The translations under genes and the position numbers were made by a program. Below the pieces are notes generated by a model. It did no database searches. It saw only the letters and a list, made by a program, of their open reading frames with translations, and was not told where the DNA came from. Below are positions 1 to 64,000 of a stretch of DNA of 64,000 nt, piece by piece. Where the stretch lies: positions 1 through 64,000 of the IMG/VR virus record IMGVR_UViG_3300011114_000773; one strand, 5' to 3'. Positions within the stretch are counted from its first letter, which is position 1. Each line of letters opens with the position of its first letter. The DNA is from a virus.

Positions 1-539
1 GCCGCTGTGGCCATCTGCGGGCTAACGAGCCAACTGCTCGGCATCCGATATTCAAAACCATGCTTTTGAATCCGAAAGTCCATCGCTTTTCCATAAGGAG
101 TCGCGGGACTCCCATAGATTTGCCGCGCCGGGGTTCGCCTCTCTTTGGCCTCTACGGGGTCTTCGACCAAGACTAACCATGGCGCGACAAACTGCGTTAG
201 AATTTCCGTTCCTGCTCTGGCGCTTATTTTCCGTTTTGTCCCAAAGTGGATATGTCCGCCAAGGGCATATTGTCCCTTGATAGACCCGGCTTGCCACCGG
301 AACCTCATTAGTTCCGGCTGCATAGAAACTCGGTGACTCATGGCCTTGGCTATATTTCCCACTACTTCCTTCGGGCACACGGATGGCGTTGGCCTGATTT
401 CAAAAGTCACCCCATTTCCATCCGTGCCTATCTCCTCCGCCGCGCTGCCGAAATGCTCGGCCTCGACGACACTCCCGGTTGAGCGGACCATGCAGAACTC
501 GGGGTCTGCACCAATCATTACATCATAGAATTTAGACAT
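1..539 (-). CDS. phage COOH-NH2 ligase type 2 (ATP-grasp-like), partial
   Basis: A leftward gene starting with ATG at 539 and open to the left edge, so its C-terminus is missing. The N-terminus shows the family signature: IGADPEF near residues 9-15, DGNGVTFEIRP around residue 40, and GGHIHFG near residue 94. These are typical of the phage COOH-NH2 ligase type 2 family, a permuted ATP-grasp-like group predicted to join a carboxyl to an amine, probably on peptides or the cell wall. Substrate unknown. A sigma70-type promoter lies just upstream. A second amide-forming ligase of the amidoligase type is at 11360-12133. Confidence 0.75.
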   Translation of the reverse strand, partial: MSKFYDVMIGADPEFCMVRSTGSVVEAEHFGSAAEEIGTDGNGVTFEIRPTPSVCPKEVVGNIAKAMSHRVSMQPELMRFRWQAGSIKGQYALGGHIHFGTKRKISARAGTEILTQFVAPWLVLVEDPVEAKERRTPARQIYGSPATPYGKAMDFRIQKHGFEYRMPSSWLVSPQMATA

Positions 540-555
540 ATATTTCTGTATTGGG

Positions 556-584
556 ATATTATCGGTAGTTGCAGCGCTTGTCAA
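556..584 (-). promoter_or_regulatory. sigma70-type promoter for the COOH-NH2 ligase gene
   Basis: On the minus strand TTGACA (584-579) is separated by exactly 17 nt from TAATAT (561-556). The ATG is 16 nt past the -10, so the leader would be about 10 nt and contains no Shine-Dalgarno sequence. Confidence 0.7.
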
Positions 585-629
585 GTATGGTGTATTGTTT
601 CGCTGTGTTAAGTAGCTAGCCGGACGACT

Positions 630-1067
630 TTGCGTGTAATACCGTCTATGGTAGTGAATCGCACTTATAATGACATTTCTCGCTCTTCTGACTTCGGAGG
701 TCAGTTAATGTATCTTTATGATGCTGACCAAGGAGTATTCCGTCCAGTAAACACAGCGGACCTAGCAAGCTCTTCCCAAAGCACCGGCTCTAGCACGGTA
801 AGCTCTACGTCCATATCGGGCGTAAATGGGACTTGTCTTCCGAGAAATCTCTCTAGGAACTCTTATTTCATTCAAAATCTTTCGACCGGGTCGGCTCTTT
901 TCGTCAAATTGGGGACTGGGGCGTCTTCCACATCTTTTAATTTTATTTTAAAGGCAGATAACGTGCCGAATGGTGGGAATGGGGGTTCATCAGCAGACGA
1001 TGTATGGAAGGGTGATGTGTCCTGCTTCGGAAATGTCGATATAAGCTACGTCGCTTGGGAGGTATAA
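630..1067 (+). CDS. hypothetical protein, Ser/Thr/Gly-rich, possibly virion-associated
   Basis: A 145-codon reading frame starting at TTG 630; an in-frame ATG at 648 (MVVNRTYND) is an equally good start and neither has an SD. The product is rich in Ser, Thr, Gly and Asn with a central Ser/Thr stretch, no membrane segment and no motif I recognise. It sits 1 nt upstream of another Ser/Gly-rich gene with the same orientation, opposed by leftward neighbours. The composition is like small tail or decoration proteins, but that is inference only. Confidence 0.55.
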   Translation: MRVIPSMVVNRTYNDISRSSDFGGQLMYLYDADQGVFRPVNTADLASSSQSTGSSTVSSTSISGVNGTCLPRNLSRNSYFIQNLSTGSALFVKLGTGASSTSFNFILKADNVPNGGNGGSSADDVWKGDVSCFGNVDISYVAWEV

Positions 1068-1068
1068 A

Positions 1069-1464
1069 ATGATAAGGCTTTCTCAATCATCTGGCGGCGG
1101 AGGCGAGACTACGGTTAATTATATCATTTCGGATACAATCGCTAAAATAGCGAGCGGAACGATAAACGCAGGAAGTCTAGCTACGACTTCGTTATCTTGG
1201 ATTAACTCATGCAATCTGAGCAATACGGTTCCGATGTTCGCAATAATTAAAAAGGTCAGTGGGACTTTCGCTCTATCTAGCCTCGATTTGAAAATAGGCT
1301 CGACCTCGGTCGCTTCTGAATCTCTCGCTTCGCTTACCACGACAATTTCACCGTTATCTCTAGCAGGAAACGTAGATAATGGGGCGAGCCTAGATGTTCA
1401 GGTTACTGCTATAGAGCTATCCTCTGCCACTTTCTCTGTCGATATTTATGGGATGAAGTATTAA
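1069..1464 (+). CDS. hypothetical protein, Ser/Thr-rich beta-type, possibly virion-associated
   Basis: 131 residues, starts ATG one base after the previous gene, so probably co-transcribed. After a short Ser/Gly-rich start the sequence alternates hydrophobic and Ser/Thr residues, suggesting beta structure such as in small tail or fibre-associated proteins. No known domain recognised. Its last 48 nt overlap the 3' end of the converging gene at 1417-1887. Confidence 0.6.
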   Translation: MIRLSQSSGGGGETTVNYIISDTIAKIASGTINAGSLATTSLSWINSCNLSNTVPMFAIIKKVSGTFALSSLDLKIGSTSVASESLASLTTTISPLSLAGNVDNGASLDVQVTAIELSSATFSVDIYGMKY

Positions 1465-1887
1465 GTCGGAGGTAGCTGTCACCTGAGCGAAATCGAACAT
1501 GACTCCCGGCCTAGCTCGGAACACGAACTCGTGGAGTCTTCCGTTCCCCACTGGTCCATTTCTTTGAAAGAAAACAGACATACGAATGGCTTCCTCGATA
1601 TATCTCTGGCCCGTCTCTGGCTCCAGAGCCTTAACTACAGAACATAAACCCTCATACTCAAATCGCTCGTCGATATCAGCAGCAGCAAGCCCATAGCAGA
1701 TTCCCTTCGCGAAGGATATATCAGAGCGGTTGTCCAATACCGCCTTCATCTTGGCGTTCGTAAAAAACACCCTGTCAGACCAATCGCCGAAGTCTGGATA
1801 ATCTGCGAGAGGCGTCTCCAACAGTTTGCGAGCTTCTTCAAGGGCTATCTGACGACGAGATTTGCGTTCTACAGGCATTTTTGGCAT
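1417..1887 (-). CDS. hypothetical protein
   Basis: 156 residues, leftward, with a basic N-terminus (PVERKSRRQ) and a mostly helical, mixed-charge composition. No domain recognised. Its start overlaps the end of the small zinc-binding gene upstream by 19 nt, so the two are likely translated from one mRNA driven by the promoter at 2007-2035. The 3' end overlaps the converging gene ending at 1464. An alternative ATG lies 3 codons in (MPVERK). Confidence 0.6.
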   Translation of the reverse strand: MPKMPVERKSRRQIALEEARKLLETPLADYPDFGDWSDRVFFTNAKMKAVLDNRSDISFAKGICYGLAAADIDERFEYEGLCSVVKALEPETGQRYIEEAIRMSVFFQRNGPVGNGRLHEFVFRARPGVMFDFAQVTATSDLILHPINIDRESGRG

Positions 1888-2000
1888 AAGAATTGCTTAC
1901 CGGCTTCGTTAAGCGTTAGTTTTTGCATGGGTGTTTCTTCATGGCAGCATTCGCACTCGCATAATTCGCCAAGAGATACGGATACATCGTCTGTTTCCAT
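1869..2000 (-). CDS. 43-residue Cys-rich, probable zinc-binding protein
   Basis: A short leftward reading frame beginning METDDVSVSLG and ending FLCQKCL. It contains CECECC followed about 20 residues later by CQKC, which fits a treble-clef or zinc-ribbon pair. Support for it being real: a full TTGACA-N17-TAATAT promoter whose -10 ends 6 nt before the ATG, and a 19-nt overlap with the next gene. Function unknown; small zinc proteins of this kind are common in phage accessory regions. Confidence 0.6.
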   Translation of the reverse strand: METDDVSVSLGELCECECCHEETPMQKLTLNEAGKQFLCQKCL

Positions 2001-2006
2001 ACGCAG

Positions 2007-2035
2007 ATATTAACAGCATCCGCAGACAGTGTCAA
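2007..2035 (-). promoter_or_regulatory. sigma70-type promoter, leaderless
   Basis: TTGACA (2035-2030), 17-nt spacer, TAATAT (2012-2007), then 6 nt to the ATG at 2000. Transcription would start at or within 1-2 nt of the ATG, giving a leaderless mRNA. Confidence 0.75.
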
Positions 2036-2039
2036 TACT

Positions 2040-2510
2040 TTACGAAAAATGGGCCTCAATTAAAAACTCTACGAACGCCCTTGTGCTTGGATGTAGCCGC
2101 ATTATGTTCTTATTATTTTCATACCATTCCGCGATTTCCCATCTTCCCGTTATAGATTTTCCAGCACCAGCCCAATCGGCCACCATTTCTCTTATGTATT
2201 CCGTCGGCATTGGTAATGCTTTTATCTCTCCAGAATCGTCTAGGAGAACCCAGTGCTGCCAATGGTGAGGATTGACGTTTTGATGATGAAGCCATGCTTT
2301 ATCAAAATCTTCACGGATAGAGTCTGGAACGCAAGTCTTGTTATACCCACCATAAAAGAGTTCTACGTAAGGACTGAACTCCTTAAATCCAAACTTACTG
2401 AGGTCGTGAATTAGCAGTTGCCAAATAGGAACTCTAGTCTTTATACCAGCGACAAAAACCCAATATTTATGGCGAGCAATATAGCTCAAGTATTTGATAT
2501 ATTTTTTCAT
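2040..2510 (-). CDS. DUF5662 family protein (possible metal-dependent hydrolase)
   Basis: 156 residues. The HDLSKF motif near residue 35, EFSPYVELFYGG just after it, and AWLHHQNVNPHHWQHW around residue 72 match the DUF5662 family found in phages and gut bacteria. The conserved His/Asp residues suggest an HD-like metal centre, but no activity is established to my knowledge. The start overlaps the stop of the upstream PQ-loop gene by 4 nt, indicating a shared transcript. Confidence 0.7.
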   Translation of the reverse strand: MKKYIKYLSYIARHKYWVFVAGIKTRVPIWQLLIHDLSKFGFKEFSPYVELFYGGYNKTCVPDSIREDFDKAWLHHQNVNPHHWQHWVLLDDSGEIKALPMPTEYIREMVADWAGAGKSITGRWEIAEWYENNKNIMRLHPSTRAFVEFLIEAHFS

Positions 2511-2770
2511 TGCTTCTTCTTATATTTTACGCACGTATATAAAAAAATAATGCTTAAAATTGTAAAAACGATATTATTGATTAAAAACATCACGGGCAAT
2601 ACGTCCATCGCCATACAGGAGAGGACTCCGAATACATTGCCAGCGAAAGCAATCCAACATGACGATAAATTTATGTCTTCAACGCTCCTAGTCCTTACCA
2701 TCTGCCGTATCTGTGGAATATTGCTAGCGATAAAGCAAATAGACATTAACGCCGCAAAAATTTCATTCAT
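2507..2770 (-). CDS. PQ-loop / SemiSWEET-like small membrane protein
   Basis: 87 residues with three hydrophobic segments (about 5-22, 38-58 and 61-80), and the motif SNIPQIRQMVRTRS typical of a PQ-loop repeat after the first helix. A single three-helix unit of this size matches bacterial SemiSWEET or PQ-loop proteins, which dimerise to carry sugars or other small solutes across the inner membrane. Transported substrate cannot be told. Unusual cargo for a phage. It overlaps the DUF5662 gene by 4 nt and follows a YopX gene by 4 nt. Confidence 0.65.
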   Translation of the reverse strand: MNEIFAALMSICFIASNIPQIRQMVRTRSVEDINLSSCWIAFAGNVFGVLSCMAMDVLPVMFLINNIVFTILSIIFLYTCVKYKKKQ

Positions 2771-2774
2771 ATTA

Positions 2775-3158
2775 TTAATTCAGGCGCTCAAAGATATTAC
2801 CGATGACCACGAGGGTATCCTTCCCAAGCATTTTAAGATTTCTGGTATATACGCCAAAATCATCTCCGTCTCTATTTGCCGAAATTAAGGAAAATCCGCA
2901 TTCGCTCCAGATGACTTCGTAATCAGCCTGATAGTCTTTTCCCGCATTTATTCTGACGATATCTCCTTCGTAAATATCTACTTTTTTGTCATCTACAAGC
3001 CCGGTAAACTGCTGAATCTCTAAGTCGCAGAACTCCTCAAGTCGATACTGTTTAAGCAAATCAAACGCCGTGCATTCGCCGATGATATGAAAGCCGATGA
3101 ACGTGCTGGGGAATTTCTTATTTTTAGCGTCCCATGCTCTGAATTTAATTGTTCTCAT
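2775..3158 (-). CDS. YopX family protein
   Basis: 127 residues. Starts MRTIKFRAWD, has QQFTGLVDDKKVDIYEGDIV in the middle and ends VVIGNIFE, the full signature of the YopX family (phage/prophage, small beta-rich proteins of unknown role). One of three paralogues in this window (others at 4510-4965 and 19981-20385). It is 1 nt downstream of the gene ending at 3160. Confidence 0.85.
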   Translation of the reverse strand: MRTIKFRAWDAKNKKFPSTFIGFHIIGECTAFDLLKQYRLEEFCDLEIQQFTGLVDDKKVDIYEGDIVRINAGKDYQADYEVIWSECGFSLISANRDGDDFGVYTRNLKMLGKDTLVVIGNIFERLN

Positions 3159-3159
3159 A

Positions 3160-3399
3160 TCAGTCCCAAAAAAGCTGTGACCCGGTTAATGAGCCGTTAA
3201 TCATTCTCTGTAATACCGCTTCTGCGTCATGGGCATACACGCCTTTTTCAGAGCAGGTCTGGATTCCGAATAAGGCGCTAAATGTCCTCCTATTCAGTTT
3301 ATTTTTAATCAGTCCTCCGTCTAGGTCTTTATGAGTAACGATAAGCACGCCATTGTCATCCGTAATCGGTATCTTTAGTTTATTTAAAAGATTATTCAT
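3160..3399 (-). CDS. hypothetical protein
   Basis: 79 residues with no recognised domain; begins MNNLLNKLKIPITDDNG. It contains IVTHKDLDGGL, which resembles the first lines of DHH-type sequences only superficially; the remaining catalytic motifs are absent and I do not assign it. First gene of the leftward unit 3399-1417. A weak promoter (TTGTCG, 18 nt, GATACT) can be read about 20 nt upstream. Confidence 0.55.
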   Translation of the reverse strand: MNNLLNKLKIPITDDNGVLIVTHKDLDGGLIKNKLNRRTFSALFGIQTCSEKGVYAHDAEAVLQRMINGSLTGSQLFWD

Positions 3400-3569
3400 T
3401 AGTTTTGGCTAAAAAGTATCACATCGCCTCCTATATTTCGACAAAGGAGCCACTTTTACGCTAAAGTCTATCGTGCGGCTCTTAAATGGTATGGTGCTCA
3501 TTTGCTTTCGATATAGCATATTCTTCTTTTATCATAGAGTCAAGGCATTTCGGTGTAACATTTAATATC

Positions 3570-3860
3570 ATGTCAAATGAGTCAGAACTACAAAAAGAAT
3601 GGCGAGATATTGTTATTAACAAACTCGATAGGATTGAAGCTGACCAAAAATCTGTTCAGTTGCAAATATCGAATAGCGTAGCTGTCGCCGCAGATGTTCG
3701 GCATTTACAAGCTAAACTTGCGAACTTAGAGCTTACCGTCAAAAATGACTATGTGACTAAACAGCAATACTCTACAGTCGAAAGGATTGTATATGGCGTA
3801 GTAACGACGACTCTCTTAGCAATCGTCGGTGCTATAATCACACTAGTTTTAAATAAATGA
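3570..3860 (+). CDS. coiled-coil protein with C-terminal membrane anchor (XhlA/holin-accessory-like)
   Basis: 96 residues from ATG 3570 (MSNESELQKEW). Residues about 5-65 form a heptad-rich coiled coil; residues about 70-93 (VYGVVTTTLLAIVGAIITLVL) are a single membrane span with the short tail at the C-terminus. This layout resembles XhlA-type lysis accessory proteins and other phage tail-anchored proteins. A longer in-frame start exists at 3486 but its extra 28 residues look non-coding. The stop overlaps the start of the PAS gene by 4 nt, so the two are probably translated together. Confidence 0.65.
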   Translation: MSNESELQKEWRDIVINKLDRIEADQKSVQLQISNSVAVAADVRHLQAKLANLELTVKNDYVTKQQYSTVERIVYGVVTTTLLAIVGAIITLVLNK

Positions 3861-4366
3861 AAACCAATCTATCTCTTAAGGAACTAACAAACAAGCTATC
3901 GACCATCGAAGAAAGGCGGAAACTGGCCTTGAGTGCGAGTGGAGTAGGAATTTGGGACTGGGATATTATTAATGATACCCTATTTTGGGATGAGGGGATG
4001 TGCTATATCTACGGCCTGACTATGGAACAGTTCGGGGGAAGATATGAAGCTTGGGCTAGCCTGCTTCATCAGGAAGACAAGCAGCAAACAGAGAAAGCCA
4101 TACAGCGCTGCCTAGCAGATTCAGCCCAACCTTATTCATTTAAATTCAGAATCAAGCGCGATAACTGCTGGCGCATAGTCTCTGGATTTGGCAATTGTAT
4201 TCGAGATATTGACGACCGACCGATAAGGATGGTGGGGATTAACGTCTTGGAGCCTGATTTCTGCGCAGAGCACTGTACGCGCAGTAAAGAGAACAATCCA
4301 TGCGATATATGCCCGACTAGGTTCGCTAGACTATACCAAGTGATATCTTCAGATGGGCCTAAATAG
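3857..4366 (+). CDS. stand-alone PAS-domain protein with C-terminal Cys cluster
   Basis: 169 residues. A PAS fold (PAS_3 type) covers about residues 20-132: ALSASGVGIWDWDI, then a helix with HQED, and beta strands ending RMVGINV. It ends with CX3CX8CX2C (Cys136, 140, 149, 152), which could bind zinc or an iron-sulphur cluster. No kinase, GGDEF or HTH follows, so it would sense a ligand, light or redox state and act through a partner; the membrane-anchored coiled-coil protein encoded 4 nt upstream is the obvious candidate. Function is inference. The 3' end overlaps the converging small gene 4349-4513. Confidence 0.7.
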   Translation: MKTNLSLKELTNKLSTIEERRKLALSASGVGIWDWDIINDTLFWDEGMCYIYGLTMEQFGGRYEAWASLLHQEDKQQTEKAIQRCLADSAQPYSFKFRIKRDNCWRIVSGFGNCIRDIDDRPIRMVGINVLEPDFCAEHCTRSKENNPCDICPTRFARLYQVISSDGPK

Positions 4367-4513
4367 GCTAGGTAGCGTTTCAAAAATATCTAATATCTCA
4401 TAATGCGTCGGGGCGAGCAAGCTCTCCATCTCTCCGACGTGAGTTGTCAGACTCTCATCTGTAATCCATACTCGCCAGATTTTTTCTCTTAGTTTTGATG
4501 CGTGGGTTTTCAT
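4349..4513 (-). CDS. 54-residue hypothetical protein
   Basis: A short frame starting MKTHASKLREKIWRVWI and ending LPSLFRPI. It starts with an ATGA overlap at the stop of the upstream YopX gene, strong evidence for translation coupling and for a real gene. No motif recognised; predicted mainly helical. Its 3' end overlaps the tail of the PAS gene on the other strand by 18 nt. Confidence 0.5.
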   Translation of the reverse strand: MKTHASKLREKIWRVWITDESLTTHVGEMESLLAPTHYEILDIFETLPSLFRPI

Positions 4514-4965
4514 TTATTTAAAAGCTCTGGATTCTCAAAGATATTACCGACTATTTCATACTGATTTCCAAAAAGGGAAAACTGCCTGTCTCCATCGTCT
4601 CTCGGCAAAGGTCTAGCGTGGAAAAACCAAGCAGAATTAGGCAGTCGCTTGACGAGAATCTCGCATTTGTGCTTGGTATCGGAAAAGTTCCCGTCTTGCA
4701 CTGAGCCTTCTCGGAGTAGCACGATATCTCCCTCGTAAATATCCTTGCCATTTTTATCCACAAGGCCAGTGAACTGCTGCTCTACATATTCGTCGTCTTC
4801 TTCGGGGTAGTAACAATCTAGCGCTCCATTTGGAGGACTGCTCACGAAGTACTGCCCGCCTTCGTAATCGTGTCGCGGACAGACACAGGAGATAGCGAAA
4901 TCGTCCCAATCTGCCCAAGTCCCTAGCTTCTTATCCCAAACGCGAAATTTAATTTCTCTTTTCAT
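4510..4965 (-). CDS. YopX family protein
   Basis: 151 residues: starts MKREIKFRVWD, central QQFTGLVDKNGKDIYEGDIV, ends YEIVGNIFENPELL. Second YopX paralogue in the window, with a longer insert (about residues 22-60) containing an acidic EEDDEYVE stretch. It lies 5 nt downstream of the gene 4971-5306 and overlaps the small gene 4349-4513 by 4 nt. Confidence 0.85.
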   Translation of the reverse strand: MKREIKFRVWDKKLGTWADWDDFAISCVCPRHDYEGGQYFVSSPPNGALDCYYPEEDDEYVEQQFTGLVDKNGKDIYEGDIVLLREGSVQDGNFSDTKHKCEILVKRLPNSAWFFHARPLPRDDGDRQFSLFGNQYEIVGNIFENPELLNK

Positions 4966-4970
4966 GTGTT

Positions 4971-5306
4971 TTACTTGTTTTTATCTATAAATTCTTGCAC
5001 TTCTCTGGCGTCGGTATAAGCTCCAGCGTTCGCTAATATTGTCGGCGAAGGGACTGACCAAGAGCGATTAGACGTGAGATGAATAACATTAAAAATAGGG
5101 CCGAATCCTACGGGAGCCTCTGTGTCGGTAGTCTCGTACTCTCCACGGAAGAACTTCTCGACGCCAGCAGTAGCGGCTTCGGCGATGACTTGGTCCGGTC
5201 CAAGTCCATCAAGCGCCTCTTTTGGTAGAGATATTTCATTAGACCAGTTATTCCCGAGGACTTTAAAATTTTCGCTATTCGTCTTATTGGCTCTTGTCGT
5301 TTTCAT
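4971..5306 (-). CDS. hypothetical protein
   Basis: 111 residues from ATG 5306 (MKTTRANKTNSENF); a longer frame extends to 5369 but would overlap the upstream gene by 86 nt, so the shorter start is preferred (23-nt overlap). No recognised domain; central part is acidic and mildly hydrophobic, the C-terminus helical. Confidence 0.55.
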   Translation of the reverse strand: MKTTRANKTNSENFKVLGNNWSNEISLPKEALDGLGPDQVIAEAATAGVEKFFRGEYETTDTEAPVGFGPIFNVIHLTSNRSWSVPSPTILANAGAYTDAREVQEFIDKNK

Positions 5307-5592
5307 AAAAAGTACAGTTAAAAGTTTTGTCTCCCTTTGCTTGGATAACCACGCTAGTCTCTTTCCCATCGTTGTACTTCAAGACGACTTCCTTCAAGCA
5401 AAAATGGCAAACAGGAGAAACCGACGCGGTCTTAGTTTCATCTTTAAAAGAATAGTCGAAATAAGATAATTTACGAGCCTCCTTTAAGACTTCGTAGTCA
5501 TCCTGAGCATAAGCCATCGCGCATACGCAGCACTTTAGAACACGTTTCGAGGAAGGATTCGGTTCAATTAGAATTACGGTATTAGGATTCAT
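5284..5592 (-). CDS. hypothetical Cys-rich, probable zinc-binding protein
   Basis: 102 residues from ATG 5592 (MNPNTVILIEPNPSS). Two CXXC pairs, CCVC near residue 21 and CHFC near residue 62, are spaced as in zinc ribbons. Otherwise unrecognised. The start overlaps the end of the HAD gene by 11 nt and the stop overlaps the next gene, consistent with one leftward transcript from the promoter at 5969-5997. A longer frame to 5634 is possible but overlaps more. Confidence 0.55.
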   Translation of the reverse strand: MNPNTVILIEPNPSSKRVLKCCVCAMAYAQDDYEVLKEARKLSYFDYSFKDETKTASVSPVCHFCLKEVVLKYNDGKETSVVIQAKGDKTFNCTFYENDKSQ

Positions 5593-5962
5593 AGAATACG
5601 ATAAAGTCAGGAAGACATTCCCCATCGTTCTCATCGACCTTTATAGCTTTGTCGTCAAAGAAGTGAGTAAAATGCGGATATTTAATAGCTGTTACCGGAA
5701 GTTTTGGAATCCCGTTTCGTTCAAGAAAATCCCAAATCATACGAGTCTGATTTTTAATAAACGCCTCAGAGCGAAGACCGGCTTTGCCAGCAGGAGCGAC
5801 ACGCGCTGTGAAAATACTTACTTTATAGTCCTTGTCGAGCCAAACTTTGAGCCGATTGAGTATTTTCGGCACGGGTGCTCCGACAGTGCTAATTCCGTTT
5901 TTGCCGCCATGATAAAAGGCTAGTGTTCTATCAAAGTCAAGGGCGATATGTATTCCTTTCAT
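5582..5962 (-). CDS. HAD-superfamily phosphatase-like protein
   Basis: 126 residues. Motif I is intact (DFDRT, residues 9-13, nucleophile Asp9), motif II lies in VSIFTAR near residue 50, and a late FFDDKAI supplies the metal-binding Asp pair. The layout is close to small phage HAD phosphatases related to the phosphatase half of polynucleotide kinase. Likely removes phosphate from a nucleotide or nucleic-acid end; substrate not determinable. Preceded by a leaderless promoter. Confidence 0.7.
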   Translation of the reverse strand: MKGIHIALDFDRTLAFYHGGKNGISTVGAPVPKILNRLKVWLDKDYKVSIFTARVAPAGKAGLRSEAFIKNQTRMIWDFLERNGIPKLPVTAIKYPHFTHFFDDKAIKVDENDGECLPDFIVFYES

Positions 5963-5968
5963 ACGGAA

Positions 5969-5997
5969 ATATTACTTCGATATGGAGATGGAGTCAA
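5969..5997 (-). promoter_or_regulatory. sigma70-type promoter, leaderless
   Basis: TTGACT (5997-5992), 17-nt spacer, TAATAT (5974-5969), 6 nt to the ATG at 5962. The promoter lies inside the 3' end of the dCMP deaminase gene. Confidence 0.75.
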
Positions 5998-6412
5998 GAC
6001 GAATTTGGCGCAAGTCTATACCGAACTCTTTAGCTAATTTTATCGTTAGCCCCGAGTCGTATCCCGATGCCTCTTCCGAGAAGCAAACCATTTTGATTCG
6101 TTTCTGCGCGATTATCTTTATACATTCACAGCAAGGCATGTGAGTTACGCATAGGAGTTCTACCTCGCCGGGGAGGCAAAAATTTAACGTGTTGCTCTCG
6201 GCGTGCAAAACCCTTTTCCTACGTTCGTCGCGATTACTCCAGTCGATTTCAACCCCACAAGGCGCTCCGTTATACCCGAGGACTACAGAGCCGTCATATT
6301 TCTTAGCAAACGCTCCCACTATTAAAAATGGGTCTTCAGAACGGCATTTAGCGATTTCATAAGCTAGGCGGATTCCTGTCTCCGCCCAGCCAAGGCGTTC
6401 GCGAGCGCTCAT
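5972..6412 (-). CDS. deoxycytidylate (dCMP) deaminase
   Basis: 146 residues. Zinc-dependent deaminase motifs HAESN (zinc His and proton-shuttle Glu) and PCCECIKIIAQ (the two zinc Cys) are present with the usual spacing. It converts dCMP to dUMP, feeding ThyX (13868-14593), and fits the other pyrimidine enzymes here. Starts MSARERLGW with a 4-nt overlap with the VWA gene upstream. Confidence 0.85.
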   Translation of the reverse strand: MSARERLGWAETGIRLAYEIAKCRSEDPFLIVGAFAKKYDGSVVLGYNGAPCGVEIDWSNRDERRKRVLHAESNTLNFCLPGEVELLCVTHMPCCECIKIIAQKRIKMVCFSEEASGYDSGLTIKLAKEFGIDLRQIRLDSISISK

Positions 6413-7416
6413 TTAAATACGATTACATTAGTACCAGCGACTAACTTGCGGTTTACGCTAGTGGACTGCAAAAAGATATTAAACACGGTATTATTTGCCG
6501 GACAGACCTTCACGGTCGTTCCCGTAGGCAGCCCAATCAGATTTCGCGCATTGTCGCCAGAATAGACCTTGCCCGTGAGCTTTTCTTGAATGCAAATTTG
6601 CTTATAGGGCTGGACTGTCTCGGGCTTGACCAATTGATGATAAGTAGAGCCAACAACATACGGGACTTTAGTCCAACTTTCGACGAAGTCTTTGATTGCA
6701 GCCCCTTCTCGGGCGACTGGCAAAACCATAAACGAAGTAGGAGGGATGGCGTCGAGAGAACTCTTCACGACGGTCCTGCTGAGTCCGGTAGTGTCCAAGG
6801 AGAACAGGGTCTTAGTGCCTCTTGTTCCAGTGGAACGGGAGGTCATAAAACTCTGCGTCGCAGAAGACACAACATCCCCAGCGTCATCCATACCTGCTCC
6901 AGTTGCAGTCCAAACGGCAATATTGTTCGCTGGAAAGCCGAATTTTTTCGCGTCATGCACGCCAACTTGATTTGGGACTAGCGCCGCAAGTGTCCAGTTT
7001 TCGGGGAGAAGTTTAATTCTCTCTGTTAGGGTCGCCGCAGTAATTCCTCGACTCGCGTTCTCTTCGCCGTCGGTAATAACATAAATCAAAAACGCATGGT
7101 CGCCATGAAGCTGCGCGGTCTGCTCAAGCTCTTTAATGGCAGTGGCAGTGGCGGACATTAAAGCTGTCTTGCCACCCGTGACATACAGCGATTTAAGCGA
7201 CGGCAAACGGAGCACGTCCTTATCATAAACGAGGCAGGTCGTATCGCTATTAAATACATAAACCGTTACTCGCGTTTCCTGATTGAGAGTTTTTGACTGT
7301 TGCGCAAGTTTAGATATCTGCGAATCAAATACGCGGATGACGTTTTCCGAAAGAGAGTGCATTGAGCCAGAGCCGTCGATGACGAAACAGATGTGATTGA
7401 TAATATCTTTAATCAT
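6409..7416 (-). CDS. von Willebrand factor A (VWA) domain protein
   Basis: 335 residues. The first ~190 form a VWA domain with an intact MIDAS: DGSGSM near residue 14, a Thr in GGKTAL near residue 83, and Asp in VITDGEEN near residue 115. The C-terminal ~120 residues are unrecognised. VWA domains bind protein partners through a Mg ion; phage versions are common but their roles are mostly unknown (chaperone or host-takeover complexes are suggested elsewhere). No partner AAA+ ATPase gene lies next to it. Confidence 0.8.
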   Translation of the reverse strand: MIKDIINHICFVIDGSGSMHSLSENVIRVFDSQISKLAQQSKTLNQETRVTVYVFNSDTTCLVYDKDVLRLPSLKSLYVTGGKTALMSATATAIKELEQTAQLHGDHAFLIYVITDGEENASRGITAATLTERIKLLPENWTLAALVPNQVGVHDAKKFGFPANNIAVWTATGAGMDDAGDVVSSATQSFMTSRSTGTRGTKTLFSLDTTGLSRTVVKSSLDAIPPTSFMVLPVAREGAAIKDFVESWTKVPYVVGSTYHQLVKPETVQPYKQICIQEKLTGKVYSGDNARNLIGLPTGTTVKVCPANNTVFNIFLQSTSVNRKLVAGTNVIVFK

Positions 7417-7450
7417 AATATTAGACTTTTTTTAACTACAAAACTTTAAC

Positions 7451-7681
7451 TTATTTTCTATTTTTTTTACTGAAATTGTCTTCTTTCGTAAGAATCGCAG
7501 CTATTAGTGCGCGAATGCCATCCTCCCTGCGGAAGAGCAAGGTTCCCTTTGTCTGTTCTCTCCTATCTACATCATAGTAGTCGTAGTCATATTTAGTTTT
7601 TCCAGAGATATCCTCGCCCTTATTTTGGCCATAAATATGACCGATAAGTGACCCATTGATTTTAAGTTCTACAGTGAACAT
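7451..7681 (-). CDS. hypothetical protein
   Basis: 76 residues, start MFTVELKINGSLIG, basic Lys-rich C-terminus. Probably a small beta-rich protein; the first half (VELKINGSLIGHIYGQNKG) resembles short phage proteins of unknown role. Lies 9 nt downstream of the gene at 7691-8104. Confidence 0.55.
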   Translation of the reverse strand: MFTVELKINGSLIGHIYGQNKGEDISGKTKYDYDYYDVDRREQTKGTLLFRREDGIRALIAAILTKEDNFSKKNRK

Positions 7682-7690
7682 ATTAATTTA

Positions 7691-8104
7691 TTAATCGTAT
7701 ATACTTCCTGCCTGTCCGGTACTATTACTATTTGTACATTCAAAATTATGGTCGGTGGCGTGCGGACAACGCTTGTTACCACAAATTTCGCATACAATCA
7801 TGCCCACAAATTCGCCGCCCATTCCAAAAGTAGTTAAATCGGAGCCTGTTAGAGAGACAGCTTTGACAGCCCCGCGTTCAGTGAGACACTGGCGGCAGCG
7901 GCATAATTTGTTTTCAAGTTGAGCGGCGTCTGTTTGCTCAAAAATATCGTCGAGCGCATCCAGAGATACGACAACGTCTTCTCTGTGATAATCGAACTCC
8001 TCCTTCTCTGCTGCATCTGCGAATTGATAGTCGCCGCACAATGAGTCTAGGTCTTCTATCATTTTGGCGATTTTGTTTTTGATGTCTTGGGCAGTAGTTT
8101 TCAT
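7691..8104 (-). CDS. hypothetical protein with C-terminal zinc-binding segment
   Basis: 137 residues. The N-terminal half is helical and acidic. The second half contains CRCRQC near residue 68, then CEICGNKRC and a final HATDHNFEC, enough Cys/His for one or two zinc sites. No family recognised. Its start overlaps the stop of the cREC gene by 4 nt. Confidence 0.6.
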   Translation of the reverse strand: MKTTAQDIKNKIAKMIEDLDSLCGDYQFADAAEKEEFDYHREDVVVSLDALDDIFEQTDAAQLENKLCRCRQCLTERGAVKAVSLTGSDLTTFGMGGEFVGMIVCEICGNKRCPHATDHNFECTNSNSTGQAGSIYD

Positions 8105-8475
8105 TTGTTTTTTAGCAGTAGGTCAATGTCCCGTTTCGCATAAGAGTTTAGCGTATGAATAGTATAATGAGGTAATCTTAAGCCTTTGTCAAGGCAGTAA
8201 CTCAATAGCCATTTCGCGCAGTGCCAGCCGGTCTTGGGGCAGCAGGAATCATAAGGAAAATTTGCCCGACCTTCTCTCACACAAAAATCAAACAGGGAAT
8301 AATGGCTCTCATGTAAATCGTTATCAAATGATACGTGCTCGGGTATCCCTCTGGAAATCACCATGCTGACGAACTCGTCGTAGCTCCTGACAATAGTCCA
8401 CGTAACAAACGGCAACTCAACCCAAACGACATCCTGTACTTTGCGCGTATCGTCCAAAAAAAGATTGTAGTACAT
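8101..8475 (-). CDS. cyclic-phosphate processing receiver (cREC) domain-like protein
   Basis: 124 residues: LFLDDTRKV at residues 5-13, VSFDNDLH near residue 48, then TGWHCAKWLL and HYTIHTLNS. This order of FLDD, (S)xDxDL and the C-terminal His-containing strand is typical of the receiver-like cREC domain, predicted to act on 2',3'-cyclic phosphate or related RNA ends. In phages it may support RNA repair; no ligase or kinase partner is adjacent except the DNA ligase 300 nt away. Confidence 0.65.
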   Translation of the reverse strand: MYYNLFLDDTRKVQDVVWVELPFVTWTIVRSYDEFVSMVISRGIPEHVSFDNDLHESHYSLFDFCVREGRANFPYDSCCPKTGWHCAKWLLSYCLDKGLRLPHYTIHTLNSYAKRDIDLLLKNK

Positions 8476-8477
8476 CC

Positions 8478-8798
8478 TTAATAGCTCCTATGCTGATAAG
8501 TCTCTGTAGTTATCATAACAGGCTTCCTGTTTATACATTTAGTCCACGAGCACTCCAAAAAGTCGCGGGAGCTATTTTTCTCATATTTTATCTTATACCA
8601 TTTTTTCTTCCCCGGCGGACGAATAAGTATTTCACTCGTGGGAATTCTACAGCCGATTATTTCTCCGACTGGGCCGAAAACGAGAATAGCGATTCTCTCA
8701 AAAATATTAAAAGTCAAATAACCAAGTCCGTCATCTGCGATACTGAAGCTGGGGAATTTCGAGGGAATGCTGGCGCTTTTTACGTGATATGTTTTCAT
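8478..8798 (-). CDS. hypothetical protein
   Basis: 106 residues (MKTYHVKSASIPSKF). Beta-rich with a basic segment (RPPGKKKWYKIKYEK) near residue 60. No recognised domain. Squeezed between the ligase gene (stop overlaps its start by 1 nt) and the cREC gene (2 nt), so clearly part of the same leftward unit. An antisense frame of similar length on the plus strand has no such context. Confidence 0.6.
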   Translation of the reverse strand: MKTYHVKSASIPSKFPSFSIADDGLGYLTFNIFERIAILVFGPVGEIIGCRIPTSEILIRPPGKKKWYKIKYEKNSSRDFLECSWTKCINRKPVMITTETYQHRSY

Positions 8799-9967
8799 TA
8801 GCTTTTGAAGCAGTTATTAAGGTCAATACGGGCGTAATTGGGTTTATTCTTTCCAGTAAGCCCATTATAATATACTGTGAAGATTTTCCCGATATAAGAC
8901 TCCTTCTGTTTCCAGAATAGCAAGGTCAAATCATCTCCCCCAATGAATGAGGCGTTAAAAGTATCCGTTCCGTCAGCAAAGAGTTTTCCATCAATGCGCT
9001 GGCACGTTGCGGTCGAAGCTCTATTTGCGTCGTTTCCGTCTCCGTCTTGGATACTCAATACTCTAAATTCGGCATCGTCTATGGGTTTATATTTCAGCAG
9101 ATATTTACTCCTCTTATCTTCATAAGGAGAGTCTAAAATCCTAATAATCGCACCTTCTTGCTTATCATCCAAAAATCCATTATAGACTTTATTCAATTCG
9201 TCTGCCGATTTCACTATCCAAGTATGGACCTTCGGAAAAAATGTGGTGTCAGCCAGTAGCGAGCAAGCGTCGATAGCGTCTTTTCTTGTCGAATAACCAT
9301 CCTGCATTGTAGAAAGAATATTTAACTTGCCACGGATAGGAAGGCCAAATCCGTCATAAATATAGAACTTAATCAGTTCCTTGCTGCGAGCCAAATCTGC
9401 TTCTGTAAAGTGGACCGTCTTGCGAAGTAGTTCCATTATCTCGTTCAACCTCTGCCGCAGGCCATAATTGAAGCCTTCTCCGTCGAGTATAGCTTCTGGA
9501 TATGCGGCAAAAAATGGCTCCAGAGCCTTCTCAATATGAGGTATGCACATATACCGCTCACCTTTGCGAGAAAATAGGCCGATTTTTCGGGCCACGATGC
9601 GACCCCCATTATACTTAATCTGGACTCCGACTCCATCGGTCATATCAATCTGATAGTCCTTATAGTTCTTCGCGAGCATAGGTTGGAAGAATTTGGGAGT
9701 GTCGATTTCTTCTATCGACCGTGAATATCCTCCAGATTTTAGTTGCTTCTTGTATTTAGCTTCGATTTCTAAAGCCGCCTGATTTTCAGCAGTTGTTTCA
9801 TTTCTCTTTCCGATATTCTTAGGAAGAGCAATTGTCGGAGCGCTCTCAGTCTTCTCTCCGAACTGCTGGCCAAAAACAGACCTATATTCGCTACCGACTT
9901 GCACAACGTACCAAGTCTGTACTGCTCCCGTATTGGTTCTTGCGAATAGAGTTGGGTGAATTATCAT
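8798..9967 (-). CDS. ATP-dependent DNA ligase with N-terminal WGR-like extension
   Basis: 389 residues from ATG 9967 (MIIHPTLFARTNTG). Residues 1-80 (LFARTNTGAVQTWYV, then GKRNETTAENQA) form the WGR-like N-terminal region seen in large-phage ligases. The nucleotidyltransferase core follows: motif I is KYNGGR with the adenylated Lys at 118 (Asn where most have Asp), DGEGF, EGAIIR and LLKYK. A C-terminal OB-fold completes it. It seals nicks in replicated DNA. A TTG 5 codons upstream is possible but less likely. Confidence 0.85.
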   Translation of the reverse strand: MIIHPTLFARTNTGAVQTWYVVQVGSEYRSVFGQQFGEKTESAPTIALPKNIGKRNETTAENQAALEIEAKYKKQLKSGGYSRSIEEIDTPKFFQPMLAKNYKDYQIDMTDGVGVQIKYNGGRIVARKIGLFSRKGERYMCIPHIEKALEPFFAAYPEAILDGEGFNYGLRQRLNEIMELLRKTVHFTEADLARSKELIKFYIYDGFGLPIRGKLNILSTMQDGYSTRKDAIDACSLLADTTFFPKVHTWIVKSADELNKVYNGFLDDKQEGAIIRILDSPYEDKRSKYLLKYKPIDDAEFRVLSIQDGDGNDANRASTATCQRIDGKLFADGTDTFNASFIGGDDLTLLFWKQKESYIGKIFTVYYNGLTGKNKPNYARIDLNNCFKS

Positions 9968-9975
9968 AACTAAGT

Positions 9976-10446
9976 CTAGCAAAACTGTCCGCGAATGTCA
10001 ATGCCTAATTCTTTTCTGATACGCGAGCACACGGACTTTAGTAAATCAGGAGTTTCAAAAGGATTCTGCGACGCTGGCCATTCCCTGAGAGCGACGGCGA
10101 GTTTCTGATTAGCAAGCCAAATTTCTCCGGGTTTAAATCGAAAACTCTGTTCCGACAGATGAATCGGTATGCCATACCCATTATCGTTTAGTAATGGCGA
10201 CTTAGATAAATATATCGGAGAAAGACGTGCATCGAATTGAGATGCCGTGATGTCTAAAAAGTGCCCCGAGTATTCACTAAAGCAGTGAAATCGGTTGTAG
10301 TGTAATACAGGCGAACCTCCCCTACTTGCAATAGCCCTATTGACTACATAAGAAGAGAAAGCGCACCATCCATTTAAATCATCTTCCGCGCCGAAATCAA
10401 GCATTATCCGTCTGATTCTTTTTAGTTCTTGTCTCGTTACCATCAT
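9976..10446 (-). CDS. putative papain/transglutaminase-like cysteine peptidase
   Basis: 156 residues. LNGWCAFSSYVVN near residue 25 supplies a likely catalytic Cys at the start of a helix; RFHCFSEYSGHFLDITASQFD near residue 52 gives the His and the DITASQF strand seen in phage transglutaminase/papain-like proteins that end in 'DxTaxQF'. Possible roles are peptide or isopeptide cleavage. Starts ATG ATG with an overlap at the exonuclease stop; 8 nt before the ligase start. Confidence 0.6.
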   Translation of the reverse strand: MMVTRQELKRIRRIMLDFGAEDDLNGWCAFSSYVVNRAIASRGGSPVLHYNRFHCFSEYSGHFLDITASQFDARLSPIYLSKSPLLNDNGYGIPIHLSEQSFRFKPGEIWLANQKLAVALREWPASQNPFETPDLLKSVCSRIRKELGIDIRGQFC

Positions 10447-10982
10447 GCGATTCCCCTATCTTCATACATTCTTTTGAAGCATCTCAACCCCTGCTTGGCC
10501 CCCTCTAGGGCATTGTGTATCTCGGCCTCTGGTTTGACCCCCAGCCTCTCGCAAAGACATTTGGCGGAGAATGACTCACCGAACATGCAAAATGCCACTG
10601 CATGAGTATCTACCGTCCTAGATTGGAACGGCCAGCTTTTCTTCACAGATTTTAATGAGTTAACGTCTCCATGAATATTATGCCCGCCCATAATCGCAAG
10701 CTCCTTTCCAAAAAATTCAGAGCGGATGACCTCTACCCATTTATAGAAAGCGCTAACGGCTTGAGACTGAGTTAGAAGGCTGTCGTTGTAACAATCATTA
10801 GCGGTAAACCCGTTCACGGCCAGAGCCTTCTCTTCATAAACTTGATGAGGGTCAAGCCGCATTTCGGTATAAAATTCTCTACCGCTAAGATAATGGACTG
10901 CTCCAATCGACAACATTCCGGCAGCAAAGGAAAGCCCCGAAGCTTCAATATCAACGAAAATCAATCTTTTCAAGTGCTGCAT
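10443..10982 (-). CDS. DEDDh-type 3'-5' exonuclease-like protein, final Asp missing
   Basis: 179 residues. FVDIEASG near residue 10 (Asp, Glu), GHNIHGDV near residue 101 (Asp) and IHNALEGA near residue 156 mark a DnaQ/RNase T fold. In the last motif the Asp expected five residues after His is Gly (HNALEG); the Glu one residue earlier might substitute or activity may be reduced. A second, complete DEDDh enzyme is encoded at 53649-54296 beside the polymerase, so this one may act in RNA or repair processing. Confidence 0.75.
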   Translation of the reverse strand: MQHLKRLIFVDIEASGLSFAAGMLSIGAVHYLSGREFYTEMRLDPHQVYEEKALAVNGFTANDCYNDSLLTQSQAVSAFYKWVEVIRSEFFGKELAIMGGHNIHGDVNSLKSVKKSWPFQSRTVDTHAVAFCMFGESFSAKCLCERLGVKPEAEIHNALEGAKQGLRCFKRMYEDRGIA

Positions 10983-11235
10983 AATTAATCATGTTATACC
11001 CTCGCCGCGCTCGCTTGCAATTAATGCGGAACTTCTCAGCGACTCTTTTTGGACAATATGCTTTGACCTTTAATCCCATCCACAAGCGCCTGCCAGACGT
11101 ATCTTGGTATCCGTTTAAATGGCTCACGCACGACAAGAAGTTGTAATATTCCGATGTACTAATCGAAATAGATAACGGGACTTTGCCGAGTCTCTGCTTT
11201 GCAATCAATCGTTTAAGCACGTCGTCAGTAGTCAT
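10951..11235 (-). CDS. hypothetical protein
   Basis: 94 residues, strongly basic (many Arg/Lys after residue 50), start MTTDDVLKRLIAKQR. Overlaps the exonuclease gene by 32 nt and the upstream small zinc gene by 4 nt (ATGA). Could bind nucleic acid given its charge; no motif recognised. Confidence 0.55.
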   Translation of the reverse strand: MTTDDVLKRLIAKQRLGKVPLSISISTSEYYNFLSCVSHLNGYQDTSGRRLWMGLKVKAYCPKRVAEKFRINCKRARRGYNMINYAALEKIDFR

Positions 11236-11372
11236 ATCTGGAAGTCTATCGGACTCTTATCGGGGACCGCTTCGCCGACTATGTGCCCGCATGTCCGGCA
11301 AACGCTATATGACGATAGCATGTTCCCGAGACAAGCCGCGCATATTTTGATTATTTTTTTTAGTCTAGGCAT
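11232..11372 (-). CDS. 46-residue zinc-ribbon-like protein
   Basis: Starts MPRLKKIIKICAAC and contains CAAC and CRTCGH separated by 11 residues, a zinc-ribbon arrangement. The start lies inside the last codons of the amidoligase gene and the stop overlaps the next start by 4 nt, so both edges are translationally coupled. Function unknown. Confidence 0.6.
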   Translation of the reverse strand: MPRLKKIIKICAACLGNMLSSYSVCRTCGHIVGEAVPDKSPIDFQI

Positions 11373-12133
11373 CTATCAAGAGCTTCAATGGAACCTGCGA
11401 TATATTTTTTGACTTTTGGGAAGTCTTTTTCGTAACCCTTGTTTCCGAACATCCTTAGTTCAATGCGCGACTCAGGCTTCCTGACCAATTCCCAGTTCCT
11501 CAAGCTAACCGCTTGATATTTTTCACGACTCACGGCATTCTGAATGACGGGGATGCCATATTCATCTAGCGGCTTTCTCTTTCCACCATCACCGAGCGAA
11601 TTGAGATACCAAATCAATTTATAGACCTGATTTGCAGTTAGTAATCTTCCAGATTCGCAAGTCTTAATTATGGGACTTTTATCATTTATGACTTTGCAGT
11701 AGTAATTGTTTTCTCGTCTAAAAGCCTTAGCAATAGTTCTCCAATATGGATGAGACTGAACTCTGAATAAATTTACCCTATCATATACGGCGTCGGACTC
11801 GGGAGAGAAATTGGCGTGAAGTCCGCAAGTGGCATTAGTCTGGACTGTTGACTCGCTCATTGCAGTGAAGCATTTCTCCAGTATGGATAAAGAATCTCTT
11901 GAATAAATTGCTGGAGTTTTGACCTCTAGCGGGGAATGGACATAGTTAGAGAGTCCGTGGGGCAGCCTTCCATAGTTCATATCTATAGACCAGTCTTCCC
12001 CGATTTTAATATCTGGATGGATAGATTTTATTTGACTCTTAAATCGGCGCAGATTTTTTGTGAAGCCTTCGTCCAAACCATAAAAAGCAAACTCCAGTTC
12101 AAATCCCAAGTTCCATTTATTATTAATAGGCAT
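11360..12133 (-). CDS. amidoligase family enzyme
   Basis: 257 residues. GFELEF (10-15), DWSID (47-51), EVKTP (70-74) and GLHANF (104-109) are the conserved metal/ATP-binding motifs of the amidoligase family (glutamine synthetase/gamma-glutamyl ligase-like fold). Members are predicted to form amide or isopeptide bonds on peptides, often beside peptidases or amidotransferases in phages. A papain-like peptidase is encoded 0.9 kb downstream, and a different ligase of similar chemistry at the left edge. Substrate unknown. Confidence 0.85.
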   Translation of the reverse strand: MPINNKWNLGFELEFAFYGLDEGFTKNLRRFKSQIKSIHPDIKIGEDWSIDMNYGRLPHGLSNYVHSPLEVKTPAIYSRDSLSILEKCFTAMSESTVQTNATCGLHANFSPESDAVYDRVNLFRVQSHPYWRTIAKAFRRENNYYCKVINDKSPIIKTCESGRLLTANQVYKLIWYLNSLGDGGKRKPLDEYGIPVIQNAVSREKYQAVSLRNWELVRKPESRIELRMFGNKGYEKDFPKVKKYIAGSIEALDRCLD

Positions 12134-12138
12134 ATCTT

Positions 12139-12339
12139 CTAGCGAGTTAAAAATTCACAAACTCTGGCAAGTTCGCGCATTTGGAGTGCCGTCAAGTATA
12201 TTTGCGCTCCATTTGATGTTTGCGGGCATACAACACTAATTAAAAACTGTCCTTCATTTATAGAACTTCCCCTCTCCACGCGGAGAACATCGTGCCCTCT
12301 TCGTTCGTCTTTGGGGCTATGAAACTCAAAAGGCTCCAT
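12139..12339 (-). CDS. hypothetical protein
   Basis: 66 residues, starts MEPFEFHSPKDERRG; ends in a helix ALQMRELARVCEFL. The sequence looks like a small antiparallel-sheet protein with one helix. No domain recognised. It is 1 nt from the gene upstream and 5 nt from the amidoligase start. Confidence 0.55.
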   Translation of the reverse strand: MEPFEFHSPKDERRGHDVLRVERGSSINEGQFLISVVCPQTSNGAQIYLTALQMRELARVCEFLTR

Positions 12340-12340
12340 A

Positions 12341-12649
12341 TCAATTCCAAAATTTAAACAGGCTCAGAAATTGTGAAAACTTCATCACCTTGGGGCGGTC
12401 TTCCCGCTGGATAATCGCCCGATTAATTGCTCGCTCGAATTCATCCGCCGGAAACATCAATTCTACATCTCCACGACCGATGCTTTTAACTCTAACAAAG
12501 TAAAGGCCTGCATCAGCGAGGCCCGTAGCTTTGCTATTCCTACAGAGATGAACGACGCCATTTCCTTTGTCAAAAAGAGAGTAAGGGTTTTCAGAAGGAA
12601 GAACTTCTGAGGTTTCGGATATAAAGTTTTGGAATTCTTGTTGTTTCAT
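12341..12649 (-). CDS. hypothetical protein
   Basis: 102 residues (MKQQEFQNFISETSE). No recognised domain; mixed helix and strand. First gene of the leftward run 12649-10951, with a good promoter at 12671-12699 and a leader of about 14 nt. Confidence 0.55.
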   Translation of the reverse strand: MKQQEFQNFISETSEVLPSENPYSLFDKGNGVVHLCRNSKATGLADAGLYFVRVKSIGRGDVELMFPADEFERAINRAIIQREDRPKVMKFSQFLSLFKFWN

Positions 12650-12670
12650 TTGTATTTTAAGTTGTAGTAA

Positions 12671-12699
12671 AGGATACCTGTGCTTGTAAAAGATGTCAA
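12671..12699 (-). promoter_or_regulatory. sigma70-type promoter
   Basis: TTGACA (12699-12694), 17-nt spacer, TATCCT (12676-12671). The ATG at 12649 is 21 nt past the -10; no SD in the short leader. Confidence 0.65.
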
Positions 12700-12707
12700 G
12701 AGAAAGG

Positions 12708-13007
12708 TCAGGACTCGGAGCGATTGAGGTATGCGGCGATAATATCTCCGTGACACCGGACAGGTGCTCCCTTTTGCTTGCAAAAGCATCCGAGCCTCTT
12801 GCCTTTTAGTAAAAGCAGGGCCGACTGAAAGGTTTTGTCTTTAAGTAGATGGTTAAACCACGTAGAGTATCTATCTATCACTTGGCCCCTTGTCCCATCT
12901 TTTCCTATCTCAAATGGATTTCCGAAGATAGACCCTCGACCTATATAGCAGTCGAACTGACTTTCGCGTATGTTTACGACTGTGCATTTGCTTATATTGT
13001 TTTCCAT
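12708..13007 (-). CDS. DUF4326 family protein
   Basis: 99 residues. VVNIRESQFDCYIGRGSIFGNPF at the start, GTRGQVIDRYSTWF in the middle and LGCFCKQKGAPVRCHGDII at the end are the complete signature of DUF4326, a small Cys/His-containing family frequent in phages and bacteria. The conserved CXC..CH suggests metal binding. Role unknown. Starts 1 nt after the GIY-YIG gene ends. Confidence 0.8.
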   Translation of the reverse strand: MENNISKCTVVNIRESQFDCYIGRGSIFGNPFEIGKDGTRGQVIDRYSTWFNHLLKDKTFQSALLLLKGKRLGCFCKQKGAPVRCHGDIIAAYLNRSES

Positions 13008-13008
13008 A

Positions 13009-13845
13009 TTATGCCTTAGCTACTCTAGGGTCGCTCAGATTCTCGTCTGCGACTACCCGCCATTTTTTGTGATTTGGGTCGTGATACGCCCTATGTATTG
13101 TACATGGGTCGAGATTTGCCTTATTAGCCAAGTTTTTTAAGCTGTCGCCCTCAAATAGTATTAGGCCCGTCTTCTTCTCTAATAGCCTACATTTTATCCT
13201 ATTGTGTGGGGTCTTCTGGTTTTTGAAATTAAATCCGCGCCTGCTCTCGAATGGCTCAATAGTACTTGGCGGACTGCCGCTAAACTTTCGATACATGAAC
13301 CCGTTTCTGCTCCATTTTTTTCTATGGCATCTATGTATGTCTGTGTCGGGAATACTATTTGCTCTGGATGCCTCCATAACTGACGGATAGGACTCGATTA
13401 GGTTGCCAAGTAAACTATATTTTGCTACTCTGATTTTTCGAGAGCCTCTAACTCTGTTTAAAGTACACTCCTCATTCGGCGTATTTCTTTCTCCTCCCAA
13501 AGTAAGATTGTATCCAAAATTTGAATTACTGCTGTTATACTGTTTTATAAAAAATGACTCCTTCTCATTCAGCTCTTCGGGGCCGGACGCCGTATATATA
13601 ACCTCAAATGAAAAGTTTTCTAGCTTGTCTTTTGAAATTGCAAAATGTAGATAGCTCTTACACGGGTGAGATTCAGATAAGGAGTATTTAATATGCTCGA
13701 CTATTCTCCTTTTAATACGAGAGGTGACTCCTATATAGCATTTTTTGTTGACTAAATTGGTAATTTTATAGACGACTAATTTCGATACGTACTGATTAAA
13801 ATCTTTTCTATTTCTAATTTGGCTGAGATATAACAATGTATTCAC
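13009..13845 (-). CDS. GIY-YIG homing endonuclease (Seg-like), free-standing
   Basis: 278 residues. The GIY-YIG catalytic domain (VYKITNLVNKKCYIGVTS near residue 25, Arg in RIKRRIVEHI) covers about 25-115; the C-terminal part carries DNA-binding modules, including LLGNLIESYPSVMEASRA (NUMOD1-like). Cuts DNA at its own insertion site to spread. It lies between DUF4326 and thyX and does not interrupt either. Confidence 0.85.
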   Translation of the reverse strand: MNTLLYLSQIRNRKDFNQYVSKLVVYKITNLVNKKCYIGVTSRIKRRIVEHIKYSLSESHPCKSYLHFAISKDKLENFSFEVIYTASGPEELNEKESFFIKQYNSSNSNFGYNLTLGGERNTPNEECTLNRVRGSRKIRVAKYSLLGNLIESYPSVMEASRANSIPDTDIHRCHRKKWSRNGFMYRKFSGSPPSTIEPFESRRGFNFKNQKTPHNRIKCRLLEKKTGLILFEGDSLKNLANKANLDPCTIHRAYHDPNHKKWRVVADENLSDPRVAKA

Positions 13846-13867
13846 ATAATAGCATACACCAGATTCG

Positions 13868-14593
13868 CTAGAGTATAGCTAGATTGTTCTCTACCAATTG
13901 GAACTTATATTTATTATAAGCCTCCCAAGTCCAAGGGAACAACTCTTTAACTATTAGTCCAATCGCATTTGAATATTCTTGAATCTCACTCTGCGCATGT
14001 CCATCACTCCTAAGTTGCGTAAAATGCAGTAAATTTTTCAAATCCCAGCAAGTATATATCTCGGTATAGATGTTAACCGGCAAGACCATACGAGCCATTT
14101 CGCGAGCAACGCCGCACTTTAGCAGGTCTTGATAAAACTCATACTGACGCTGACAGTTTAACGAAAAAGCATCAGACAGAGCCTTATTATCTAAATCTTC
14201 CGTCTGGACGCTACTTTGTTTGTTTTTCGCGTCCTGTTTGCGCCATTTTTCCGGTATATAAAATTCATTTGGCAATTCTGTATATCTGGCAGAAACCTCA
14301 TTCAAGTTCTGCATTCTATGTCTTACGTATTGCCTCATAATGAATATGGGCATTTTTATGTTCAGCGTCAACTTGACCATCTCGAACGGAGACGTGTGTC
14401 TGTTCTTCCACAAGTAATTAATAAGTTTTTTATCGGCCTCGTCCCCCTTGCTCGGTGATTTGTAACTAATACGCGCCGCCTCGACGATTCTTCTATCTGA
14501 ACCTAAATGGTCTATATAGCGGACGTACCCGTAGTCTAAACACTTAATTGTGTAACCTTTTTCCATAGCATCTGTTGGTTTTTCTACGTTCAT
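13868..14593 (-). CDS. thyX: flavin-dependent thymidylate synthase
   Basis: 241 residues. The ThyX signature RHRMQNLNEVSARYTEL (near residue 90) and the C-terminal NLLHFTQLRSDGHAQSEIQEY are intact. It methylates dUMP to dTMP using methylene-THF, NADPH and FAD, without the ThyA-type thiol route. It works with dCMP deaminase and dUTPase in this window to supply dTMP for replication. Confidence 0.92.
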   Translation of the reverse strand: MNVEKPTDAMEKGYTIKCLDYGYVRYIDHLGSDRRIVEAARISYKSPSKGDEADKKLINYLWKNRHTSPFEMVKLTLNIKMPIFIMRQYVRHRMQNLNEVSARYTELPNEFYIPEKWRKQDAKNKQSSVQTEDLDNKALSDAFSLNCQRQYEFYQDLLKCGVAREMARMVLPVNIYTEIYTCWDLKNLLHFTQLRSDGHAQSEIQEYSNAIGLIVKELFPWTWEAYNKYKFQLVENNLAIL

Positions 14594-14601
14594 AATTGAA
14601 A

Positions 14602-14898
14602 TTATTCGTAAAAATACTTCCCATCTCTAAGGATTGCCGTCTGCTCCTTCATAAAAGCAGAACCATACAGACCTTCACACACACCAGACATAGGATACCA
14701 AATACCCGATAAAGGCATTTCACCGACATACTTCTCGTAATAATCGTCCAACTTAACCACGGGAGCTTTTTCAACAGGCGGTAAGTCCTTAAGCGGAGTG
14801 GGCTGGGTATATGGATTTACATACGTCGCCTTGGCTACGATTGGTGTCAAAAACGACGCCATCAGGCCTTTTAAAAATCCTGCTCTTGATACTTTCAT
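14602..14898 (-). CDS. hypothetical protein with N-terminal signal-like segment
   Basis: 98 residues. The start MKVSRAGFLKGLMASFLTPIVAKA looks like an export signal; SRAGFLKGL is Tat-like (single Arg rather than RR). The mature part is Pro-rich then hydrophilic with WYPMSGVCEGLYG near residue 67. May be secreted or membrane-associated. Start overlaps the upstream stop by 4 nt. Confidence 0.6.
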   Translation of the reverse strand: MKVSRAGFLKGLMASFLTPIVAKATYVNPYTQPTPLKDLPPVEKAPVVKLDDYYEKYVGEMPLSGIWYPMSGVCEGLYGSAFMKEQTAILRDGKYFYE

Positions 14899-15329
14899 AA
14901 TTTATTCCCTGTTACTCTTTCATAGTCCTTGCTCATGCAGTGGTGAAATAATGCAGGAAGCCTATCTAGTTGTCTGGCGTATTCCGACTCTCTAGTCAGA
15001 TTTTTGAAAAAGTGAAAAAATACGCCCAAGAGCGAATCATGGAATTCTCTGTTAATTCTTTTAGACTTGTCCGTTGGACGGCCAGCGTCGTCGAACTCCA
15101 AGAAGTGAGAAAGGGAATTCCACTGCCACACAATCTTGACTCCTTCTTCGTTATTGAGTTCTGGAAATAGATAAAATTTCACACCAGCATCAGTGAGTAT
15201 CTTGACGGCGTCCTCAACGGCTTTATGCCTAGCCAAGTCGTCTGCTCCGAGGCTAGATTTAATCTTTTCTCTGGTTATGTCGGCGCTTGTCTGCTCCGCC
15301 TCTAGGTGTTCTTGATTAACGGGATTCAT
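14895..15329 (-). CDS. hypothetical protein
   Basis: 144 residues (MNPVNQEHLEAEQTS). Mostly helical, with KFYLFPELNNEEGVKIVWQWNSLSHFLEFD in the middle. No domain recognised. A possible promoter upstream (GTGGAC, 17 nt, TATGAT, about 26 nt before the ATG) suggests a separate transcript. Confidence 0.6.
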   Translation of the reverse strand: MNPVNQEHLEAEQTSADITREKIKSSLGADDLARHKAVEDAVKILTDAGVKFYLFPELNNEEGVKIVWQWNSLSHFLEFDDAGRPTDKSKRINREFHDSLLGVFFHFFKNLTRESEYARQLDRLPALFHHCMSKDYERVTGNKL

Positions 15330-15401
15330 TATTAAAGCGTTTGGGTCCGACCTATATCATACCTCGTACTAAGCGCGAGTCCACGTTTTACTGGTTGCTA
15401 G

Positions 15402-15512
15402 TTACTTATTACGAGCTACAAGTCCACAGATTTCATCTTGGCGCTTGCTGTATGGGGTTTTGAAAGCCCACTGGAGACGCATTTGCAAGCCGATATCAGT
15501 GTTCTCAGCCAT
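15402..15512 (-). CDS. 36-residue hypothetical protein
   Basis: A short frame in a gap that would otherwise hold nothing: MAENTDIGLQMRLQWAF at the start and ICGLVARNK at the end. The composition is protein-like (amphipathic helix, balanced charges), but no promoter or overlap supports it directly, and it could be chance. Confidence 0.35.
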   Translation of the reverse strand: MAENTDIGLQMRLQWAFKTPYSKRQDEICGLVARNK

Positions 15513-15559
15513 AAGTATCGCACCGTTCCTCAGTACAACACACGCCGGACCCAAACAAA

Positions 15560-16009
15560 TCACTCAGCGAAATCTACGTCGGTTTTCGCATTGAAGTCGT
15601 CAATCTTATCTTGCAGTTCGGCGACTTCTCCTCGGCAAATAGATTGAATCTTGTCCAAGTCTTCTCTGCCTACATGGGCGTACCATATATAGGTCTTCGT
15701 CACCTCTCGACCGAGAGGTACGAGTTCAGTTCCGCTCCTCGTAGGGAGGGTATTGAAAAAGTTGGATGAGTCCTTTGCTTCAGCAAGTTGCACAAGCAGT
15801 CCTGAAATAGGTGCCGTCGCCAAAGCGATTGCTGTTTTTAGCCTGACGAGCTTGGTGCTTTCCGCAGCCAGTGTCGAAAGAATCTGTCCCATATTGACAG
15901 TAGATGTTGAGTCATCTCTGCGGCTATTTTCGCGCCTAGCGACTTCTCGCAGGGCGTTGATACTTCCGACTAGGCGGTTTTTGACTTTTAGAGCTTTGTG
16001 AATTTTCAT
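15560..16009 (-). CDS. conserved-type phage hypothetical protein, helical
   Basis: 149 residues (MKIHKALKVKNRLVGSIN). Long helices with the C-terminal pattern ELQDKIDDFNAKTDVDF; the sequence type (alternating helices ending in 'LQDxxDxFN') is familiar from large phages but has no known function. It may form a coiled-coil oligomer. Preceded by a leaderless promoter at 16016-16044. Confidence 0.7.
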   Translation of the reverse strand: MKIHKALKVKNRLVGSINALREVARRENSRRDDSTSTVNMGQILSTLAAESTKLVRLKTAIALATAPISGLLVQLAEAKDSSNFFNTLPTRSGTELVPLGREVTKTYIWYAHVGREDLDKIQSICRGEVAELQDKIDDFNAKTDVDFAE

Positions 16010-16015
16010 ATAAGG

Positions 16016-16044
16016 ATATTACTGTTATTTACAGAACTTGTCAA
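16016..16044 (-). promoter_or_regulatory. sigma70-type promoter, leaderless
   Basis: TTGACA (16044-16039), 17-nt spacer, TAATAT (16021-16016), 6 nt to the ATG at 16009. The -35 overlaps the stop codon of the upstream gene. Confidence 0.78.
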
Positions 16045-16277
16045 GAGAGTAGCCGGTATTTCTTAGTCCCATCTTCGTAAATATCTACCGCTATATCTAA
16101 CTCATCAGCTAGCTGAACTACCCAATGAGCTTTACGATGGTCGTCTGATATTTTGTCATCTTCTCTGACGGACTCCCTGCCTGTAAATGCTTTATTTATA
16201 GCGCCAAACGCATGAAACCTCTGGCGCTCGCTCAGGCTTACAGAAACGACTTTATTGAAAGTAGCTACTAGCTTCAT
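16041..16277 (-). CDS. hypothetical protein
   Basis: 78 residues (MKLVATFNKVVSVSLSERQ). Single small helix/strand protein without recognised domain. Located 5 nt after the NAMPT-like gene, so co-transcribed with it. Confidence 0.55.
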   Translation of the reverse strand: MKLVATFNKVVSVSLSERQRFHAFGAINKAFTGRESVREDDKISDDHRKAHWVVQLADELDIAVDIYEDGTKKYRLLS

Positions 16278-16282
16278 AAGAA

Positions 16283-17905
16283 CTAGACTTCAAGACTCTT
16301 ATTGATTCGCCCCCTAATTTCCGCAAGAGTATGGTCGATAATTAACTTGCCATCAAGAAAAACTGTCTTAAGTTCACCCTTCTCCTCCTCTTCTGGAGTT
16401 ACGCAGTCCTCGTAAGTATAATGCCCATCCACTAAGTCCACCCGGATAAGCCCCTTGGCAGACTTTTTCATGCCATCATCAGAAACGGGGTCTTTATATA
16501 CCTCGATAGCCAAGTCGTTCACAACGCCATACGTAGCCTTGATGGCCATACCGAAGGTATCCCTAGTATTATATTGGTAAGTGAAACTGCCAATTCCATA
16601 GATGCTGTTCGTGGAAGCGAAACCCTTCTCTTTCAGCCGAATACAAATTTTCTCGCCACGGGCCTTAGTAATCGAATCTCCATAAATCGCGCCGATATGA
16701 TAGTCAAGGACTTTATATCCCTTGGGACTGACGGTTCCACCGAAGATGTTCCACAGCGATTCAATTAGTCCCTTACGGACGACTTCCTTCTCCAAGGCTG
16801 TAAGCTTCTCCATCTGAGGGTGATATCCGCTGAAACCGCACAGGCAGTCAACTGGGTCCGTCCAAAACGAGTCGGGACGAATAACAAGCCTATCTACCGG
16901 AAACCCTCCGGTGCGAGCAAGAATCTCTGGCTTAAGCCGAGGAAGAATCTCAACGACGACAGAAAACAAATTATATGTGTCACCGACATACGACGCGACG
17001 CCATTCGGTACGCATTCAGTGATGTACCATTTAAGAAAAGCGTACTCCTTAACAAGGCGCGGATTAACGGACTCGGAAGTCGGCTTCTCCATACCGAGAG
17101 GAGTTCTCTCGATAAATTCTGCAAGAATTGCTTCGTAGTCCATGCACCCGTAGATGATGTTGAACGACGCTACAGCGTGCTCCGTCGCCGAGACGCTCGC
17201 TCCGACTAGTTCCTTATCAACGTCGGCATTATAGTAATGCTCAAGCCACTCAATCGCCGGAATAGTGTCCGTGCCCGAAAAAGAGAGCAAGTGACCGCCA
17301 CCGCTCGAACAGGCGGTTTCAAGGCTTCCCATTCCACGGAAACTAAAATCGTGCCCTTGCCATTGGCAGAACGACGTATCACCGACTGTTTCCATCGCGT
17401 ATTTGTTAAGCATCTTACGAAAATCCAATGCAATTGTAGCGCTGGTAATTGGTTGCCAAGTGACGCAACTCCAAAGGCTTTCCAGATAATTCACCAGCCA
17501 ATACGCATGGTCAATAGTGTTTGTAATTGTCGTGACAGGCGTACGAATTAATGCGCTAACCCCTTCTGGTAAAGCCTTGATTTTAAGGGGCAAATACCCA
17601 AGGTCGTGCAGTTTTTTAATATGCTCGGTATCGACCGCTCCTTTACCCAAGGTAGCATTTACCATTCGGAGATATTTCTTTTCAACCTCGGCCCAAGGCT
17701 TGCTAAAAAAGTTCTTTCCCCACTGTACGAGAAGATACTCTTTAATAAAATATTGGAGGCCGAACACGACAACAGTATTCAACCCTTCTACGCGGCTCTT
17801 CCGAGCCGTCAGGTTGGAATAGACTTTCTGAGTGCCCTTGGGATAGCACTTGTAGTGAGTCTGCTTGTAGAAGTCTGTTAAAGTCAATGGTTGGATGCTA
17901 TTCAT
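16283..17905 (-). CDS. nicotinamide phosphoribosyltransferase-like enzyme (NAMPT/NadV or Namat type)
   Basis: 540 residues from ATG 17905 (MNSIQPLTLTDFYKQTHY); a TTG 22 codons upstream is unlikely because it would overlap the promoter. Full-length NAMPT family protein: TDFYKQTHYKCYP at the N-terminus, DFSFRGMGSLETACSSGGGHLLSFSGTDTI around residue 195, and VIRPDSFWTDP further on. NAMPT makes NMN from nicotinamide and PRPP. In phages such genes paired with a Prs-like gene can instead be NAD+-rebuilding enzymes that use ADP-ribose-pyrophosphate. A Prs-like gene lies 1.2 kb upstream. Leaderless promoter at 17913-17941. Confidence 0.88.
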   Translation of the reverse strand: MNSIQPLTLTDFYKQTHYKCYPKGTQKVYSNLTARKSRVEGLNTVVVFGLQYFIKEYLLVQWGKNFFSKPWAEVEKKYLRMVNATLGKGAVDTEHIKKLHDLGYLPLKIKALPEGVSALIRTPVTTITNTIDHAYWLVNYLESLWSCVTWQPITSATIALDFRKMLNKYAMETVGDTSFCQWQGHDFSFRGMGSLETACSSGGGHLLSFSGTDTIPAIEWLEHYYNADVDKELVGASVSATEHAVASFNIIYGCMDYEAILAEFIERTPLGMEKPTSESVNPRLVKEYAFLKWYITECVPNGVASYVGDTYNLFSVVVEILPRLKPEILARTGGFPVDRLVIRPDSFWTDPVDCLCGFSGYHPQMEKLTALEKEVVRKGLIESLWNIFGGTVSPKGYKVLDYHIGAIYGDSITKARGEKICIRLKEKGFASTNSIYGIGSFTYQYNTRDTFGMAIKATYGVVNDLAIEVYKDPVSDDGMKKSAKGLIRVDLVDGHYTYEDCVTPEEEEKGELKTVFLDGKLIIDHTLAEIRGRINKSLEV

Positions 17906-17912
17906 TGGAAGT

Positions 17913-17941
17913 AGTTTATCTGAAAGTTGGGGCCAAGTCAA
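17913..17941 (-). promoter_or_regulatory. sigma70-type promoter for the NAMPT-like gene, leaderless
   Basis: TTGACT (17941-17936), 17-nt spacer, TAAACT (17918-17913), 7 nt to the ATG at 17905. Confidence 0.7.
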
Positions 17942-17946
17942 GGCGT

Positions 17947-18381
17947 TTATAGCCTTTCGGAGTCTTTCCACATGGTTTTTCTATTAATCTTAACTATTAA
18001 ATTTTCCAATATTTCTAGTGCTTGATACAAACCCGCTCTGTCGTCTAGCAAGAGATTAAAGAAAATCTTGCCGTTCTTTCCAAATGGCGTGTCGATTACG
18101 TTTTCGTTAATTCCGTTAATCTCGATGTCCATCTCAGACTTAAAATAATCACGAATGAACCCATAACGACTAGTCGGAGACGCAGTAAAACAAACTATAA
18201 AAAAATCTAATCTTTTGCATTCAGACATGATGAATTTGATTCGACTATACCCCGTGTCTGGATAATTATGATAATTGAAGACGGTATCGTCAAAACCCAC
18301 AGCGACAATTAGCCTTGGATGTTTTTTATATTCAGCGTAAAGTCTATCTACGCATCTGTCAGTACGTTCAAATGGATTCAT
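17947..18381 (-). CDS. HAD-fold protein with lost catalytic Asp (probable pseudo-enzyme)
   Basis: 144 residues from ATG 18381 (MNPFERTDRCVDRL). The HAD fold is clear: IVAVGFDDTVFNYH, then VCFTASPTSR (motif II Thr/Ser) and NLLLDDRAGL (motif IV Asp pair). Motif I should read DxDxT; here it is GFDDT, with Gly29 (codon GGT) where the nucleophile Asp belongs. A phosphatase would be dead, so it may bind a phosphorylated ligand or partner. Its position between the NAMPT-like and Prs-like genes links it to that module. The start overlaps nothing; the HD gene ends 2 nt upstream. Confidence 0.75.
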   Translation of the reverse strand: MNPFERTDRCVDRLYAEYKKHPRLIVAVGFDDTVFNYHNYPDTGYSRIKFIMSECKRLDFFIVCFTASPTSRYGFIRDYFKSEMDIEINGINENVIDTPFGKNGKIFFNLLLDDRAGLYQALEILENLIVKINRKTMWKDSERL

Positions 18382-18382
18382 A

Positions 18383-18835
18383 TTATGCCTGTCGTTCGAG
18401 GAGGAATACAAGCCCTCGCGCATACTTCAAGATTTGCTTTTGAGTGGGCGAATCACTAAGATTGTGAAGCATATCCGCGATTTTAACTCTTCTGGCTATT
18501 TCGTTTTCGCGAACGCCTTCGAGGTACGCCTCGTAAGAGCAGTCTCCTGTTTTCGTGAGCAGTGCTACCGCATCTACTACCGGATTAGGCACTCCGAAAT
18601 GGAGTAGCGCGGCCTGCGTTACATCAGTATCTTCTAGCACGTCATGCAACCAACCAGCAGCCCTTACGAAATCGACTTCTGCCGCCAACTTTTTCACGAC
18701 GGCTTCTGGATGAGTAATGTAGGGAGTTACTCTATCGCGCCGGAATTGATTAGCGTGAGCCTTTCTTGCTATATGTTCTGCCAGCGCGACAATCCCACCA
18801 GCCACGGCTGTACTGGTTAGCTTCTCTTCACTCAT
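18383..18835 (-). CDS. HD-domain hydrolase, SpoT/MESH1-like
   Basis: 150 residues. The motif set HANQFRRDRVTPYITHP, GWLHDVLEDTDVT and RRVKIADMLHNLSD is that of single-domain (p)ppGpp hydrolases (SpoT-HD/MESH1 type), Mn dependent. It could remove ppGpp made by the starved host; animal MESH1 also acts on NADPH, of interest next to NAD-related genes here. Substrate not decided by sequence. Starts MSEEKLTSTAVAGG. Confidence 0.8.
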   Translation of the reverse strand: MSEEKLTSTAVAGGIVALAEHIARKAHANQFRRDRVTPYITHPEAVVKKLAAEVDFVRAAGWLHDVLEDTDVTQAALLHFGVPNPVVDAVALLTKTGDCSYEAYLEGVRENEIARRVKIADMLHNLSDSPTQKQILKYARGLVFLLERQA

Positions 18836-18837
18836 AA

Positions 18838-19092
18838 TTAATATATCCTATCCACTTCAAAACATTCCTCAAATGCCTCTGCGTCACCCAAATGAAAATC
18901 CGCGAATAATAGAACCACAAAGTCACTAGTGTCTATGTGACAAGAGTGAGTATATGACCCGACCTTCATGCCTATCCTATCGTCCTTAACCACGCGATAG
19001 AACTCAGCGTCATTAGGAACCATGATACCTCGCGAAGAAAGCTCAAGTCTGACCCGAGTAGCTGCCGCTTGATTTTTAGTAAGACGCTTCAT
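18838..19092 (-). CDS. hypothetical protein
   Basis: 84 residues from ATG 19092 (MKRLTKNQAAATRVR); a longer start at 19113 would deepen the overlap with the Prs-like gene, which is already 17 nt. The C-terminal half has several acidic residues. No domain recognised. Lies between the Prs-like and HD genes in one transcript. Confidence 0.5.
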   Translation of the reverse strand: MKRLTKNQAAATRVRLELSSRGIMVPNDAEFYRVVKDDRIGMKVGSYTHSCHIDTSDFVVLLFADFHLGDAEAFEECFEVDRIY

Positions 19093-19948
19093 GTATGTTA
19101 AATTTATCGCCATATTTGCGACGATTTTCGATTATGTATTCTCGCGACATAAGACTATCAGTGGTCCAAATATAATCTATGCCATTATCATATAAATGCT
19201 GAATCCCACGAGAAAAAATGCCATGAGTAACATATAAATGAATGACAGATGCGCCCTTTGCTCGTAGGACTTTCGCTAATTCAATGAATGTGGCACCACC
19301 GTCGCATATATCGTCAACGATACATACTTGCCGACCGAGAATCGGTTCGTCTTCGTGGACCTCGGTCTTGATTATTTTTCCGGTAGATAAATCTCGGACC
19401 TTCTCGCAGCGAACAAAGCTATTATATTTAACACTGGCAGCGAGTTTCGCGACCTTCTTACTCGCTCCGTCGTCTGGACTGACAAGAAGCGGTTTATCAT
19501 CGACATAAAGGAATAGCCTTTGGAGATTATAGAAGCAATGAATTATTTTCTCTTGGGAAATAACTTTTACGTTATTAATGAGGGCCGGTGCGACATTGCT
19601 ATGCGGGTCCATGACCTCTACCTCGTCAAAGCTAAGAAAGTTTAAGTAATCGCAAAAGACCTTCAAACTAAAAGCTTCGCCTTCATCGCACACCCTATCC
19701 TGCCTAGCGTATGGTATATATGAGAGTTTTAAATAAGATTGCTTTTGGCCGAATTGCCTTTTTGCCGCGTCTTTAACCATCGCTAATTCGATTAAGTCAT
19801 GCGCCGATTTTGCTTTTAGCGTAAAAGTCAAGCAGTTTATAGGGCCATACTCCGACTTGTCGAATTTAATTCCGACTTCTCCTCCGGGGAAGACGAATGA
19901 TTTAAACCGACATACTTTATCGAAGTGTGTAACTGTGATATTGCTCAT
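19076..19948 (-). CDS. ribose-phosphate pyrophosphokinase-like enzyme (Prs or Adps type)
   Basis: 290 residues from ATG 19948 (MSNITVTHFDKVC). Type I phosphoribosyl-pyrophosphate synthetase fold: FPGGEVGIKF, YIPYARQDR, VMDPHSNVAPALI and the pyrophosphate-binding loop VDDICDGGATF. Slightly shorter than cellular Prs (about 310-315). It would make PRPP for the NAMPT-like enzyme downstream, or, as in the phage NAD+ reconstitution pathway, pyrophosphorylate ADP-ribose. Sequence alone does not separate these. Leaderless promoter at 19956-19984. Confidence 0.85.
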   Translation of the reverse strand: MSNITVTHFDKVCRFKSFVFPGGEVGIKFDKSEYGPINCLTFTLKAKSAHDLIELAMVKDAAKRQFGQKQSYLKLSYIPYARQDRVCDEGEAFSLKVFCDYLNFLSFDEVEVMDPHSNVAPALINNVKVISQEKIIHCFYNLQRLFLYVDDKPLLVSPDDGASKKVAKLAASVKYNSFVRCEKVRDLSTGKIIKTEVHEDEPILGRQVCIVDDICDGGATFIELAKVLRAKGASVIHLYVTHGIFSRGIQHLYDNGIDYIWTTDSLMSREYIIENRRKYGDKFNIHEASY

Positions 19949-19955
19949 GCAAAAG

Positions 19956-19984
19956 ACTCTATACGCTCTTTTCCAGTAAGTCAA
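19956..19984 (-). promoter_or_regulatory. sigma70-type promoter for the Prs-like gene, leaderless
   Basis: TTGACT (19984-19979), 17-nt spacer, TAGAGT (19961-19956), 7 nt to the ATG at 19948. The -35 overlaps the stop of the upstream YopX gene. Confidence 0.65.
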
Positions 19985-20385
19985 GACGATAGTTTCGCCT
20001 CGCGCATTAGATGAGGATGCTCATGGATATTTCCGACCACTTCGATATCCCACACTCCTGATATCCTAGGCCTCTCGAAACGGTGCCCACCAAGCGCAGG
20101 ATAAAAACTATATCGAAAGCAGGCGTCTTCAGGGTCATAATAAACAATTGCCTTATAATAAAATCCTATCTTATCGCTCCAGCTATCGAAACTCTTGACG
20201 GATAAGATGTCCCTTTCGCAAATCTCGTTTCCGTTTTTGTCCAATCGACCAGTGTATTGAGAGTAAACATAATTGTCTTCATCGAGACAAATAGATACAA
20301 TGCGAACACCGCTTGGGCTAATGAATAATGGAGCAGACCATGCTTTCGTGGATAAATTCCAAACTCTAAATTTTAACTCGCGCAT
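19981..20385 (-). CDS. YopX family protein
   Basis: 134 residues: MRELKFRVWN at the start, SQYTGRLDKNGNEICERDIL in the middle, and EVVGNIHEHPHLM at the end. Third YopX paralogue in the window, the most divergent of the three. Unknown role. Followed directly by the promoter of the Prs-like gene. Confidence 0.85.
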   Translation of the reverse strand: MRELKFRVWNLSTKAWSAPLFISPSGVRIVSICLDEDNYVYSQYTGRLDKNGNEICERDILSVKSFDSWSDKIGFYYKAIVYYDPEDACFRYSFYPALGGHRFERPRISGVWDIEVVGNIHEHPHLMREAKLSS

Positions 20386-20394
20386 AATTTGATT

Positions 20395-20628
20395 TCAGTC
20401 GATGTCTCCATGACCGTCATTGCCGCGATACGTATAAAAATCCTCTTTACTTACAAGCTCTTCGCTCAAAACGAACGACGACCCGACGAGGGTATTCCGA
20501 GCATACCTCGAACGAAGCTTTCCTTTCATTACTGACGAGTCGAGAGTGTATTTGCCATCCTTTTGCCTAGTGAACCGAGCGCCGTCTGATTTGCGGTAAA
20601 TGTATTTGGGAGAGTCTAACTTTTTCAT
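20395..20628 (-). CDS. hypothetical protein
   Basis: 77 residues from ATG 20628 (MKKLDSPKYIYRKSD); a longer frame to 20679 would overlap the cupin gene. Lys/Arg-rich, with strand pattern YIYRKSDGARFTRQKDGKYTL. No domain recognised. It follows the cupin stop by 1 nt. Confidence 0.55.
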   Translation of the reverse strand: MKKLDSPKYIYRKSDGARFTRQKDGKYTLDSSVMKGKLRSRYARNTLVGSSFVLSEELVSKEDFYTYRGNDGHGDID

Positions 20629-20629
20629 A

Positions 20630-21025
20630 TTATTTGGGGAGTGAAGATTCTTTTCTCCATACTCTATATGAGTCATCATCTCTATGGAAAGTACTGAACT
20701 CTATAATATCAGAATCTTCAATAGCTTCGACTTCATGTGGAACGAGCCTTCCAATTTCGATACAGTCTCCAGCTTCTAAAACTCCATGATGGAGGGAGGC
20801 ATCGGTTGTGTCTATGAGCCAAAGATTCACCCGCCCCCTAGCCAAAAAAAAGGATTCCTGCTTTTCGCTGTGGAAATGGGCGCTGAACCTATGTCCCTTT
20901 TTAATATGTAAAATTTTTCCACAATAATTGTTCTTTTCATCATTAACGATGAAGTCCTCATACCCCCAAGGCTTCTCTACCCGTTTAATAGGGCCGCGCT
21001 TTAAAGAAGAAACTAGATTAGACAT
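20630..21025 (-). CDS. cupin-fold protein, mannose-6-phosphate isomerase type II-like
   Basis: 131 residues from ATG 21025 (MSNLVSSLKRGP); a longer start at 21106 adds 27 residues and a perfect TATAAT lies 17 nt before it, so the start is uncertain. KPWGYEDFIV, HIKKGHRFSAHFHSEKQESFFLARG and LVPHEVEAI form a single metal-binding cupin (two His, a Gln/Glu, a late His), closest to the C-terminal domain of GMP/PMI sugar enzymes. Might epimerise or isomerise a sugar phosphate related to the glycan cluster at 35-46 kb. Confidence 0.7.
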   Translation of the reverse strand: MSNLVSSLKRGPIKRVEKPWGYEDFIVNDEKNNYCGKILHIKKGHRFSAHFHSEKQESFFLARGRVNLWLIDTTDASLHHGVLEAGDCIEIGRLVPHEVEAIEDSDIIEFSTFHRDDDSYRVWRKESSLPK

Positions 21026-21168
21026 AGGTATTAAAAGTGTTGATGTAGTTAATAAACTGTTGCTCAAATTGACTTTCTTTCTTACGAATAGACTTATTCT
21101 GTCCATTTTGCCATACTCTCAATTATACAGAGGATAGCGTATCGAGAAATCCAAATCTCACACCCCCG

Positions 21169-21621
21169 CTACCTCGTCCCGGTGCTTCCAAATCCACCCT
21201 GTCCGCGCTCGCTACCGGAAAGCTCATGGACTTCTAGCATGTCACAAGTTAAATACGGCTCGATAATTAGTTGGGCAATTCTGTCGCCTTCTTTGACTTG
21301 AAAGAGGCTCCTCTTGTCGGTATTTAAAATAATAATTCCCACCTCTGCTCGGTATCCAGAGTCGATAACGCCAGCAAGAATATCAATGCCAAATTTAAAA
21401 GCCAAACCAGAGCGCGGCGCGATTCTGCCGTAGAATCCTTTGGGAATACTAAGGACTAGATTGGTAGGAATCAGACTTCTTTCTCCGGGTTCAATGAGAA
21501 TTCCACATTGCTGTGTAAGCGCCGCCTTTAAATCGTATCCAGCGTCCTCGCTCCTTTTCTCGGGTAGATAGAAGTTCCGTGATGGGTCTGCGCGTCTGAC
21601 AAAAAGTTGTGGGATTTCCAT
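21169..21621 (-). CDS. dut: dUTP diphosphatase
   Basis: 150 residues, with all five trimeric dUTPase motifs: EDAGYDLKA, PRSGLAFKFGI, AGVIDSGYRAEVG, GDRIAQLII and RGQGGFGSTG. It hydrolyses dUTP to dUMP, keeping uracil out of DNA and feeding ThyX. A leaderless promoter (21628-21656) drives it. Confidence 0.93.
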   Translation of the reverse strand: MEIPQLFVRRADPSRNFYLPEKRSEDAGYDLKAALTQQCGILIEPGERSLIPTNLVLSIPKGFYGRIAPRSGLAFKFGIDILAGVIDSGYRAEVGIIILNTDKRSLFQVKEGDRIAQLIIEPYLTCDMLEVHELSGSERGQGGFGSTGTR

Positions 21622-21627
21622 ATAGGC

Positions 21628-21656
21628 ATATTACCGAGACTTTACGAGAAAGTCAA
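21628..21656 (-). promoter_or_regulatory. sigma70-type promoter for dut, leaderless
   Basis: TTGACT (21656-21651), 17-nt spacer, TAATAT (21633-21628), 6 nt to the ATG at 21621. Confidence 0.78.
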
Positions 21657-21657
21657 C

Positions 21658-22032
21658 TCAAAAATAAACAATAACCGTGGGTTTTTTCTGTGCTTTAGCT
21701 ATCCGAAGAGAATCGGCAGAACCCTTAGACGCCCCATCCCAAAAACAAATGACCTCATCACACGCTGTAATTATGTCAGCATTTCTCTTGAACCCTGCGG
21801 AGCGCCCATGAGTTTTCCAATCAGGAAGGATTTCATTAAGAGAGATTAGATTATCTTTGGCGAAGCGAGCGCCCAGAGCGTCAGCGCCGACCGCGCCACC
21901 CGAGACTATAGAGTCCATCTTCCACTGAACGCTTCTTATTTGAGTATCCCATGCTCCATAGTGGTTGTTTATACTTCTATAAAGCAACTGGTAGTCGCTA
22001 AAAGAGCGAGAGCCTATAATTGCAAGTCTCAT
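21658..22032 (-). CDS. SLOG-fold nucleotide-binding protein (DUF2493/YspA-like)
   Basis: 124 residues. MRLAIIGSRSFSDYQLL at the start, IVSGGAVGADALGARFA in the middle and ICFWDGASKGSADSL near the end are the nucleotide-binding motifs of the DprA/SLOG superfamily, cpYpsA-like branch. Such proteins are thought to sense or process nucleotides or ADP-ribose derivatives. The stop lies 1 nt after the -35 of dut. Its start overlaps the GGQ gene by 4 nt. Confidence 0.75.
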   Translation of the reverse strand: MRLAIIGSRSFSDYQLLYRSINNHYGAWDTQIRSVQWKMDSIVSGGAVGADALGARFAKDNLISLNEILPDWKTHGRSAGFKRNADIITACDEVICFWDGASKGSADSLRIAKAQKKPTVIVYF

Positions 22033-22256
22033 GTTGGAATTACCATATCAGCCACCTTAAGTTCAGCCATGCCGTATTCCAGCATCGCCAGAGCGACGTT
22101 CCGATTTCGCATCTGCGACCGTTCGCATTCACACGACGCTGTGAGGCCAGTAGGTATATGGGTTACTTTGACACCCAGCGGCATTGCGCCGCAATGTTGC
22201 CCGCCTTTTGGCGTATGACTGACTGTTTCGATTTTGAGATTTATGGGGTTTATCAT
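22029..22256 (-). CDS. single-domain peptidyl-tRNA hydrolase / release-factor-like protein (GGQ)
   Basis: 75 residues only. The GGQ loop (residues 18-20, PKGGQHCG) that triggers peptidyl-tRNA hydrolysis in release factors is followed by GVKVTHIPTGL and ERSQMRNRNVALAML, the class I release-factor RF-1 domain signature. It lacks codon-recognition domains, as do ArfB/YaeJ and PrfH-type proteins, so it likely frees stalled ribosomes or recognises an unknown signal. With the tmRNA gene at 29411-29796, this phage encodes two ribosome rescue factors. Confidence 0.8.
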   Translation of the reverse strand: MINPINLKIETVSHTPKGGQHCGAMPLGVKVTHIPTGLTASCECERSQMRNRNVALAMLEYGMAELKVADMVIPT

Positions 22257-22280
22257 AGCTACAGACCGGGCTGTCCATGC

Positions 22281-22664
22281 CTAGTAAACTAAAGACTCAC
22301 TATATAGCCAGTCTTGTAGTTCGAGAATCTCTTCGGAGATTATCCCTGCTTGAACAGAGTCCACTTTGCTTGCGTCCTCGCACTTATCGTAGAAGCATAT
22401 ATAAAAGCGCAATCCTCCAAATTTTAATTTAATTTGGTGAATCTTGAAGTCGGGCATCGTCGTCTCAAGTTCGACTAGGAAATCATTAATTATCGCAGCC
22501 CAAGAATTTGGCGCATCAGCTAGTGCGAATCCATACCAACCCTTCTCTACGCGATAAGCCCACTTATGGAAGAGAATTATGTCGGTATTAAAACCGCCAG
22601 ACTTTTTCGCAATAGATAGTCCTGCGTATTTAGCCTTTAGACCTTTTACGAACCCTTTTTCCAT
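22281..22664 (-). CDS. phage hypothetical protein
   Basis: 127 residues. HQIKLKFGGLRFYICF near residue 85 is a strand motif found in many phage proteins of unknown role; otherwise unrecognised. First gene of the leftward series 22664-19981; a TAAAAT -10 is 5 nt before the ATG with a poor -35. The 224-bp gap up to 22888 carries no gene and holds divergent control signals for this gene and the rightward gene at 22889. Confidence 0.6.
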   Translation of the reverse strand: MEKGFVKGLKAKYAGLSIAKKSGGFNTDIILFHKWAYRVEKGWYGFALADAPNSWAAIINDFLVELETTMPDFKIHQIKLKFGGLRFYICFYDKCEDASKVDSVQAGIISEEILELQDWLYSESLVY

Positions 22665-22888
22665 AAGATATTTTAGTATGACTGGCCGGTTAGTTTAACA
22701 CTTGAGGTAAGCCCTCGGACTTAGCCCGCACTATCTAATATCTACTATATTCTACACAGTGATATTAAACTAATCTAAGTTTTAAAGATTTTCTTTTTGT
22801 TCTCTTTTACTCAAGTCGTATGTAATAACATTACCCTCCTTTAGCTATCAAGGCAAGACAATTCTTCTAAATTAGTGTAAATATCAAT

Positions 22889-23332
22889 ATGGCTGCGTTA
22901 TTAACACCAGAACTATTGAGTCTGCTTTTCGGAAGCATTACTGGCTTTATTTTTAAAGCTATTGCTATTCGCGAACAGAATAAAGCCGCGCAGTTTGACA
23001 GGATGATGCGGGCCATAGACAAGGCCGACGACTCTGCCGACAAAGCAGCGAATCGAGATGGAGAATCTGGTAAGTGGGTCAGAAGAGTTATCGTCCTAAG
23101 TGTATTATTTGCAGTTATTTTAGCGCCATTCGTCTTAGCTCTTATGCACGAACCGACGGTCGCTCAGGTAGTTACTAAAACCCCATCTTATTTCTTCGGC
23201 CTTTTCGGAGGAAAAGACAAGGTAGCATTTGTTAAAATATACGGATACCTAATGATTCCAGAACTCAGGACATGCCTACTGGCCATCTGTGGATTTTATT
23301 TTGGACAAGCATCAGCAAAAGTAAACGGATAA
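22889..23332 (+). CDS. small membrane protein, holin-like
   Basis: 147 residues with hydrophobic segments at about 8-26, 67-88 and 117-140 and a charged central stretch (REQNKAAQFDRMM, then DKADDSADKAAN). Size and topology fit phage holins or holin-like proteins; no named family recognised. Followed 3 nt later by a lipoprotein gene with a membrane segment, an arrangement typical of lysis cassettes, although no endolysin is adjacent. Confidence 0.55.
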   Translation: MAALLTPELLSLLFGSITGFIFKAIAIREQNKAAQFDRMMRAIDKADDSADKAANRDGESGKWVRRVIVLSVLFAVILAPFVLALMHEPTVAQVVTKTPSYFFGLFGGKDKVAFVKIYGYLMIPELRTCLLAICGFYFGQASAKVNG

Positions 23333-23335
23333 ATT

Positions 23336-23947
23336 ATGAAACTAATACCAATTATTGTATGTATATCTCTCCTGTTCGCCGTGGGCTGTAAAACGACAGA
23401 CGGGAAATCTCATGGGACTTTTGAGCCGTCTAGGATAATGGAGACTGGAGAGTTCACCTCGGAGCTAGGGGAAGAGGCTTCGGAAGGGGTCAGGATAGAC
23501 CTTGGTGCGGATAAGGTGTCAGGTATGGATTTGAAGACACAGGGCGACAATAGTAATAGCCCCAACAAGAGGCCGACAGTAAAAGTGTCCAAGACTATAA
23601 TATTCAGAGCCACGCCCGGAGCCACTGGCTCGACAGAACTTACTTATACAGAACCCGTAACTGCCGCGCAAGTTCGCGTAGAACAGGCGGGCAGACCAGA
23701 GTCCTTGGGAGAGAGAACTCTGAAGTATGGAATCGTCTGGATAGTAGTTCTCCTAGTCGCTTTTGGATTATTTAAGATATGGAGAGCCTTCCCTATTCCG
23801 AAATCTCCGTATCCAGACGTATTTAGACCAACTCCGATAGTCTCAGCAGACCTAAATCGCGTAGAAAAAGATGGAATTAGCCACGCCGCTCTGACCTCTG
23901 TTTATCCAGAAACGAATGCCGCAGGCCAACGAATGAGGGAGTTCTAG
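23336..23947 (+). CDS. lipoprotein with C-terminal membrane segment, possible u-spanin
   Basis: 203 residues. A short signal and lipobox ending at Cys18 (LLFAVGCKT), about 110 residues of periplasmic sequence, a membrane span near 128-148 (YGIVWIVVLLVAFGLFKIW), then a ~50-residue tail. Lipid anchor plus inner-membrane helix is the layout of unimolecular spanins, which fuse the inner and outer membranes at lysis; the long C-terminal tail is unusual. With the holin-like gene upstream this could be a lysis pair in a Gram-negative host. Inference only. Confidence 0.55.
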   Translation: MKLIPIIVCISLLFAVGCKTTDGKSHGTFEPSRIMETGEFTSELGEEASEGVRIDLGADKVSGMDLKTQGDNSNSPNKRPTVKVSKTIIFRATPGATGSTELTYTEPVTAAQVRVEQAGRPESLGERTLKYGIVWIVVLLVAFGLFKIWRAFPIPKSPYPDVFRPTPIVSADLNRVEKDGISHAALTSVYPETNAAGQRMREF

Positions 23948-23948
23948 G

Positions 23949-24149
23949 CTATCCTATTTTACCAGTCATCGTCTCTTCAAAAGTCAGATTCGGTCCATCC
24001 AGCGGATTAGCACGATAGTATTTGCGGGATTTGCCTATTACCCTCAAGGGAAGAGCAGTAGCCAACAGAATTAGCAGGACTAATAATATCGCTACTTCTG
24101 AAGTCAACAGGAGGGAGGACGTTGATTTTGATGTCAGATTTTTGTTCAT
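23949..24149 (-). CDS. possible small membrane protein overlapping the next gene
   Basis: 66-residue leftward frame (MNKNLTSKSTSSLLL) with one strong membrane segment (about 18-36) and a hydrophilic C-terminus. It overlaps the end of the 95-residue gene by 143 nt in a different frame. The protein-like layout speaks for it; the large overlap and missing promoter or SD speak against it. Confidence 0.3.
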   Translation of the reverse strand: MNKNLTSKSTSSLLLTSEVAILLVLLILLATALPLRVIGKSRKYYRANPLDGPNLTFEETMTGKIG

Positions 24150-24294
24150 TTTTGAGAGGGGTGACTTTTTTGAGCACTAAAGCTAGATGGTTTTTTATCT
24201 CACGCGCCTGCTCGGGCGATAGGCCAGAGTTTGGATTATGATTTGCTAGCTCAAAGAATCCCTGCATCCAATAACAAAAGTTTATAGGTTCCAT
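24007..24294 (-). CDS. phage hypothetical protein (N-terminal conserved type)
   Basis: 95 residues. MEPINFCYWMQGFFELAN and LSPEQAREIKNHLALVLKKVTP form a helical N-terminal half common in phage genomes of several hosts. The C-terminal third is unique and looks unstructured. Begins 1 nt after the sigma factor gene ends. Confidence 0.7.
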   Translation of the reverse strand: MEPINFCYWMQGFFELANHNPNSGLSPEQAREIKNHLALVLKKVTPLKNEQKSDIKINVLPPVDFRSSDIISPANSVGYCSSLEGNRQIPQILSC

Positions 24295-24295
24295 A

Positions 24296-24892
24296 TTATT
24301 TCAAACTCACAAGATATCCGGCCTTAGACAGCTTTTTCCTGACAGCGAAAGCTCTGCTCATAACGGTTCCGACGGGACAACTCATAATGTCAGCTACTTC
24401 CTTATGACATAGTCCGTCAAGAAAGATTAAATCAAAAATCTGTCTCTGAGAGATAGAAAGCGTGGCCTTGGCCCTTTCTATTCCTTTCGCGATTGACTGC
24501 GCGGCGTCCGCATTCTCAGCCACCTGCGCCGGATTTGGAGTAGTCAAATCCTCTATATCGAAAGAAAAATCGGGGTCATCTAGTGATTGGCTATTGTTGA
24601 TACTAAGGTTCTTCCTCTCTGGCTCGCGCAAACCGTCATACGCTATGTTCCTAGCAATAGTGAACAGCCAAGTCTTAAACTTACAATTTCCCTTAAAATT
24701 GGCGGCGTGCTTGAATACCTTAAGAAAGGCCTTTTGCGCCGCGTCTTCCGCTTCGTGAAAGGAGAGGCGATAGCGAGAGGCTAGGAAGTCCCTCGTCGAT
24801 TCAAAATGTCGAGTATATAATACAGAGAAGGCCTCGTTACTGGAGGCCATCTCTGCTACTAACGACTCGTCGGTCAAAGAGTCGTAATCCAT
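24296..24892 (-). CDS. sigma-70 family (ECF-type) RNA polymerase sigma factor
   Basis: 198 residues from ATG 24892 (MDYDSLTDESLVAEM); an in-frame extension to 25030 is translated from the overlapping upstream gene and looks non-natural. Region 2 (FSVLYTRHFESTRDF, then DAAQKAFLKVFKH and KFKTWLFTIARN) and region 4 (SISQRQIFDLIFLDGLCHKEVADIMSCPVGTVMSR) are both present, and regions 1 and 3 are absent, as in ECF sigmas. It would redirect host RNA polymerase. A second sigma is at 34737-35336. The gene follows the SSB-like gene by 4 nt. Confidence 0.85.
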   Translation of the reverse strand: MDYDSLTDESLVAEMASSNEAFSVLYTRHFESTRDFLASRYRLSFHEAEDAAQKAFLKVFKHAANFKGNCKFKTWLFTIARNIAYDGLREPERKNLSINNSQSLDDPDFSFDIEDLTTPNPAQVAENADAAQSIAKGIERAKATLSISQRQIFDLIFLDGLCHKEVADIMSCPVGTVMSRAFAVRKKLSKAGYLVSLK

Positions 24893-24896
24893 ACTC

Positions 24897-25304
24897 TTAG
24901 AAGACAGGCTCTTCTGTGTCGGCGACCGGAGCCGCCTTGGCAGGCGAGGCGGGCCTAGTCGGTGCGGTAGTTTTGCCCGCGATAGCTCCCGTAGCACTAG
25001 CGGTCTTGCTAGACGCTGCTGCGGCCCCACCTTTCAATGCCTCAACGCGAAAGGCAGAAAGATTGTGGAAAACTCGGCCATTATACTCTCGGCCACGAAT
25101 AGAGAAGGAGACGTTCACTTCTTGTCCGGGCGCTACGCCATCAATAAGAGGTACAGATTTATTAACGAGTTCAAACTCGAACAACTGAGGATAATCCTCG
25201 ATTGACTTCAGTACAAATTTGCGCACTGAAATGCTTCCGCGTTGTGTCGGTTCTGCCTCGGCTGAGACGAGGTTTCCATTAATGGTGTATGAGTTGTTTT
25301 TCAT
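24897..25304 (-). CDS. DUF3127 OB-fold protein, probable single-stranded DNA-binding protein
   Basis: 135 residues. The N-terminal ~85 residues (YTINGNLVSAE, SVRKFVLKSIEDYPQLFEFEL, VSFSIRGREYNGRVFHNLSAF) match DUF3127, an OB-fold family. A long Ala/Lys/Pro linker leads to the acidic hydrophobic tip DTEEPVF, like the C-terminal tail of bacterial SSBs that recruits partners. Likely the phage SSB for the replisome encoded at 46-57 kb. Own promoter at 25332-25360. Confidence 0.75.
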   Translation of the reverse strand: MKNNSYTINGNLVSAEAEPTQRGSISVRKFVLKSIEDYPQLFEFELVNKSVPLIDGVAPGQEVNVSFSIRGREYNGRVFHNLSAFRVEALKGGAAAASSKTASATGAIAGKTTAPTRPASPAKAAPVADTEEPVF

Positions 25305-25331
25305 AATGATTTGGTGTTTTTCTGTATAGTT

Positions 25332-25360
25332 ATACTACTGTTTTTTAACCGAAAAGTCAA
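25332..25360 (-). promoter_or_regulatory. sigma70-type promoter for the SSB-like gene
   Basis: TTGACT (25360-25355), 17-nt spacer, TAGTAT (25337-25332); the ATG at 25304 is 27 nt beyond the -10, so this unit has a leader of about 20 nt, unlike most others. Confidence 0.7.
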
Positions 25361-25638
25361 GAGAAATCACAGGTATGGCGACTTCTCCAGTCTGCTTTTC
25401 CACTTAGGATTTCCGACATTATTTGATAGATTGTCGTGCAAGATTCAACGCCGAAATTGGAGTCAGCGGTAGCTAATTTCTCGCGCCAGATTTCTTCGTT
25501 ATTAAACGATACGACTAGCAAATTAGGAAACACGATAAGACTCAGCCCTATCTCTCCAATATACAAATCGCAATCGACGGATTTCTCATGCGTGGCTGCT
25601 ATAAATTGCAATTCATTAACTAGAGATACAGTTATCAT
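25357..25638 (-). CDS. hypothetical protein
   Basis: 93 residues from ATG 25638 (MITVSLVNELQFIAA); the longer start at 25674 overlaps the next gene more. Probably an antiparallel sheet protein. No domain recognised. Confidence 0.55.
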   Translation of the reverse strand: MITVSLVNELQFIAATHEKSVDCDLYIGEIGLSLIVFPNLLVVSFNNEEIWREKLATADSNFGVESCTTIYQIMSEILSGKADWRSRHTCDFS

Positions 25639-25639
25639 T

Positions 25640-25852
25640 TTAGGGTTTTTCGCAGAAAGGCCCGTCCACTCCAAATAGCAGTTCGCGCATTCCTTTTAGG
25701 CAATGAGTAATCGCATCATCCCCTTCTCTAGTTAGATGACATTGACTATTCTGGTTAATTAACCCAATCATTTCGGTATCTTGAATCGCCGCCAGAAGAA
25801 TAGCTTGGTTTAATAACTGTTCAACAGACTCCCGTCGTTTCTCGTATTCCAT
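25640..25852 (-). CDS. hypothetical protein
   Basis: 70 residues (MEYEKRRESVEQLLNQ). Helical, no motif. Follows the gene at 25821-26072, which it overlaps by 32 nt. Confidence 0.55.
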   Translation of the reverse strand: MEYEKRRESVEQLLNQAILLAAIQDTEMIGLINQNSQCHLTREGDDAITHCLKGMRELLFGVDGPFCEKP

Positions 25853-26072
25853 ATTTCAAGGCAAATTTATCCATCTCTTTTCGTTCAAAAGAGCATCTGG
25901 CATATAACGTAGAAAGCCCTTGATATAGGGCGTCAATTCGTCTAGCGTTCGGGACTGGGCAGTTTTCCTCCACGTCTATTTCCGACATCACTGCACGGAT
26001 GTTCTCGTTAAGCCATTCCCCTGACCTCTCTAAGACACCGTAAGAAGTTACCATTAGGGATACATCGTTCAT
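25821..26072 (-). CDS. hypothetical protein
   Basis: 83 residues (MNDVSLMVTSYGVLER). No domain recognised; one short Cys-containing stretch (ENCPVPNARR) and a basic C-terminus. Starts 27 nt downstream of the HNH endonuclease gene. Confidence 0.55.
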   Translation of the reverse strand: MNDVSLMVTSYGVLERSGEWLNENIRAVMSEIDVEENCPVPNARRIDALYQGLSTLYARCSFERKEMDKFALKYGIRETTGVC

Positions 26073-26099
26073 TATAGATGAGACTCTATCACCAATGGG

Positions 26100-26747
26100 C
26101 TATTCACTAGTTAGCACCATTTTCCAGTCTGGATGTCTATAGGAATCATTTGTGAATTTTCTGATAGCACTTATGGGCGTTGATTTTGGCTTGAAGGGCT
26201 GCCTGATTAGCGTTAGACCGGCTTCTTTAGGTGTCTTATTCGCTTTTGTAAAATTTAGCATTTTATCGCAGCATACCATATTCTCCCAAGTGTTTAGCCC
26301 ACCGCGAGAAACTGGAATGACGTGGTCGATATTAAGTTCGCTAACGTGTAGTCTCCTTCCGGTATATTGACAAGTATAATCATCTCTGTGGAAAAGATTG
26401 GATTTAGTCAACTTAGGCTCTCTCATAATCGTCTTGGCGAATTTGCGAGAAACGATTGTCGAAGGGATTCTTACCGGACCACGAACAGTTTTAATTGATA
26501 AATCGAAGTCTCTGACTGGTAGTTTTACCCATTCGCTCCACTCGACCAGTCTGAAATTCGTACAATTACTCGTGTCTATTGACCCATCTGCGAGTTCGCC
26601 GTAGGAAATCTCAAGAGCTAACCAACTAGGCTTTCCATCCTTAGAGCAGGAATTCATAGACACGAATGCGTCGGCGACAGATTTATATTCTATGTCGCGA
26701 TACACGGCGTCTAAGCACAAGACAACAATTTTATTTTCAATTCCCAT
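26100..26747 (-). CDS. HNH endonuclease
   Basis: 215 residues. CQYTGRRLHVSELNIDHVIPVSRGGLNTWENMVCC around residue 130 is a classic HNH/ββα-metal motif with flanking Cys. The N-terminal ~120 residues are unrecognised. May be a free-standing homing endonuclease or a nuclease for DNA processing. Driven by a leaderless promoter at 26754-26782. Confidence 0.85.
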   Translation of the reverse strand: MGIENKIVVLCLDAVYRDIEYKSVADAFVSMNSCSKDGKPSWLALEISYGELADGSIDTSNCTNFRLVEWSEWVKLPVRDFDLSIKTVRGPVRIPSTIVSRKFAKTIMREPKLTKSNLFHRDDYTCQYTGRRLHVSELNIDHVIPVSRGGLNTWENMVCCDKMLNFTKANKTPKEAGLTLIRQPFKPKSTPISAIRKFTNDSYRHPDWKMVLTSE

Positions 26748-26753
26748 AACGGT

Positions 26754-26782
26754 ATTCTAAGGACGTAAGACGCAGAAGTCAA
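26754..26782 (-). promoter_or_regulatory. sigma70-type promoter for the HNH gene, leaderless
   Basis: TTGACT (26782-26777), 17-nt spacer, TAGAAT (26759-26754), 6 nt to the ATG at 26747. Confidence 0.75.
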
Positions 26783-26806
26783 GAAAATTATTAACAAGCT
26801 AATATC

Positions 26807-27619
26807 TCAGGAATACTTCCAAGTGGCTAATTTTCCGTTTATTTTTCCGCAGAACTTGACTCTGCCCCTGCAACAATTCGAGATATTTTTGGGACTGACT
26901 TTTTTATCGAAGAGTTTACTTCTACCAGCGTCGCCCATACTTAGAAAACGATATTCTTTATCGTCGCAAAAGCAGCAGACCGCCCTATCTCCCCGGCCTT
27001 TAATGGGGACTCCCTGCACGACAGACCTCCATTTGTTGTGATATTCTTGCGTACCTTTAACGAGTTTTAATATACAAGTCGTGTTAAGACGATTGTCTCT
27101 ACAGAACTTCCTTAAACCAGTGAAGACGACAATGTCTCCTTGAGGGTTTATAATAGAGTAAGTCTTCTTTCTGCCGGAAGACGGCTTTTTTATTCCACTC
27201 TGCCCCAGTGCTATATTTCTGACATGAGAACTACTCAGCTTTTTCCCCCAATTTGGGTGATTTTCTCCGCTATTCGAGGCCGACATTTTAGCGAGAGTTT
27301 CGGGGGAAGCTTTTTTGCCTAGTCTCGGCCTTTTTGGATACGGGCTAAAATTATAGCCGAACTTGGCTTCAAAACTCTGAAGCTGTAAAATCCAGAATTC
27401 CTCCCTATCTATTAGAATTTCTTTATCGCACTGCTCAATTATCTCATAAAGAAAGCTATCCTCACCGTGTTTTCGGAAACTGTTCTGTAGGAAAGAATTG
27501 GCGTGAGAACCGCATCGTAAATCGCTTTGATGCTCTTTAAATCTCCGATAGATATCGACAGAAGACCCTATATATCTTCTTTTATTGATTTTGTTAGTGA
27601 TACAGTATATGCCAATCAT
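26807..27619 (-). CDS. GIY-YIG homing endonuclease with NUMOD3-type DNA-binding motifs
   Basis: 270 residues. The GIY-YIG domain is at the very N-terminus (MIGIYCITNKINKRRYIGSS, Arg in YRRFKEHQ). From about residue 100 come SPETLAKMSASNSGENHPNWGKK (two NUMOD3 repeats) and a C-terminal tail with CCFC. Free-standing homing endonuclease; it lies directly downstream of the ~290-nt non-coding stretch 27620-27915. Confidence 0.88.
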   Translation of the reverse strand: MIGIYCITNKINKRRYIGSSVDIYRRFKEHQSDLRCGSHANSFLQNSFRKHGEDSFLYEIIEQCDKEILIDREEFWILQLQSFEAKFGYNFSPYPKRPRLGKKASPETLAKMSASNSGENHPNWGKKLSSSHVRNIALGQSGIKKPSSGRKKTYSIINPQGDIVVFTGLRKFCRDNRLNTTCILKLVKGTQEYHNKWRSVVQGVPIKGRGDRAVCCFCDDKEYRFLSMGDAGRSKLFDKKVSPKNISNCCRGRVKFCGKINGKLATWKYS

Positions 27620-27915
27620 ATACTATATTACACCAATTTACGTTTTTATAGCCGATATTCTGTATTAATCTAGCATTTATCTCACTATTTCTAGTGGTCG
27701 TGTACTAATAACGACTGCTTTAACCTTCTCATCGTCGGGAAACATTACCCTAGAGACTTTAAAATTGCAGCTACCTTGTGGTATTAGCGAGGCGATTGAT
27801 TACCCATAGGCGCTCTGCTACCTCTCCCAAACGGCTGTTTAGCTGTATCGAACTTCCTCTAAAATAGGGTTTTACCTATTCCAGCGCTAGAATCACTTCG
27901 TAAAATACTAAGACT
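27620..27915 (-). other. non-coding stretch, possible structured RNA
   Basis: About 296 nt without a convincing gene. On the minus strand it holds several short inverted repeats: CACTA/TAGTG around a GAAA loop (27692-27705), GTCGT/ACGAC nearby, and TCTAGC at 27891-27886 with GCTAGA at 27674-27669 that could close a ~220-nt domain. A TAGTAT box lies near its 5' side without a good -35. TAATAT 5 nt before the GIY-YIG ATG may serve that gene. Evidence for a real RNA is modest. Confidence 0.3.
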
Positions 27916-28536
27916 TCAAAATGGCGTCAGGAATTTGAAGATTTTTTTAAGGAGCCAAATCGGAGTGTACCATATAGCGCTTATAGTCTGGAGGACAACC
28001 TCCAAAATCTTTTTGTAGATAAGGTATGCCGGAAACCATTTAGCCTCTTGTCGTTTGATAGTTTTATTTAAGGACCGTTGCTGTTCGAGCAGGCTGGACT
28101 TGCGTGAAGAATTGTCTATCCTATTCTTTATGGAAAGGACTACTTCATCGAGTTTCCCCCTATAGAAAGTAATGTTACCGACAAGAAAATAGTCATCTTC
28201 TCCGATATCGGAGGCTACGTATGTCTCGAAACAGATAGACCCAGTAAAAGAGTCAAGCTTCAGGAGATTCATTTTAGCGCATTCTGCTTTGTATCCCACG
28301 GGAGAAGTATTGTCCTCTACTAGTGAGAGGTCGCTATATTCTACATATAGTTCACCAGCCTCAGTTATACACAACTCGTTCCATTTGTCAGGCACACAAA
28401 ACGGATACTGGTCATAAGAGAGAAAGACAGTATCTCTCCAGCCGGAAGGCTCCGCCCCGAATTCGGGTGGCCATTTTAGCTGGTTTCCTTCTAGGCGAAG
28501 GCCGAAAGTGGGAGGAGAGAATTGGGTTAGGTCCAT
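27916..28536 (-). CDS. hypothetical protein with C-terminal amphipathic/membrane-like segment
   Basis: 206 residues. The first ~140 are beta-rich (LTQFSPPTFGLRLEGNQL), and the C-terminal ~50 (YLIYKKILEVVLQTISAIWYTPIW) are hydrophobic with basic flanks, perhaps membrane-associating. No domain recognised. Leaderless promoter at 28542-28570. Confidence 0.6.
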   Translation of the reverse strand: MDLTQFSPPTFGLRLEGNQLKWPPEFGAEPSGWRDTVFLSYDQYPFCVPDKWNELCITEAGELYVEYSDLSLVEDNTSPVGYKAECAKMNLLKLDSFTGSICFETYVASDIGEDDYFLVGNITFYRGKLDEVVLSIKNRIDNSSRKSSLLEQQRSLNKTIKRQEAKWFPAYLIYKKILEVVLQTISAIWYTPIWLLKKIFKFLTPF

Positions 28537-28541
28537 GTAGG

Positions 28542-28570
28542 ATGATACTTCTAACTTAGGCTCACGTCAA
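28542..28570 (-). promoter_or_regulatory. sigma70-type promoter, leaderless
   Basis: TTGACG (28570-28565), 17-nt spacer, TATCAT (28547-28542), 5 nt to the ATG at 28536. Confidence 0.68.
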
Positions 28571-28612
28571 GGGAAATAATGAAGCATTGGCGTCTAGTAT
28601 AGTCTAACCTGT

Positions 28613-29359
28613 ATGGATGATATTAAAATTCGCAGGACTCGTGGAGATTATATTTCACTAGACCTCTCCGACCCTCAGATAGCAGCCCATGTTTCTAGCA
28701 AAACCAGTCAGGCTAGGTTAATCGCGGCACAACTAGATACTGTTTTCTACCCATTTTTCAACGACAAAAGCGATTTAGTTGTCTTGGATTTGGGCGCGAA
28801 TATCGGATTATTTTCTATGCACGTATCCGATTGCTGCTCAAAAATTTTCGCAATAGAGCCTACCCCATCTCATTTCTCAATATTGCAGAAAAACATTAAA
28901 AATCTGCCTAGGATAACTCCATTAAGATACGCCGTAAGCCCGACGAATGGACCCATTGAGTTTTTTATTGACGAAAGTAACTCGACGATGAATTCGTTGG
29001 TCAAAAGAACATCGACCTCTCATACGACTTCAGTAGAAGGAATGACATTGAGGGCAATCGTTTCGATTATTAATCAGAAGAAAATAGACTTCTGCAAGAT
29101 AGACATTGAAGGCTCGGAATACGAGTCTATCACCGCCTCGTCAGTGGGAGAAGTAAAAGATGTGGTCCGTAATTTCTTCATAGAAACCCACGAGACTCAT
29201 GGGAGAAGTTTTGATTTTATGGCAAAACATTTCTTAGATATATTTACCGATGCCGGTTATTCAGCGACGAGAACAGGAATTGATGCGATATTCGCGACGA
29301 GAATCAACCAAAAGAACTTAAATTCCTGCTCTTCCTTGGGGAAAGCTAGCTCTTGCTAG
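28613..29359 (+). CDS. FkbM family SAM-dependent methyltransferase
   Basis: 248 residues. The SAM-binding motif VVLDLGANIGLFSMH near residue 63, AIEPTPSHF (the acidic/proline motif) near residue 82, and DFCKIDIEGSEYESI near residue 162 are characteristic of FkbM O-methyltransferases, commonly found in glycan loci. Isolated rightward gene on the opposite strand to its neighbours; related small enzymes are in the sugar cluster at 36.7 and 43.5 kb. Confidence 0.85.
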   Translation: MDDIKIRRTRGDYISLDLSDPQIAAHVSSKTSQARLIAAQLDTVFYPFFNDKSDLVVLDLGANIGLFSMHVSDCCSKIFAIEPTPSHFSILQKNIKNLPRITPLRYAVSPTNGPIEFFIDESNSTMNSLVKRTSTSHTTSVEGMTLRAIVSIINQKKIDFCKIDIEGSEYESITASSVGEVKDVVRNFFIETHETHGRSFDFMAKHFLDIFTDAGYSATRTGIDAIFATRINQKNLNSCSSLGKASSC

Positions 29360-29384
29360 ACTGACTAGTAAGTCAAATAAATTC

Positions 29385-29402
29385 TACGCCGTATTGGGCG
29401 TA
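29385..29402 (-). terminator. possible intrinsic terminator after tmRNA
   Basis: A 6-bp hairpin TACGCC/GGCGTA with a 6-nt loop, 9 nt past the CCA end of the tmRNA on the minus strand, followed by the moderately T-rich GAATTTATTTG. Placement fits a tmRNA terminator; the U-tract is weak. Confidence 0.4.
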
Positions 29403-29410
29403 AAGAAAAG

Positions 29411-29796
29411 TGGTGGACGCGGCGAGGAGTCGCACCTCGCGTCAAAAAAATACTTTCCATAGGTCACTACACGCTTAGTTTATTTTTAATTACTTCAGTC
29501 CAAGTGACTCTTGATAAACAAACATCATTTGAACTATAGATTACTTTTCAGTCGGCCCTCTAATCACTGAGGCTGACCAATTCTGAATTTACGCTTATGG
29601 AATCTACAGACATCAATCCCTAAGCGGCTTGGCCATTAGACCAAGGCGGTTGCACGGCTGCTCACTACGCAGAAACTATTCCGTGTGTTTTTTGCTGTTT
29701 TAGCACTTACTTTTTTTCCGATTATTTAAGAGGCCATCGGAGTCCTCTGCGTGCGACTGAATAGTTCGTATTTTAGTTCGATACTACTACGCGCCC
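29411..29796 (-). ncRNA. ssrA: transfer-messenger RNA (tmRNA)
   Basis: 386 nt on the minus strand. The 5' GGGCGCG pairs with 3' CGCGTCC (one G-U) as an acceptor stem ending in encoded ACCA. The 3' region AACTAAGCGTGTAGTGACC, then GACGCGAGG, a TGCGACT T-loop and CCTCGCC closely follow bacterial tmRNA. H2 pairing is supported (AAAATAC with GTATTTT; CACGC with GCGTG), and pk1 is clear (AGAGG/CCTCT and TCCGAT/ATCGGA). After pk1 two tag frames are possible: an Ala (GCT) start at 29704 with 22 codons ending SSRATALV before TAA, or LKQQKTHGIVSA ending at tandem TAG TGA in a CTGC/GCAG hairpin loop. T-loop position 55 is G, not U. Confidence 0.88.
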
Positions 29797-29811
29797 ATTA
29801 CTAACTATTGG

Positions 29812-29840
29812 AGTTTACACCTAAGTCCGTCCTTTGTCAA
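29812..29840 (-). promoter_or_regulatory. sigma70-type promoter for tmRNA
   Basis: TTGACA (29840-29835), 17-nt spacer, TAAACT (29817-29812), 15 nt to the mature 5' end at 29796, implying a short processed leader. Confidence 0.75.
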
Positions 29841-29844
29841 GGGA

Positions 29845-31500
29845 TTATCCTTCGCATGATTTGCAGGTCATTATAGACCTAGATAACTCCTGTGCTGGAT
29901 TAGCAGACCGTTGATAATAAAATGTTTTAATTCCGAGTCGCCAGCCTTCAATCAGTAAGTCGCTTATCTCTTTAGGCTTGATGCTTGGAGGTATCATTAG
30001 ATTCAAAGACTGGCTTTGGTCAATAAACTTCTGCCTTGAAGCAGCCTGAATTACTATTTCTTTTTGGCTAATCTCGCCAAAGGTTTTAAACACGGCGCGT
30101 TCTTCTTCCGACAAGAAAGATAGATGTTGAACCGAGCCTCCGTGAAGTAGAATCGACTCCCAAACTGGTTCTGTATTTTGGTCTTTATCGACCAACAGTT
30201 TACGCAAAAATGGATTGGTATAAGTAAACTTACCTTTCGCTAAGTCCTTGACGAAATAATTAGAGTTCAACGGTTCTATCGAGGGGCTTACCTGTCCCAA
30301 GATAAAAGAAGAGGAGGTCGTGGGAGCGATAGCTATAAGCGTAGTATTTCGACGCCCTTTTCCGACTAGAAGACTCGGTTCTCCGAGAATGATTGCGAGT
30401 TCTTGAGATGCCTTTTCGGCTCTACTCTTTAGCTCCTGAAATACCTCTAAATTAAGCATTTTCGCGCTCATAGACTCGAAGGCAATCATTTTAGACTGAA
30501 GCAGAGAGTGCCATCCTAATACCCCCATACCCAAAGCTCGATGGTTCTTGGCGAAAAGATGCGCTGGACGCATGAATGGGACGCCAGCAGATTTCTTGAC
30601 GAATTCTTCGTTCACGGCGTCAAGAAAATAGACAAGGCATTCGACGGCATCAGTCTCCTTTATCTCGTCCCAATACAATAAATTTAGCGACGATAGCACG
30701 CAAGTAAACGACTCTTCACCGCTAGAGGGCAGGCAGATTTCGCTACATAAATTCGACGCCAAAATCTTCATCCCCAAATCTTTATATACCTGCGGAGAAT
30801 TATTATTAACAGTGTCGGTAAAGAAAAGATAGGGATAACCCGTTTCACATCGTTTTTGGATTATTTTGCTCCATATTTTTCGCTTATCAGGACATCCTTT
30901 GGTCATCTCCCGCATCCACTCATCAGTAATTGTTACTCCGATGCTGATGTTCTGAATCTTGTGCCCGTCAGAACGAATCTTAAGGAACTCTAATACGTCA
31001 GGATGCTCTACGGGAAGATATGCTGCGAAGCTGCCCCTGCGGGTGCTACCTTGGCTGACTGTTTCCGAAACAGAGTCAAAAATCTCCATGAAATGTACCG
31101 GGCCAGAAGATTCTCCACCAGCACTTATTTTCGACCCGCGTGGTCGGATTGCGCCAAAATCAGCGGATGTTCCTCCGCCCCCTTTTGACATCATTCCTAC
31201 CTCCGCTGCTTTCCCAAGGATAGACGGCAGGGTATCTTCTACCCTTGAGCCGAAGCATGACACAGGAAGACCATTTTTCGCTCCAAAATTAGTAAGCACC
31301 GGCGTCGCTAGAGAGTAGTAGCCCTTCTTGATATATCCATAGAACTTCTCTGCGAATCCGGGGATTCCTAGAATTTGTTCAGCGACATTAGAAATAGTCA
31401 AGTATCGGTCTTCTGGAGTGACACCGCTCTCTAGGTAGCCGCGACTTAAAAAGGTTCTTGAGTCTTTATTTAAAAATTGGAAATCTGGTCTAGTCTTCAT
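29845..31500 (-). CDS. nrdA: ribonucleoside-diphosphate reductase class I, large subunit
   Basis: 551 residues. The active-site Cys are present: VSCFGSR near residue 80, NLCSEI (thiyl Cys and Glu) and CVLSSLNL mid-protein, and the C-terminal CKSC pair that is re-reduced by thioredoxin or glutaredoxin. The protein starts directly at the NrdA barrel, so the N-terminal ATP-cone that senses dATP/ATP is missing, as in several phage enzymes; this removes overall-activity feedback. Works with NrdB 13 nt upstream to make dNDPs for replication. Confidence 0.93.
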   Translation of the reverse strand: MKTRPDFQFLNKDSRTFLSRGYLESGVTPEDRYLTISNVAEQILGIPGFAEKFYGYIKKGYYSLATPVLTNFGAKNGLPVSCFGSRVEDTLPSILGKAAEVGMMSKGGGGTSADFGAIRPRGSKISAGGESSGPVHFMEIFDSVSETVSQGSTRRGSFAAYLPVEHPDVLEFLKIRSDGHKIQNISIGVTITDEWMREMTKGCPDKRKIWSKIIQKRCETGYPYLFFTDTVNNNSPQVYKDLGMKILASNLCSEICLPSSGEESFTCVLSSLNLLYWDEIKETDAVECLVYFLDAVNEEFVKKSAGVPFMRPAHLFAKNHRALGMGVLGWHSLLQSKMIAFESMSAKMLNLEVFQELKSRAEKASQELAIILGEPSLLVGKGRRNTTLIAIAPTTSSSFILGQVSPSIEPLNSNYFVKDLAKGKFTYTNPFLRKLLVDKDQNTEPVWESILLHGGSVQHLSFLSEEERAVFKTFGEISQKEIVIQAASRQKFIDQSQSLNLMIPPSIKPKEISDLLIEGWRLGIKTFYYQRSANPAQELSRSIMTCKSCEG

Positions 31501-31513
31501 TTTTTATATCCGG

Positions 31514-32485
31514 TCAAAATAATTCATCGACATCAAAGCTCTTGCCTTTTTTAGAGTATTCCGTCGGCCTTGTCTTGAAAAAATCCGCCATGTTATTCCC
31601 GAGGAGTTCTTCGTAGAACCACTTAGTCTCCTTGACGACAGTCGGACTCACGATAAAGATTTCAGAATAGCCTATCTGGACAAGCGATTCATTGATTCGC
31701 CTTTGGACGAAAGCCTTTAAGACCTCTGGAGTAAGTCCATCTTGTTTGTAGTTAGACAAAATCCAGTCAATGATAACCGACTCCGACTCGAATGCCACGA
31801 CCGCCTCTTGTTTAACCCTAGCCTCTAGCTCCGCATCAAAAAGCTCTGGATATTCCTCACGAATCACGTTAACGAGTTTAATTCCCACTAGGGCATGTAT
31901 ATTCTCCTCGTTCCTAGTGTATTTAACCTGCTGGTCTGTATCTTTAAGAACGTTCTTATTACGGGCAAACCAGTTAATAACGTAAAATTGGCTGAAGAGC
32001 GATACGTTCTCTACGAAAAGGGTAAAGAGAATTAGCGCGTAAATAAACTGCTTTTTCTCATCTCGATATACGCCCTTAGAATATTTCTTCAAGTACTTAA
32101 CTCTATTGCCGATGCAGGGGAGTTTTAAGTTCTGCTCAAATACGTCATCTAGCCCGAGGACATGAAGAAGCCTTTCGTAAGCATTATTATGGATGACCTC
32201 CACGTTGGCCATGACATATCCCATATCAGCGATATAAGGATGAGGAAGGTTGTCTCCGAGTTTACCCCAAAATGTCTTTACAGCAACTTCTATTTGAGAA
32301 ATGGCAGAAAGCGTCCGAACGATGACCTCACGCTCCTCTTCGGTAAGCGTAACTAGAAAATCGTGCTTATCTGAATTAAAATTAAATTCTTTATCCGTCC
32401 AGAAGCCATTGTGCATAGCTTCTACGAATTCCGTAGTCCACGGATATTTATTAGGCCTTCGAGATGTCTGTTCTTCAAAAATCAT
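31514..32485 (-). CDS. nrdB: ribonucleoside-diphosphate reductase class I, small (radical) subunit
   Basis: 323 residues from ATG 32485 (MIFEEQTSRRPNKYPW); a TTG 3 codons upstream is possible. Metal ligands: ISQIEVAV (Glu), NVEVIHNNAY (Glu, His and the radical-type Tyr four residues later), LFVENVSLF (Glu) and EENIHAL (Glu, His). Presence of Tyr points to a tyrosyl-radical class Ia-like enzyme. The C-terminal FDVDELF is the NrdA-binding tail. Promoter at 32497-32525 with an 11-nt -10 to ATG gap. Confidence 0.93.
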   Translation of the reverse strand: MIFEEQTSRRPNKYPWTTEFVEAMHNGFWTDKEFNFNSDKHDFLVTLTEEEREVIVRTLSAISQIEVAVKTFWGKLGDNLPHPYIADMGYVMANVEVIHNNAYERLLHVLGLDDVFEQNLKLPCIGNRVKYLKKYSKGVYRDEKKQFIYALILFTLFVENVSLFSQFYVINWFARNKNVLKDTDQQVKYTRNEENIHALVGIKLVNVIREEYPELFDAELEARVKQEAVVAFESESVIIDWILSNYKQDGLTPEVLKAFVQRRINESLVQIGYSEIFIVSPTVVKETKWFYEELLGNNMADFFKTRPTEYSKKGKSFDVDELF

Positions 32486-32496
32486 ACTGTTCAAGT

Positions 32497-32525
32497 ATCA
32501 TACAGCGGGTTGCACCCACGCGCAA
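32497..32525 (-). promoter_or_regulatory. sigma70-type promoter for nrdB-nrdA
   Basis: TTGCGC (32525-32520), 17-nt spacer, TATGAT (32502-32497), 11 nt to the ATG at 32485; near-leaderless. Confidence 0.62.
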
Positions 32526-32582
32526 GCGAAAACGCCCAAACAGAGAAAATACATTTTGCGCCATAAATTCCCGTGTAGGGAG

Positions 32583-33089
32583 CTATACGACGAGAAACGG
32601 TTCGGGAGAAGAGGATAAATCAAAAAATTTAACAATAGAAACTCCTGCTATAGTTTTTATGGTTCCTATCAGGTCGTTGCCTCTTTCATGGTTCGTGAGA
32701 AAGAAGTTCTTATAATATTCTTGAGCTTGGCTATTCCGGGCCGATTTACTGCAACTGCATCCGCTATTAACCAGTACCTCTAGGGCACAAAGACTATTAA
32801 ACGCTTCTTGCTGCTCTTTGGAGAACTTATCTTTTAAAGGGAAGTACCACCCAACAAAGGACTGCAACCCCTCAAATGATATTTTTAGCTCAGAGTCTAT
32901 CGCGTCGGCTACGGGTCCGCCGCCAAGGAGCACGACTAGACTCTCTGGAGAAGTAGGAACTGGTGCGCTGGAGGCTCCGACGTGCTCTGGAAGATTGACT
33001 TGAGGCGCAACGACTCGTCCCCCGATAACCGTATCGAGATTCCATGCCTCCGCGCCAGCGGCGAATCGTTTTTCTAATTCTGGACTCAT
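32583..33089 (-). CDS. hypothetical protein
   Basis: 168 residues (MSPELEKRFAAGAEAW). An N-terminal region with Pro/Ser-rich linker (SSAPVPTSPESLVV), then a helical half with CSCSK near residue 115. No domain recognised. Overlaps the upstream membrane-protein gene by 4 nt. Confidence 0.6.
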   Translation of the reverse strand: MSPELEKRFAAGAEAWNLDTVIGGRVVAPQVNLPEHVGASSAPVPTSPESLVVLLGGGPVADAIDSELKISFEGLQSFVGWYFPLKDKFSKEQQEAFNSLCALEVLVNSGCSCSKSARNSQAQEYYKNFFLTNHERGNDLIGTIKTIAGVSIVKFFDLSSSPEPFLVV

Positions 33090-33457
33090 CCTTTTCTGTT
33101 AAGGATATACACGATTTTAACTAGCGAATAGTAAAAAACAACAGTCACCCAGACAGTAGCGAATACGATGACTAGTCTTCCGTCTCCGAATATTACACTT
33201 ATCGCAATTGAACAGAACACTGATAGGCACTCTCCACAGCTTGCTAGCGCTATCCAAAAGCTATTTGGCCACTTTATCCCCAGTCGCGTCCAGAAATTCA
33301 ACCTTGACTGTATTGGGTCATTAAAAAAGGCGCTCCCTTTCCTCGCCATCCGGCAAAACAGCTTGGAGTATGACTCGAATGCCTTCGTATCCGACACGAT
33401 ATATCCGATTGCCGACGACGCCAACGCTATAAAAATAACCAATTCTATAAAATTCAT
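33086..33457 (-). CDS. small integral membrane protein
   Basis: 123 residues from ATG 33457 (MNFIELVIFIALASS); the longer frame to 33508 adds a second hydrophobic leader and is less likely. Hydrophobic segments near 4-22, 66-86 and 94-118 suggest three membrane helices. CGECLSVFCS near residue 73 carries several Cys. Unknown function. It ends the leftward unit beside the rightward RNA gene. Confidence 0.6.
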   Translation of the reverse strand: MNFIELVIFIALASSAIGYIVSDTKAFESYSKLFCRMARKGSAFFNDPIQSRLNFWTRLGIKWPNSFWIALASCGECLSVFCSIAISVIFGDGRLVIVFATVWVTVVFYYSLVKIVYILNRKG

Positions 33458-33517
33458 AATTATTAAAATGGACTTGGTGAGTATAAAAATGCTCTCCGAG
33501 CTATACAAGAATACGTT

Positions 33518-33628
33518 ATGGCCAGCAGCGCTAGTACGAATACAATCATACTATTCGACGGGCCATCTAAACACGTATTCTACGACTCTGCCAAAAAAAA
33601 CTTTGACAAATCGCTAAACCCATGCTAG
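33518..33628 (+). CDS. possible 36-residue protein
   Basis: A rightward frame (MASSASTNTIILFDGPSK ... LNPC) ending inside the promoter of the downstream RNA. Composition is protein-like, but there is no promoter or coupling evidence, and part of it could be the 3' end of a longer frame on the same strand. Confidence 0.25.
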   Translation: MASSASTNTIILFDGPSKHVFYDSAKKNFDKSLNPC

Positions 33629-33631
33629 CAT
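33603..33631 (+). promoter_or_regulatory. sigma70-type promoter of the structured RNA
   Basis: TTGACA (33603-33608), exactly 17 nt, TAGCAT (33626-33631). The predicted start is about 33638-33640, 8-10 nt before the terminal stem of the RNA at 33648, and no gene begins within the next 500 nt except after the RNA. Confidence 0.72.
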
Positions 33632-33647
33632 AATTTCAGTAATATAT

Positions 33648-33983
33648 CTGGACATGGAAATAAGTGCCTCCCGCTTTCAGACGGGCGTTAACTAGCAGCT
33701 ATCACCTGAAAATGGTCGTGGCCCTTGGGCAAGGTCGAAGATACTACTGCGTGGTTAAAGCGTGTGATATGGGGAAACAAGCAACAGGTCACATAAGGGC
33801 ACATCAACCGTTGGTTGGGAATCCCTAGTCGAAAGACTAGGGGGATGGTCCGAAACTATTTTTAGGACGAGGCGGGTAACGTCACGTTGACAAAGGTAGA
33901 GCTAGACGCCGGGGCACGATAGACCCCTATGGTCCTGAATGGCTGAAGCTGCCCTATGCGCGTCTAACTCCGTCTATGTCCAG
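33648..33983 (+). ncRNA. unidentified structured non-coding RNA, ~336 nt
   Basis: A discrete RNA on the plus strand. The ends pair as an 11-bp terminal stem, CTGGACATGGA (33648-33658) with TCTATGTCCAG (33973-33983), one G-U. Inside: CCCG/CGGG (33671-33686), CCCTAGTC-GAAA-GACTAGGG (8 bp, GNRA loop), CAACC/GGTTG, GTCC/GGAC, TAGACGC with GCGTCTA enclosing GGGG/CCCC, and GTGCC (33665-33669) with a distant GGCAC. The GNRA loop and promoter fix the strand. It carries no plausible reading frame. It is not RNase P, 6S, SRP, tmRNA or a standard group I/II intron by conserved motifs that I can check; large ornate phage RNAs (ROOL, GOLLD, HEARO) remain possible. Confidence 0.75.
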
Positions 33984-34049
33984 AATAGTAATATTCAACA
34001 ACATAACACGGAAATGAAGACACCTCAAAAAAGTTTGGTTTGCAGGATG

Positions 34050-34089
34050 TTAAGAAAGCATGTCCTTTAAAACAGGCTTGCTTTCTTAA
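34050..34089. repeat. 11-bp inverted repeat downstream of the RNA
   Basis: TTAAGAAAGCA at 34050-34060 pairs perfectly with TGCTTTCTTAA at 34079-34089, with a further small CCT/AGG stem in the loop. It lies between the RNA and the dNMP kinase start (34145). It may end RNA transcription or bind a protein; no U-tract follows (TTTCCTAAAAAAG), so an intrinsic terminator is doubtful. Confidence 0.55.
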
Positions 34090-34144
34090 TTTCCTAAAAA
34101 AGTATAGTCTGCGCTTCTTTTGTCTTTACATTATTATTCATTTT

Positions 34145-34753
34145 ATGATTCATCACGGTACTAACACCGAGGGTACTCTTATTAAGGTACAGGGGCTAGT
34201 TGGGTTGTGCGGCCTAGCTAGGTCAGGCAAGGACTTATTATGCTCGAAACTAATGGAGCGCGGGGAAGTTGTCCGAGTGGCTTTAGCTGACGAGCTTAAG
34301 AAAGACATGCGAGACTTCCTAACGCTTAAGTACGGTATCGACATTCTACACTGCTCTGCTGTGGAAAAGGAGGTCGTCCGCCCTCTTCTGGTAGCACATG
34401 GATGCGCTATGAGAGGATTAACTAATGGAGACTGCTGGATAAATAAAATCCACCAACAAGTTGTAGCTAACGCATTGCAGTCATTGGTTGTCGTCACCGA
34501 CATTCGGTTTCCAAACGAACTTGCGTGGCTTAGGAGATTGGGCGGCGCTCTAGTCCATATCCGAAGATATAATGTAGTGGAGGGTGAGCGGTGGTATCTT
34601 TCTCCTCCTAACGCAGACGAGGCAGAATACGACCCCCACTTAAGGGAGTCGGCTGATTTTAAACTTGAATGGCAAACATCAAACGATATAGGAGTAAAGT
34701 TAAATGCAGAAGTGGACCAAGTAGTCTCATACTTGAATGGACGACTTTACTAA
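34145..34753 (+). CDS. deoxynucleoside monophosphate kinase
   Basis: 202 residues from ATG 34145 (MIHHGTNTEGTLIKV); an in-frame ATG/TTG 35 codons upstream is not supported. P-loop GLARSGKD near residue 27, then VVTDIRFPNELAWLRRLGG, the pattern of T4 gp1-like dNMP kinases that phosphorylate dNMPs (often modified or dGMP/dTMP) to dNDPs. It completes the nucleotide pathway. Overlaps the sigma gene by 17 nt and begins the long rightward operon. Confidence 0.82.
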   Translation: MIHHGTNTEGTLIKVQGLVGLCGLARSGKDLLCSKLMERGEVVRVALADELKKDMRDFLTLKYGIDILHCSAVEKEVVRPLLVAHGCAMRGLTNGDCWINKIHQQVVANALQSLVVVTDIRFPNELAWLRRLGGALVHIRRYNVVEGERWYLSPPNADEAEYDPHLRESADFKLEWQTSNDIGVKLNAEVDQVVSYLNGRLY

Positions 34754-35336
34754 AAAAAACGACAGTGAACTTATTTCTTCCGTCGTGAATAGTTCATGCT
34801 CGGACAGCTACCTTGAGCTTTGCCGAAGATACGAAAAGGTCTTTTACAAAGTATGCCAGAGGTATAGCTCTGTCTTTACCTCCGTAGGAATCCCAATAGC
34901 TGATATACTTGACGATAAAGATTCAATCATTTATTTTTGCGTAAAAAAGTTTGACCCGACTAGAGGCGCTAAATTTTCTACGTTTGTCGGAAACTACGCC
35001 AGATTTTTATGCTTGAAAAGTATTTTAAGTAAAAAGCATTGTTCTGACTTCAGCGATGATTCGATAAACGAACTTATTGAGAGTCGCCAGATTGCTCAAG
35101 AATATGAATCTTCCAATACTATTTTTGGAGCGTCTTTAGTCAACGAGGCTGTCGAAAAACTAGAGAATCCGATACATCGCAAAATTATTCACTTAAAGTA
35201 CTACGCACAAGCTGGCCCTGTTACATGGAAGACCATCGCTAATGATATGAAAATTAGCGTCCCGACCGTAATTGGAATACATGGTCGAGCTATTAGGAAT
35301 CTCAAAAGGAAAATAAAAACGCTAGAATTACAATGA
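34737..35336 (+). CDS. phage sigma-like factor (region 2 and 4)
   Basis: 199 residues. Region 2 is recognisable as ELCRRYEKVFYKVCQRYSSVF, then IIYFCVKKFDPTRGAKFSTFVGNYARFLCLK, and region 4 as WKTIANDMKISVPTVIGIHGRAIRNLKRK, an HTH for the -35. Together with the ECF-type factor at 24296-24892 it gives two phage sigmas, probably for different expression classes. Overlaps its neighbours on both sides by a few nt. Confidence 0.8.
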   Translation: MDDFTKKNDSELISSVVNSSCSDSYLELCRRYEKVFYKVCQRYSSVFTSVGIPIADILDDKDSIIYFCVKKFDPTRGAKFSTFVGNYARFLCLKSILSKKHCSDFSDDSINELIESRQIAQEYESSNTIFGASLVNEAVEKLENPIHRKIIHLKYYAQAGPVTWKTIANDMKISVPTVIGIHGRAIRNLKRKIKTLELQ

Positions 35337-36433
35337 AAAACTTCTCTCTTCATCTACCAATAAACTCTACCAGTCTAGGTCAGACATCGACCTTAATTCT
35401 GCGGACACTCATCGAGAACCCGGAGTTACTAGCGAAAGTAGATGGCTTATTTAATATCGGACATGACTTAGACTTGTCCAGTCAGGACCAGTCTTCTGTG
35501 AAGTCGTTTAGCCCAGCCGTACAGCAATTGATGAATGACAGTTTATCTAAGTATAGCAGGAGCACCCCATGCTTCAAGTTGTGGCACTTGTTAGGTTCTC
35601 TTGAATCGTATAGCGCAAATCCGACACTTCTATCATTTTACGAGTTAGACGAGCCGACAAGCGCAGAGCTTACTATTGCTGGAAGTCAGAACACGTTATT
35701 TACGTCTCGATACACCTGCGATGTATTCGCTAGTCGAGGAGTCCAGACTAAATATGTTCCGCTCGCTTTTGACGACTTCAATTTCAAAGTCAAAAATACA
35801 AGGAGAATTCCTGATAGGATTACTTTTAACGTCGTAGGCAAATATGAGAAAAGGAAATCTCACGAAAAAGTAATCAAATCTTGGATTAAGAAGTTCGGAA
35901 ATGACCGTCGTTATTTCTTGCAGGCCGCTGTCTATAATCCTTTCTTCCCGAACCCGGCAGAGACAAATAACAGAGTTACGAATGAACTATTGGGCGGACG
36001 GTCTGTATTTAATGTGAATTTCTTCGGGCACATGCTACAGAACTCTCTATATAATGACTTTCTTAACTCGTCGGATATCGTGCTTGGACTGAGTGGAGGA
36101 GAAGGCTGGGGACTTCCTGAGTTCCAGTCTGTAGCGATGGGAAAACACGCGGTTATTTTGGACGCTCATGGATATAAAGGCTGGGCCAATGCCGAAAACT
36201 CGGTTCTTGTAAAGCCAAACGGTAAAACCCCAGCATACGACGGATTATTCTTCCGTCAGGGAGCGCCGTTTAATCAGGGCAGTATTTTTACATTCGATGA
36301 AGACGCTTTTATCTACGGATGCGAACAAGCTATAGAAAGAGTCAAGAGCAGCCCAGTTAACGCTTCTGGAATTAAATTGCAGCAAGAGTTCTCAAGACAA
36401 AAAATGGTAAATCAAATTATAGAAGCACTATGA
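35333..36433 (+). CDS. glycosyltransferase, GT4-like (GT-B fold)
   Basis: 366 residues. The C-terminal nucleotide-sugar domain is clear: ITFNVVGKYEKRKSHEKVIKSW, then DIVLGLSGGEGWGLPEFQSVAMGKHAVIL and QGSIFTFDEDAF, the EX7E-type region of GT4 retaining enzymes. N-terminal half unremarkable. First of six glycosyltransferases in the 35.3-43.6 kb cluster; overlaps the sigma stop and the next start by 4 nt each. Confidence 0.8.
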   Translation: MKNFSLHLPINSTSLGQTSTLILRTLIENPELLAKVDGLFNIGHDLDLSSQDQSSVKSFSPAVQQLMNDSLSKYSRSTPCFKLWHLLGSLESYSANPTLLSFYELDEPTSAELTIAGSQNTLFTSRYTCDVFASRGVQTKYVPLAFDDFNFKVKNTRRIPDRITFNVVGKYEKRKSHEKVIKSWIKKFGNDRRYFLQAAVYNPFFPNPAETNNRVTNELLGGRSVFNVNFFGHMLQNSLYNDFLNSSDIVLGLSGGEGWGLPEFQSVAMGKHAVILDAHGYKGWANAENSVLVKPNGKTPAYDGLFFRQGAPFNQGSIFTFDEDAFIYGCEQAIERVKSSPVNASGIKLQQEFSRQKMVNQIIEAL

Positions 36434-36696
36434 ACGAAAATCCTATCGTATTTACCTTGAAGCGAGAAGATTTAAATAAGGCGTCTTTGCCGATGGACTT
36501 AATAGTCGGAGACGTATCAGACCGCCCGCCAGAGTTTTTCATTACTCAAATCGAGAATACATCTCCAGAAATCGTGACTGAAGAAGAGGTAGGAGAAGGT
36601 AGAATAAAAATTACGATTAAATCAGAGAGATGTCTTAAGAAAGCTTTTGATAAATTTAACGAAGCACGAGCAAACAGCAAGAAACACAATCTATGA
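36430..36696 (+). CDS. hypothetical protein
   Basis: 88 residues (MNENPIVFTLKREDL). Acidic centre and Lys-rich C-terminus. No domain recognised. 4-nt overlaps on both sides place it in the sugar operon. Confidence 0.55.
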   Translation: MNENPIVFTLKREDLNKASLPMDLIVGDVSDRPPEFFITQIENTSPEIVTEEEVGEGRIKITIKSERCLKKAFDKFNEARANSKKHNL

Positions 36697-37370
36697 ACCC
36701 AACGCTACAAATTAGATTATTCACGAACGACCAGTTCGTCCTAGACAAAGTCTTTTACGCGAACGCTTACAAGTTGGCGACATTACCGAAGGATTCTATT
36801 GTGTTCGACATCGGGGCACACATCGGGTTCTTCGCTACGAACTGCGCTGTTCGCGGTGCTGCTAGAATTTACTGCTTCGAGCCTAACGCAGAAAATTTTG
36901 AGTGTCTTCTTCGTAATACTTTATTTATTAGAGATGGGGTTACGGCGGTCAATTCTTCTGTATTATTTGAGTCTGGATTTCTAGCTTTTGAAAAGCCGAA
37001 GCTCTCTGAGGATAAGTTTTTTGATTTCTCTTCGGTAAATATTGCGGACGAAAGCTCTGGAGATAAAGAATTGTCTATATGTATGAGTTTAGACACCGCT
37101 CTACTTAACTACGGTGGACAAGAAGTTCATCTGCTAAAAATAAATCTTGGTGGCTCCTATGAGCCAGACGTGCTAATTAATAGCAAGCTTATCAGCAAAT
37201 GCAACGCCGTATGCGGGATGACCAAGACCGACGACACGGCATCTCTGGACAAACTGTTCGCGCACATGAAAGAACATGGCTTCACTAATTCAAGTCTGAT
37301 AGACACTGGCGAGGACAAGGAGTTCCTTTTCGTATTTACCAAAGACATCGCTAAATCTTATTTTCAATAA
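36693..37370 (+). CDS. FkbM-like methyltransferase
   Basis: 225 residues. VFDIGAHIGFFATNCAVRGA near residue 37 is the SAM-binding glycine-rich motif, and YCFEPNAENFECLLRN near residue 60 the next. The late LLKINLGGSYEPDVL replaces the usual DIEG, so the acidic residue of motif IV is altered, and activity may differ. Likely methylates a sugar or intermediate. Overlaps the upstream gene by 4 nt and is 1 nt from the next. Confidence 0.72.
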   Translation: MNPTLQIRLFTNDQFVLDKVFYANAYKLATLPKDSIVFDIGAHIGFFATNCAVRGAARIYCFEPNAENFECLLRNTLFIRDGVTAVNSSVLFESGFLAFEKPKLSEDKFFDFSSVNIADESSGDKELSICMSLDTALLNYGGQEVHLLKINLGGSYEPDVLINSKLISKCNAVCGMTKTDDTASLDKLFAHMKEHGFTNSSLIDTGEDKEFLFVFTKDIAKSYFQ

Positions 37371-37371
37371 T

Positions 37372-37704
37372 ATGCCGTATTATACTTATAAAAACCCCAA
37401 GACCTCTGAAACCAAGGATATCTATCAAAGTATGAGAGAAGACCATGTCTATTCCGAAGGGGGCCAAGCTTGGGTTAGGGTTTTTGAATCACCGCAAATG
37501 TCTGTTGACACTAACATAAATCCAGACTCTAAGGCTGATTTTATGCGCGCTACCCAAAAGAGAATGACAATGGGCGATATGTGGGATGTCAGCGCCGATT
37601 TGAGTGCGAAGCGGGCGGAAAAATACGGGTCAGACCCGGTTAAGGACACCGCTGTTGAAAAGTACAAAAAGAAGTGCAAGAAAAACAAACACCCGCTAGC
37701 TTAA
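37372..37704 (+). CDS. FmdB-like small protein lacking zinc Cys
   Basis: 110 residues. The opening MPYYTYKNPKTSETKDIYQSM resembles the N-terminal strand pattern of FmdB zinc-ribbon proteins (MPxYxYxCxxC), but the Cys are absent and the C-terminus is Lys-rich (KKCKKNK). Common in phages, unknown role. Starts 1 nt after the FkbM-like gene. Confidence 0.65.
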   Translation: MPYYTYKNPKTSETKDIYQSMREDHVYSEGGQAWVRVFESPQMSVDTNINPDSKADFMRATQKRMTMGDMWDVSADLSAKRAEKYGSDPVKDTAVEKYKKKCKKNKHPLA

Positions 37705-38421
37705 ATGAAGATAGGAATTCTAGCTGTCTCATACAATTGTGCTGGCGATATAGATAATGTTCTATCTCCGTTCAAGGGAGACTCATTCGTAATCTCGGCG
37801 TGCAATATCCAGTTCGATAAGTTCGATATCCCGCCAGACGAGGACACTCTGATAAAACTTTACGAAACTCCAGAAGTCCAGCATATCTCTACGTCTGTAT
37901 GTCCGCTACCAGAAGCGGAAGCTCGGAATCTGGCGTTGAAGTATCTGCTCTATAGGGATGTCGATTACGTATGGCTCGTTGACGGAGACGAGTTCTACAC
38001 AGATAAAGAGGTAAACGCAATTACTAAAATTTTATCAGAAACGAGTCACGGGCCGTATTTTTCCATCAATTTCAAGAACTATGTTTTCGATGGTAGGACT
38101 TGGATAAGTGGATTTTGTCCTCCTAGGATATTCAGTAACAGGATTCACGGTGGAATCTCGTCGTTTTATTGGGATAACGACGTATCTTATAATGACGGCA
38201 CGGATTACAAAAGGCTTCCTAACGCGAAAATCCCAGAGTCCGTAGCTAACGTCCGCCACATGACTTGGCTTCATACTAATGGAAAAGAGAAAGTCCGTTA
38301 TCAGTTGAAACATTTTGGAGAGTGCTCTTACTCGTGGAATAGTTCTCTTGAGCGATTAGAATTCAATGAGGCATATTACCTAAAGAACAAAGTAAAGAAG
38401 CCTGAATTAATATATGATTAG
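37705..38421 (+). CDS. glycosyltransferase family 2-like
   Basis: 238 residues. GT-A fold: MKIGILAVSYNCAGDIDNVL at the start, EAEARNLALKYLL, then VWLVDGDEFYTD (DxD, metal and sugar-nucleotide binding). An aromatic-rich C-terminal domain (MTWLHTNGKEKVRYQLKHFG). Starts immediately at the preceding stop and overlaps the next by 8 nt. Confidence 0.8.
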   Translation: MKIGILAVSYNCAGDIDNVLSPFKGDSFVISACNIQFDKFDIPPDEDTLIKLYETPEVQHISTSVCPLPEAEARNLALKYLLYRDVDYVWLVDGDEFYTDKEVNAITKILSETSHGPYFSINFKNYVFDGRTWISGFCPPRIFSNRIHGGISSFYWDNDVSYNDGTDYKRLPNAKIPESVANVRHMTWLHTNGKEKVRYQLKHFGECSYSWNSSLERLEFNEAYYLKNKVKKPELIYD

Positions 38422-39217
38422 CGTTTATACGACAGCCTTTAATATAACTAAAGGAAAATTTAACATAGAGTCCGCTCTCAAGAACTTTTCCCTAGTCGGA
38501 GACGAAATCGTCGTTGGTACAATAAAAAATGAAGACGATACGCTAGACGTGCTAAATAGTTTTAAAGACTCATATCCTATAAAGATAGTCCAGACCGACT
38601 ACGATACTAAAACGTTTGCTGTAGATGGGAAGCTGAAAGAAGCTGCCTTGCAAAAATGCTCTGGAGAGTTCTGTATTCAGCTAGACGCTGACGAAAGAGT
38701 CGGGAATCCTGACGCATGGAATGACTTTATCAGTGACGAAGAGCTTCTTCGCAAAGTACTGTCCGATGATGTCGATGCTTTAATGTTGCCAGTAGTTAAT
38801 ATGTATAGGGACATAAATTCTTATAAAGACATAAATAGTAAATGGTATATCCATAAAAAAGATTCAAAATCACGAGGCAGACTGCACCGTGGAGTAGTAT
38901 ATTTCGCAAGGCTAGAGGGCGAAAAATTCGATAAGGAGAAGAGCGACGGATGCGAACTTCTGTATAGTGATAGCTCACTAGTCTCAAGCGTAGCCTTCAA
39001 AAATGCAGAATCTATTGAACAACTCAATTCTGCCGATATTCCATTCGTCGTACATCTTGGATACCTAGATTTATCGCGCAGAGATTCTCTGAACAAGGAG
39101 TTCTGGAATGCTACTTGGGCATCTTATGGAGGAACCGCAGTAGAGGACAAAGTAGAAGGACTTCCGCAGGTCAACAGTCTCAGATATGCGAGTTTAGATT
39201 TCTCGAATTTAATATGA
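38414..39217 (+). CDS. glycosyltransferase family 2-like
   Basis: 267 residues. MISVYTTAFNITKGKFNIES, GDEIVVGTIKNEDDT, KLKEAALQKCSGEFCIQLDADERVG (acceptor pocket and DxD). A large C-terminal domain with HRGVVYFARLEG. Overlaps the upstream GT2 by 8 nt and the downstream GT9 by 4 nt. Confidence 0.8.
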   Translation: MISVYTTAFNITKGKFNIESALKNFSLVGDEIVVGTIKNEDDTLDVLNSFKDSYPIKIVQTDYDTKTFAVDGKLKEAALQKCSGEFCIQLDADERVGNPDAWNDFISDEELLRKVLSDDVDALMLPVVNMYRDINSYKDINSKWYIHKKDSKSRGRLHRGVVYFARLEGEKFDKEKSDGCELLYSDSSLVSSVAFKNAESIEQLNSADIPFVVHLGYLDLSRRDSLNKEFWNATWASYGGTAVEDKVEGLPQVNSLRYASLDFSNLI

Positions 39218-40047
39218 AGTTTTTTTCTGGTTTTAACGCCGGTCAGTATGGAGACTTAGTAATGAATACCGTCGCAGCCAGAAGGCTAAAATGGATGTAT
39301 CCAGAATGTCGATTATCTTTAGGAATCTCTCAAAAATATTCTGGCGCTGAACCTCTGTTCGAGAAACACCCCTTTATAGACGAAACCCATATATGGGAAG
39401 GCTATGACAACTTTCCTACCGAGAATGACAGAAAATTAATAAAATCAAAAGCATTTTCTGGCATTTTTAATCCCATGCCGAAGCACGATTATTCCAATGG
39501 CCCTTGGTTCTCAAAAAGGCATCAAACTAGTGAGGTCTGTTTCATGCACGGGCTGGGTGATGTTCCAGCCGAGCAGTGCCACTTGAACAGATGGTTTTCT
39601 CTTCTTTCTGGATATGAAGACTATATCGCACTGGCCCCGTTCGCTGGATGGTATAATCAGTCTAATCTTAAGAAACTAACGATTGAAAAAGCTGATGAAG
39701 TATGCGCTCGCATACGAGGCATGGGATATAAAGTTTTTCAGACGGGTGGCCCGGACGAGCCTAGGTTGAGATACGCAGAAAAGCCAAATCTTTCTATTCT
39801 GGAGTCCGTACAAGTAGTATTGTCGACCAAAGTCCTAGTCCACACAGATACTTTTATGGGGTGGGCAGCATCGGCCTATGGACATAAACAGGTCGGACTA
39901 TATAGCGATGCGGAATATCAAATAGGAGAGCAAAATTTCGTTCATAATATACAGCCAATCAACAGAAATTTTATTCCAATCAACGCTCGTAACGTAAACG
40001 AAATCGACTGCGAACAAATAGTATCCGCCCTCAAATATCTATTATGA
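39214..40047 (+). CDS. glycosyltransferase family 9 (heptosyltransferase-like)
   Basis: 277 residues from ATG 39214 (MKFFSGFNAGQYGDL), which overlaps the previous stop by 4 nt; a longer start at 39115 would run back into the GT2. QYGDLVMNTVAARRLKWMYPE is the GT9 N-terminus, and KVFQTGGPDEPRL followed by VLVHTDTFMGWAASAYGHKQVGLYS is the C-terminal donor domain. GT9 enzymes add heptose or related sugars to lipopolysaccharide; here acceptor unknown. Confidence 0.82.
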   Translation: MKFFSGFNAGQYGDLVMNTVAARRLKWMYPECRLSLGISQKYSGAEPLFEKHPFIDETHIWEGYDNFPTENDRKLIKSKAFSGIFNPMPKHDYSNGPWFSKRHQTSEVCFMHGLGDVPAEQCHLNRWFSLLSGYEDYIALAPFAGWYNQSNLKKLTIEKADEVCARIRGMGYKVFQTGGPDEPRLRYAEKPNLSILESVQVVLSTKVLVHTDTFMGWAASAYGHKQVGLYSDAEYQIGEQNFVHNIQPINRNFIPINARNVNEIDCEQIVSALKYLL

Positions 40048-40934
40048 GAATAACTTGCCTAGGTGCCCGGACAGAACTGTCTCAGATTGAGAGAATCGAG
40101 TATGGATTACAGTCGCTCGGTCATATCACAGAACCGACAGATAGCCCTGATGTAATTTTTTGCAATGATACTGGACTATGGGATAAAGCTATAGAGATGA
40201 AGCAAAGGTCGGGCGCGTTTCTGATTTTAAACATTTTGGACCTTCCATATTTTCTTCCAAATTTCTTGGAGATTGTCGGAAAGCTCAAAGGTCAATGTGC
40301 GCACGCAGATGCTATAACCTGTATAAGCGAAACTACGAGGTTTTCTATTAAAAGATATCTTGGTATTGACGTATCGAAAGTCAGAGTCATTGGAAATCCC
40401 ATCAAAGATGTCTGCAATCTAGGATTTGTTAGACACATCCCGTTTCTCTATTGCGGAAGAGCTAATGATAGCATGAAGCGGGTCAGACTGGTTAAGGAGA
40501 CTATGGAGCTAATGAGTATCCATACTAGGGAACTAGTGGTATGCGGCCCGGAAAACCCCGGATTCGGAAACTACATAGGCCTTATTAGAGACGAACAGTT
40601 GCAGAGTATTATGAACTCTTGTCAGATTTTGATTTATCCATCGTGCTTCGATGGACTTGGTCTTCCTCCGATAGAGTTCTGTATTACTGGCGGTGTTCCT
40701 ATTCTTTGCAACGATTCGCCCACGTCTTTAGAGTTCTTTCCGAGTCAAGTCCTCTGCTCTCCTAATGCGGCCAGTATAGCCGAAAAAGTAGTCCATGTCT
40801 ATAATAATTATAGCGATTATCAGAAGCTACTACGTAAAACTAAAGACTCTTTCATTGACCGATTCAACCGAATGCAAGTAGCTAAAAATATTTTGGATAT
40901 CTGTAAGAATGCTCCTGTCACGAATAAAGTCTGA
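40044..40934 (+). CDS. glycosyltransferase GT4-like
   Basis: 296 residues. N-terminal acceptor domain ends near 110 (AITCISETTRFSIKRYLGID). Donor domain: VRVIGNPIKDV, PFLYCGRANDSMKRVRLVKE, ILIYPSCFDGLGLPPIEFCITGGVPILCND, typical GT4 with EX7E-type FDGLGLPPIE. Overlaps the GT9 stop by 4 nt. Confidence 0.82.
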   Translation: MRITCLGARTELSQIERIEYGLQSLGHITEPTDSPDVIFCNDTGLWDKAIEMKQRSGAFLILNILDLPYFLPNFLEIVGKLKGQCAHADAITCISETTRFSIKRYLGIDVSKVRVIGNPIKDVCNLGFVRHIPFLYCGRANDSMKRVRLVKETMELMSIHTRELVVCGPENPGFGNYIGLIRDEQLQSIMNSCQILIYPSCFDGLGLPPIEFCITGGVPILCNDSPTSLEFFPSQVLCSPNAASIAEKVVHVYNNYSDYQKLLRKTKDSFIDRFNRMQVAKNILDICKNAPVTNKV

Positions 40935-40939
40935 TACTG

Positions 40940-41770
40940 GTGAGCCGAATACTAATTACAGGAGCTAACGGATTCCTAGGGAGAAATCTCTGCAAGGATT
41001 TTTCTGATGCTGGTTTTGAAGTCTTTGCTTGGCTCAGGAGTAATGACATCAAAGATATCGGGACATTTCGCCCAGAGTATGTAGTTCACTGCGCTGGAGA
41101 AGTACATAATGAGCAGAAGATGATTGAGTCCAATATTATCTTGACGGAAAATGTGCTTAAGCAAGTATCTGGATACCACTATCGACCTTCGCTCAAAAGA
41201 TTTATTTATTTAGGGTCTTCGTCTGAATATGGTAGGATGACTGTGCCCAGCAGCGAAACCGATATACCTAATCCAACGTCGATGTATGAAGCCACCAAAA
41301 CCTCTGGCGCGATGATAGCTCAGGCCTACGGAAAGAAGTGCAACTTTAAAGTATCTATAGTTAGGCCGTATTCTATATTCGGCGAATTCGAGTCTCCCGA
41401 TAGATTTATTCCCACAATATATCGTTCAGCTAAAAATGGAGAGGTGGTAAAAATTTACGACGGAGCACACGACTTTCTATATGTAAAAGATTTCGTAGAA
41501 GCAGTCCGAGCGATAATTACCGCCAATGAACCTAGCGATATAGTGAATATAGGAAGCGGAATCTGTACGTCAAACGGACTGCTAGTTCAGACTTTTGAGG
41601 CTGCGTTCGGAAAATCTATCTCAAAACAGCTCGTTCAGAGCAGAATTAGAGACTATGACTCTGATTATTGGTGCGCTAATATCTCATACTTGAAAAGGAC
41701 GTATGGCTGGTCGCCCAGATTTAGCCTTGAGCAAGGATTAAAAGACTATATCAGAATTTGCGGAACATGA
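40940..41770 (+). CDS. NAD-dependent nucleotide-sugar epimerase/dehydratase (extended SDR)
   Basis: 276 residues from GTG 40940. Rossmann motif ITGANGFLGRNL, then FIYLGSSSEYG and the catalytic YEATK (Tyr-x3-Lys), then IVRPYSIFGE; NAD-binding GxxGxxG in the first ten residues. Modifies a nucleotide-activated sugar, perhaps C4 or C5 epimerisation or dehydration. Five nt after the GT4 stop; overlaps the next start by 4 nt. Confidence 0.85.
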   Translation: MSRILITGANGFLGRNLCKDFSDAGFEVFAWLRSNDIKDIGTFRPEYVVHCAGEVHNEQKMIESNIILTENVLKQVSGYHYRPSLKRFIYLGSSSEYGRMTVPSSETDIPNPTSMYEATKTSGAMIAQAYGKKCNFKVSIVRPYSIFGEFESPDRFIPTIYRSAKNGEVVKIYDGAHDFLYVKDFVEAVRAIITANEPSDIVNIGSGICTSNGLLVQTFEAAFGKSISKQLVQSRIRDYDSDYWCANISYLKRTYGWSPRFSLEQGLKDYIRICGT

Positions 41771-42393
41771 AAGACTACTCACTCCATCAAAGGATAATTG
41801 ACATCAGCGTAAAGCATAAGCTCTCGCATTTATCATCATGCCTAACAGCGGTTGATATTATAAACGAGATATACGCTCAAAAAAAGATGGACGAAGTATT
41901 CGTTCTCTCTAGCGGTCATGCTGCGTTAGCTTTATATGTTGTTATCGAAAAGTATCAAGGACTAAACGCCGAGGCTCTCCTTGAAAAGCATGGAGTCCAC
42001 CCCGGATTTGATAAGGCGTCTGGAATCTACTGCTCTACTGGCAGTTTGGGATTAGGAATTACCGTATCCGTTGGATATGCGTTGTCTGATAGAAGCAAGA
42101 ATGTTTATTGCCTAATTAGCGATGGCGAGTCTTTTGAAGGAAGCGTATGGGAGAGCCTAAGCTTTATAGACAATAATAAGTTAGAGAATATGAAGATTTA
42201 CGCCAATATAAATGGATATTCTGCTTATGATGCAGTAGATTGCGACAAGTTAGTTAGAAAGCTGAGAGCATTTTTACCGACAGTGAACGTCCGTCTTACT
42301 GATGTCAGAGAATATCCGACGCTAGCTGGAATCGGCGGACATTATCTCGTCCTTAAAGAACATCCACTTACAGATGATATTGGAGTATTATGA
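41767..42393 (+). CDS. transketolase-like protein, TPP-binding (PP) half
   Basis: 208 residues from ATG 41767 (MKDYSLHQRIIDISVK), overlapping the previous stop by 4 nt. VFVLSSGHAALALYV, CSTGSLGLGITVSVGYA and the TPP/Mg motif DGESFEGSVWESLSF ... NINGYSA match the N-terminal domain of transketolase. The other active-site half is encoded separately and immediately downstream (42390-42866). Shorter than cellular TktN (about 270). Together they would transfer a ketol unit, perhaps making a branched or unusual sugar. Confidence 0.82.
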   Translation: MKDYSLHQRIIDISVKHKLSHLSSCLTAVDIINEIYAQKKMDEVFVLSSGHAALALYVVIEKYQGLNAEALLEKHGVHPGFDKASGIYCSTGSLGLGITVSVGYALSDRSKNVYCLISDGESFEGSVWESLSFIDNNKLENMKIYANINGYSAYDAVDCDKLVRKLRAFLPTVNVRLTDVREYPTLAGIGGHYLVLKEHPLTDDIGVL

Positions 42394-42866
42394 GAAGAGT
42401 ATTCGCAGAACTTACAGAGAATTTAATGAGTCAAAGTCACAACGTCTTTTTGTTGACTGGGGACTTAGGATATGGTATTTGGGATAGCGCCAGACTGAAC
42501 CATCCAGATAGAGCTATTAATGTTGGCGCGGCTGAACAATTACTAGTCGGTGCTGGTGTCGGTATCGCTCTAACCGGGAAAATAGCTATTTGCTATTCGA
42601 TAACTCCATTTTTATTATATAGACCTTTTGAGATAATTAGAAACTATATAGACCACGAAAAAATCCCAGTTAAGCTAGTAGGCTCAGGGCGCGGAAAAGA
42701 TTATTCGCATGATGGCTTTTCTCACTGGGCAGAAGATGATGAGGCTATTATGAGCAACTTTAAAAATATCTCAGTATGGCACCCTAAAACTACCGACGAG
42801 CTACGGCAAAACTTTTTGTACTATATGTCCTCCGTGAACCCTTGCTATATTAATCTGAAACGCTGA
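42390..42866 (+). CDS. transketolase-like protein, pyrimidine-binding half
   Basis: 158 residues. VFLLTGDLGYGIWDSARL, INVGAAEQLLVGAGVGIAL (the Glu that activates TPP), then GSGRGKDYSHDGFSHWAEDDEAIM, and VWHPKTTDELRQNFLYYM form the Pyr domain; the C-terminal third domain of normal transketolase is missing. Overlaps its partner gene by 4 nt, so the subunits are probably made in equal amounts. Confidence 0.82.
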   Translation: MRRVFAELTENLMSQSHNVFLLTGDLGYGIWDSARLNHPDRAINVGAAEQLLVGAGVGIALTGKIAICYSITPFLLYRPFEIIRNYIDHEKIPVKLVGSGRGKDYSHDGFSHWAEDDEAIMSNFKNISVWHPKTTDELRQNFLYYMSSVNPCYINLKR

Positions 42867-42867
42867 T

Positions 42868-43551
42868 ATGAAATTTCTTGTTTTTTCGTTCTACGACTCT
42901 GGCAGTCACGAAGGTTGCCCATTTAGTGAGTTAGCTAAATTGACCCAGCCTTCAAAGGAATTATATTCTCTAAGACACGGCTATGATTTTTATTGCAAAA
43001 CAGATAATTTCGCCGCAGATAGGGCTATCGGATGGGCTAAGATAGACATCATCAACGACAAGCTCCCGAATTATGACTGGATAATTTACATTGAGTGTGA
43101 TGCAATGATAATGAATCAAACTATCAGACTTGAGAATCTAATAGATAATAACTATGACGTAATTATTTCTGACAGCAAATACAAGCATCATTTTCAAGGA
43201 GTAAACTCTGGAGTCATGCTCATCAAGTCCTCTAGCTGGAGTAGAGAGTTCTTTAAAAGGCTGTGGCTTAAAGAGCACTACTTCAGAGGTAACTGGTGGG
43301 AACAGGGCGCTCTAATCGAGGAAATAAGAGATAGCCCAGAAGTACGAAACCACGTCAAGTTAGTCAATAACAGATTCTTTAATAGCTACTACCACTGGGG
43401 CACGCCGGATGAGAACTTTGTCGTCGGCGACTTTATTTGCCATTCGGCAGGTACAAGTAACGAATCGAGAGAAGCCCTTTTTACAGAGCTTCAGAGAAAG
43501 CAGATAGTAATTCCAGAAGATACCCGTATAACTACACCGTTCTTCCCATAA
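42868..43551 (+). CDS. glycosyltransferase GT34-like (galactosyl/xylosyl type)
   Basis: 227 residues. GWAKIDIINDKLPNYDWIIYIECDAMIMN, NSGVMLIKSSSWSREFF, NWWEQGAL are the conserved blocks of the GMA12/MNN10 (GT34) family, including the D-x-D-like CDA. Such enzymes add galactose, mannose or xylose. One nt after the transketolase gene. Confidence 0.8.
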   Translation: MKFLVFSFYDSGSHEGCPFSELAKLTQPSKELYSLRHGYDFYCKTDNFAADRAIGWAKIDIINDKLPNYDWIIYIECDAMIMNQTIRLENLIDNNYDVIISDSKYKHHFQGVNSGVMLIKSSSWSREFFKRLWLKEHYFRGNWWEQGALIEEIRDSPEVRNHVKLVNNRFFNSYYHWGTPDENFVVGDFICHSAGTSNESREALFTELQRKQIVIPEDTRITTPFFP

Positions 43552-43552
43552 T

Positions 43553-44107
43553 ATGAACATATATGAAATAGGAGTTGGAAACCCGTCAATCAGCAGGACT
43601 CTAGGCAACTATACAGATAGTCTGTATCTTTTCGAGGCGAATCCATTAATTTATGCTGAGTTAGCTAAGGCTTTTTCTAATAAGAAGAATTGCCGCATCT
43701 TTAATTTATGTATATGCGGGTACGACGGTCAAATAGAGTTCTGCTCGAATGGCGACTCTTCCTACGTGCATGGAGTAGCATCTCCAGCAGAAATGACCGG
43801 TAGCGAAGAATATCTTAAATCATTTAAGAAGATAACCGTGGACTGTAAAACTATAAAAAGCTTTGAGGCTATGGCTCCGATAGATATCCTACTATTGGAC
43901 ATGGAAGGCTCGGAATATCAAGTTCTTCTTGATATGGTGAGCAGGCCGCGAGAAATAACAATAGAGATGCAGAATCACAATAAAACATATATAAACCCCC
44001 ATTTTGATGATATACTATCTTGGATGGAAAAGAACGAGTACATCTTGAAAAGCAAAAATAGTAACGAAGAGGATTGGACTTTTTCAAGTCATAACATACG
44101 TAAATGA
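43553..44107 (+). CDS. FkbM-like methyltransferase
   Basis: 184 residues. Starts MNIYEIGVGNPSISRTLGNY with a compact SAM motif, LYLFEANPLIYAEL near residue 24, and IDILLLDMEGSEYQVLLDM near residue 105, the LD(I/M)EG block of FkbM enzymes. Probable sugar O-methylation. One nt after the GT34 gene and overlapping the next by 4 nt. Confidence 0.78.
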   Translation: MNIYEIGVGNPSISRTLGNYTDSLYLFEANPLIYAELAKAFSNKKNCRIFNLCICGYDGQIEFCSNGDSSYVHGVASPAEMTGSEEYLKSFKKITVDCKTIKSFEAMAPIDILLLDMEGSEYQVLLDMVSRPREITIEMQNHNKTYINPHFDDILSWMEKNEYILKSKNSNEEDWTFSSHNIRK

Positions 44108-44730
44108 AAACACAAACACATAAAGATGTCCCCGGATGGTTCGACTTCGAGAATATCTACAATTTCGCCGTAAACAGCTCGAAGAGCGGAGATACGCTCG
44201 TAGAGGTAGGTTCTTTTCTCGGAAAGAGCGCCTGCTATATGATGGAGAAGATAGGCGAGGGCGGCAAAGAGCTTAAGTTTTACTGCGTCGATTTATTTAC
44301 AATAACTCCAGACGAAGGGGACGGAGCGATGCCTTGGGGAGAGAATGCAAAAACATGGCAGGCCGCGAACGGAGGAGTTGACGCACTGTACCTGTCTTTC
44401 TTGAAGAATATATCGGGCAACACCCCATCAAATCTCACTGGTCACTTTCGAGAGGATTCCTCCAGTTCAGCGGCGCATTTTGAAGACAACTCTGTACATT
44501 TTTGTTTTATAGATGCAAGCCATTTATACGAAAATGTCAAGAGGGACTTGGTCGCTTGGTATCCCAAGATAAAACCCGGTGGCTTCTTGGCTGGACACGA
44601 TTTTGGTAATGGGACAAACGGAGTAGGAATAGCTGTGAAAGAATTTTGCTCCGAGAGAAGGCTTGAGTTTAGAAATGACTATTCATTTATCTTTCAGAAG
44701 CCATTCTCAGACGCTATAGCTGTCAATTGA
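44104..44730 (+). CDS. class I SAM-dependent methyltransferase (Methyltransf_24 type)
   Basis: 208 residues. DTLVEVGSFLGKSACYM near residue 30 is the SAM-binding loop; FYCVDLFTITPDEG follows, and VHFCFIDASHLYENVKRDLVAW near residue 140 carries the DASH(xY) metal/substrate motif; GGFLAGHDF near residue 160 the next. Found in glycan loci, where it methylates sugars. 3 nt before the dehydratase gene. Confidence 0.8.
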   Translation: MKTQTHKDVPGWFDFENIYNFAVNSSKSGDTLVEVGSFLGKSACYMMEKIGEGGKELKFYCVDLFTITPDEGDGAMPWGENAKTWQAANGGVDALYLSFLKNISGNTPSNLTGHFREDSSSSAAHFEDNSVHFCFIDASHLYENVKRDLVAWYPKIKPGGFLAGHDFGNGTNGVGIAVKEFCSERRLEFRNDYSFIFQKPFSDAIAVN

Positions 44731-44733
44731 TAG

Positions 44734-45801
44734 ATGAAAACCGTCTTTATAACAGGTGTGACTGGTCAAGATGGATATTACCTAGCGGAGTATCTAACCA
44801 AATACTTCCCAGAGCATAAGGTCATAGGATTCACAAGAAGCCGCCTAACTAGTAGCCAGCAGGGGCTTCTACTGGACCAATTCGGCGAGAAATTCACAGT
44901 TCAACATCTCGATATAAGAGACGGTTTGGCTATGAAGTATTTTTTTAAGCACTATCGTCCAGACTATTTTGTTAATTTCGCAGCAAGTACTAACCCATCA
45001 GCTAGTTGGAGGAATGCCTCAGAAGTCTTTGAGTGTAACGTAGATTCTGTCGCTAGAATACTAGAGCGCATTCACTTGTCTCGCCCATCGTGCAGATTCT
45101 TCTCTGCGGGTTCGAGTTTAGAGTTGGGAGACGCTATATCTAATGAAATTAAAACGCCATACGCACTTTCAAAATCTACAGCGGGAAAACTTGTCTCTAT
45201 GTTCAGAGATGAGTATGGGATTTTTGCCACGCACGGAATTCTTTTTAATCATACGAGTCCTAGGTCAAAAGAGAACTTCTCTGTTTGTAAGATAACGAAG
45301 GGCGCGGCAAGAATATTCTTATCCATGAAGACCTTGTCTGAATTCGAGCCGATAGTATTGGACGGAGACATTTATAATTATATAGACTGGTCTGATAGCA
45401 GGGAAATCGTCCGTGGAGTGTGGGACGCTCTCCAACAAAAAAAGCCGCTAGATTCTCCTCATTTTTGCAGTGGAATTAGGAGACAGCTATCAACTATTAT
45501 TTTTAGCGCGTTCTATTCACTTGGAATCGTCGGTGAATGGCGAGCGGATGGATTGTATCTCCCCGATTCGCTGGTTAAGGGGATGTCGGTTAAGTCTAAC
45601 TGCCTAGTAAGGATAAATCCCAGCAACCAGCATACACTAGCCGATAACCCCTATGGGGATGTCAAAAAGATGTCTGACATCGGATGGAAAATCCAGATTC
45701 CATTTGACACAACCATAAGGAATATGGTAGAGTACTACCTCACTGAAAACAAGAAAGCCATCAATATACGTCCCGATAATAAAGAAGTTCCTATCGGATG
45801 A
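44734..45801 (+). CDS. GDP-mannose 4,6-dehydratase-like
   Basis: 355 residues, a normal GMD length. ITGVTGQDGYYLAEYL at the N-terminus, FFSAGSSLELGD (Ser/Thr of the triad), TPYALSKSTAGKLV (catalytic Tyr and Lys) and LFNHTSPRSKENFSVCKITKGAARI are close to GMD, which makes GDP-4-keto-6-deoxy-mannose for fucose, rhamnose or perosamine. Missing the GDP-fucose synthase partner here. Last gene of the sugar cluster. Confidence 0.85.
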   Translation: MKTVFITGVTGQDGYYLAEYLTKYFPEHKVIGFTRSRLTSSQQGLLLDQFGEKFTVQHLDIRDGLAMKYFFKHYRPDYFVNFAASTNPSASWRNASEVFECNVDSVARILERIHLSRPSCRFFSAGSSLELGDAISNEIKTPYALSKSTAGKLVSMFRDEYGIFATHGILFNHTSPRSKENFSVCKITKGAARIFLSMKTLSEFEPIVLDGDIYNYIDWSDSREIVRGVWDALQQKKPLDSPHFCSGIRRQLSTIIFSAFYSLGIVGEWRADGLYLPDSLVKGMSVKSNCLVRINPSNQHTLADNPYGDVKKMSDIGWKIQIPFDTTIRNMVEYYLTENKKAINIRPDNKEVPIG

Positions 45802-45811
45802 CAAGACGCGC

Positions 45812-46135
45812 TTGTTCTGCGGCGCTGATTGGGGTCGAGAAACCAAAGCGTGCAAAGACATGCTCGCGGAGAATTCTCTTACTCCAGAAGACGCCTTATT
45901 GATGGCCAAACCGACGTTCTCAATAAATTCTCTTAATTTTTTTAAGACAGCGAACGGTAAAAAATATGTCCTAGAGTGGCGAAGTAAGCAGTCGAAAAGC
46001 GAGCAACTATCGAATCAGTTAGCGTCCCGATGCGTCGAAGAGTATCCGCTTGATGAAGAGCCGGTAAAGACGAACGTCTCTCTTCGACCCAAGACGGTAA
46101 TGCAATTCGTTAATTATGGCAAAGAAAACCACTGA
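45812..46135 (+). CDS. hypothetical protein
   Basis: 107 residues from TTG 45812 (FCGADWGRETKACK); an upstream ATG is not in frame, the frame is open to 45731, so the true start may be another non-ATG codon such as CTG 45743. Phage conserved-type ending VSLRPKTVMQFVNYGK. Overlaps the RecA gene by 20 nt, typical of a coupled pair. No domain recognised. Confidence 0.6.
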   Translation: MFCGADWGRETKACKDMLAENSLTPEDALLMAKPTFSINSLNFFKTANGKKYVLEWRSKQSKSEQLSNQLASRCVEEYPLDEEPVKTNVSLRPKTVMQFVNYGKENH

Positions 46136-47216
46136 ACCAGTAGAGCAAATCACCTCGCAAAGTCAAATTGACGCCTTTTTAAAGGACAACTCTGACTATC
46201 ACTTTAATTTTAAACCAGCAGCGAATTACAAGATTCCGGGCGGCTCTTTGAAGTTGAATATAGAAATGGGAGGCGGTCTTCGCCCCGGTGTGACGAGATT
46301 CTCTGGAATTACAGAAGGCGGAAAAACTAGCTGCGCTCTTAGTTTCGCTAAAAATTTCCAAGAGCTAGTTCCTAACGGACACGTAGTGTATTTTAAATCA
46401 GAAGGCAGACTCTCGGACGAGATGCTGACAAGAAGCGGGATGAATCTCTCTCCCGAGAAGTTCAGAGTTATTAAGACCAACATCTATGAGGTGGTAGGCC
46501 AATTAATAATTCAACTTATTAATAACAACCCCGGAGATGTCAAATACTTTTTCGTTATCGACTCGATGGATTCTTTGAATCCCCAAGACGACGTTAATAA
46601 GGTGTTCGGGACGGCTGGAAGAGTGGCTGGAACGTCAGCTTTAACGGCGGACTTCTTAAAGAAAATGTCTCTTCCGATTGCCGAACTAGGACATATTTGC
46701 GTAATGATTTCGCAGATACGAACTAAGCTTCAATTAGATAAATATGCCCCGAAAGAGCATCAAACCACTAATGCGTCTGGTGGACATGCCCCGCTTCACT
46801 ATAGCGACTGGATTCTCGAATTTCAACACCACGACAACAAGGACGATAAGATTTTAGCCTCAGATGCCTCCCAGAAAATAATTGGGCATTGGTGCGGTAT
46901 CGTGTTTCGCAAGTCGATGAACGAAAAAACCGGAACTGAGGTTCGTTATCCAATTAAATATGGTAGGACTAATGGTTCTTCAGTATGGGTTGAGCGCGAA
47001 ATAGTTGACCTAATGATAATGTTCGAGTTGATTAAGAAGAAATCTTCTTGGCTGTCTGTCGATGAGAGCATCCTGACAGAGCTTAAAACCGCCGGTTTAG
47101 AGTGTGTAGATAAACTCCAAGGTGTTGACAACTTTTATCAATATTTCGAGGACAATCCAGCTTTGACAGAGTATTTTAAACGCAAATTCCAAGAGACTCT
47201 CCAGAAGACTCTGTAG
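46116..47216 (+). CDS. RecA/UvsX-like recombinase
   Basis: 366 residues. Walker A GITEGGKTS (64-72), the YFKSEGRL strand near residue 92, Walker B YFFVIDSMDSLNP near residue 145, and CVMISQIRTKL near residue 195 (Gln/Arg of L2/allosteric Gln). Followed by KYGRTNGSSVWVE, as in phage RecA-like strand-exchange proteins. It pairs and exchanges strands in recombination-dependent replication and repair. C-terminal ~60 residues are helical. Confidence 0.88.
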   Translation: MAKKTTEPVEQITSQSQIDAFLKDNSDYHFNFKPAANYKIPGGSLKLNIEMGGGLRPGVTRFSGITEGGKTSCALSFAKNFQELVPNGHVVYFKSEGRLSDEMLTRSGMNLSPEKFRVIKTNIYEVVGQLIIQLINNNPGDVKYFFVIDSMDSLNPQDDVNKVFGTAGRVAGTSALTADFLKKMSLPIAELGHICVMISQIRTKLQLDKYAPKEHQTTNASGGHAPLHYSDWILEFQHHDNKDDKILASDASQKIIGHWCGIVFRKSMNEKTGTEVRYPIKYGRTNGSSVWVEREIVDLMIMFELIKKKSSWLSVDESILTELKTAGLECVDKLQGVDNFYQYFEDNPALTEYFKRKFQETLQKTL

Positions 47217-47222
47217 AATAAG

Positions 47223-48128
47223 CTATTGTATTTTCTTAAGTATCTCTAGTTTCCTAGGTAAAAACATATCGTAAATTTCGTTTTGGGCGTATAAATAATC
47301 TCTAATTCTTTTTACCTGTTTATTACCATCGCAGGAAATTTCCATATACTTCTTACCGGGCCTTCTGTACGTATAAAAATTAACACCGCACTTGTCTTCG
47401 ATTTCTCCTTTTATACCCAATAGGACTGCAACATTTCCTACAAATGAGACTCCTGCCTGATTGTTATGTCTCCTTATCTTAACGCACCCATCGCCCTCGA
47501 AGTATCCCCTGATAAAAAAGCGTACCAGATTGCTTCGTATATTAGGATACAGAGCCAAGAATGTTTTCTTTTCAATACATCCATGCTTTTTTAAGTCGTT
47601 TGCCATTTTTCTACTATTGACGCACACCGAGAATATATCTTTGTGTGAAGTCTGGTATCTTAGCACCTCTCCCTCAAAGTTAATTGCCTTTTTAAACTTC
47701 GCCAAGACTTCCTCGTCAATCAGAGCCAGTTTAACCCTTCTTCCGCTTATATTTCCGTCAGACATCATCCATCCAAACCAGTAAGCCTTTTCAGCAGTGT
47801 CAATTTCTTCAAAAAAATCGTGATTTACTTTAAACTTTTTTCTAGCTGTACTAAGGCCCATCTCTCGTAAAAAGGCTATCATTGTCGGCAAACTCACGCC
47901 GTATTCTAAGGCAAGCGTCGAAGAGTTCTTGCAATCAATGTATTTCTTTTTTATTTCGTCCTCAAGCCCTTTTAGGATTTTACCTTTACGGAACCCGACT
48001 TTCTCCGATATTAGTCTGCTACGAATCGGGCATGGAGATACATCGTGCTTTTCAGCTATCTGTCTTATCGTCAGCCCCGAAAGATAGTCGTTTTTAATTT
48101 GCTCTATATCAAGTTTAAGAGAATTCAT
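47223..48128 (-). CDS. LAGLIDADG homing endonuclease with N-terminal HTH
   Basis: 301 residues from ATG 48128 (MNSLKLDIEQIKN). N-terminal helix-turn-helix pairs (LTIRQIAEKHDVSPCPIRS and STLALEYGVSLPTMIAFL), then two LAGLIDADG helices: AYWFGWMMSDGNIS and RFFIRGYFEGDGCV (catalytic Asp/Glu). It is inverted relative to the recA/nuclease operon and sits between them, as a recent invading element would. Confidence 0.85.
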   Translation of the reverse strand: MNSLKLDIEQIKNDYLSGLTIRQIAEKHDVSPCPIRSRLISEKVGFRKGKILKGLEDEIKKKYIDCKNSSTLALEYGVSLPTMIAFLREMGLSTARKKFKVNHDFFEEIDTAEKAYWFGWMMSDGNISGRRVKLALIDEEVLAKFKKAINFEGEVLRYQTSHKDIFSVCVNSRKMANDLKKHGCIEKKTFLALYPNIRSNLVRFFIRGYFEGDGCVKIRRHNNQAGVSFVGNVAVLLGIKGEIEDKCGVNFYTYRRPGKKYMEISCDGNKQVKRIRDYLYAQNEIYDMFLPRKLEILKKIQ

Positions 48129-48189
48129 ATCGTCTAAAATATGATACACTTCGTCTTATCTTCTCGTAAAACTAAAAGTAATATACTAT

Positions 48190-48603
48190 ATGCGTCTGTA
48201 TAACGTCAATGGCAAGTTAGTCAGCAAAAATGTGTCAAAATACCTAATAAAGTGGGACGCGCCCAGCCGGTCAAAGATACAGTTTAGAGTGAAGCAGTTC
48301 TTCAAGCCATATTGGACTGGTCAGATAGTTTATGAGGAGTACCCAGTCTTCGGGAGTTTATTGAAAGTAGATATACTCAACGCTACCCGAAAAATCGCAA
48401 TAGAAGTCCACGGGGCACAGCACGAACACCATAACCCATTTTTTCATCCCACAAAGCAGGACTTTTTAAGTTCCGTGGTTAGGGACTTAAAAAAGCACGA
48501 ATGGCTTAGTATGAATAACTTTAAAATTATTGAAATCTACGAGCATGAGATAAAATTGGTGTCTAAAACCTTTATCAAAGAAAAATTCGGACTGGACCTC
48601 TAA
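48190..48603 (+). CDS. PD-(D/E)XK-type endonuclease-like protein
   Basis: 137 residues. VYEEYPVFGSLLKVDILNATRKIAIEVHGAQHEHHNPFFHP carries E...D....(I)EVHG.QH, a Vsr/DUF559-like PDDEXK core. KKHEWLSMNNFKIIEIYEHEI closes the fold. Nicking or repair role near recA. A weak promoter (TTATCT, 17 nt, TAATAT, 5 nt gap) precedes it. Confidence 0.65.
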   Translation: MRLYNVNGKLVSKNVSKYLIKWDAPSRSKIQFRVKQFFKPYWTGQIVYEEYPVFGSLLKVDILNATRKIAIEVHGAQHEHHNPFFHPTKQDFLSSVVRDLKKHEWLSMNNFKIIEIYEHEIKLVSKTFIKEKFGLDL

Positions 48604-48619
48604 TAGTGTATATACCAGC

Positions 48620-48871
48620 ATGGAACAACCTCGACAAATTCCCGAGAGCTTTATATCCACGCTCAATGAGCACACTACTGGAGGATATTTAATTTGCTAT
48701 TTCGATTTGAATGGTTGCCCGCGAATGCAGTGCGAATTTGATAATGTCGCGTATTCGCTCGCCGCACAGAAATATCTAAGTAATTGGCTTGAGGCTATTT
48801 CCGCTTCCCAGCAGAATGTAATGATGGACGCCTTAGATGGCACCATTCAGGAAGACGGGGAAGAAGAATAA
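48620..48871 (+). CDS. hypothetical protein
   Basis: 83 residues (MEQPRQIPESFISTL). YLICYFDLNGCPRMQCEFDN in the middle and an acidic tail DGTIQEDGEEE; no domain recognised. The next promoter (48876-48904) follows directly, so it ends a transcript. Confidence 0.6.
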   Translation: MEQPRQIPESFISTLNEHTTGGYLICYFDLNGCPRMQCEFDNVAYSLAAQKYLSNWLEAISASQQNVMMDALDGTIQEDGEEE

Positions 48872-48875
48872 TTTC

Positions 48876-48904
48876 TTGACATTTATCCCTTCGTCTGGTA
48901 AAAT
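48876..48904 (+). promoter_or_regulatory. sigma70-type promoter for dnaB
   Basis: TTGACA (48876-48881), 17-nt spacer, TAAAAT (48899-48904), 9 nt to the ATG at 48914; near-leaderless. Confidence 0.75.
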
Positions 48905-48913
48905 TAGCTCGCA

Positions 48914-50419
48914 ATGAGCAAACTTTACTCTATAGAGTCCGAACGAGCACTGCTTGGCGGAATTCTAAATAAACCCATCACTTTCCCCGACATAGATGGT
49001 TCTCTGAAAGAGACAGACTTCTTCTCCCGCGAGCACGGCACAATCTATGCGTGCATGAGACAGATTCTTTCTGAAAAAAAAGAGCTGACAGTCACTTCCT
49101 TGACAACAAGGGTCAAGAGTCTCGGCCTCAAATTTAATGGTGTCCTCGATATCGAGGAGTATATCGAATCTGTCAGCCTCCACTCCTTAAATGATAAGGC
49201 TATTTTAGAAACTGCTGGAGAGATAGTCAAACTCCGAGCGTTCAGGGGTATGGAGTCATCGGCAAAAGAAATCTGCCGCTTTTTAGAGAAAAATACATCA
49301 GCGACTCTTAGCCACGCAGTCTCCTCGGTAGATAGCCTAATGGCAGAAACGGTCAATGGGTTTATCGTCGATGACATTCCTGTTAATATTTTTGACGAGT
49401 TAAGCAAGGAAGTAGTTATCCTCGGGAACTCTCCGACAGAAGGAACCGGCCTTAAGACTCCGTATCCTAGTTTCAACAAACTGTTCGGAGAACTGCGTGG
49501 AGGAAACGTATATGGAATAGCATCGCGACCCGGACAAGGAAAGACTACATTCTTATGCGATATGGCCCTCGGAGTCGCTAGGGAAAACAATGTTCCGACC
49601 CTTTTCCTTGATACAGAAATGACTACGAAGGAAATCCGACTACGAATGGCCGCATCAATCGTCGGGATACCCCTGTGGTACGTGGAGACTGGGAACTGGA
49701 ATAAGAACGCAGACCTCCGGGCAAAAATGAATGCTGGACTTGCTAAGATTGATTCGGAGATGAAGTCTCTCAAATTTTTTCATTTTCATGTAGGCAATAA
49801 GACAATCGTAGAGGTCTTGACCATTATCCGAAGATGGTATTGGAGCGTTGTTGGTCGTGGAAATAAATGCTTGGTAGTCTATGACTATTTGAAACTAACT
49901 GGCGAAAAGGTCGGGGCAAATTGGGCGGAATATCAAGCGATTGGCGAAAAAACCAATCAGCTTAAAGCGATTTCTGTTGAAATTGATAATCCCGTATTTA
50001 CTGCTATTCAAATTAATCGCTCTGGAGAAAGCTCTGGCCGTCAAGCAAAAGAAGTAACGGATGACTCCAGTGTCATCGCTCAGTCTGACCGCGTATTGTG
50101 GTTCGTTACATTTTTAGCTATTTTTAGAAGAAAAACTTCTGACGAGCTAGCCCTAGACGGAAAAGATTTTGGCTCTCATAAGCTTATTGATTTGAAGACG
50201 CGCTATCAGGGTAAGGAAGCGGCTGGACATCAGAACCTAGTTGAGAGGCAGCAGCAAGACGGAAGCTCGACGTTCGAGCCAAACTATATCAGTTTTAATA
50301 TCGAAAATTTTAGAGTCACCGAAACTGGAACACTCAAAGACATCATCGCCAAGGGAGGCCCAATGCAGGTGTCCTTTAAGAAAGAAGACGACGAGTCCGG
50401 CGAAGCCCCATTTAAATGA
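48914..50419 (+). CDS. dnaB: replicative DNA helicase, DnaB family
   Basis: 501 residues. DnaB N-terminal domain (ERALLGGILNKPITF..., FSREHGTIYACM), the RecA-like helicase domain with Walker A ASRPGQGKTTF near residue 203 and Walker B CLVVYDYLKL near residue 325, and AIQINRSGESSGRQAKE with the DnaB sensor. It unwinds the fork 5'-3' and works with the primase encoded directly after it (4-nt overlap). Confidence 0.92.
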   Translation: MSKLYSIESERALLGGILNKPITFPDIDGSLKETDFFSREHGTIYACMRQILSEKKELTVTSLTTRVKSLGLKFNGVLDIEEYIESVSLHSLNDKAILETAGEIVKLRAFRGMESSAKEICRFLEKNTSATLSHAVSSVDSLMAETVNGFIVDDIPVNIFDELSKEVVILGNSPTEGTGLKTPYPSFNKLFGELRGGNVYGIASRPGQGKTTFLCDMALGVARENNVPTLFLDTEMTTKEIRLRMAASIVGIPLWYVETGNWNKNADLRAKMNAGLAKIDSEMKSLKFFHFHVGNKTIVEVLTIIRRWYWSVVGRGNKCLVVYDYLKLTGEKVGANWAEYQAIGEKTNQLKAISVEIDNPVFTAIQINRSGESSGRQAKEVTDDSSVIAQSDRVLWFVTFLAIFRRKTSDELALDGKDFGSHKLIDLKTRYQGKEAAGHQNLVERQQQDGSSTFEPNYISFNIENFRVTETGTLKDIIAKGGPMQVSFKKEDDESGEAPFK

Positions 50420-51330
50420 GCGCAGAAACCTCTATAAAAGATATCCTAATTGAATTAGGGTTTACCGGAATAACTGATGCCGGAAAGAATTACAGATGCC
50501 GCCCAATTTATCGTGATTCAAGTTCTGCTACTGTCTGCTCTATACAGAAGCAGAACGGATTGTGGTATGATTTTCGAGAAAATCTTGGTGGAGACTTAAA
50601 GGATTTAGTCGCTTTATGCCTTAAAGTTAATAAAGAAGAAGCTCTTAAGTTCCTAGCTGATAAGAACTACGCCCCCACGGAGGTCGATGAGCGTGAGGAG
50701 CTACTATCCACAGTAAAAAAATATCCTATCGAATGGCTTAGTAACCTAGAGCAGTCAAACACATACTGGTTAGGAAGGGGTATATCAGGAGCTACTATAA
50801 ATAAATTTCGCGGAGGAGTCGCTACGACCGGGAGAATGTATCATAGATATGTATTTCCCATCTTTGACGAACGCGAAACTATCGTTGGATTCGCTGGAAG
50901 AGACTTGCTTAAGCTAGAGAATAGTCAGCGTCCAAAGTGGAAAATACTAGGTGAAAAACGCGAGTTCGCATATCCCTATTATCTGAATAAAGGAGCCATC
51001 TCTTCTTCTAAGTCGGTTATCCTAGTTGAAAGTATTGGCGACTGCCTTAGTCTTTATGAAAGCGGAATAGAAAATACTTTAGTGACCTTCGGTGTCTCTA
51101 TAAGTTCTGGAGTAATTAAAACCTTACTTAAGACTAGGCCCGAACAGATAGTAATTGCTCTAAATAACGATAGCTCAGGGAACTCAGCCGGAAATGAAGC
51201 AGCGCTAGAATTTAAAAAAGAACTCGGAAATTATTTTAACCCAGAAACGGTAAAGGTAAAACTTCCTGCGCAGAAAGATTTTGGTGATATGTCTCGTGAA
51301 GAAATCGCATTATGGAAAAATCAGATTTAA
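50416..51330 (+). CDS. DNA primase (TOPRIM), without zinc-ribbon Cys
   Basis: 304 residues. The N-terminal YRCRPIYRDSSSATVCS...GLWYDFRENLGGDLKDLVAL matches the primase zinc-domain fold but with most Cys/His ligands lost. WLGRGISGATINKF then TOPRIM motifs VILVESIGDCLSL and IVIALNNDSSGNSAG; the second TOPRIM Asp region is NND rather than DND. Shorter than DnaG (~580-600), as in phage primases. Start overlaps dnaB by 4 nt. Confidence 0.82.
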   Translation: MSAETSIKDILIELGFTGITDAGKNYRCRPIYRDSSSATVCSIQKQNGLWYDFRENLGGDLKDLVALCLKVNKEEALKFLADKNYAPTEVDEREELLSTVKKYPIEWLSNLEQSNTYWLGRGISGATINKFRGGVATTGRMYHRYVFPIFDERETIVGFAGRDLLKLENSQRPKWKILGEKREFAYPYYLNKGAISSSKSVILVESIGDCLSLYESGIENTLVTFGVSISSGVIKTLLKTRPEQIVIALNNDSSGNSAGNEAALEFKKELGNYFNPETVKVKLPAQKDFGDMSREEIALWKNQI

Positions 51331-52313
51331 AAAAACTATCAGCTAGCAGGATAAAAACTCTTCAGAGTTGCTCATGGACGTACTGGGCGAACTACGTCCT
51401 CAAGCTTCCTCAGTTGTCTAATTCTGGAGCTATGAGGGGTAGTATATGCCACGATATTTTCGAGTTGCTGCTTATGGACAGCAGGAAGAAGTATCAAAGA
51501 AAAATAGTCAAAAGCAATTCTCTGGACGCCTGTCCTTCTGTGAAAAGGCTCGTCAAGCTGTATCTCAAGAAGCAGAAGCTTAATGACCAATCGGAATACA
51601 ATCTCGTAGAGAGGATGATTGTCGTCGGGCTTGCTAGCGATTTCTTTGGAAAGAAAGGGACAAAACTGTTCTCTCCAGAGCATCAATTCGATATAGTAAA
51701 CTCGGAACCTCTATATCATATCGGCGGATTCATTGATAAGTGGGGGATAGACGAAAAGACGAAAACCATCTATATCTATGATTATAAGTCTAGTAAAGCT
51801 AAATTCGCTGGAGAAGAGCAAACATCTAATATCCAAGCGATGATGTATAGCCTTGTCGCTAAGAAGTTGTATCCAGAATACAAGCCCGTAGTCATTTTCA
51901 TATTTCTACGATTTGGTGACTCTCCAGAACAAATAGTTGAGTTTGATGAAAAAACGCTGGCCGGTTTCGAGCACTACCTAGAAGATGTAAATAGTCAAAT
52001 TAATAACTTTTCCTACGCTGATGCTATGGCGAACTTCGCCGCCGACCAACAGCAAAAGGGAGATTCCTTTAGTGGAAGGTTGGTCTGTGGTTTTTCAAAA
52101 ACGAAGGGCGAACTTAAAAAAGATGGTATGCCAAAATGGAGTTGCCCATATAAATTTGGATTTGATTACTTTGTCGGACTGGACAAGAATCAACAGATAG
52201 TGTCAACGGCCTTCACTAAAAACGAACTCGTTGACTCAAAGATTGTCTCTATTGAACCTCGGCAATACAACGGCTGCCCAAAATTCAATAAAACAGGCTT
52301 GACTAGTTTTTGA
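51312..52313 (+). CDS. PD-(D/E)XK exonuclease, RecB/Cas4-like
   Basis: 333 residues. SASRIKTLQSCSWTYWANYVLKLP opens with the Cys of the RecB-nuclease family N-terminus; GSICHDIFE (His); GGFIDKWGID, IYIYDYKSSK and NIQAMMYSLVAKKLYP are the GxxD, (D/E)xK and QxxxY core. A C-terminal segment contains Cys (LVCGFSK, WSCPYKF, NGCPKF) that might hold an Fe-S cluster. Probably processes DNA ends for recombination or degrades host DNA. Overlaps the primase by 19 nt. Confidence 0.8.
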   Translation: MEKSDLKKLSASRIKTLQSCSWTYWANYVLKLPQLSNSGAMRGSICHDIFELLLMDSRKKYQRKIVKSNSLDACPSVKRLVKLYLKKQKLNDQSEYNLVERMIVVGLASDFFGKKGTKLFSPEHQFDIVNSEPLYHIGGFIDKWGIDEKTKTIYIYDYKSSKAKFAGEEQTSNIQAMMYSLVAKKLYPEYKPVVIFIFLRFGDSPEQIVEFDEKTLAGFEHYLEDVNSQINNFSYADAMANFAADQQQKGDSFSGRLVCGFSKTKGELKKDGMPKWSCPYKFGFDYFVGLDKNQQIVSTAFTKNELVDSKIVSIEPRQYNGCPKFNKTGLTSF

Positions 52314-52322
52314 CGATTGTCC

Positions 52323-52351
52323 TTGACTGAATAGAGTGTGCAGCTTATGAT
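52323..52351 (+). promoter_or_regulatory. sigma70-type promoter for the polymerase unit, leaderless
   Basis: TTGACT (52323-52328), 17-nt spacer, TATGAT (52346-52351), 6 nt to the ATG at 52358. Confidence 0.75.
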
Positions 52352-52357
52352 AAGAGT

Positions 52358-53152
52358 ATGACTCAGAAAGTTTTTCCGATGCTAAAATCTCACTTTTCCG
52401 TGGGAAAGTCTATTTTAACTTTAGACGAGCCGGGTACCGAGGTCGTCGGTGGACCGGATTCGATATTCTCCCTTGCTAAAGCTAGGCCGGATGACAGATT
52501 CTTCGTAGTTGAAGACTCTATCTCTGGAGTTATGCAGGCGCTAACGGTTGCGAGTAAGACTAAAACCAAAATGACATACGGACTTCGCTTTACATACCTA
52601 GATGATGCTTCCGACAAAAGCGAGGCATCCCTGAAAAAAGAAAGTAAGATAGTTCTCTTGATGAAGAACTCTAATGCCTATACCGACTTAATTAAACTCT
52701 CTACGCTAGCGTCAAAAGATGGCTTCTATTATCTTCCCCGCCTAGACGCTAAAATGCTAAAAAAAATAGGGACGAGCAACTTGGTTTTAGTAGTTCCGTT
52801 CTACGACTCTTACCTATTCCGTAATAATCTCGAAACAGCGTCTGTCGTCCCTTCATTTTTGGGGGAATTCCCTAATGTTTATTTTTCTATTGAGGACAAC
52901 GACCTTCCTTTCGATTATCTTACTGAATGTCTAGTGCGGGATGCTGTTTTTAACCTCTCCAATGCTCAAGTAATTTATACGCAAAGTATCTTCTACGCAA
53001 AAAAGAAAGACTTCCTATCGTATCTAACTTTTAGATGTATTCATAATAGGACAAGTCTGGAGAAACCAAATCTCGAACACATGAGTAGTGATTCATTTTG
53101 TTACGAGAACTACCTTTTAAAAACTAATGAGCATACCCAATACGCCGTCTAA
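52358..53152 (+). CDS. DNA polymerase III alpha, PHP-domain half
   Basis: 264 residues matching only the first ~280 residues of DnaE: PMLKSHFSVGKSILTLDEP at the start, TYGLRFTYLDDA, LIKLSTLASKDGFYYLPRLD and the end FLSYLTFRCIHNRTSLEKPNL, where normal DnaE continues into the thumb/palm. The remaining polymerase is encoded 1.1 kb downstream. The canonical PHP metal His residues (H.H) are not evident, so any phosphatase/exonuclease activity is doubtful and its role is probably structural. Overlaps the next gene by 26 nt. Confidence 0.78.
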   Translation: MTQKVFPMLKSHFSVGKSILTLDEPGTEVVGGPDSIFSLAKARPDDRFFVVEDSISGVMQALTVASKTKTKMTYGLRFTYLDDASDKSEASLKKESKIVLLMKNSNAYTDLIKLSTLASKDGFYYLPRLDAKMLKKIGTSNLVLVVPFYDSYLFRNNLETASVVPSFLGEFPNVYFSIEDNDLPFDYLTECLVRDAVFNLSNAQVIYTQSIFYAKKKDFLSYLTFRCIHNRTSLEKPNLEHMSSDSFCYENYLLKTNEHTQYAV

Positions 53153-53639
53153 ACAGAGTCCATCGTCTGAAAAAATATTCGACTTCTCCGAGCAGATGAA
53201 GTCTGGAGATGCTGGTGAGCGGCTTTTCGTAAAAGCCTATAGCAATCTAAGTCCAGTTAAGTCTCAAGACTTACGGTATGATTTCTCAACAAGTATTGGC
53301 ACGGTTGAGTTAAAAACAGACCTATACCCGATGAGTCAGACAAAAAACTTCTTTATGGAAAGGTTCGGCGACATGAACGCAAAGAAGTCTGGCGGCCCTT
53401 GGCGGTCACACGAAGATAAGGTTGATTATTTCGTCTATTTCTACACAAGCGATTTAACTTTCTTTTGGTTTAAAACTCCCGAACTCATTGCTATTATCGA
53501 CGGCTTGACTAATAAGCGAAGAGAAAGATGGGTCAGGAACAAAGCATGGACCACTCTTGGGTATGTAATTCCTAGGTCCGAATTGGCATCTGTGACCTAC
53601 CAGACCGACGTTTTTCCTGCTCCGACAGACCCTTTCTGA
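53127..53639 (+). CDS. PD-(D/E)XK nuclease-like protein inside the split polymerase locus
   Basis: 170 residues. GDAGERLFVKAYSNL (helix Glu), YDFSTSIGTVELKTDLYPM (D...ELKTD) is a PDDEXK core similar to short restriction-type and Holliday-junction-type nucleases; DKVDYFVYFYTSDL extends the sheet. Located between the PHP and exonuclease genes and overlapping the former by 26 nt. Function uncertain. Confidence 0.65.
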   Translation: MSIPNTPSKQSPSSEKIFDFSEQMKSGDAGERLFVKAYSNLSPVKSQDLRYDFSTSIGTVELKTDLYPMSQTKNFFMERFGDMNAKKSGGPWRSHEDKVDYFVYFYTSDLTFFWFKTPELIAIIDGLTNKRRERWVRNKAWTTLGYVIPRSELASVTYQTDVFPAPTDPF

Positions 53640-53648
53640 TATAAAAAT

Positions 53649-54296
53649 ATGGATGGACATTTAATTAGATTTGATAAACAGTCGAAGTTCTGTTTTGTGG
53701 ATATAGAGTCATTTAATCTATGCTTATCTCTGGTATATAATAGGCCTTGGCAAATAGGACTTATCTCAGTCGTCGGAGACTCGATAGTCAAAAGCAATGA
53801 CGTGATAATCAACTGGCCGCATGTAAACGGCTTGACTTGCTCGGAAGGCGCAGCTAGAATCAATCACTATAATCAGTTCTCAGTCGCTAGAGATGGAATA
53901 ACCCCACAGGAGGGATTCGTTATGCTCGACAGTTACCTTTCTGATGCGAAATACATAGTGGGTCATAATTTATTTGGGTTCGACCTATATCTTATTCGAG
54001 ATATGTATCGGATGTTTGGCAAACCTTGGCAGCATTTAATTCCAAAAGTAATCGACACTAAAGCAATCGCCTTTGGCGTTAAGACAAACGTCCCATTCGA
54101 TGCTAGCAAAGAGAGTATAACCATGTACCAATATAGAATGGGAAATACCAGAGCTAAAGGAGTAAAAACATCACTTTCTACGTTAGCAAAAGAATACGGT
54201 ATAAAATTAGACGAGACTCGCTTGCACGAAGCTTTATATGACTTGGAGATAAATATCCAAGTGTGGAACAAATTAAAATTTCAAATAGACCTATGA
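53649..54296 (+). CDS. DEDDh 3'-5' proofreading exonuclease (DnaQ-like)
   Basis: 215 residues. FCFVDIESF near residue 14 (Asp, Glu), YIVGHNLFGFDLYLIR (Asp), and LHEALYDLEIN near residue 195 (His and final Asp present) make a complete active site. Overlaps the start of the polymerase palm gene by 4 nt, consistent with co-production as the proofreading subunit. Confidence 0.82.
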   Translation: MDGHLIRFDKQSKFCFVDIESFNLCLSLVYNRPWQIGLISVVGDSIVKSNDVIINWPHVNGLTCSEGAARINHYNQFSVARDGITPQEGFVMLDSYLSDAKYIVGHNLFGFDLYLIRDMYRMFGKPWQHLIPKVIDTKAIAFGVKTNVPFDASKESITMYQYRMGNTRAKGVKTSLSTLAKEYGIKLDETRLHEALYDLEINIQVWNKLKFQIDL

Positions 54297-56842
54297 TTGA
54301 TTTTGACAGTAACTTCTCGGAGATTCCATATAGCCCTACTGGCGTCAGATTGCCGGAAATCTCCATTTCAGAAAAGCACCTAACGCTCGTCGGCCTAAAG
54401 ATGGGGGATTCTAATTACGATTTCCTTCGTGCTATATGCTTGACTGGTTTCAAATCTCTTAACCTGAAAAAGACAGACGCAAAATATGCGATTTATACAG
54501 ACAGGGTAAAATACGAACTCAGTATTTTCAAAGACTTAGGCTTTGTTGACTATGTCCTCATGGTTTGGGACGTGATTAATTACTGCAAAGAGAACTCTAT
54601 TCCCGTGGGTCCGGGAAGAGGAAGCGCGTGCGGCTCTCTAGTTCTCTATTTAATCGGAGTAACGAAAATTGACCCTATTAGATATGACTTATTCTTTGAG
54701 AGATTCGTTTCAAAGACAAGGGCAAAAAAGACAGTCGTCGATGGCGTGACATATCTCGATGGTTCATTGATGTGCGACGTTGACATGGATATCTGTTATT
54801 ATCGGCGTCAAGAGGTATTAGCCTATATAGACCAGAGATACTCTGGAAAGACCGCTAAAATCTTGACCTTTAATACTCTAAGTAGCAAAATCTTAGTTAA
54901 GGAAGTCGGAAAAACTGTCGGTAGCAAGGCAGACTCGGACATGACCAAAGTGACCGCGATGATTCCAAAGACTTTCGGAATTGTGGCGGATTTGCCGCAG
55001 GCATATAAAGAGGTCGCGGAATTCAAGACGTGGTGCGACGAAAATCCATTGATATTTCAGATTAGTCAAAAACTTCACGGCCTGATTAAGAACAAAGGCG
55101 TTCATCCATCTGGTGTACTAGTCTCTTACGAAAAACTCGAAGACTCATGCCCCACGGAATTGACTTCAGACAAGGCGGAAGTCTCGTCTGTCGATATGTC
55201 ATGGGTTTCCGTCGCTAACGTCAAGCTGGACGTTCTGGGACTTAGGAGCGTATCTGTGGTGAATGACGTTTGTAAATCCGTCGGGATAGAGATGAAGGAC
55301 ATCGACCTAAATGACTCGTTGATATATCTTAGCCTTCAAGATTTGAAAACTCCTCACGGACTTTTCCAAATTGAAGCGGACTTGGCATTTGAAGTGCTTA
55401 AGAAAGTCATGCCTCGAAGTCTTGAACAACTAAGCGACGTGCTAGCACTTGCTAGACCCGGTGCTATGGCGCACATTGACCAATATGCCGCCTATTCCAA
55501 TAACGGAGTCTATGATGCGGAAAATCCATTCTTTGACGATATTCTAAAGCCTACAGGTGGAATTTGTCTTTATCAAGAGCAGTTGATGAGGATGGTAAAT
55601 AAAATTGGATTCAGCCTTGAGGATTCAGAGCAAGTCCGCCGATGCGTCGGCAAGAAAAAGGTAGAGGAGATGGCCCTTTGGGAAGAGAAGATTAGCAACA
55701 AGATTACTGAAAAAGGTCTGGACCCTAAGATTGGTAAAACGCTTTGGGATATTGCTAAGGCCTCTGCTAATTACCAGTTCTGCAAAAGCCATAGCGTAGC
55801 TTATGCGGCGCTTTCTGCGCTAACTATTTATCTTAAGTTCAAATATCCCCAGCAGTTCTTTCTGTCTCTTCTTAAAATGACGAAGAATGAACCCGACCCA
55901 GTTCAAGAAATTTACAAGATTCAAAAGGAGATGTCTTCGTTTGGAATGAGACTTCTTCGTCCCGACCTTCTTAAGTCGGAAATGCAGTTCAGTATAGTAG
56001 GAAAAGACATCAGATTCGGACTCATGTCTGTAAAAGGAATCTCTGAAGGCTCTTTAGACTCACTGCTTAAGTTCCGCACGGAATGCGGCGGGAAGCAGAT
56101 GGACAAATTTGAACTATATGAGTGCGCGAATAAGGCTAAGATTAATGTCGGCGTGCTGAGTTCTCTAATTCAAGCCGGTTGCTTTGAAACTAACGGAACT
56201 AGTCGCAGCTATGCCGTGTATCAGGCGCAGTTGTGGGGGCAGCTTACCGATAGAGAGAAAGTCATCGCAAAAACTATCGGCGAAAAGCACGAATTCAATT
56301 TAGCGAAGACTCTCGGAGCCATGAAGACAATGAAGACTGCCACCGGCAAAGAGGTTCTTAAAGAAACTCGCGTCGCTACGATTACGAAGGACTGTCGTAA
56401 ATACGCAGATATTTTTGAAATAAACAAGAAGAACGAACCGATAGCTAACTGGTGGTACGAGACTAAACTACTAGGCTATTCTTTTTCTAGTTCGCTAAAG
56501 AGTATTTATAGCGAGCAGCTAGAAAACTTTATGACCGTAAAAGAGGCGAAGTCCGCTCGTCAGCGGAGCACAGTTTATTTTGGTGGACTTATTTTTGAGA
56601 AAAGCATTAACGGCCAATCTAAAAAAGGCTCGAAATACATCAAAATGTTTCTCCGGGATGAGACGGAGCAAATCGTAGTAATGGTATTCAATGAGAGAGC
56701 AGAAGCTCTCGTCTCTGTTCCTGCTATTGACGATTTAGTACTGATAAAAGGAACAATACAGGATGGAGGGGTAGTTTTCGCCGACATCGTCGCTCCTCAG
56801 TCAGCTAAGATATACACAAAACTCTGTCAGCTAAAAGGCTAA
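54293..56842 (+). CDS. DNA polymerase III alpha, palm-to-C-terminus half
   Basis: 849 residues from ATG 54293 (MIDFDSNFSEIPYS), overlapping the exonuclease stop by 4 nt. PVGPGRGSACGSLVLYLIGVT, then MCDVDMDICYYRRQEVLAYI (two catalytic Asp), HPSGVLVSYEKLE, GLFQIEADLAFEVL, QLSDVLALARPGAMA are DnaE landmarks. HhH and OB domains follow (VYFGGLIFEKSINGQ, FLRDETEQIVVMVF). With the PHP gene this is one complete DnaE in two parts. The stop overlaps the opposing gene by 4 nt. Confidence 0.9.
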   Translation: MIDFDSNFSEIPYSPTGVRLPEISISEKHLTLVGLKMGDSNYDFLRAICLTGFKSLNLKKTDAKYAIYTDRVKYELSIFKDLGFVDYVLMVWDVINYCKENSIPVGPGRGSACGSLVLYLIGVTKIDPIRYDLFFERFVSKTRAKKTVVDGVTYLDGSLMCDVDMDICYYRRQEVLAYIDQRYSGKTAKILTFNTLSSKILVKEVGKTVGSKADSDMTKVTAMIPKTFGIVADLPQAYKEVAEFKTWCDENPLIFQISQKLHGLIKNKGVHPSGVLVSYEKLEDSCPTELTSDKAEVSSVDMSWVSVANVKLDVLGLRSVSVVNDVCKSVGIEMKDIDLNDSLIYLSLQDLKTPHGLFQIEADLAFEVLKKVMPRSLEQLSDVLALARPGAMAHIDQYAAYSNNGVYDAENPFFDDILKPTGGICLYQEQLMRMVNKIGFSLEDSEQVRRCVGKKKVEEMALWEEKISNKITEKGLDPKIGKTLWDIAKASANYQFCKSHSVAYAALSALTIYLKFKYPQQFFLSLLKMTKNEPDPVQEIYKIQKEMSSFGMRLLRPDLLKSEMQFSIVGKDIRFGLMSVKGISEGSLDSLLKFRTECGGKQMDKFELYECANKAKINVGVLSSLIQAGCFETNGTSRSYAVYQAQLWGQLTDREKVIAKTIGEKHEFNLAKTLGAMKTMKTATGKEVLKETRVATITKDCRKYADIFEINKKNEPIANWWYETKLLGYSFSSSLKSIYSEQLENFMTVKEAKSARQRSTVYFGGLIFEKSINGQSKKGSKYIKMFLRDETEQIVVMVFNERAEALVSVPAIDDLVLIKGTIQDGGVVFADIVAPQSAKIYTKLCQLKG

Positions 56843-59800
56843 TATAGGCCTTTGTTATACTCTGTCCAGGTTATACCTTTGGGTATAAGCGTTCCCACGT
56901 TCGGTTGCGGGTATCTCCAGACAGGAATAACTGACTCTGAAAACCGTGAGTCTCCAGAAGCGGCTGTGAACTCGGCGTCATAATATTGTTTTTGGGCGCT
57001 AACTTCATATAATTTGCTGATAATCGGATTAACTGTGTTATCTGCTAGAGACTGCCCTTGACATGCGCTATAAAGCATGGTCGTCTCTGGCAGCATTTTG
57101 CCGTCTGGAAGCGTCACTCCGTCATACGATGGCATCACTTTTGCGTTAAGATATGCGTAATCGCTAATCGCGCCGACAATGTATTTATTATAGTTCTTTT
57201 CGTTAGTGTTTACCTCTGCGAAAGACTCGTCTGTCAAATATTTTACGTTTTCTCCAGTTACTTCTAGCTGCCTAGAAGGGGCGTATTGTAACTCGCAATT
57301 CGCAGGAATGGATACCTGATATCCGTGCTCAATCATAGTATTGGACAGGAATTGAGGATATAGAGAGTTCTCCTTGACGACATCCCCTACCGAGATATCT
57401 TTCAGGAACAGCCCCTCGGAGAGTACTGGGCGTTCCTTGATATTCTCATATTTTAGAACTCCAGTTATTAAGCAGTTTCCTGTCGGCATCACCAAATCTT
57501 CAACATCGTATGGAGGATTGCCGTATCCTGACCAATTTATGTTCGACACGATAACTTCTATTTTACACTGCTGTCTCCAGTAGTATATCTCTCCGGTATG
57601 AGTCGCTTGCCAGCCTGTTACAGAAACTCCCGTTCCCCAATCCGAACCGGACGGAATTTTGTATAAAATTCCAGTCTCCATTGTCCCTGTATATGAGAAT
57701 ATCTGGTTTTCATAGTTGAACGGTCCCGAAGTCTCTCGGGCAAATCCAGAACGAAAATATCCAGTTTCATCCAAAAATGAAGAAGCCGTTTTCTTTCCAG
57801 AGTATCCTCCGGGAAAATATTCCAAGGCGGCAAAGTGGAATCCGAATCCAGTAGGCTTCATGTCCGCTATAATTATCCGGTTGTCTTTGGCTGGTTCTCT
57901 TTTATGGCCAGCACTGAACATGCTGTCCCAATGGTAATGCCCATATCCATATCGGATAGAGTCAACAGTCTTGTCCCCACTGTAGAACCCCATCCAACTG
58001 TCCCCTACTAGGCCACTCGGTCCCGTAGGATGCCGAGAACCATTTAGCTGCTCATCGGCAGAGTAGTTATCGGTTATTCCGCTAAAATTTCCGACTCTCT
58101 TTAAGTACAATGGGTCAGAGCCAGCATATCCATATCCGCGTTCTGGATTAGACTGGTTTTCTTCGTATAGATTACGAGAGATTGAAAATGCAGAATACAC
58201 GCTCTCTGCGTCAAACGAAGAAGTCTCCAATCTGTATCCCGGCATCACGTAAGAACCCGTAATAGGAATTGTATATCCGGTATATCGAGAAAACAAGCCT
58301 ACTGGATTCTTAGTAGATGTCGCTGCATAATCTGGACCATACCACCCATATCCAACTATATGAGTATGGCCGACTATGAAAGCGCCGGTATCTCTTAGTC
58401 CGAAGTCAGAAGCGACAACCGCGTTCGTGCCCGAATATTTTCCTATTTCGTCAGACAGAAATCCCTGTATGTAGTTAGGAGGACTATCATATATAAAAGG
58501 ATTAGAACCCGAGTCGGCCATGACAAAGACATTAGAGTATATCTGATTAATGGGCTGCGAGAAGTTTTCATCTACGGCATGACTCGGCGTAGAAGAATTA
58601 GCTGTATCGAACAATATCGAATTAGGATTGACTGGATAGTTATAAGTATTTAATCCTCCACCAGCATCATAAGCCTGACGTTTATAGAATTCTCTTTTGG
58701 CATATTGTCTTATCGTCAGATTATATGTAACCTTATGAGGAAATCCTATTTCTTTAGGGAATCCCTTTCCGCTATATTCTTCGATAAGGTCTGCCTTTCC
58801 AAATTTTGTCAGGAATACATTATTACCCTTATTCTCGAAAGAATCAAGACCCTCCGTGTCTGATTTATAAATCTCCCCTCCAAACATCTGTTCTGCTGCT
58901 GGATACAAGAACCTCTTCTTAGCAGTGGCAAATGGTCCTCTAAAGTAGCGCGGAAATGAGTTTTCTCTCTTTTGTGTCTTTATCACGGGATACCAACCGG
59001 AGGACAGAAGACCAATGGAGTGCGGAGTTTTGGCAAATCCGTCTTCCGGTCCGATAAACGGAAATACTGTATTGCCAGCTATTGATGAAGACAGCCCACT
59101 GTCAAATCCGCTATATAGGTATTCTCCAGTGCCGTCATAGGCATACAGCAGGCTTATCGGAATCTCGCCATATAGCTCATGCGCCCATCCCACAAGCATT
59201 CTATCTTCTATTTGTGGCGACCCGATTATAGCTCCAGAAGACGATAGACTTCCATACCCGTCCAGAGCAGCATTACCCCAAACATAATCCGGTATTTCGG
59301 AGTAGCCTTTTGCTATTAGATAGTTTCCTAACTGCGAAGAATTTACGGTAGCGAACGGAATAGCTCCACCCGAAAATAAAAATCCAGAGTGGATATACCC
59401 ATTATTTGATATCCCGTATTCCGATAGAGAAGCCTTTTCCATTCCATTCCCCATGCCCAGACAAAGGCTCTCTATAATCCCAGAATAATCTTCTGAGCGG
59501 ATAATCCCGGTTGATGGGATATTATATCCGAACACTACCTCTGGTTGTATAGGTTCGTCTGGTTGATAGAAATTTTGATTTTCAAAAGATTCTGAAGCGC
59601 CGCTGGAAATTCCCATGAAGGTCGTTCTATTCCCTAAGTATCCGAATTCTGTTGCGGAAATTCCAAAGCGTAATCTTAATCCAGCATACCGGCTAGCAGT
59701 TTCGCTCTGGAAGTCCTCCTCCACGACTATATATGGATAATCACATTTTGTACTACGCTGCGGCGGACCAGCAATTCCGCTATTGCTATTGTCCAAATCA

Positions 59801-61116
59801 ATCATGGACAATTTGGAAAAGTTCATGGCCGTCTGGCACATTCTCTCAGAAGGGACTACCGGATTAGAGATTATTGATGATAGCCGTCCAGACCAGTTAT
59901 TTATATTTAGCTGGATTGGGACTATTTTAAATCCTGTATGGCCGGTAACTACATTGTATATCTCGTGTGCTACATTAGTAAATGGATATCTTCCGTATCC
60001 GCTTAGGGAATAACCTACTCTTCCGCTATTGTAATTTCCTACATGCTGCTCGACAATATTTCCCCCGATAGGTTGTTGAAGAATCTCCCGCTGAAATGGG
60101 GCGACGAACTCTCCCAACGCAGAATCTACGGTAACACCAGCCCCTTCTATTCCGTTCATTTCAATTCCATCAAAACTAGAGAGGACATTAGTATTACCAG
60201 AGTAGGAGCTTCCTGATAAATGCTGCTTATCCCTGTTATGAAATACATCACCGATAGTAGTCTCAGACCACTCTCCACTAGAGTATGGGCCATCGTTGAA
60301 TCTCCTGAAAAATTGCGTTCCTGTAATTGGGTTAATCGCCCTCTCTTTCTCAATACAAGGTAAAACGCGGGGAATTGTGTGAAAATATCTACCAACCACG
60401 GCTATATGATTCGTGGGATAGATAGGAACATCAATATACTCACAAAATGGGACTCCGTCCCAAGGTTTGGCCGAATAGACGAGTTCTCCGCTAACTGAAT
60501 ATTCCTGCGATGCCGAATCCTTTGCTTTTACTAGATTCGTCTTTGAACTAAAGCTGTCTGACAAGTCATAATATCTAAAGTATATAGCGGGAGATTCTAT
60601 TATTTTTTCAGACTGCTCGTATATAGTGTCAAGGACGGACTGATAGTTGAGTCCAGTGATAGCCTCCACGGCTGCGCGGGAAAAAGGTTCTCCATTCGGC
60701 CCACTGCCAAGAAAATAGTTCAGATGGTCGTATCCTTTGTATAAAAATCCAGTAAAAGACTGGTAGCTTAGGCCAGCGGATAGAGAGCCGAGAGCCATCG
60801 CCGCCGTCATGGTGGAATAGACGCTCTTGGTAGTAGATGAATATGAATATAAATAGTCAGTAGTTATCTGCTCTTCAATTGCGTGAAAATCTGAACCATT
60901 TTCAAGGCCGACTATGCTGTTCAATCCAGTATTTCCCGCAAGGTGTAGAGAGTATATTTCGTCTGCCGAGCCGATTTTCCCTAATCCGTTAAGACACGCC
61001 CTACAAACAGAGAGGTCTAAGCCATCTAGCGACAAACTCTTTTTGCGAAATCTAGCTATCGCTATATTAATAGCAAATGATGCTGCGATTTTTAATTGTG
61101 GGTCAAGTACTGACAT
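56839..61116 (-). CDS. very large uncharacterised protein, probable virion component
   Basis: 1425 residues, starts MSVLDPQLKIAASFAIN. Rich in Gly, Ser, Tyr and Asn, with many short beta-type segments and no long hydrophobic helix. Repeating small motifs such as FSGxxP and GYG are seen but no clear tandem repeat. No recognised domain. Size, composition and position opposite the replication operon suggest a tail, fibre or large structural protein. It is the first of two leftward giants, 19 nt from the second gene's end. Confidence 0.55.
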   Translation of the reverse strand: MSVLDPQLKIAASFAINIAIARFRKKSLSLDGLDLSVCRACLNGLGKIGSADEIYSLHLAGNTGLNSIVGLENGSDFHAIEEQITTDYLYSYSSTTKSVYSTMTAAMALGSLSAGLSYQSFTGFLYKGYDHLNYFLGSGPNGEPFSRAAVEAITGLNYQSVLDTIYEQSEKIIESPAIYFRYYDLSDSFSSKTNLVKAKDSASQEYSVSGELVYSAKPWDGVPFCEYIDVPIYPTNHIAVVGRYFHTIPRVLPCIEKERAINPITGTQFFRRFNDGPYSSGEWSETTIGDVFHNRDKQHLSGSSYSGNTNVLSSFDGIEMNGIEGAGVTVDSALGEFVAPFQREILQQPIGGNIVEQHVGNYNSGRVGYSLSGYGRYPFTNVAHEIYNVVTGHTGFKIVPIQLNINNWSGRLSSIISNPVVPSERMCQTAMNFSKLSMIDLDNSNSGIAGPPQRSTKCDYPYIVVEEDFQSETASRYAGLRLRFGISATEFGYLGNRTTFMGISSGASESFENQNFYQPDEPIQPEVVFGYNIPSTGIIRSEDYSGIIESLCLGMGNGMEKASLSEYGISNNGYIHSGFLFSGGAIPFATVNSSQLGNYLIAKGYSEIPDYVWGNAALDGYGSLSSSGAIIGSPQIEDRMLVGWAHELYGEIPISLLYAYDGTGEYLYSGFDSGLSSSIAGNTVFPFIGPEDGFAKTPHSIGLLSSGWYPVIKTQKRENSFPRYFRGPFATAKKRFLYPAAEQMFGGEIYKSDTEGLDSFENKGNNVFLTKFGKADLIEEYSGKGFPKEIGFPHKVTYNLTIRQYAKREFYKRQAYDAGGGLNTYNYPVNPNSILFDTANSSTPSHAVDENFSQPINQIYSNVFVMADSGSNPFIYDSPPNYIQGFLSDEIGKYSGTNAVVASDFGLRDTGAFIVGHTHIVGYGWYGPDYAATSTKNPVGLFSRYTGYTIPITGSYVMPGYRLETSSFDAESVYSAFSISRNLYEENQSNPERGYGYAGSDPLYLKRVGNFSGITDNYSADEQLNGSRHPTGPSGLVGDSWMGFYSGDKTVDSIRYGYGHYHWDSMFSAGHKREPAKDNRIIIADMKPTGFGFHFAALEYFPGGYSGKKTASSFLDETGYFRSGFARETSGPFNYENQIFSYTGTMETGILYKIPSGSDWGTGVSVTGWQATHTGEIYYWRQQCKIEVIVSNINWSGYGNPPYDVEDLVMPTGNCLITGVLKYENIKERPVLSEGLFLKDISVGDVVKENSLYPQFLSNTMIEHGYQVSIPANCELQYAPSRQLEVTGENVKYLTDESFAEVNTNEKNYNKYIVGAISDYAYLNAKVMPSYDGVTLPDGKMLPETTMLYSACQGQSLADNTVNPIISKLYEVSAQKQYYDAEFTAASGDSRFSESVIPVWRYPQPNVGTLIPKGITWTEYNKGLY

Positions 61117-61135
61117 TATCTATTATAGTGTTTGG

Positions 61136-64000
61136 CTAAAGAGACGCAAAGACATTGTAGTTAGCTGCGGTTAGCCCATTTATCAATACCGCTGGGGTAG
61201 TATTCCCCCCGACATGGAGCGTCGGTGTATTATAATTACAATGGTCAGCTCCTCCCTGTTCGCATGGACTTATAGAAAAATCAATCCTAGAGGTTCTTCT
61301 CAGAGTGGCTAGTGAATTAAAAGGAGTGGCAAGGTTATTCGCGGCAAATGTTGTATTCTTAAGGGCAGTCGCATAAGGCGTATTTGCTGGGCCACGCAGA
61401 ATTGTAACCAGCCCCCCAGCAGCCGTTGACGCTACAAAATCATCATGCTTTCCGTCCTGAGTAAGAATGACTTTGTACTTAGATAAGCCTCCAGCCGAAG
61501 ACATAGATGACATATTAGACATATTAGTCAGCTTTTTTCCTCCCGGTAAAAATCCATGACTATATCTCATACTTAGGCAGGGGTCAAAGCACTTGCCACC
61601 ACGAACGCCCTGTTTGGTGCAGTAATATTCTCCCCCATCAAATAAATTAGTAGAGCTGATATCGTAATAAGCGCATCTAGCTATGTATCCATTAGGGTCA
61701 ATTCCAGCAGTATTAACTACTCCACCGTTAAATATAGCCCCGACTTGATTGGACACGAATTCACAATTAGCTCTTACGTCTCCATATCCATAAGCTTCCC
61801 CCGGACCCTCTGAGCGGCCCAAATACATTCTTCTAACAGAGCGATGAGGAAAAGCCAAGCCCCTGATTATTTTTATATTATCAATAGTGGCCATGCGAGT
61901 TGCATTCGAGTCGTTCTTGAAATACAAACCGTAAATAGCAGCAGCGTCATACATTAGTGAATATTTTTGACCCCATCCCATTGAATAGAATCCCTGTGAG
62001 ATTCCGTTACCTAGCCTATCTCTATTATGGCGCATAACTTTCCATTGGTATGCGTATGGCCCATACATTGATTTCCTTGTCAAGTAAGTATCGCTCGGCT
62101 GACCAATCCATGCGTACTGAAATGGAGCGTCTCCTTGGCGGAGTCCGGGCGCAATAAATCCCTTATTCGGGACGTTATATTTAGCCTTTGCATCGCATAG
62201 AATATAGAATCTATCGAATGCTTCCACGAAGTACAGCATTTTTCTTCCAAGACTAGGCTCTACATAGCCACAGTTAGGGCCAGCTAGAGTGTCTGGGCGG
62301 ACTACAGTATTTTGTACATAATCAAATGCGTAGCGTGCCATCGCCTGATTTGCCGCGCTTATGTCGTTGACAAATACGAAATCACTTCCCCATACGGAAG
62401 AGTTCATAGCCTCATATCTTGTATAAGCCCCAAATCTTCTAACCGGACCTAGGTTTTGATGAAACTGCCAAGAGGTAGAAACACCCATCTTTATTTCGTG
62501 ATTGATATTGTATAGTTGACCCACATGGTCAATATTCGGTACGGGATAGGTATACCCCGGCGGCTGCTTCATCGGAGAAGGGGGATTGGTAAGACCTATT
62601 TCTGCCGGATTAGTTATGCTCTTATGCTTTACCGCTATTCCATTAATTTGGGCTTCTATCCTAACTCCTTTTCTTCCAATGGGCATTTGATAATTTGAGC
62701 ACACTGGTAAATGAGAATGACCATATACAGCTCCACCAATTTTATCAGAAAGGTCTAGCTTATATTGCAGCAATTCTCCATAGTCAACAGGTCTGTGGTT
62801 CATCGCCTTTAGCCCGCGAGTGTCTTCTATAGTTTCCGGCTCGTATGAGCGCAAAACCCCACGAAATCCATCAGAACCGTCAAATCCGAATCCTATATTT
62901 TGCCCTCCCCCATTTCTGATATATTTTTTTCTAACCATCACCTCTTCTGGAATTGTATAGGCGTCCTGAGCTAATCCATGATACGCGGCGAGTATTGGAG
63001 AACCCTGAATAGAAAATGACTGCGAGATAGCCGTCCCATCCTGCAAAAATCCATTTGATACAGTGCTGTCGATTTTCATTGAAAGAGTCGGATTAAGAAC
63101 CGTTCCTCCTCCATTAATGAACGCAATGTCTGTAAGTATGAATTTATCAGCCTCTACAGCGAGCAAGTCACTTCCTCGTATCCCATATCTGCCAGAAGCG
63201 ATACAAAAATAAAAATACGAACTAGCATCCGCCGACTTAATCCCTTGGATATAGGAATAGTTGTCTCTATTCGGACCATTGTAGCCGACAGTTGTTCCAT
63301 TTTCAGCGACGCATTCCGCTGGATGAATAAATGTACAATTCGGTCCGCTATTGTTTTCTAAACATCCCCATGCCGAACTAGCGCCGACTCCCGCATAACT
63401 TATTTGGCTATGGGAGTAGTCCCCTTTCAGATATTCTCCAGTGTATGAGACATGAACTCTTCCCCAAGTATATTTCATTGGATAGAGATATCGGTTCGTT
63501 TTAGAAAGTAGCTTGAGCTTATGCGCCCAATAGTATATTTCTGGATGACGAACGCCTATTTTATCTTCTGGAATTGTATGATAATCAACGGCGTGCGCTC
63601 GGAAAGTCGGAGACTGTCCTATCTTGCAAAATGTATTTTTAGGCTGCTGTAGAAGTATCGGAGTGAAGCAGGAGAAGTTTCCATCTAGTTTTCCAATTTC
63701 GTTATAACCCAACGCTCTCCAAGTATTAACGATTGGAGACGCCGCCAATGTCGTCCTGTCAACCATCATTCCGTCCAGCACAGAAATCATAAGGCCTTTT
63801 GGACCCATTTTTCCACAGCTCTCATTACAGAACATCGAACCTAGCGTGAAATTACTACCCGCCGTAGGATTATCGTCAAGAGAGTTAGGATGCGCGATTT
63901 TATAATTCGCGTATAGCTCCATAAGACCAGTAAGTCCGGCTCGTTTCCCGAATGTCCCCTCGAAATATCTTCTTGGCACCTCTGGTAACTGTAGGCTATT
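61136..64000 (-). CDS. very large uncharacterised protein, N-terminus beyond the window
   Basis: At least 954 residues; the frame is open to the right edge (NSLQLPEVPRRYFEG at the end of the window), so the GTG at 63979 is probably internal. Gly/Asn/Tyr-rich, with occasional paired Cys (NCTFIHPAEC, KCFDPCLSM) and a beta-type pattern. The C-terminus TTPAVLINGLTAANYN could be an adhesin or fibre tip. No domain recognised. Probably structural. Confidence 0.5.
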   Translation of the reverse strand, partial: NSLQLPEVPRRYFEGTFGKRAGLTGLMELYANYKIAHPNSLDDNPTAGSNFTLGSMFCNESCGKMGPKGLMISVLDGMMVDRTTLAASPIVNTWRALGYNEIGKLDGNFSCFTPILLQQPKNTFCKIGQSPTFRAHAVDYHTIPEDKIGVRHPEIYYWAHKLKLLSKTNRYLYPMKYTWGRVHVSYTGEYLKGDYSHSQISYAGVGASSAWGCLENNSGPNCTFIHPAECVAENGTTVGYNGPNRDNYSYIQGIKSADASSYFYFCIASGRYGIRGSDLLAVEADKFILTDIAFINGGGTVLNPTLSMKIDSTVSNGFLQDGTAISQSFSIQGSPILAAYHGLAQDAYTIPEEVMVRKKYIRNGGGQNIGFGFDGSDGFRGVLRSYEPETIEDTRGLKAMNHRPVDYGELLQYKLDLSDKIGGAVYGHSHLPVCSNYQMPIGRKGVRIEAQINGIAVKHKSITNPAEIGLTNPPSPMKQPPGYTYPVPNIDHVGQLYNINHEIKMGVSTSWQFHQNLGPVRRFGAYTRYEAMNSSVWGSDFVFVNDISAANQAMARYAFDYVQNTVVRPDTLAGPNCGYVEPSLGRKMLYFVEAFDRFYILCDAKAKYNVPNKGFIAPGLRQGDAPFQYAWIGQPSDTYLTRKSMYGPYAYQWKVMRHNRDRLGNGISQGFYSMGWGQKYSLMYDAAAIYGLYFKNDSNATRMATIDNIKIIRGLAFPHRSVRRMYLGRSEGPGEAYGYGDVRANCEFVSNQVGAIFNGGVVNTAGIDPNGYIARCAYYDISSTNLFDGGEYYCTKQGVRGGKCFDPCLSMRYSHGFLPGGKKLTNMSNMSSMSSAGGLSKYKVILTQDGKHDDFVASTAAGGLVTILRGPANTPYATALKNTTFAANNLATPFNSLATLRRTSRIDFSISPCEQGGADHCNYNTPTLHVGGNTTPAVLINGLTAANYNVFASL

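Follow-up and report, generated by a model that had tools for sequence, protein, structure and literature searches.

The IMG/VR virus record studied here is 108,297 bp long, and the window analyzed covers its first 64 kb. Within this window, a candidate structured RNA of ~338 nt (33647-33984, plus strand), which is closed by a terminal helix and is described on the basis of its fold, its closed reading frames and the lack of an Rfam family, sits between a minus-strand gene block and a plus-strand operon. The genes on the upstream side include nrdB and nrdA (29845-33508, minus strand). On the downstream side, the operon opens with a deoxynucleoside monophosphate kinase gene (~34148-34753; PHROG 139, E 4.5e-24; Pfam DNMK), followed by a gene for a sigma-factor-like protein (34737-35336; PHROG 351, E 1.2e-6) and then by a glycosyltransferase gene (35333-36433), all on the plus strand. 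With these neighbours being concerned with nucleotide metabolism and a sigma factor, we found no evidence for the suggestion, made in a first-pass annotation of this DNA, that the RNA is the partner of a defence or anti-defence system.

The record is compact, and when a 75-codon limit was applied to open reading frames, just two gene-free intervals longer than 300 nt were found, namely 29360-29844, which holds a tmRNA gene, and 33618-34039, which holds the candidate RNA. The G+C content of the candidate is ~52%, as compared to 43% for the record. Its frames are closed, with the longest stop-free run inside it reaching 55 codons, in line with the earlier statement that it contains no open frame.

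Promoters and transcript boundaries

The tmRNA gene (29411-29796, minus strand; Rfam RF00023, 103.6 bits) was the only Rfam match at the gathering cut-off in the window. It is a divergent tmRNA that was missed by ARAGORN, it lies directly downstream of nrdA and it is followed by a terminator-like hairpin (29404-29383). Its promoter, TTGACA-N17-TAAACT, is found at 29840-29812 on the minus strand, 15 nt upstream of the tmRNA. The candidate RNA is preceded by a promoter of the same form, TTGACA-N17-TAGCAT (33603-33631, plus strand), in which the -10 element is extended by TG and from which a start is predicted at ~33638-33639. In the record, TTGACA-N17-TAnnnT occurs at 9 sites, whereas 1.1 were expected from shuffles (with a maximum of 3 in 60 shuffles), and a looser form of the promoter, with spacers of 16-18, occurs at 11 sites as compared to a single site in a reversed control. 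As this promoter class is enriched in the record, the promoter of the candidate is not a chance motif. Several of the other TTGACA-N17-TAnnnT copies are intergenic and lie just 5' of genes, and one of them heads the tmRNA. The distance from the -10 element to the first paired base is 15-16 nt in both the candidate RNA and the tmRNA. The promoter described in the first-pass annotation is thus present, and the 17 nt given there for its distance to the stem should be corrected to this value. Judged from sequence, the candidate seems to possess the promoter of its own that marks an independent non-coding RNA gene, and this predicted promoter is the best evidence for such a gene.

The Shine-Dalgarno motif is nearly absent from the long ORFs of the whole record, being found for 4 of 75, with 8 in an internal control. 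Such near-absence, despite the enriched sigma70-type TTGACA promoters, is a clue to the host group.

On the 3' side, neither a terminator belonging to the candidate nor a defined 3' end, as would likewise mark an independent non-coding RNA gene, was found. No intrinsic (T-run) terminator occurs after 33983 and up to 34148. A strong downstream hairpin (34048-34093, plus strand; local z -4.99), with no T-run directly after it, is a possible 3' end or attenuator. Near 34148, there is no convincing separate promoter for the operon, as the sole consensus match overlaps the start codon. Given this weak 3' side and the lack of a clear operon promoter, the locus could hold a stand-alone RNA, an RNA cut from the operon transcript or a leader, and the layout, with the candidate on the same strand at the head of the operon, would be compatible with a cis-regulatory leader. 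The earlier description of a discrete RNA with its own promoter and independent of any gene should thus be kept in part: the 5' end and the promoter stand, while the 3' end is not discrete and independence is put in doubt by a same-strand operon that begins at ~34148 with no convincing promoter of its own.

Predicted fold and flanking repeats

The minimum free energy of the candidate (33648-33983) is -120.9 kcal/mol, as compared to a mean of -105.7 for dinucleotide shuffles (z -2.81), with none of 400 shuffles as low; in a separate run, 1 of 100 shuffles was as low. The folding energy by itself is unexceptional within the window (residual of -2.2 s.d.). As a yardstick, the tmRNA of the same phage has a z of -3.66 on its own strand, and the value for the candidate is near those of this tmRNA and of tRNA-bearing stretches of a relative. 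Since the complementary strand of the candidate folds almost equally (z -2.60), the strand is fixed by the promoter and not by the fold.

The terminal helix pairs a 5' arm, TCTGGACATGGA (33647-33658), with a 3' arm, TCTATGTCCAGA (33973-33984), at a predicted probability of 0.98. It comprises 11 pairs, including one G-U (33648-33658 with 33973-33983), to which U33647-A33984 adds a twelfth, and a terminal stem of such length was obtained in only 2 of 2000 dinucleotide shuffles. Inside this helix, a 5' multibranch domain (33664-33802) has its own closing helix of 6 bp (33664-33669 with 33797-33802), and its pair probabilities are mostly 0.72-0.96. It is followed by a perfect 8-bp GNRA hairpin, CCCTAGTC-GAAA-GACTAGGG (33823-33842; pair probability of 0.99), and by a 3' arm (33903-33966) that is based on a perfect 7-bp helix, TAGACGC/GCGTCTA (33903-33909 with 33960-33966; probability of 0.98). 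Within the 3' arm, the interior helices are predicted with little certainty (pair probability of 0.2-0.56), and several interior helices of the candidate as a whole lie at 0.2-0.6. The 11-bp end pairing and the two perfect inner helices reported in the first-pass annotation were therefore all recovered, the former with its one G-U pair.

The candidate is flanked by an 8-nt direct repeat, AGTAATAT, at 33638-33645 and 33987-33994 (plus strand), the 3' copy of which also lies within a small GAATA-GTAA-TATTC hairpin. The chance of an 8-nt word being common to both 20-nt flanks is 0.3% against the genome background and 1.3% when the flanks are shuffled, values that should be read with the repeat having been found post hoc. 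Seen as DNA, the terminal helix is an imperfect terminal inverted repeat of 12 nt, with TCTGGACATRGA at both ends and 11 of 12 positions identical. Inverted repeats with a target-site duplication, as in miniature inverted-repeat transposable elements (MITEs), could thus be recognized here in the 12-nt inverted and 8-nt direct repeats. The multiple copies of a MITE could not, as the record holds one copy and the phage and plasmid collections none.

Elsewhere in the window, an intergenic stretch of 230 nt between two minus-strand genes (15330-15559, minus strand; G+C of 0.47) has a z of -3.4. Positions 1-548 (minus strand), considered as another RNA, were rejected as they contain the start of a protein gene that continues beyond the end of the record (1-528, minus strand). 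This gene is missed by ORF lists that do not allow open ends and can hence be mistaken for an RNA.

Searches for known families and for relatives

With permissive filters and a limit of E<=10, the 651-nt stretch of 33500-34150 was compared with the 4227 families of Rfam release 15. What this returned were weak, fragmentary chance matches to unrelated families, far below the cut-offs, and none of the ROOL, GOLLD, HEARO, OLE, RNase P, 6S, SRP, tmRNA and group I/II models matched the candidate RNA at E<=10. A group I or II intron was thus rejected for want of a model match, the surroundings being gene-free on both sides. ARAGORN found no tRNA within the 64-kb window. The first-pass view that the RNA falls into no recognized class, and is not RNase P, 6S, SRP or tmRNA, agrees with these results, while its proposal of a divergent member of the ROOL, GOLLD or HEARO kind finds neither a model match at E<=10 nor a tRNA in the window to lean on.

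At the sequence level, blastn of the candidate gave nothing convincing in 50,697 phage records and nothing in 72,556 plasmid records; blastn of the tmRNA in the phage collection likewise gave no match. An exact 20-mer search for the GAAA hairpin in IMG/VR yielded one match, which was discarded as a chance hairpin, and searches with 16- to 18-mers of other regions of the candidate in IMG/VR, together with one scan of GTDB contigs, yielded chance or apparently coding matches only. When 80 NrdA-related loci and the records behind 58 loci were searched by blastn and nhmmer, nothing was found beyond a 26-nt chance echo. Across 1.6 Mb of sequence from relatives, single-sequence covariance models of the 5' domain (model R1, 33664-33802) and of the 3' domain recovered the window itself and nothing else. 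They had no match in 20 further pieces totalling 377 kb, and a search of 50 records with the 5' model was likewise negative. Structured gap stretches of the relatives G009, G018, G007, G003 and G013 were set aside, as they resembled DNA of small ORFs or of simple palindromes. By major capsid protein, the closest phage is L087 (98%), a 27.7-kb contig that does not reach the candidate region, and the absence of homologues may reflect missing close-kin data rather than uniqueness.

The same place was inspected in syntenic relatives. In L019, L035, L046 and L027, the AT-rich promoter region that separates the kinase operon from the nrdB gene opposite it holds no large RNA, and the operon heads of L026 and G056 are AT-rich only, with no such RNA. 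The RNA is thus dispensable for the group. A short purine-rich element, GAGCGAG...GAGCGAG, was seen between nrdB and the kinase operon of L019 (8513-9022), and likewise in L035, L046 and L027. In these relatives, it has a sigma70-like promoter on either side, the two being in tandem, and the DNA around it is otherwise very AT-rich.

In L005, a gene-free and G+C-rich stretch of 529 nt (5383-5911) with TTGACA-N17-TATATA lies ~1 kb upstream of the homologous glycosyltransferase gene. It matched no Rfam family and was dropped as a homologue, as it shows no sequence similarity to the candidate (89 of 300 shuffles scored as well). Without its promoter, the stretch loses its folding signal (z -1.53). 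It is therefore treated as a positional parallel and not as a homologue, although its presence behind a TTGACA promoter near the same glycosyltransferase means that such units may recur here. Echoes of this stretch that nhmmer returned in L041 and L037 were coding, and relatives found through the 116-aa protein adjoining it carried neither RNA.

Other small RNAs were noted among the related phages. Matches of 70 nt to the tmRNA model occur in G006 (C1:9119-9188, minus strand; L278 1501-1570) and G007 (C1:4007-4076, plus strand; L279 1501-1570). In both, the match runs from one end of the model to the other at 57-58 bits, above the cut-off, with no tag-coding domain, and the sequence consists of a tRNA-like domain, the acceptor arms of which are GGGGGUG/CACCUCC (the third pair being G-U), and a short joining hairpin. 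A tag-less 'mini-tmRNA' of this kind would be unusual. In L286, a phage with related NrdAB, a Pistol ribozyme (RF02679, 52.1 bits; 16789-16856, plus strand) lies in a gene-free stretch of 1.1 kb just downstream of a tmRNA and a cluster of tRNAs. L300, also with related NrdAB, encodes a permuted tmRNA of the alphaproteobacterial type (RF01849, 121.9 bits; 16128-16493, plus strand), and tmRNA genes thus recur in different forms among these phages.

Interpretation and comparison with known systems

The candidate is probably a lineage-specific structured RNA, for which we infer a function. More specifically, we tentatively read the locus as a phage-encoded gene for a non-coding structured RNA that is confined to its lineage, as far as the databases show, and that most likely acts in trans, and we hold this to be somewhat short of an even chance. 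Host-type RNA polymerase would start at ~33638 from the extended -10 promoter, either early or constitutively, and the transcript would fold into a closed multibranch RNA, the ends of which are locked by the predicted helix of 11-12 bp. The 3' end would arise by processing at the terminal helix or by termination at the 34048-34093 hairpin. The RNA would be stable and would act in its folded form, most likely in trans, by binding host or phage factors, and its gene would be built like the tmRNA gene of the same phage. This reading is favoured by the promoter class, by the tmRNA occupying the only other gene-free interval of more than 300 nt, by the closed frames, the z of the fold, the terminal helix and the G+C content. 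It is weakened by the failure to find a homologue, by the lack of a terminator after 33983, by the fold of the complementary strand and by the uncertain interior helices, and further by the dissimilarity of the L005 stretch and by syntenic relatives that lack the RNA. If so, an RNA gene that is short, is defined by its promoter and belongs to a tmRNA-carrying phage would be a manageable experimental example. The stronger claim, that the RNA represents a new class of phage-made stable RNAs of ~340 nt, with a tmRNA-like gene and acting in trans on the infected cell, is unlikely; were it true, unrelated RNAs at the same operon head in a cousin phage would point to a fast-evolving slot for such RNAs.

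The lack of both a terminator and a clear operon promoter makes a long regulatory leader a serious rival. A single transcript from 33638 would here carry a long cis-regulatory 5' leader of the kinase and sigma-factor operon, with the fold and the 34048-34093 hairpin controlling read-through or translation. The shared strand, the missing T-run between RNA and operon and a start-codon overlap in the one consensus promoter near 34148 all suit such a leader, as does the comparison with relatives, in which the operon heads have promoters near the first gene, the promoter at 33603 being the best candidate here. However, few phage leaders would be expected to reach the size of this self-closed body of 338 nt, the strong downstream hairpin (z -4.99) could end the transcript, and relatives carry the same genes with no such leader. 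We consider it somewhat unlikely; if real, it would place nucleotide metabolism and a sigma factor of the phage behind a switch of a new kind.

A further reading, which we hold to be distinctly unlikely, is that a divergent operon head has here a real promoter but otherwise ordinary intergenic DNA, the fold being a moderate statistical fluctuation of G+C-rich sequence. The modest z of -2.8, the residual of -2.2 s.d. in the window, the similarity of both strands and the lack of detected conservation speak for it. Against it, the promoter coincides with the terminal helix, with the perfect GNRA hairpin and with what is, apart from that of the tmRNA, the longest gene-free interval in a compact genome. 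The flanking repeats raise the weaker rival of a MITE-like non-autonomous insertion into the operon leader, in which the helix would be a terminal inverted repeat, AGTAATAT a target-site duplication and the RNA fold incidental. The 12-nt imperfect inverted repeat within an 8-nt direct repeat and the absence of the unit from the same place in syntenic relatives speak for such an insertion, but the direct repeat is short and post hoc (chance of 0.3-1.3%), the body is non-palindromic, the unit is single-copy in the record, and no copy was detected by blastn in the 50,697 phage or 72,556 plasmid records or around pattern matches in IMG/VR or GTDB. As no second copy was found, a MITE is not favoured and is, in our estimate, still less probable than a chance fold; an RNA cassette that had been inserted would fit the flanking repeats just as well. 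Least probable by far is a known class, such as RNase P RNA, a group I intron, tmRNA or ROOL, that has diverged too far for Rfam. The tmRNA of the phage had itself diverged too far for ARAGORN, though not for Rfam, where it still scored 103.6 bits, while the 651-nt stretch, searched with permissive filters against 4227 families, gave none of these classes at E<=10.

To return to the reading that we prefer, a separate RNA gene, the candidate can be compared with several known systems. To our knowledge, large structured phage RNAs are few, and ROOL and GOLLD are among those with no known function. Structured 5' leaders and antitermination RNAs, such as riboswitches and put-type elements, are like the candidate in lying at the head of a same-strand operon and being followed by a strong hairpin; unlike them, the candidate matches no family, and put-type elements are much shorter. 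MITEs, in the outline of them given in PMC10969869, are like the candidate in being short, in carrying no gene, in ending in terminal inverted repeats and in being flanked by a direct repeat, but the candidate differs from that outline in being single-copy, without relatives and with a non-palindromic body. ROOL and GOLLD are RNAs of phages and prophages that are often, though not universally, found near tRNA islands, many GOLLD RNAs exceed 800 nt, and Rfam includes profiles for ROOL, GOLLD and OLE (PMC12286853). The candidate resembles ROOL and GOLLD as a phage-borne structured non-coding RNA with no assigned function and differs from them in its size of ~338 nt, in the lack of an Rfam match and in the absence of any detected tRNA in the window. 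In gene layout, a parallel can be drawn to the tmRNA (RF00023) of the same phage, which likewise has a TTGACA-N17-TAnnnT promoter 15 nt from a paired 5' end, a gene-free interval and paired ends. The candidate matches this tmRNA neither in sequence nor by model, it lacks a tag frame and tRNA-like ends, and no terminator lies directly after it, in contrast to the terminator-like hairpin of the tmRNA. It is best described as an orphan candidate within the broad kind of phage structured non-coding RNAs.
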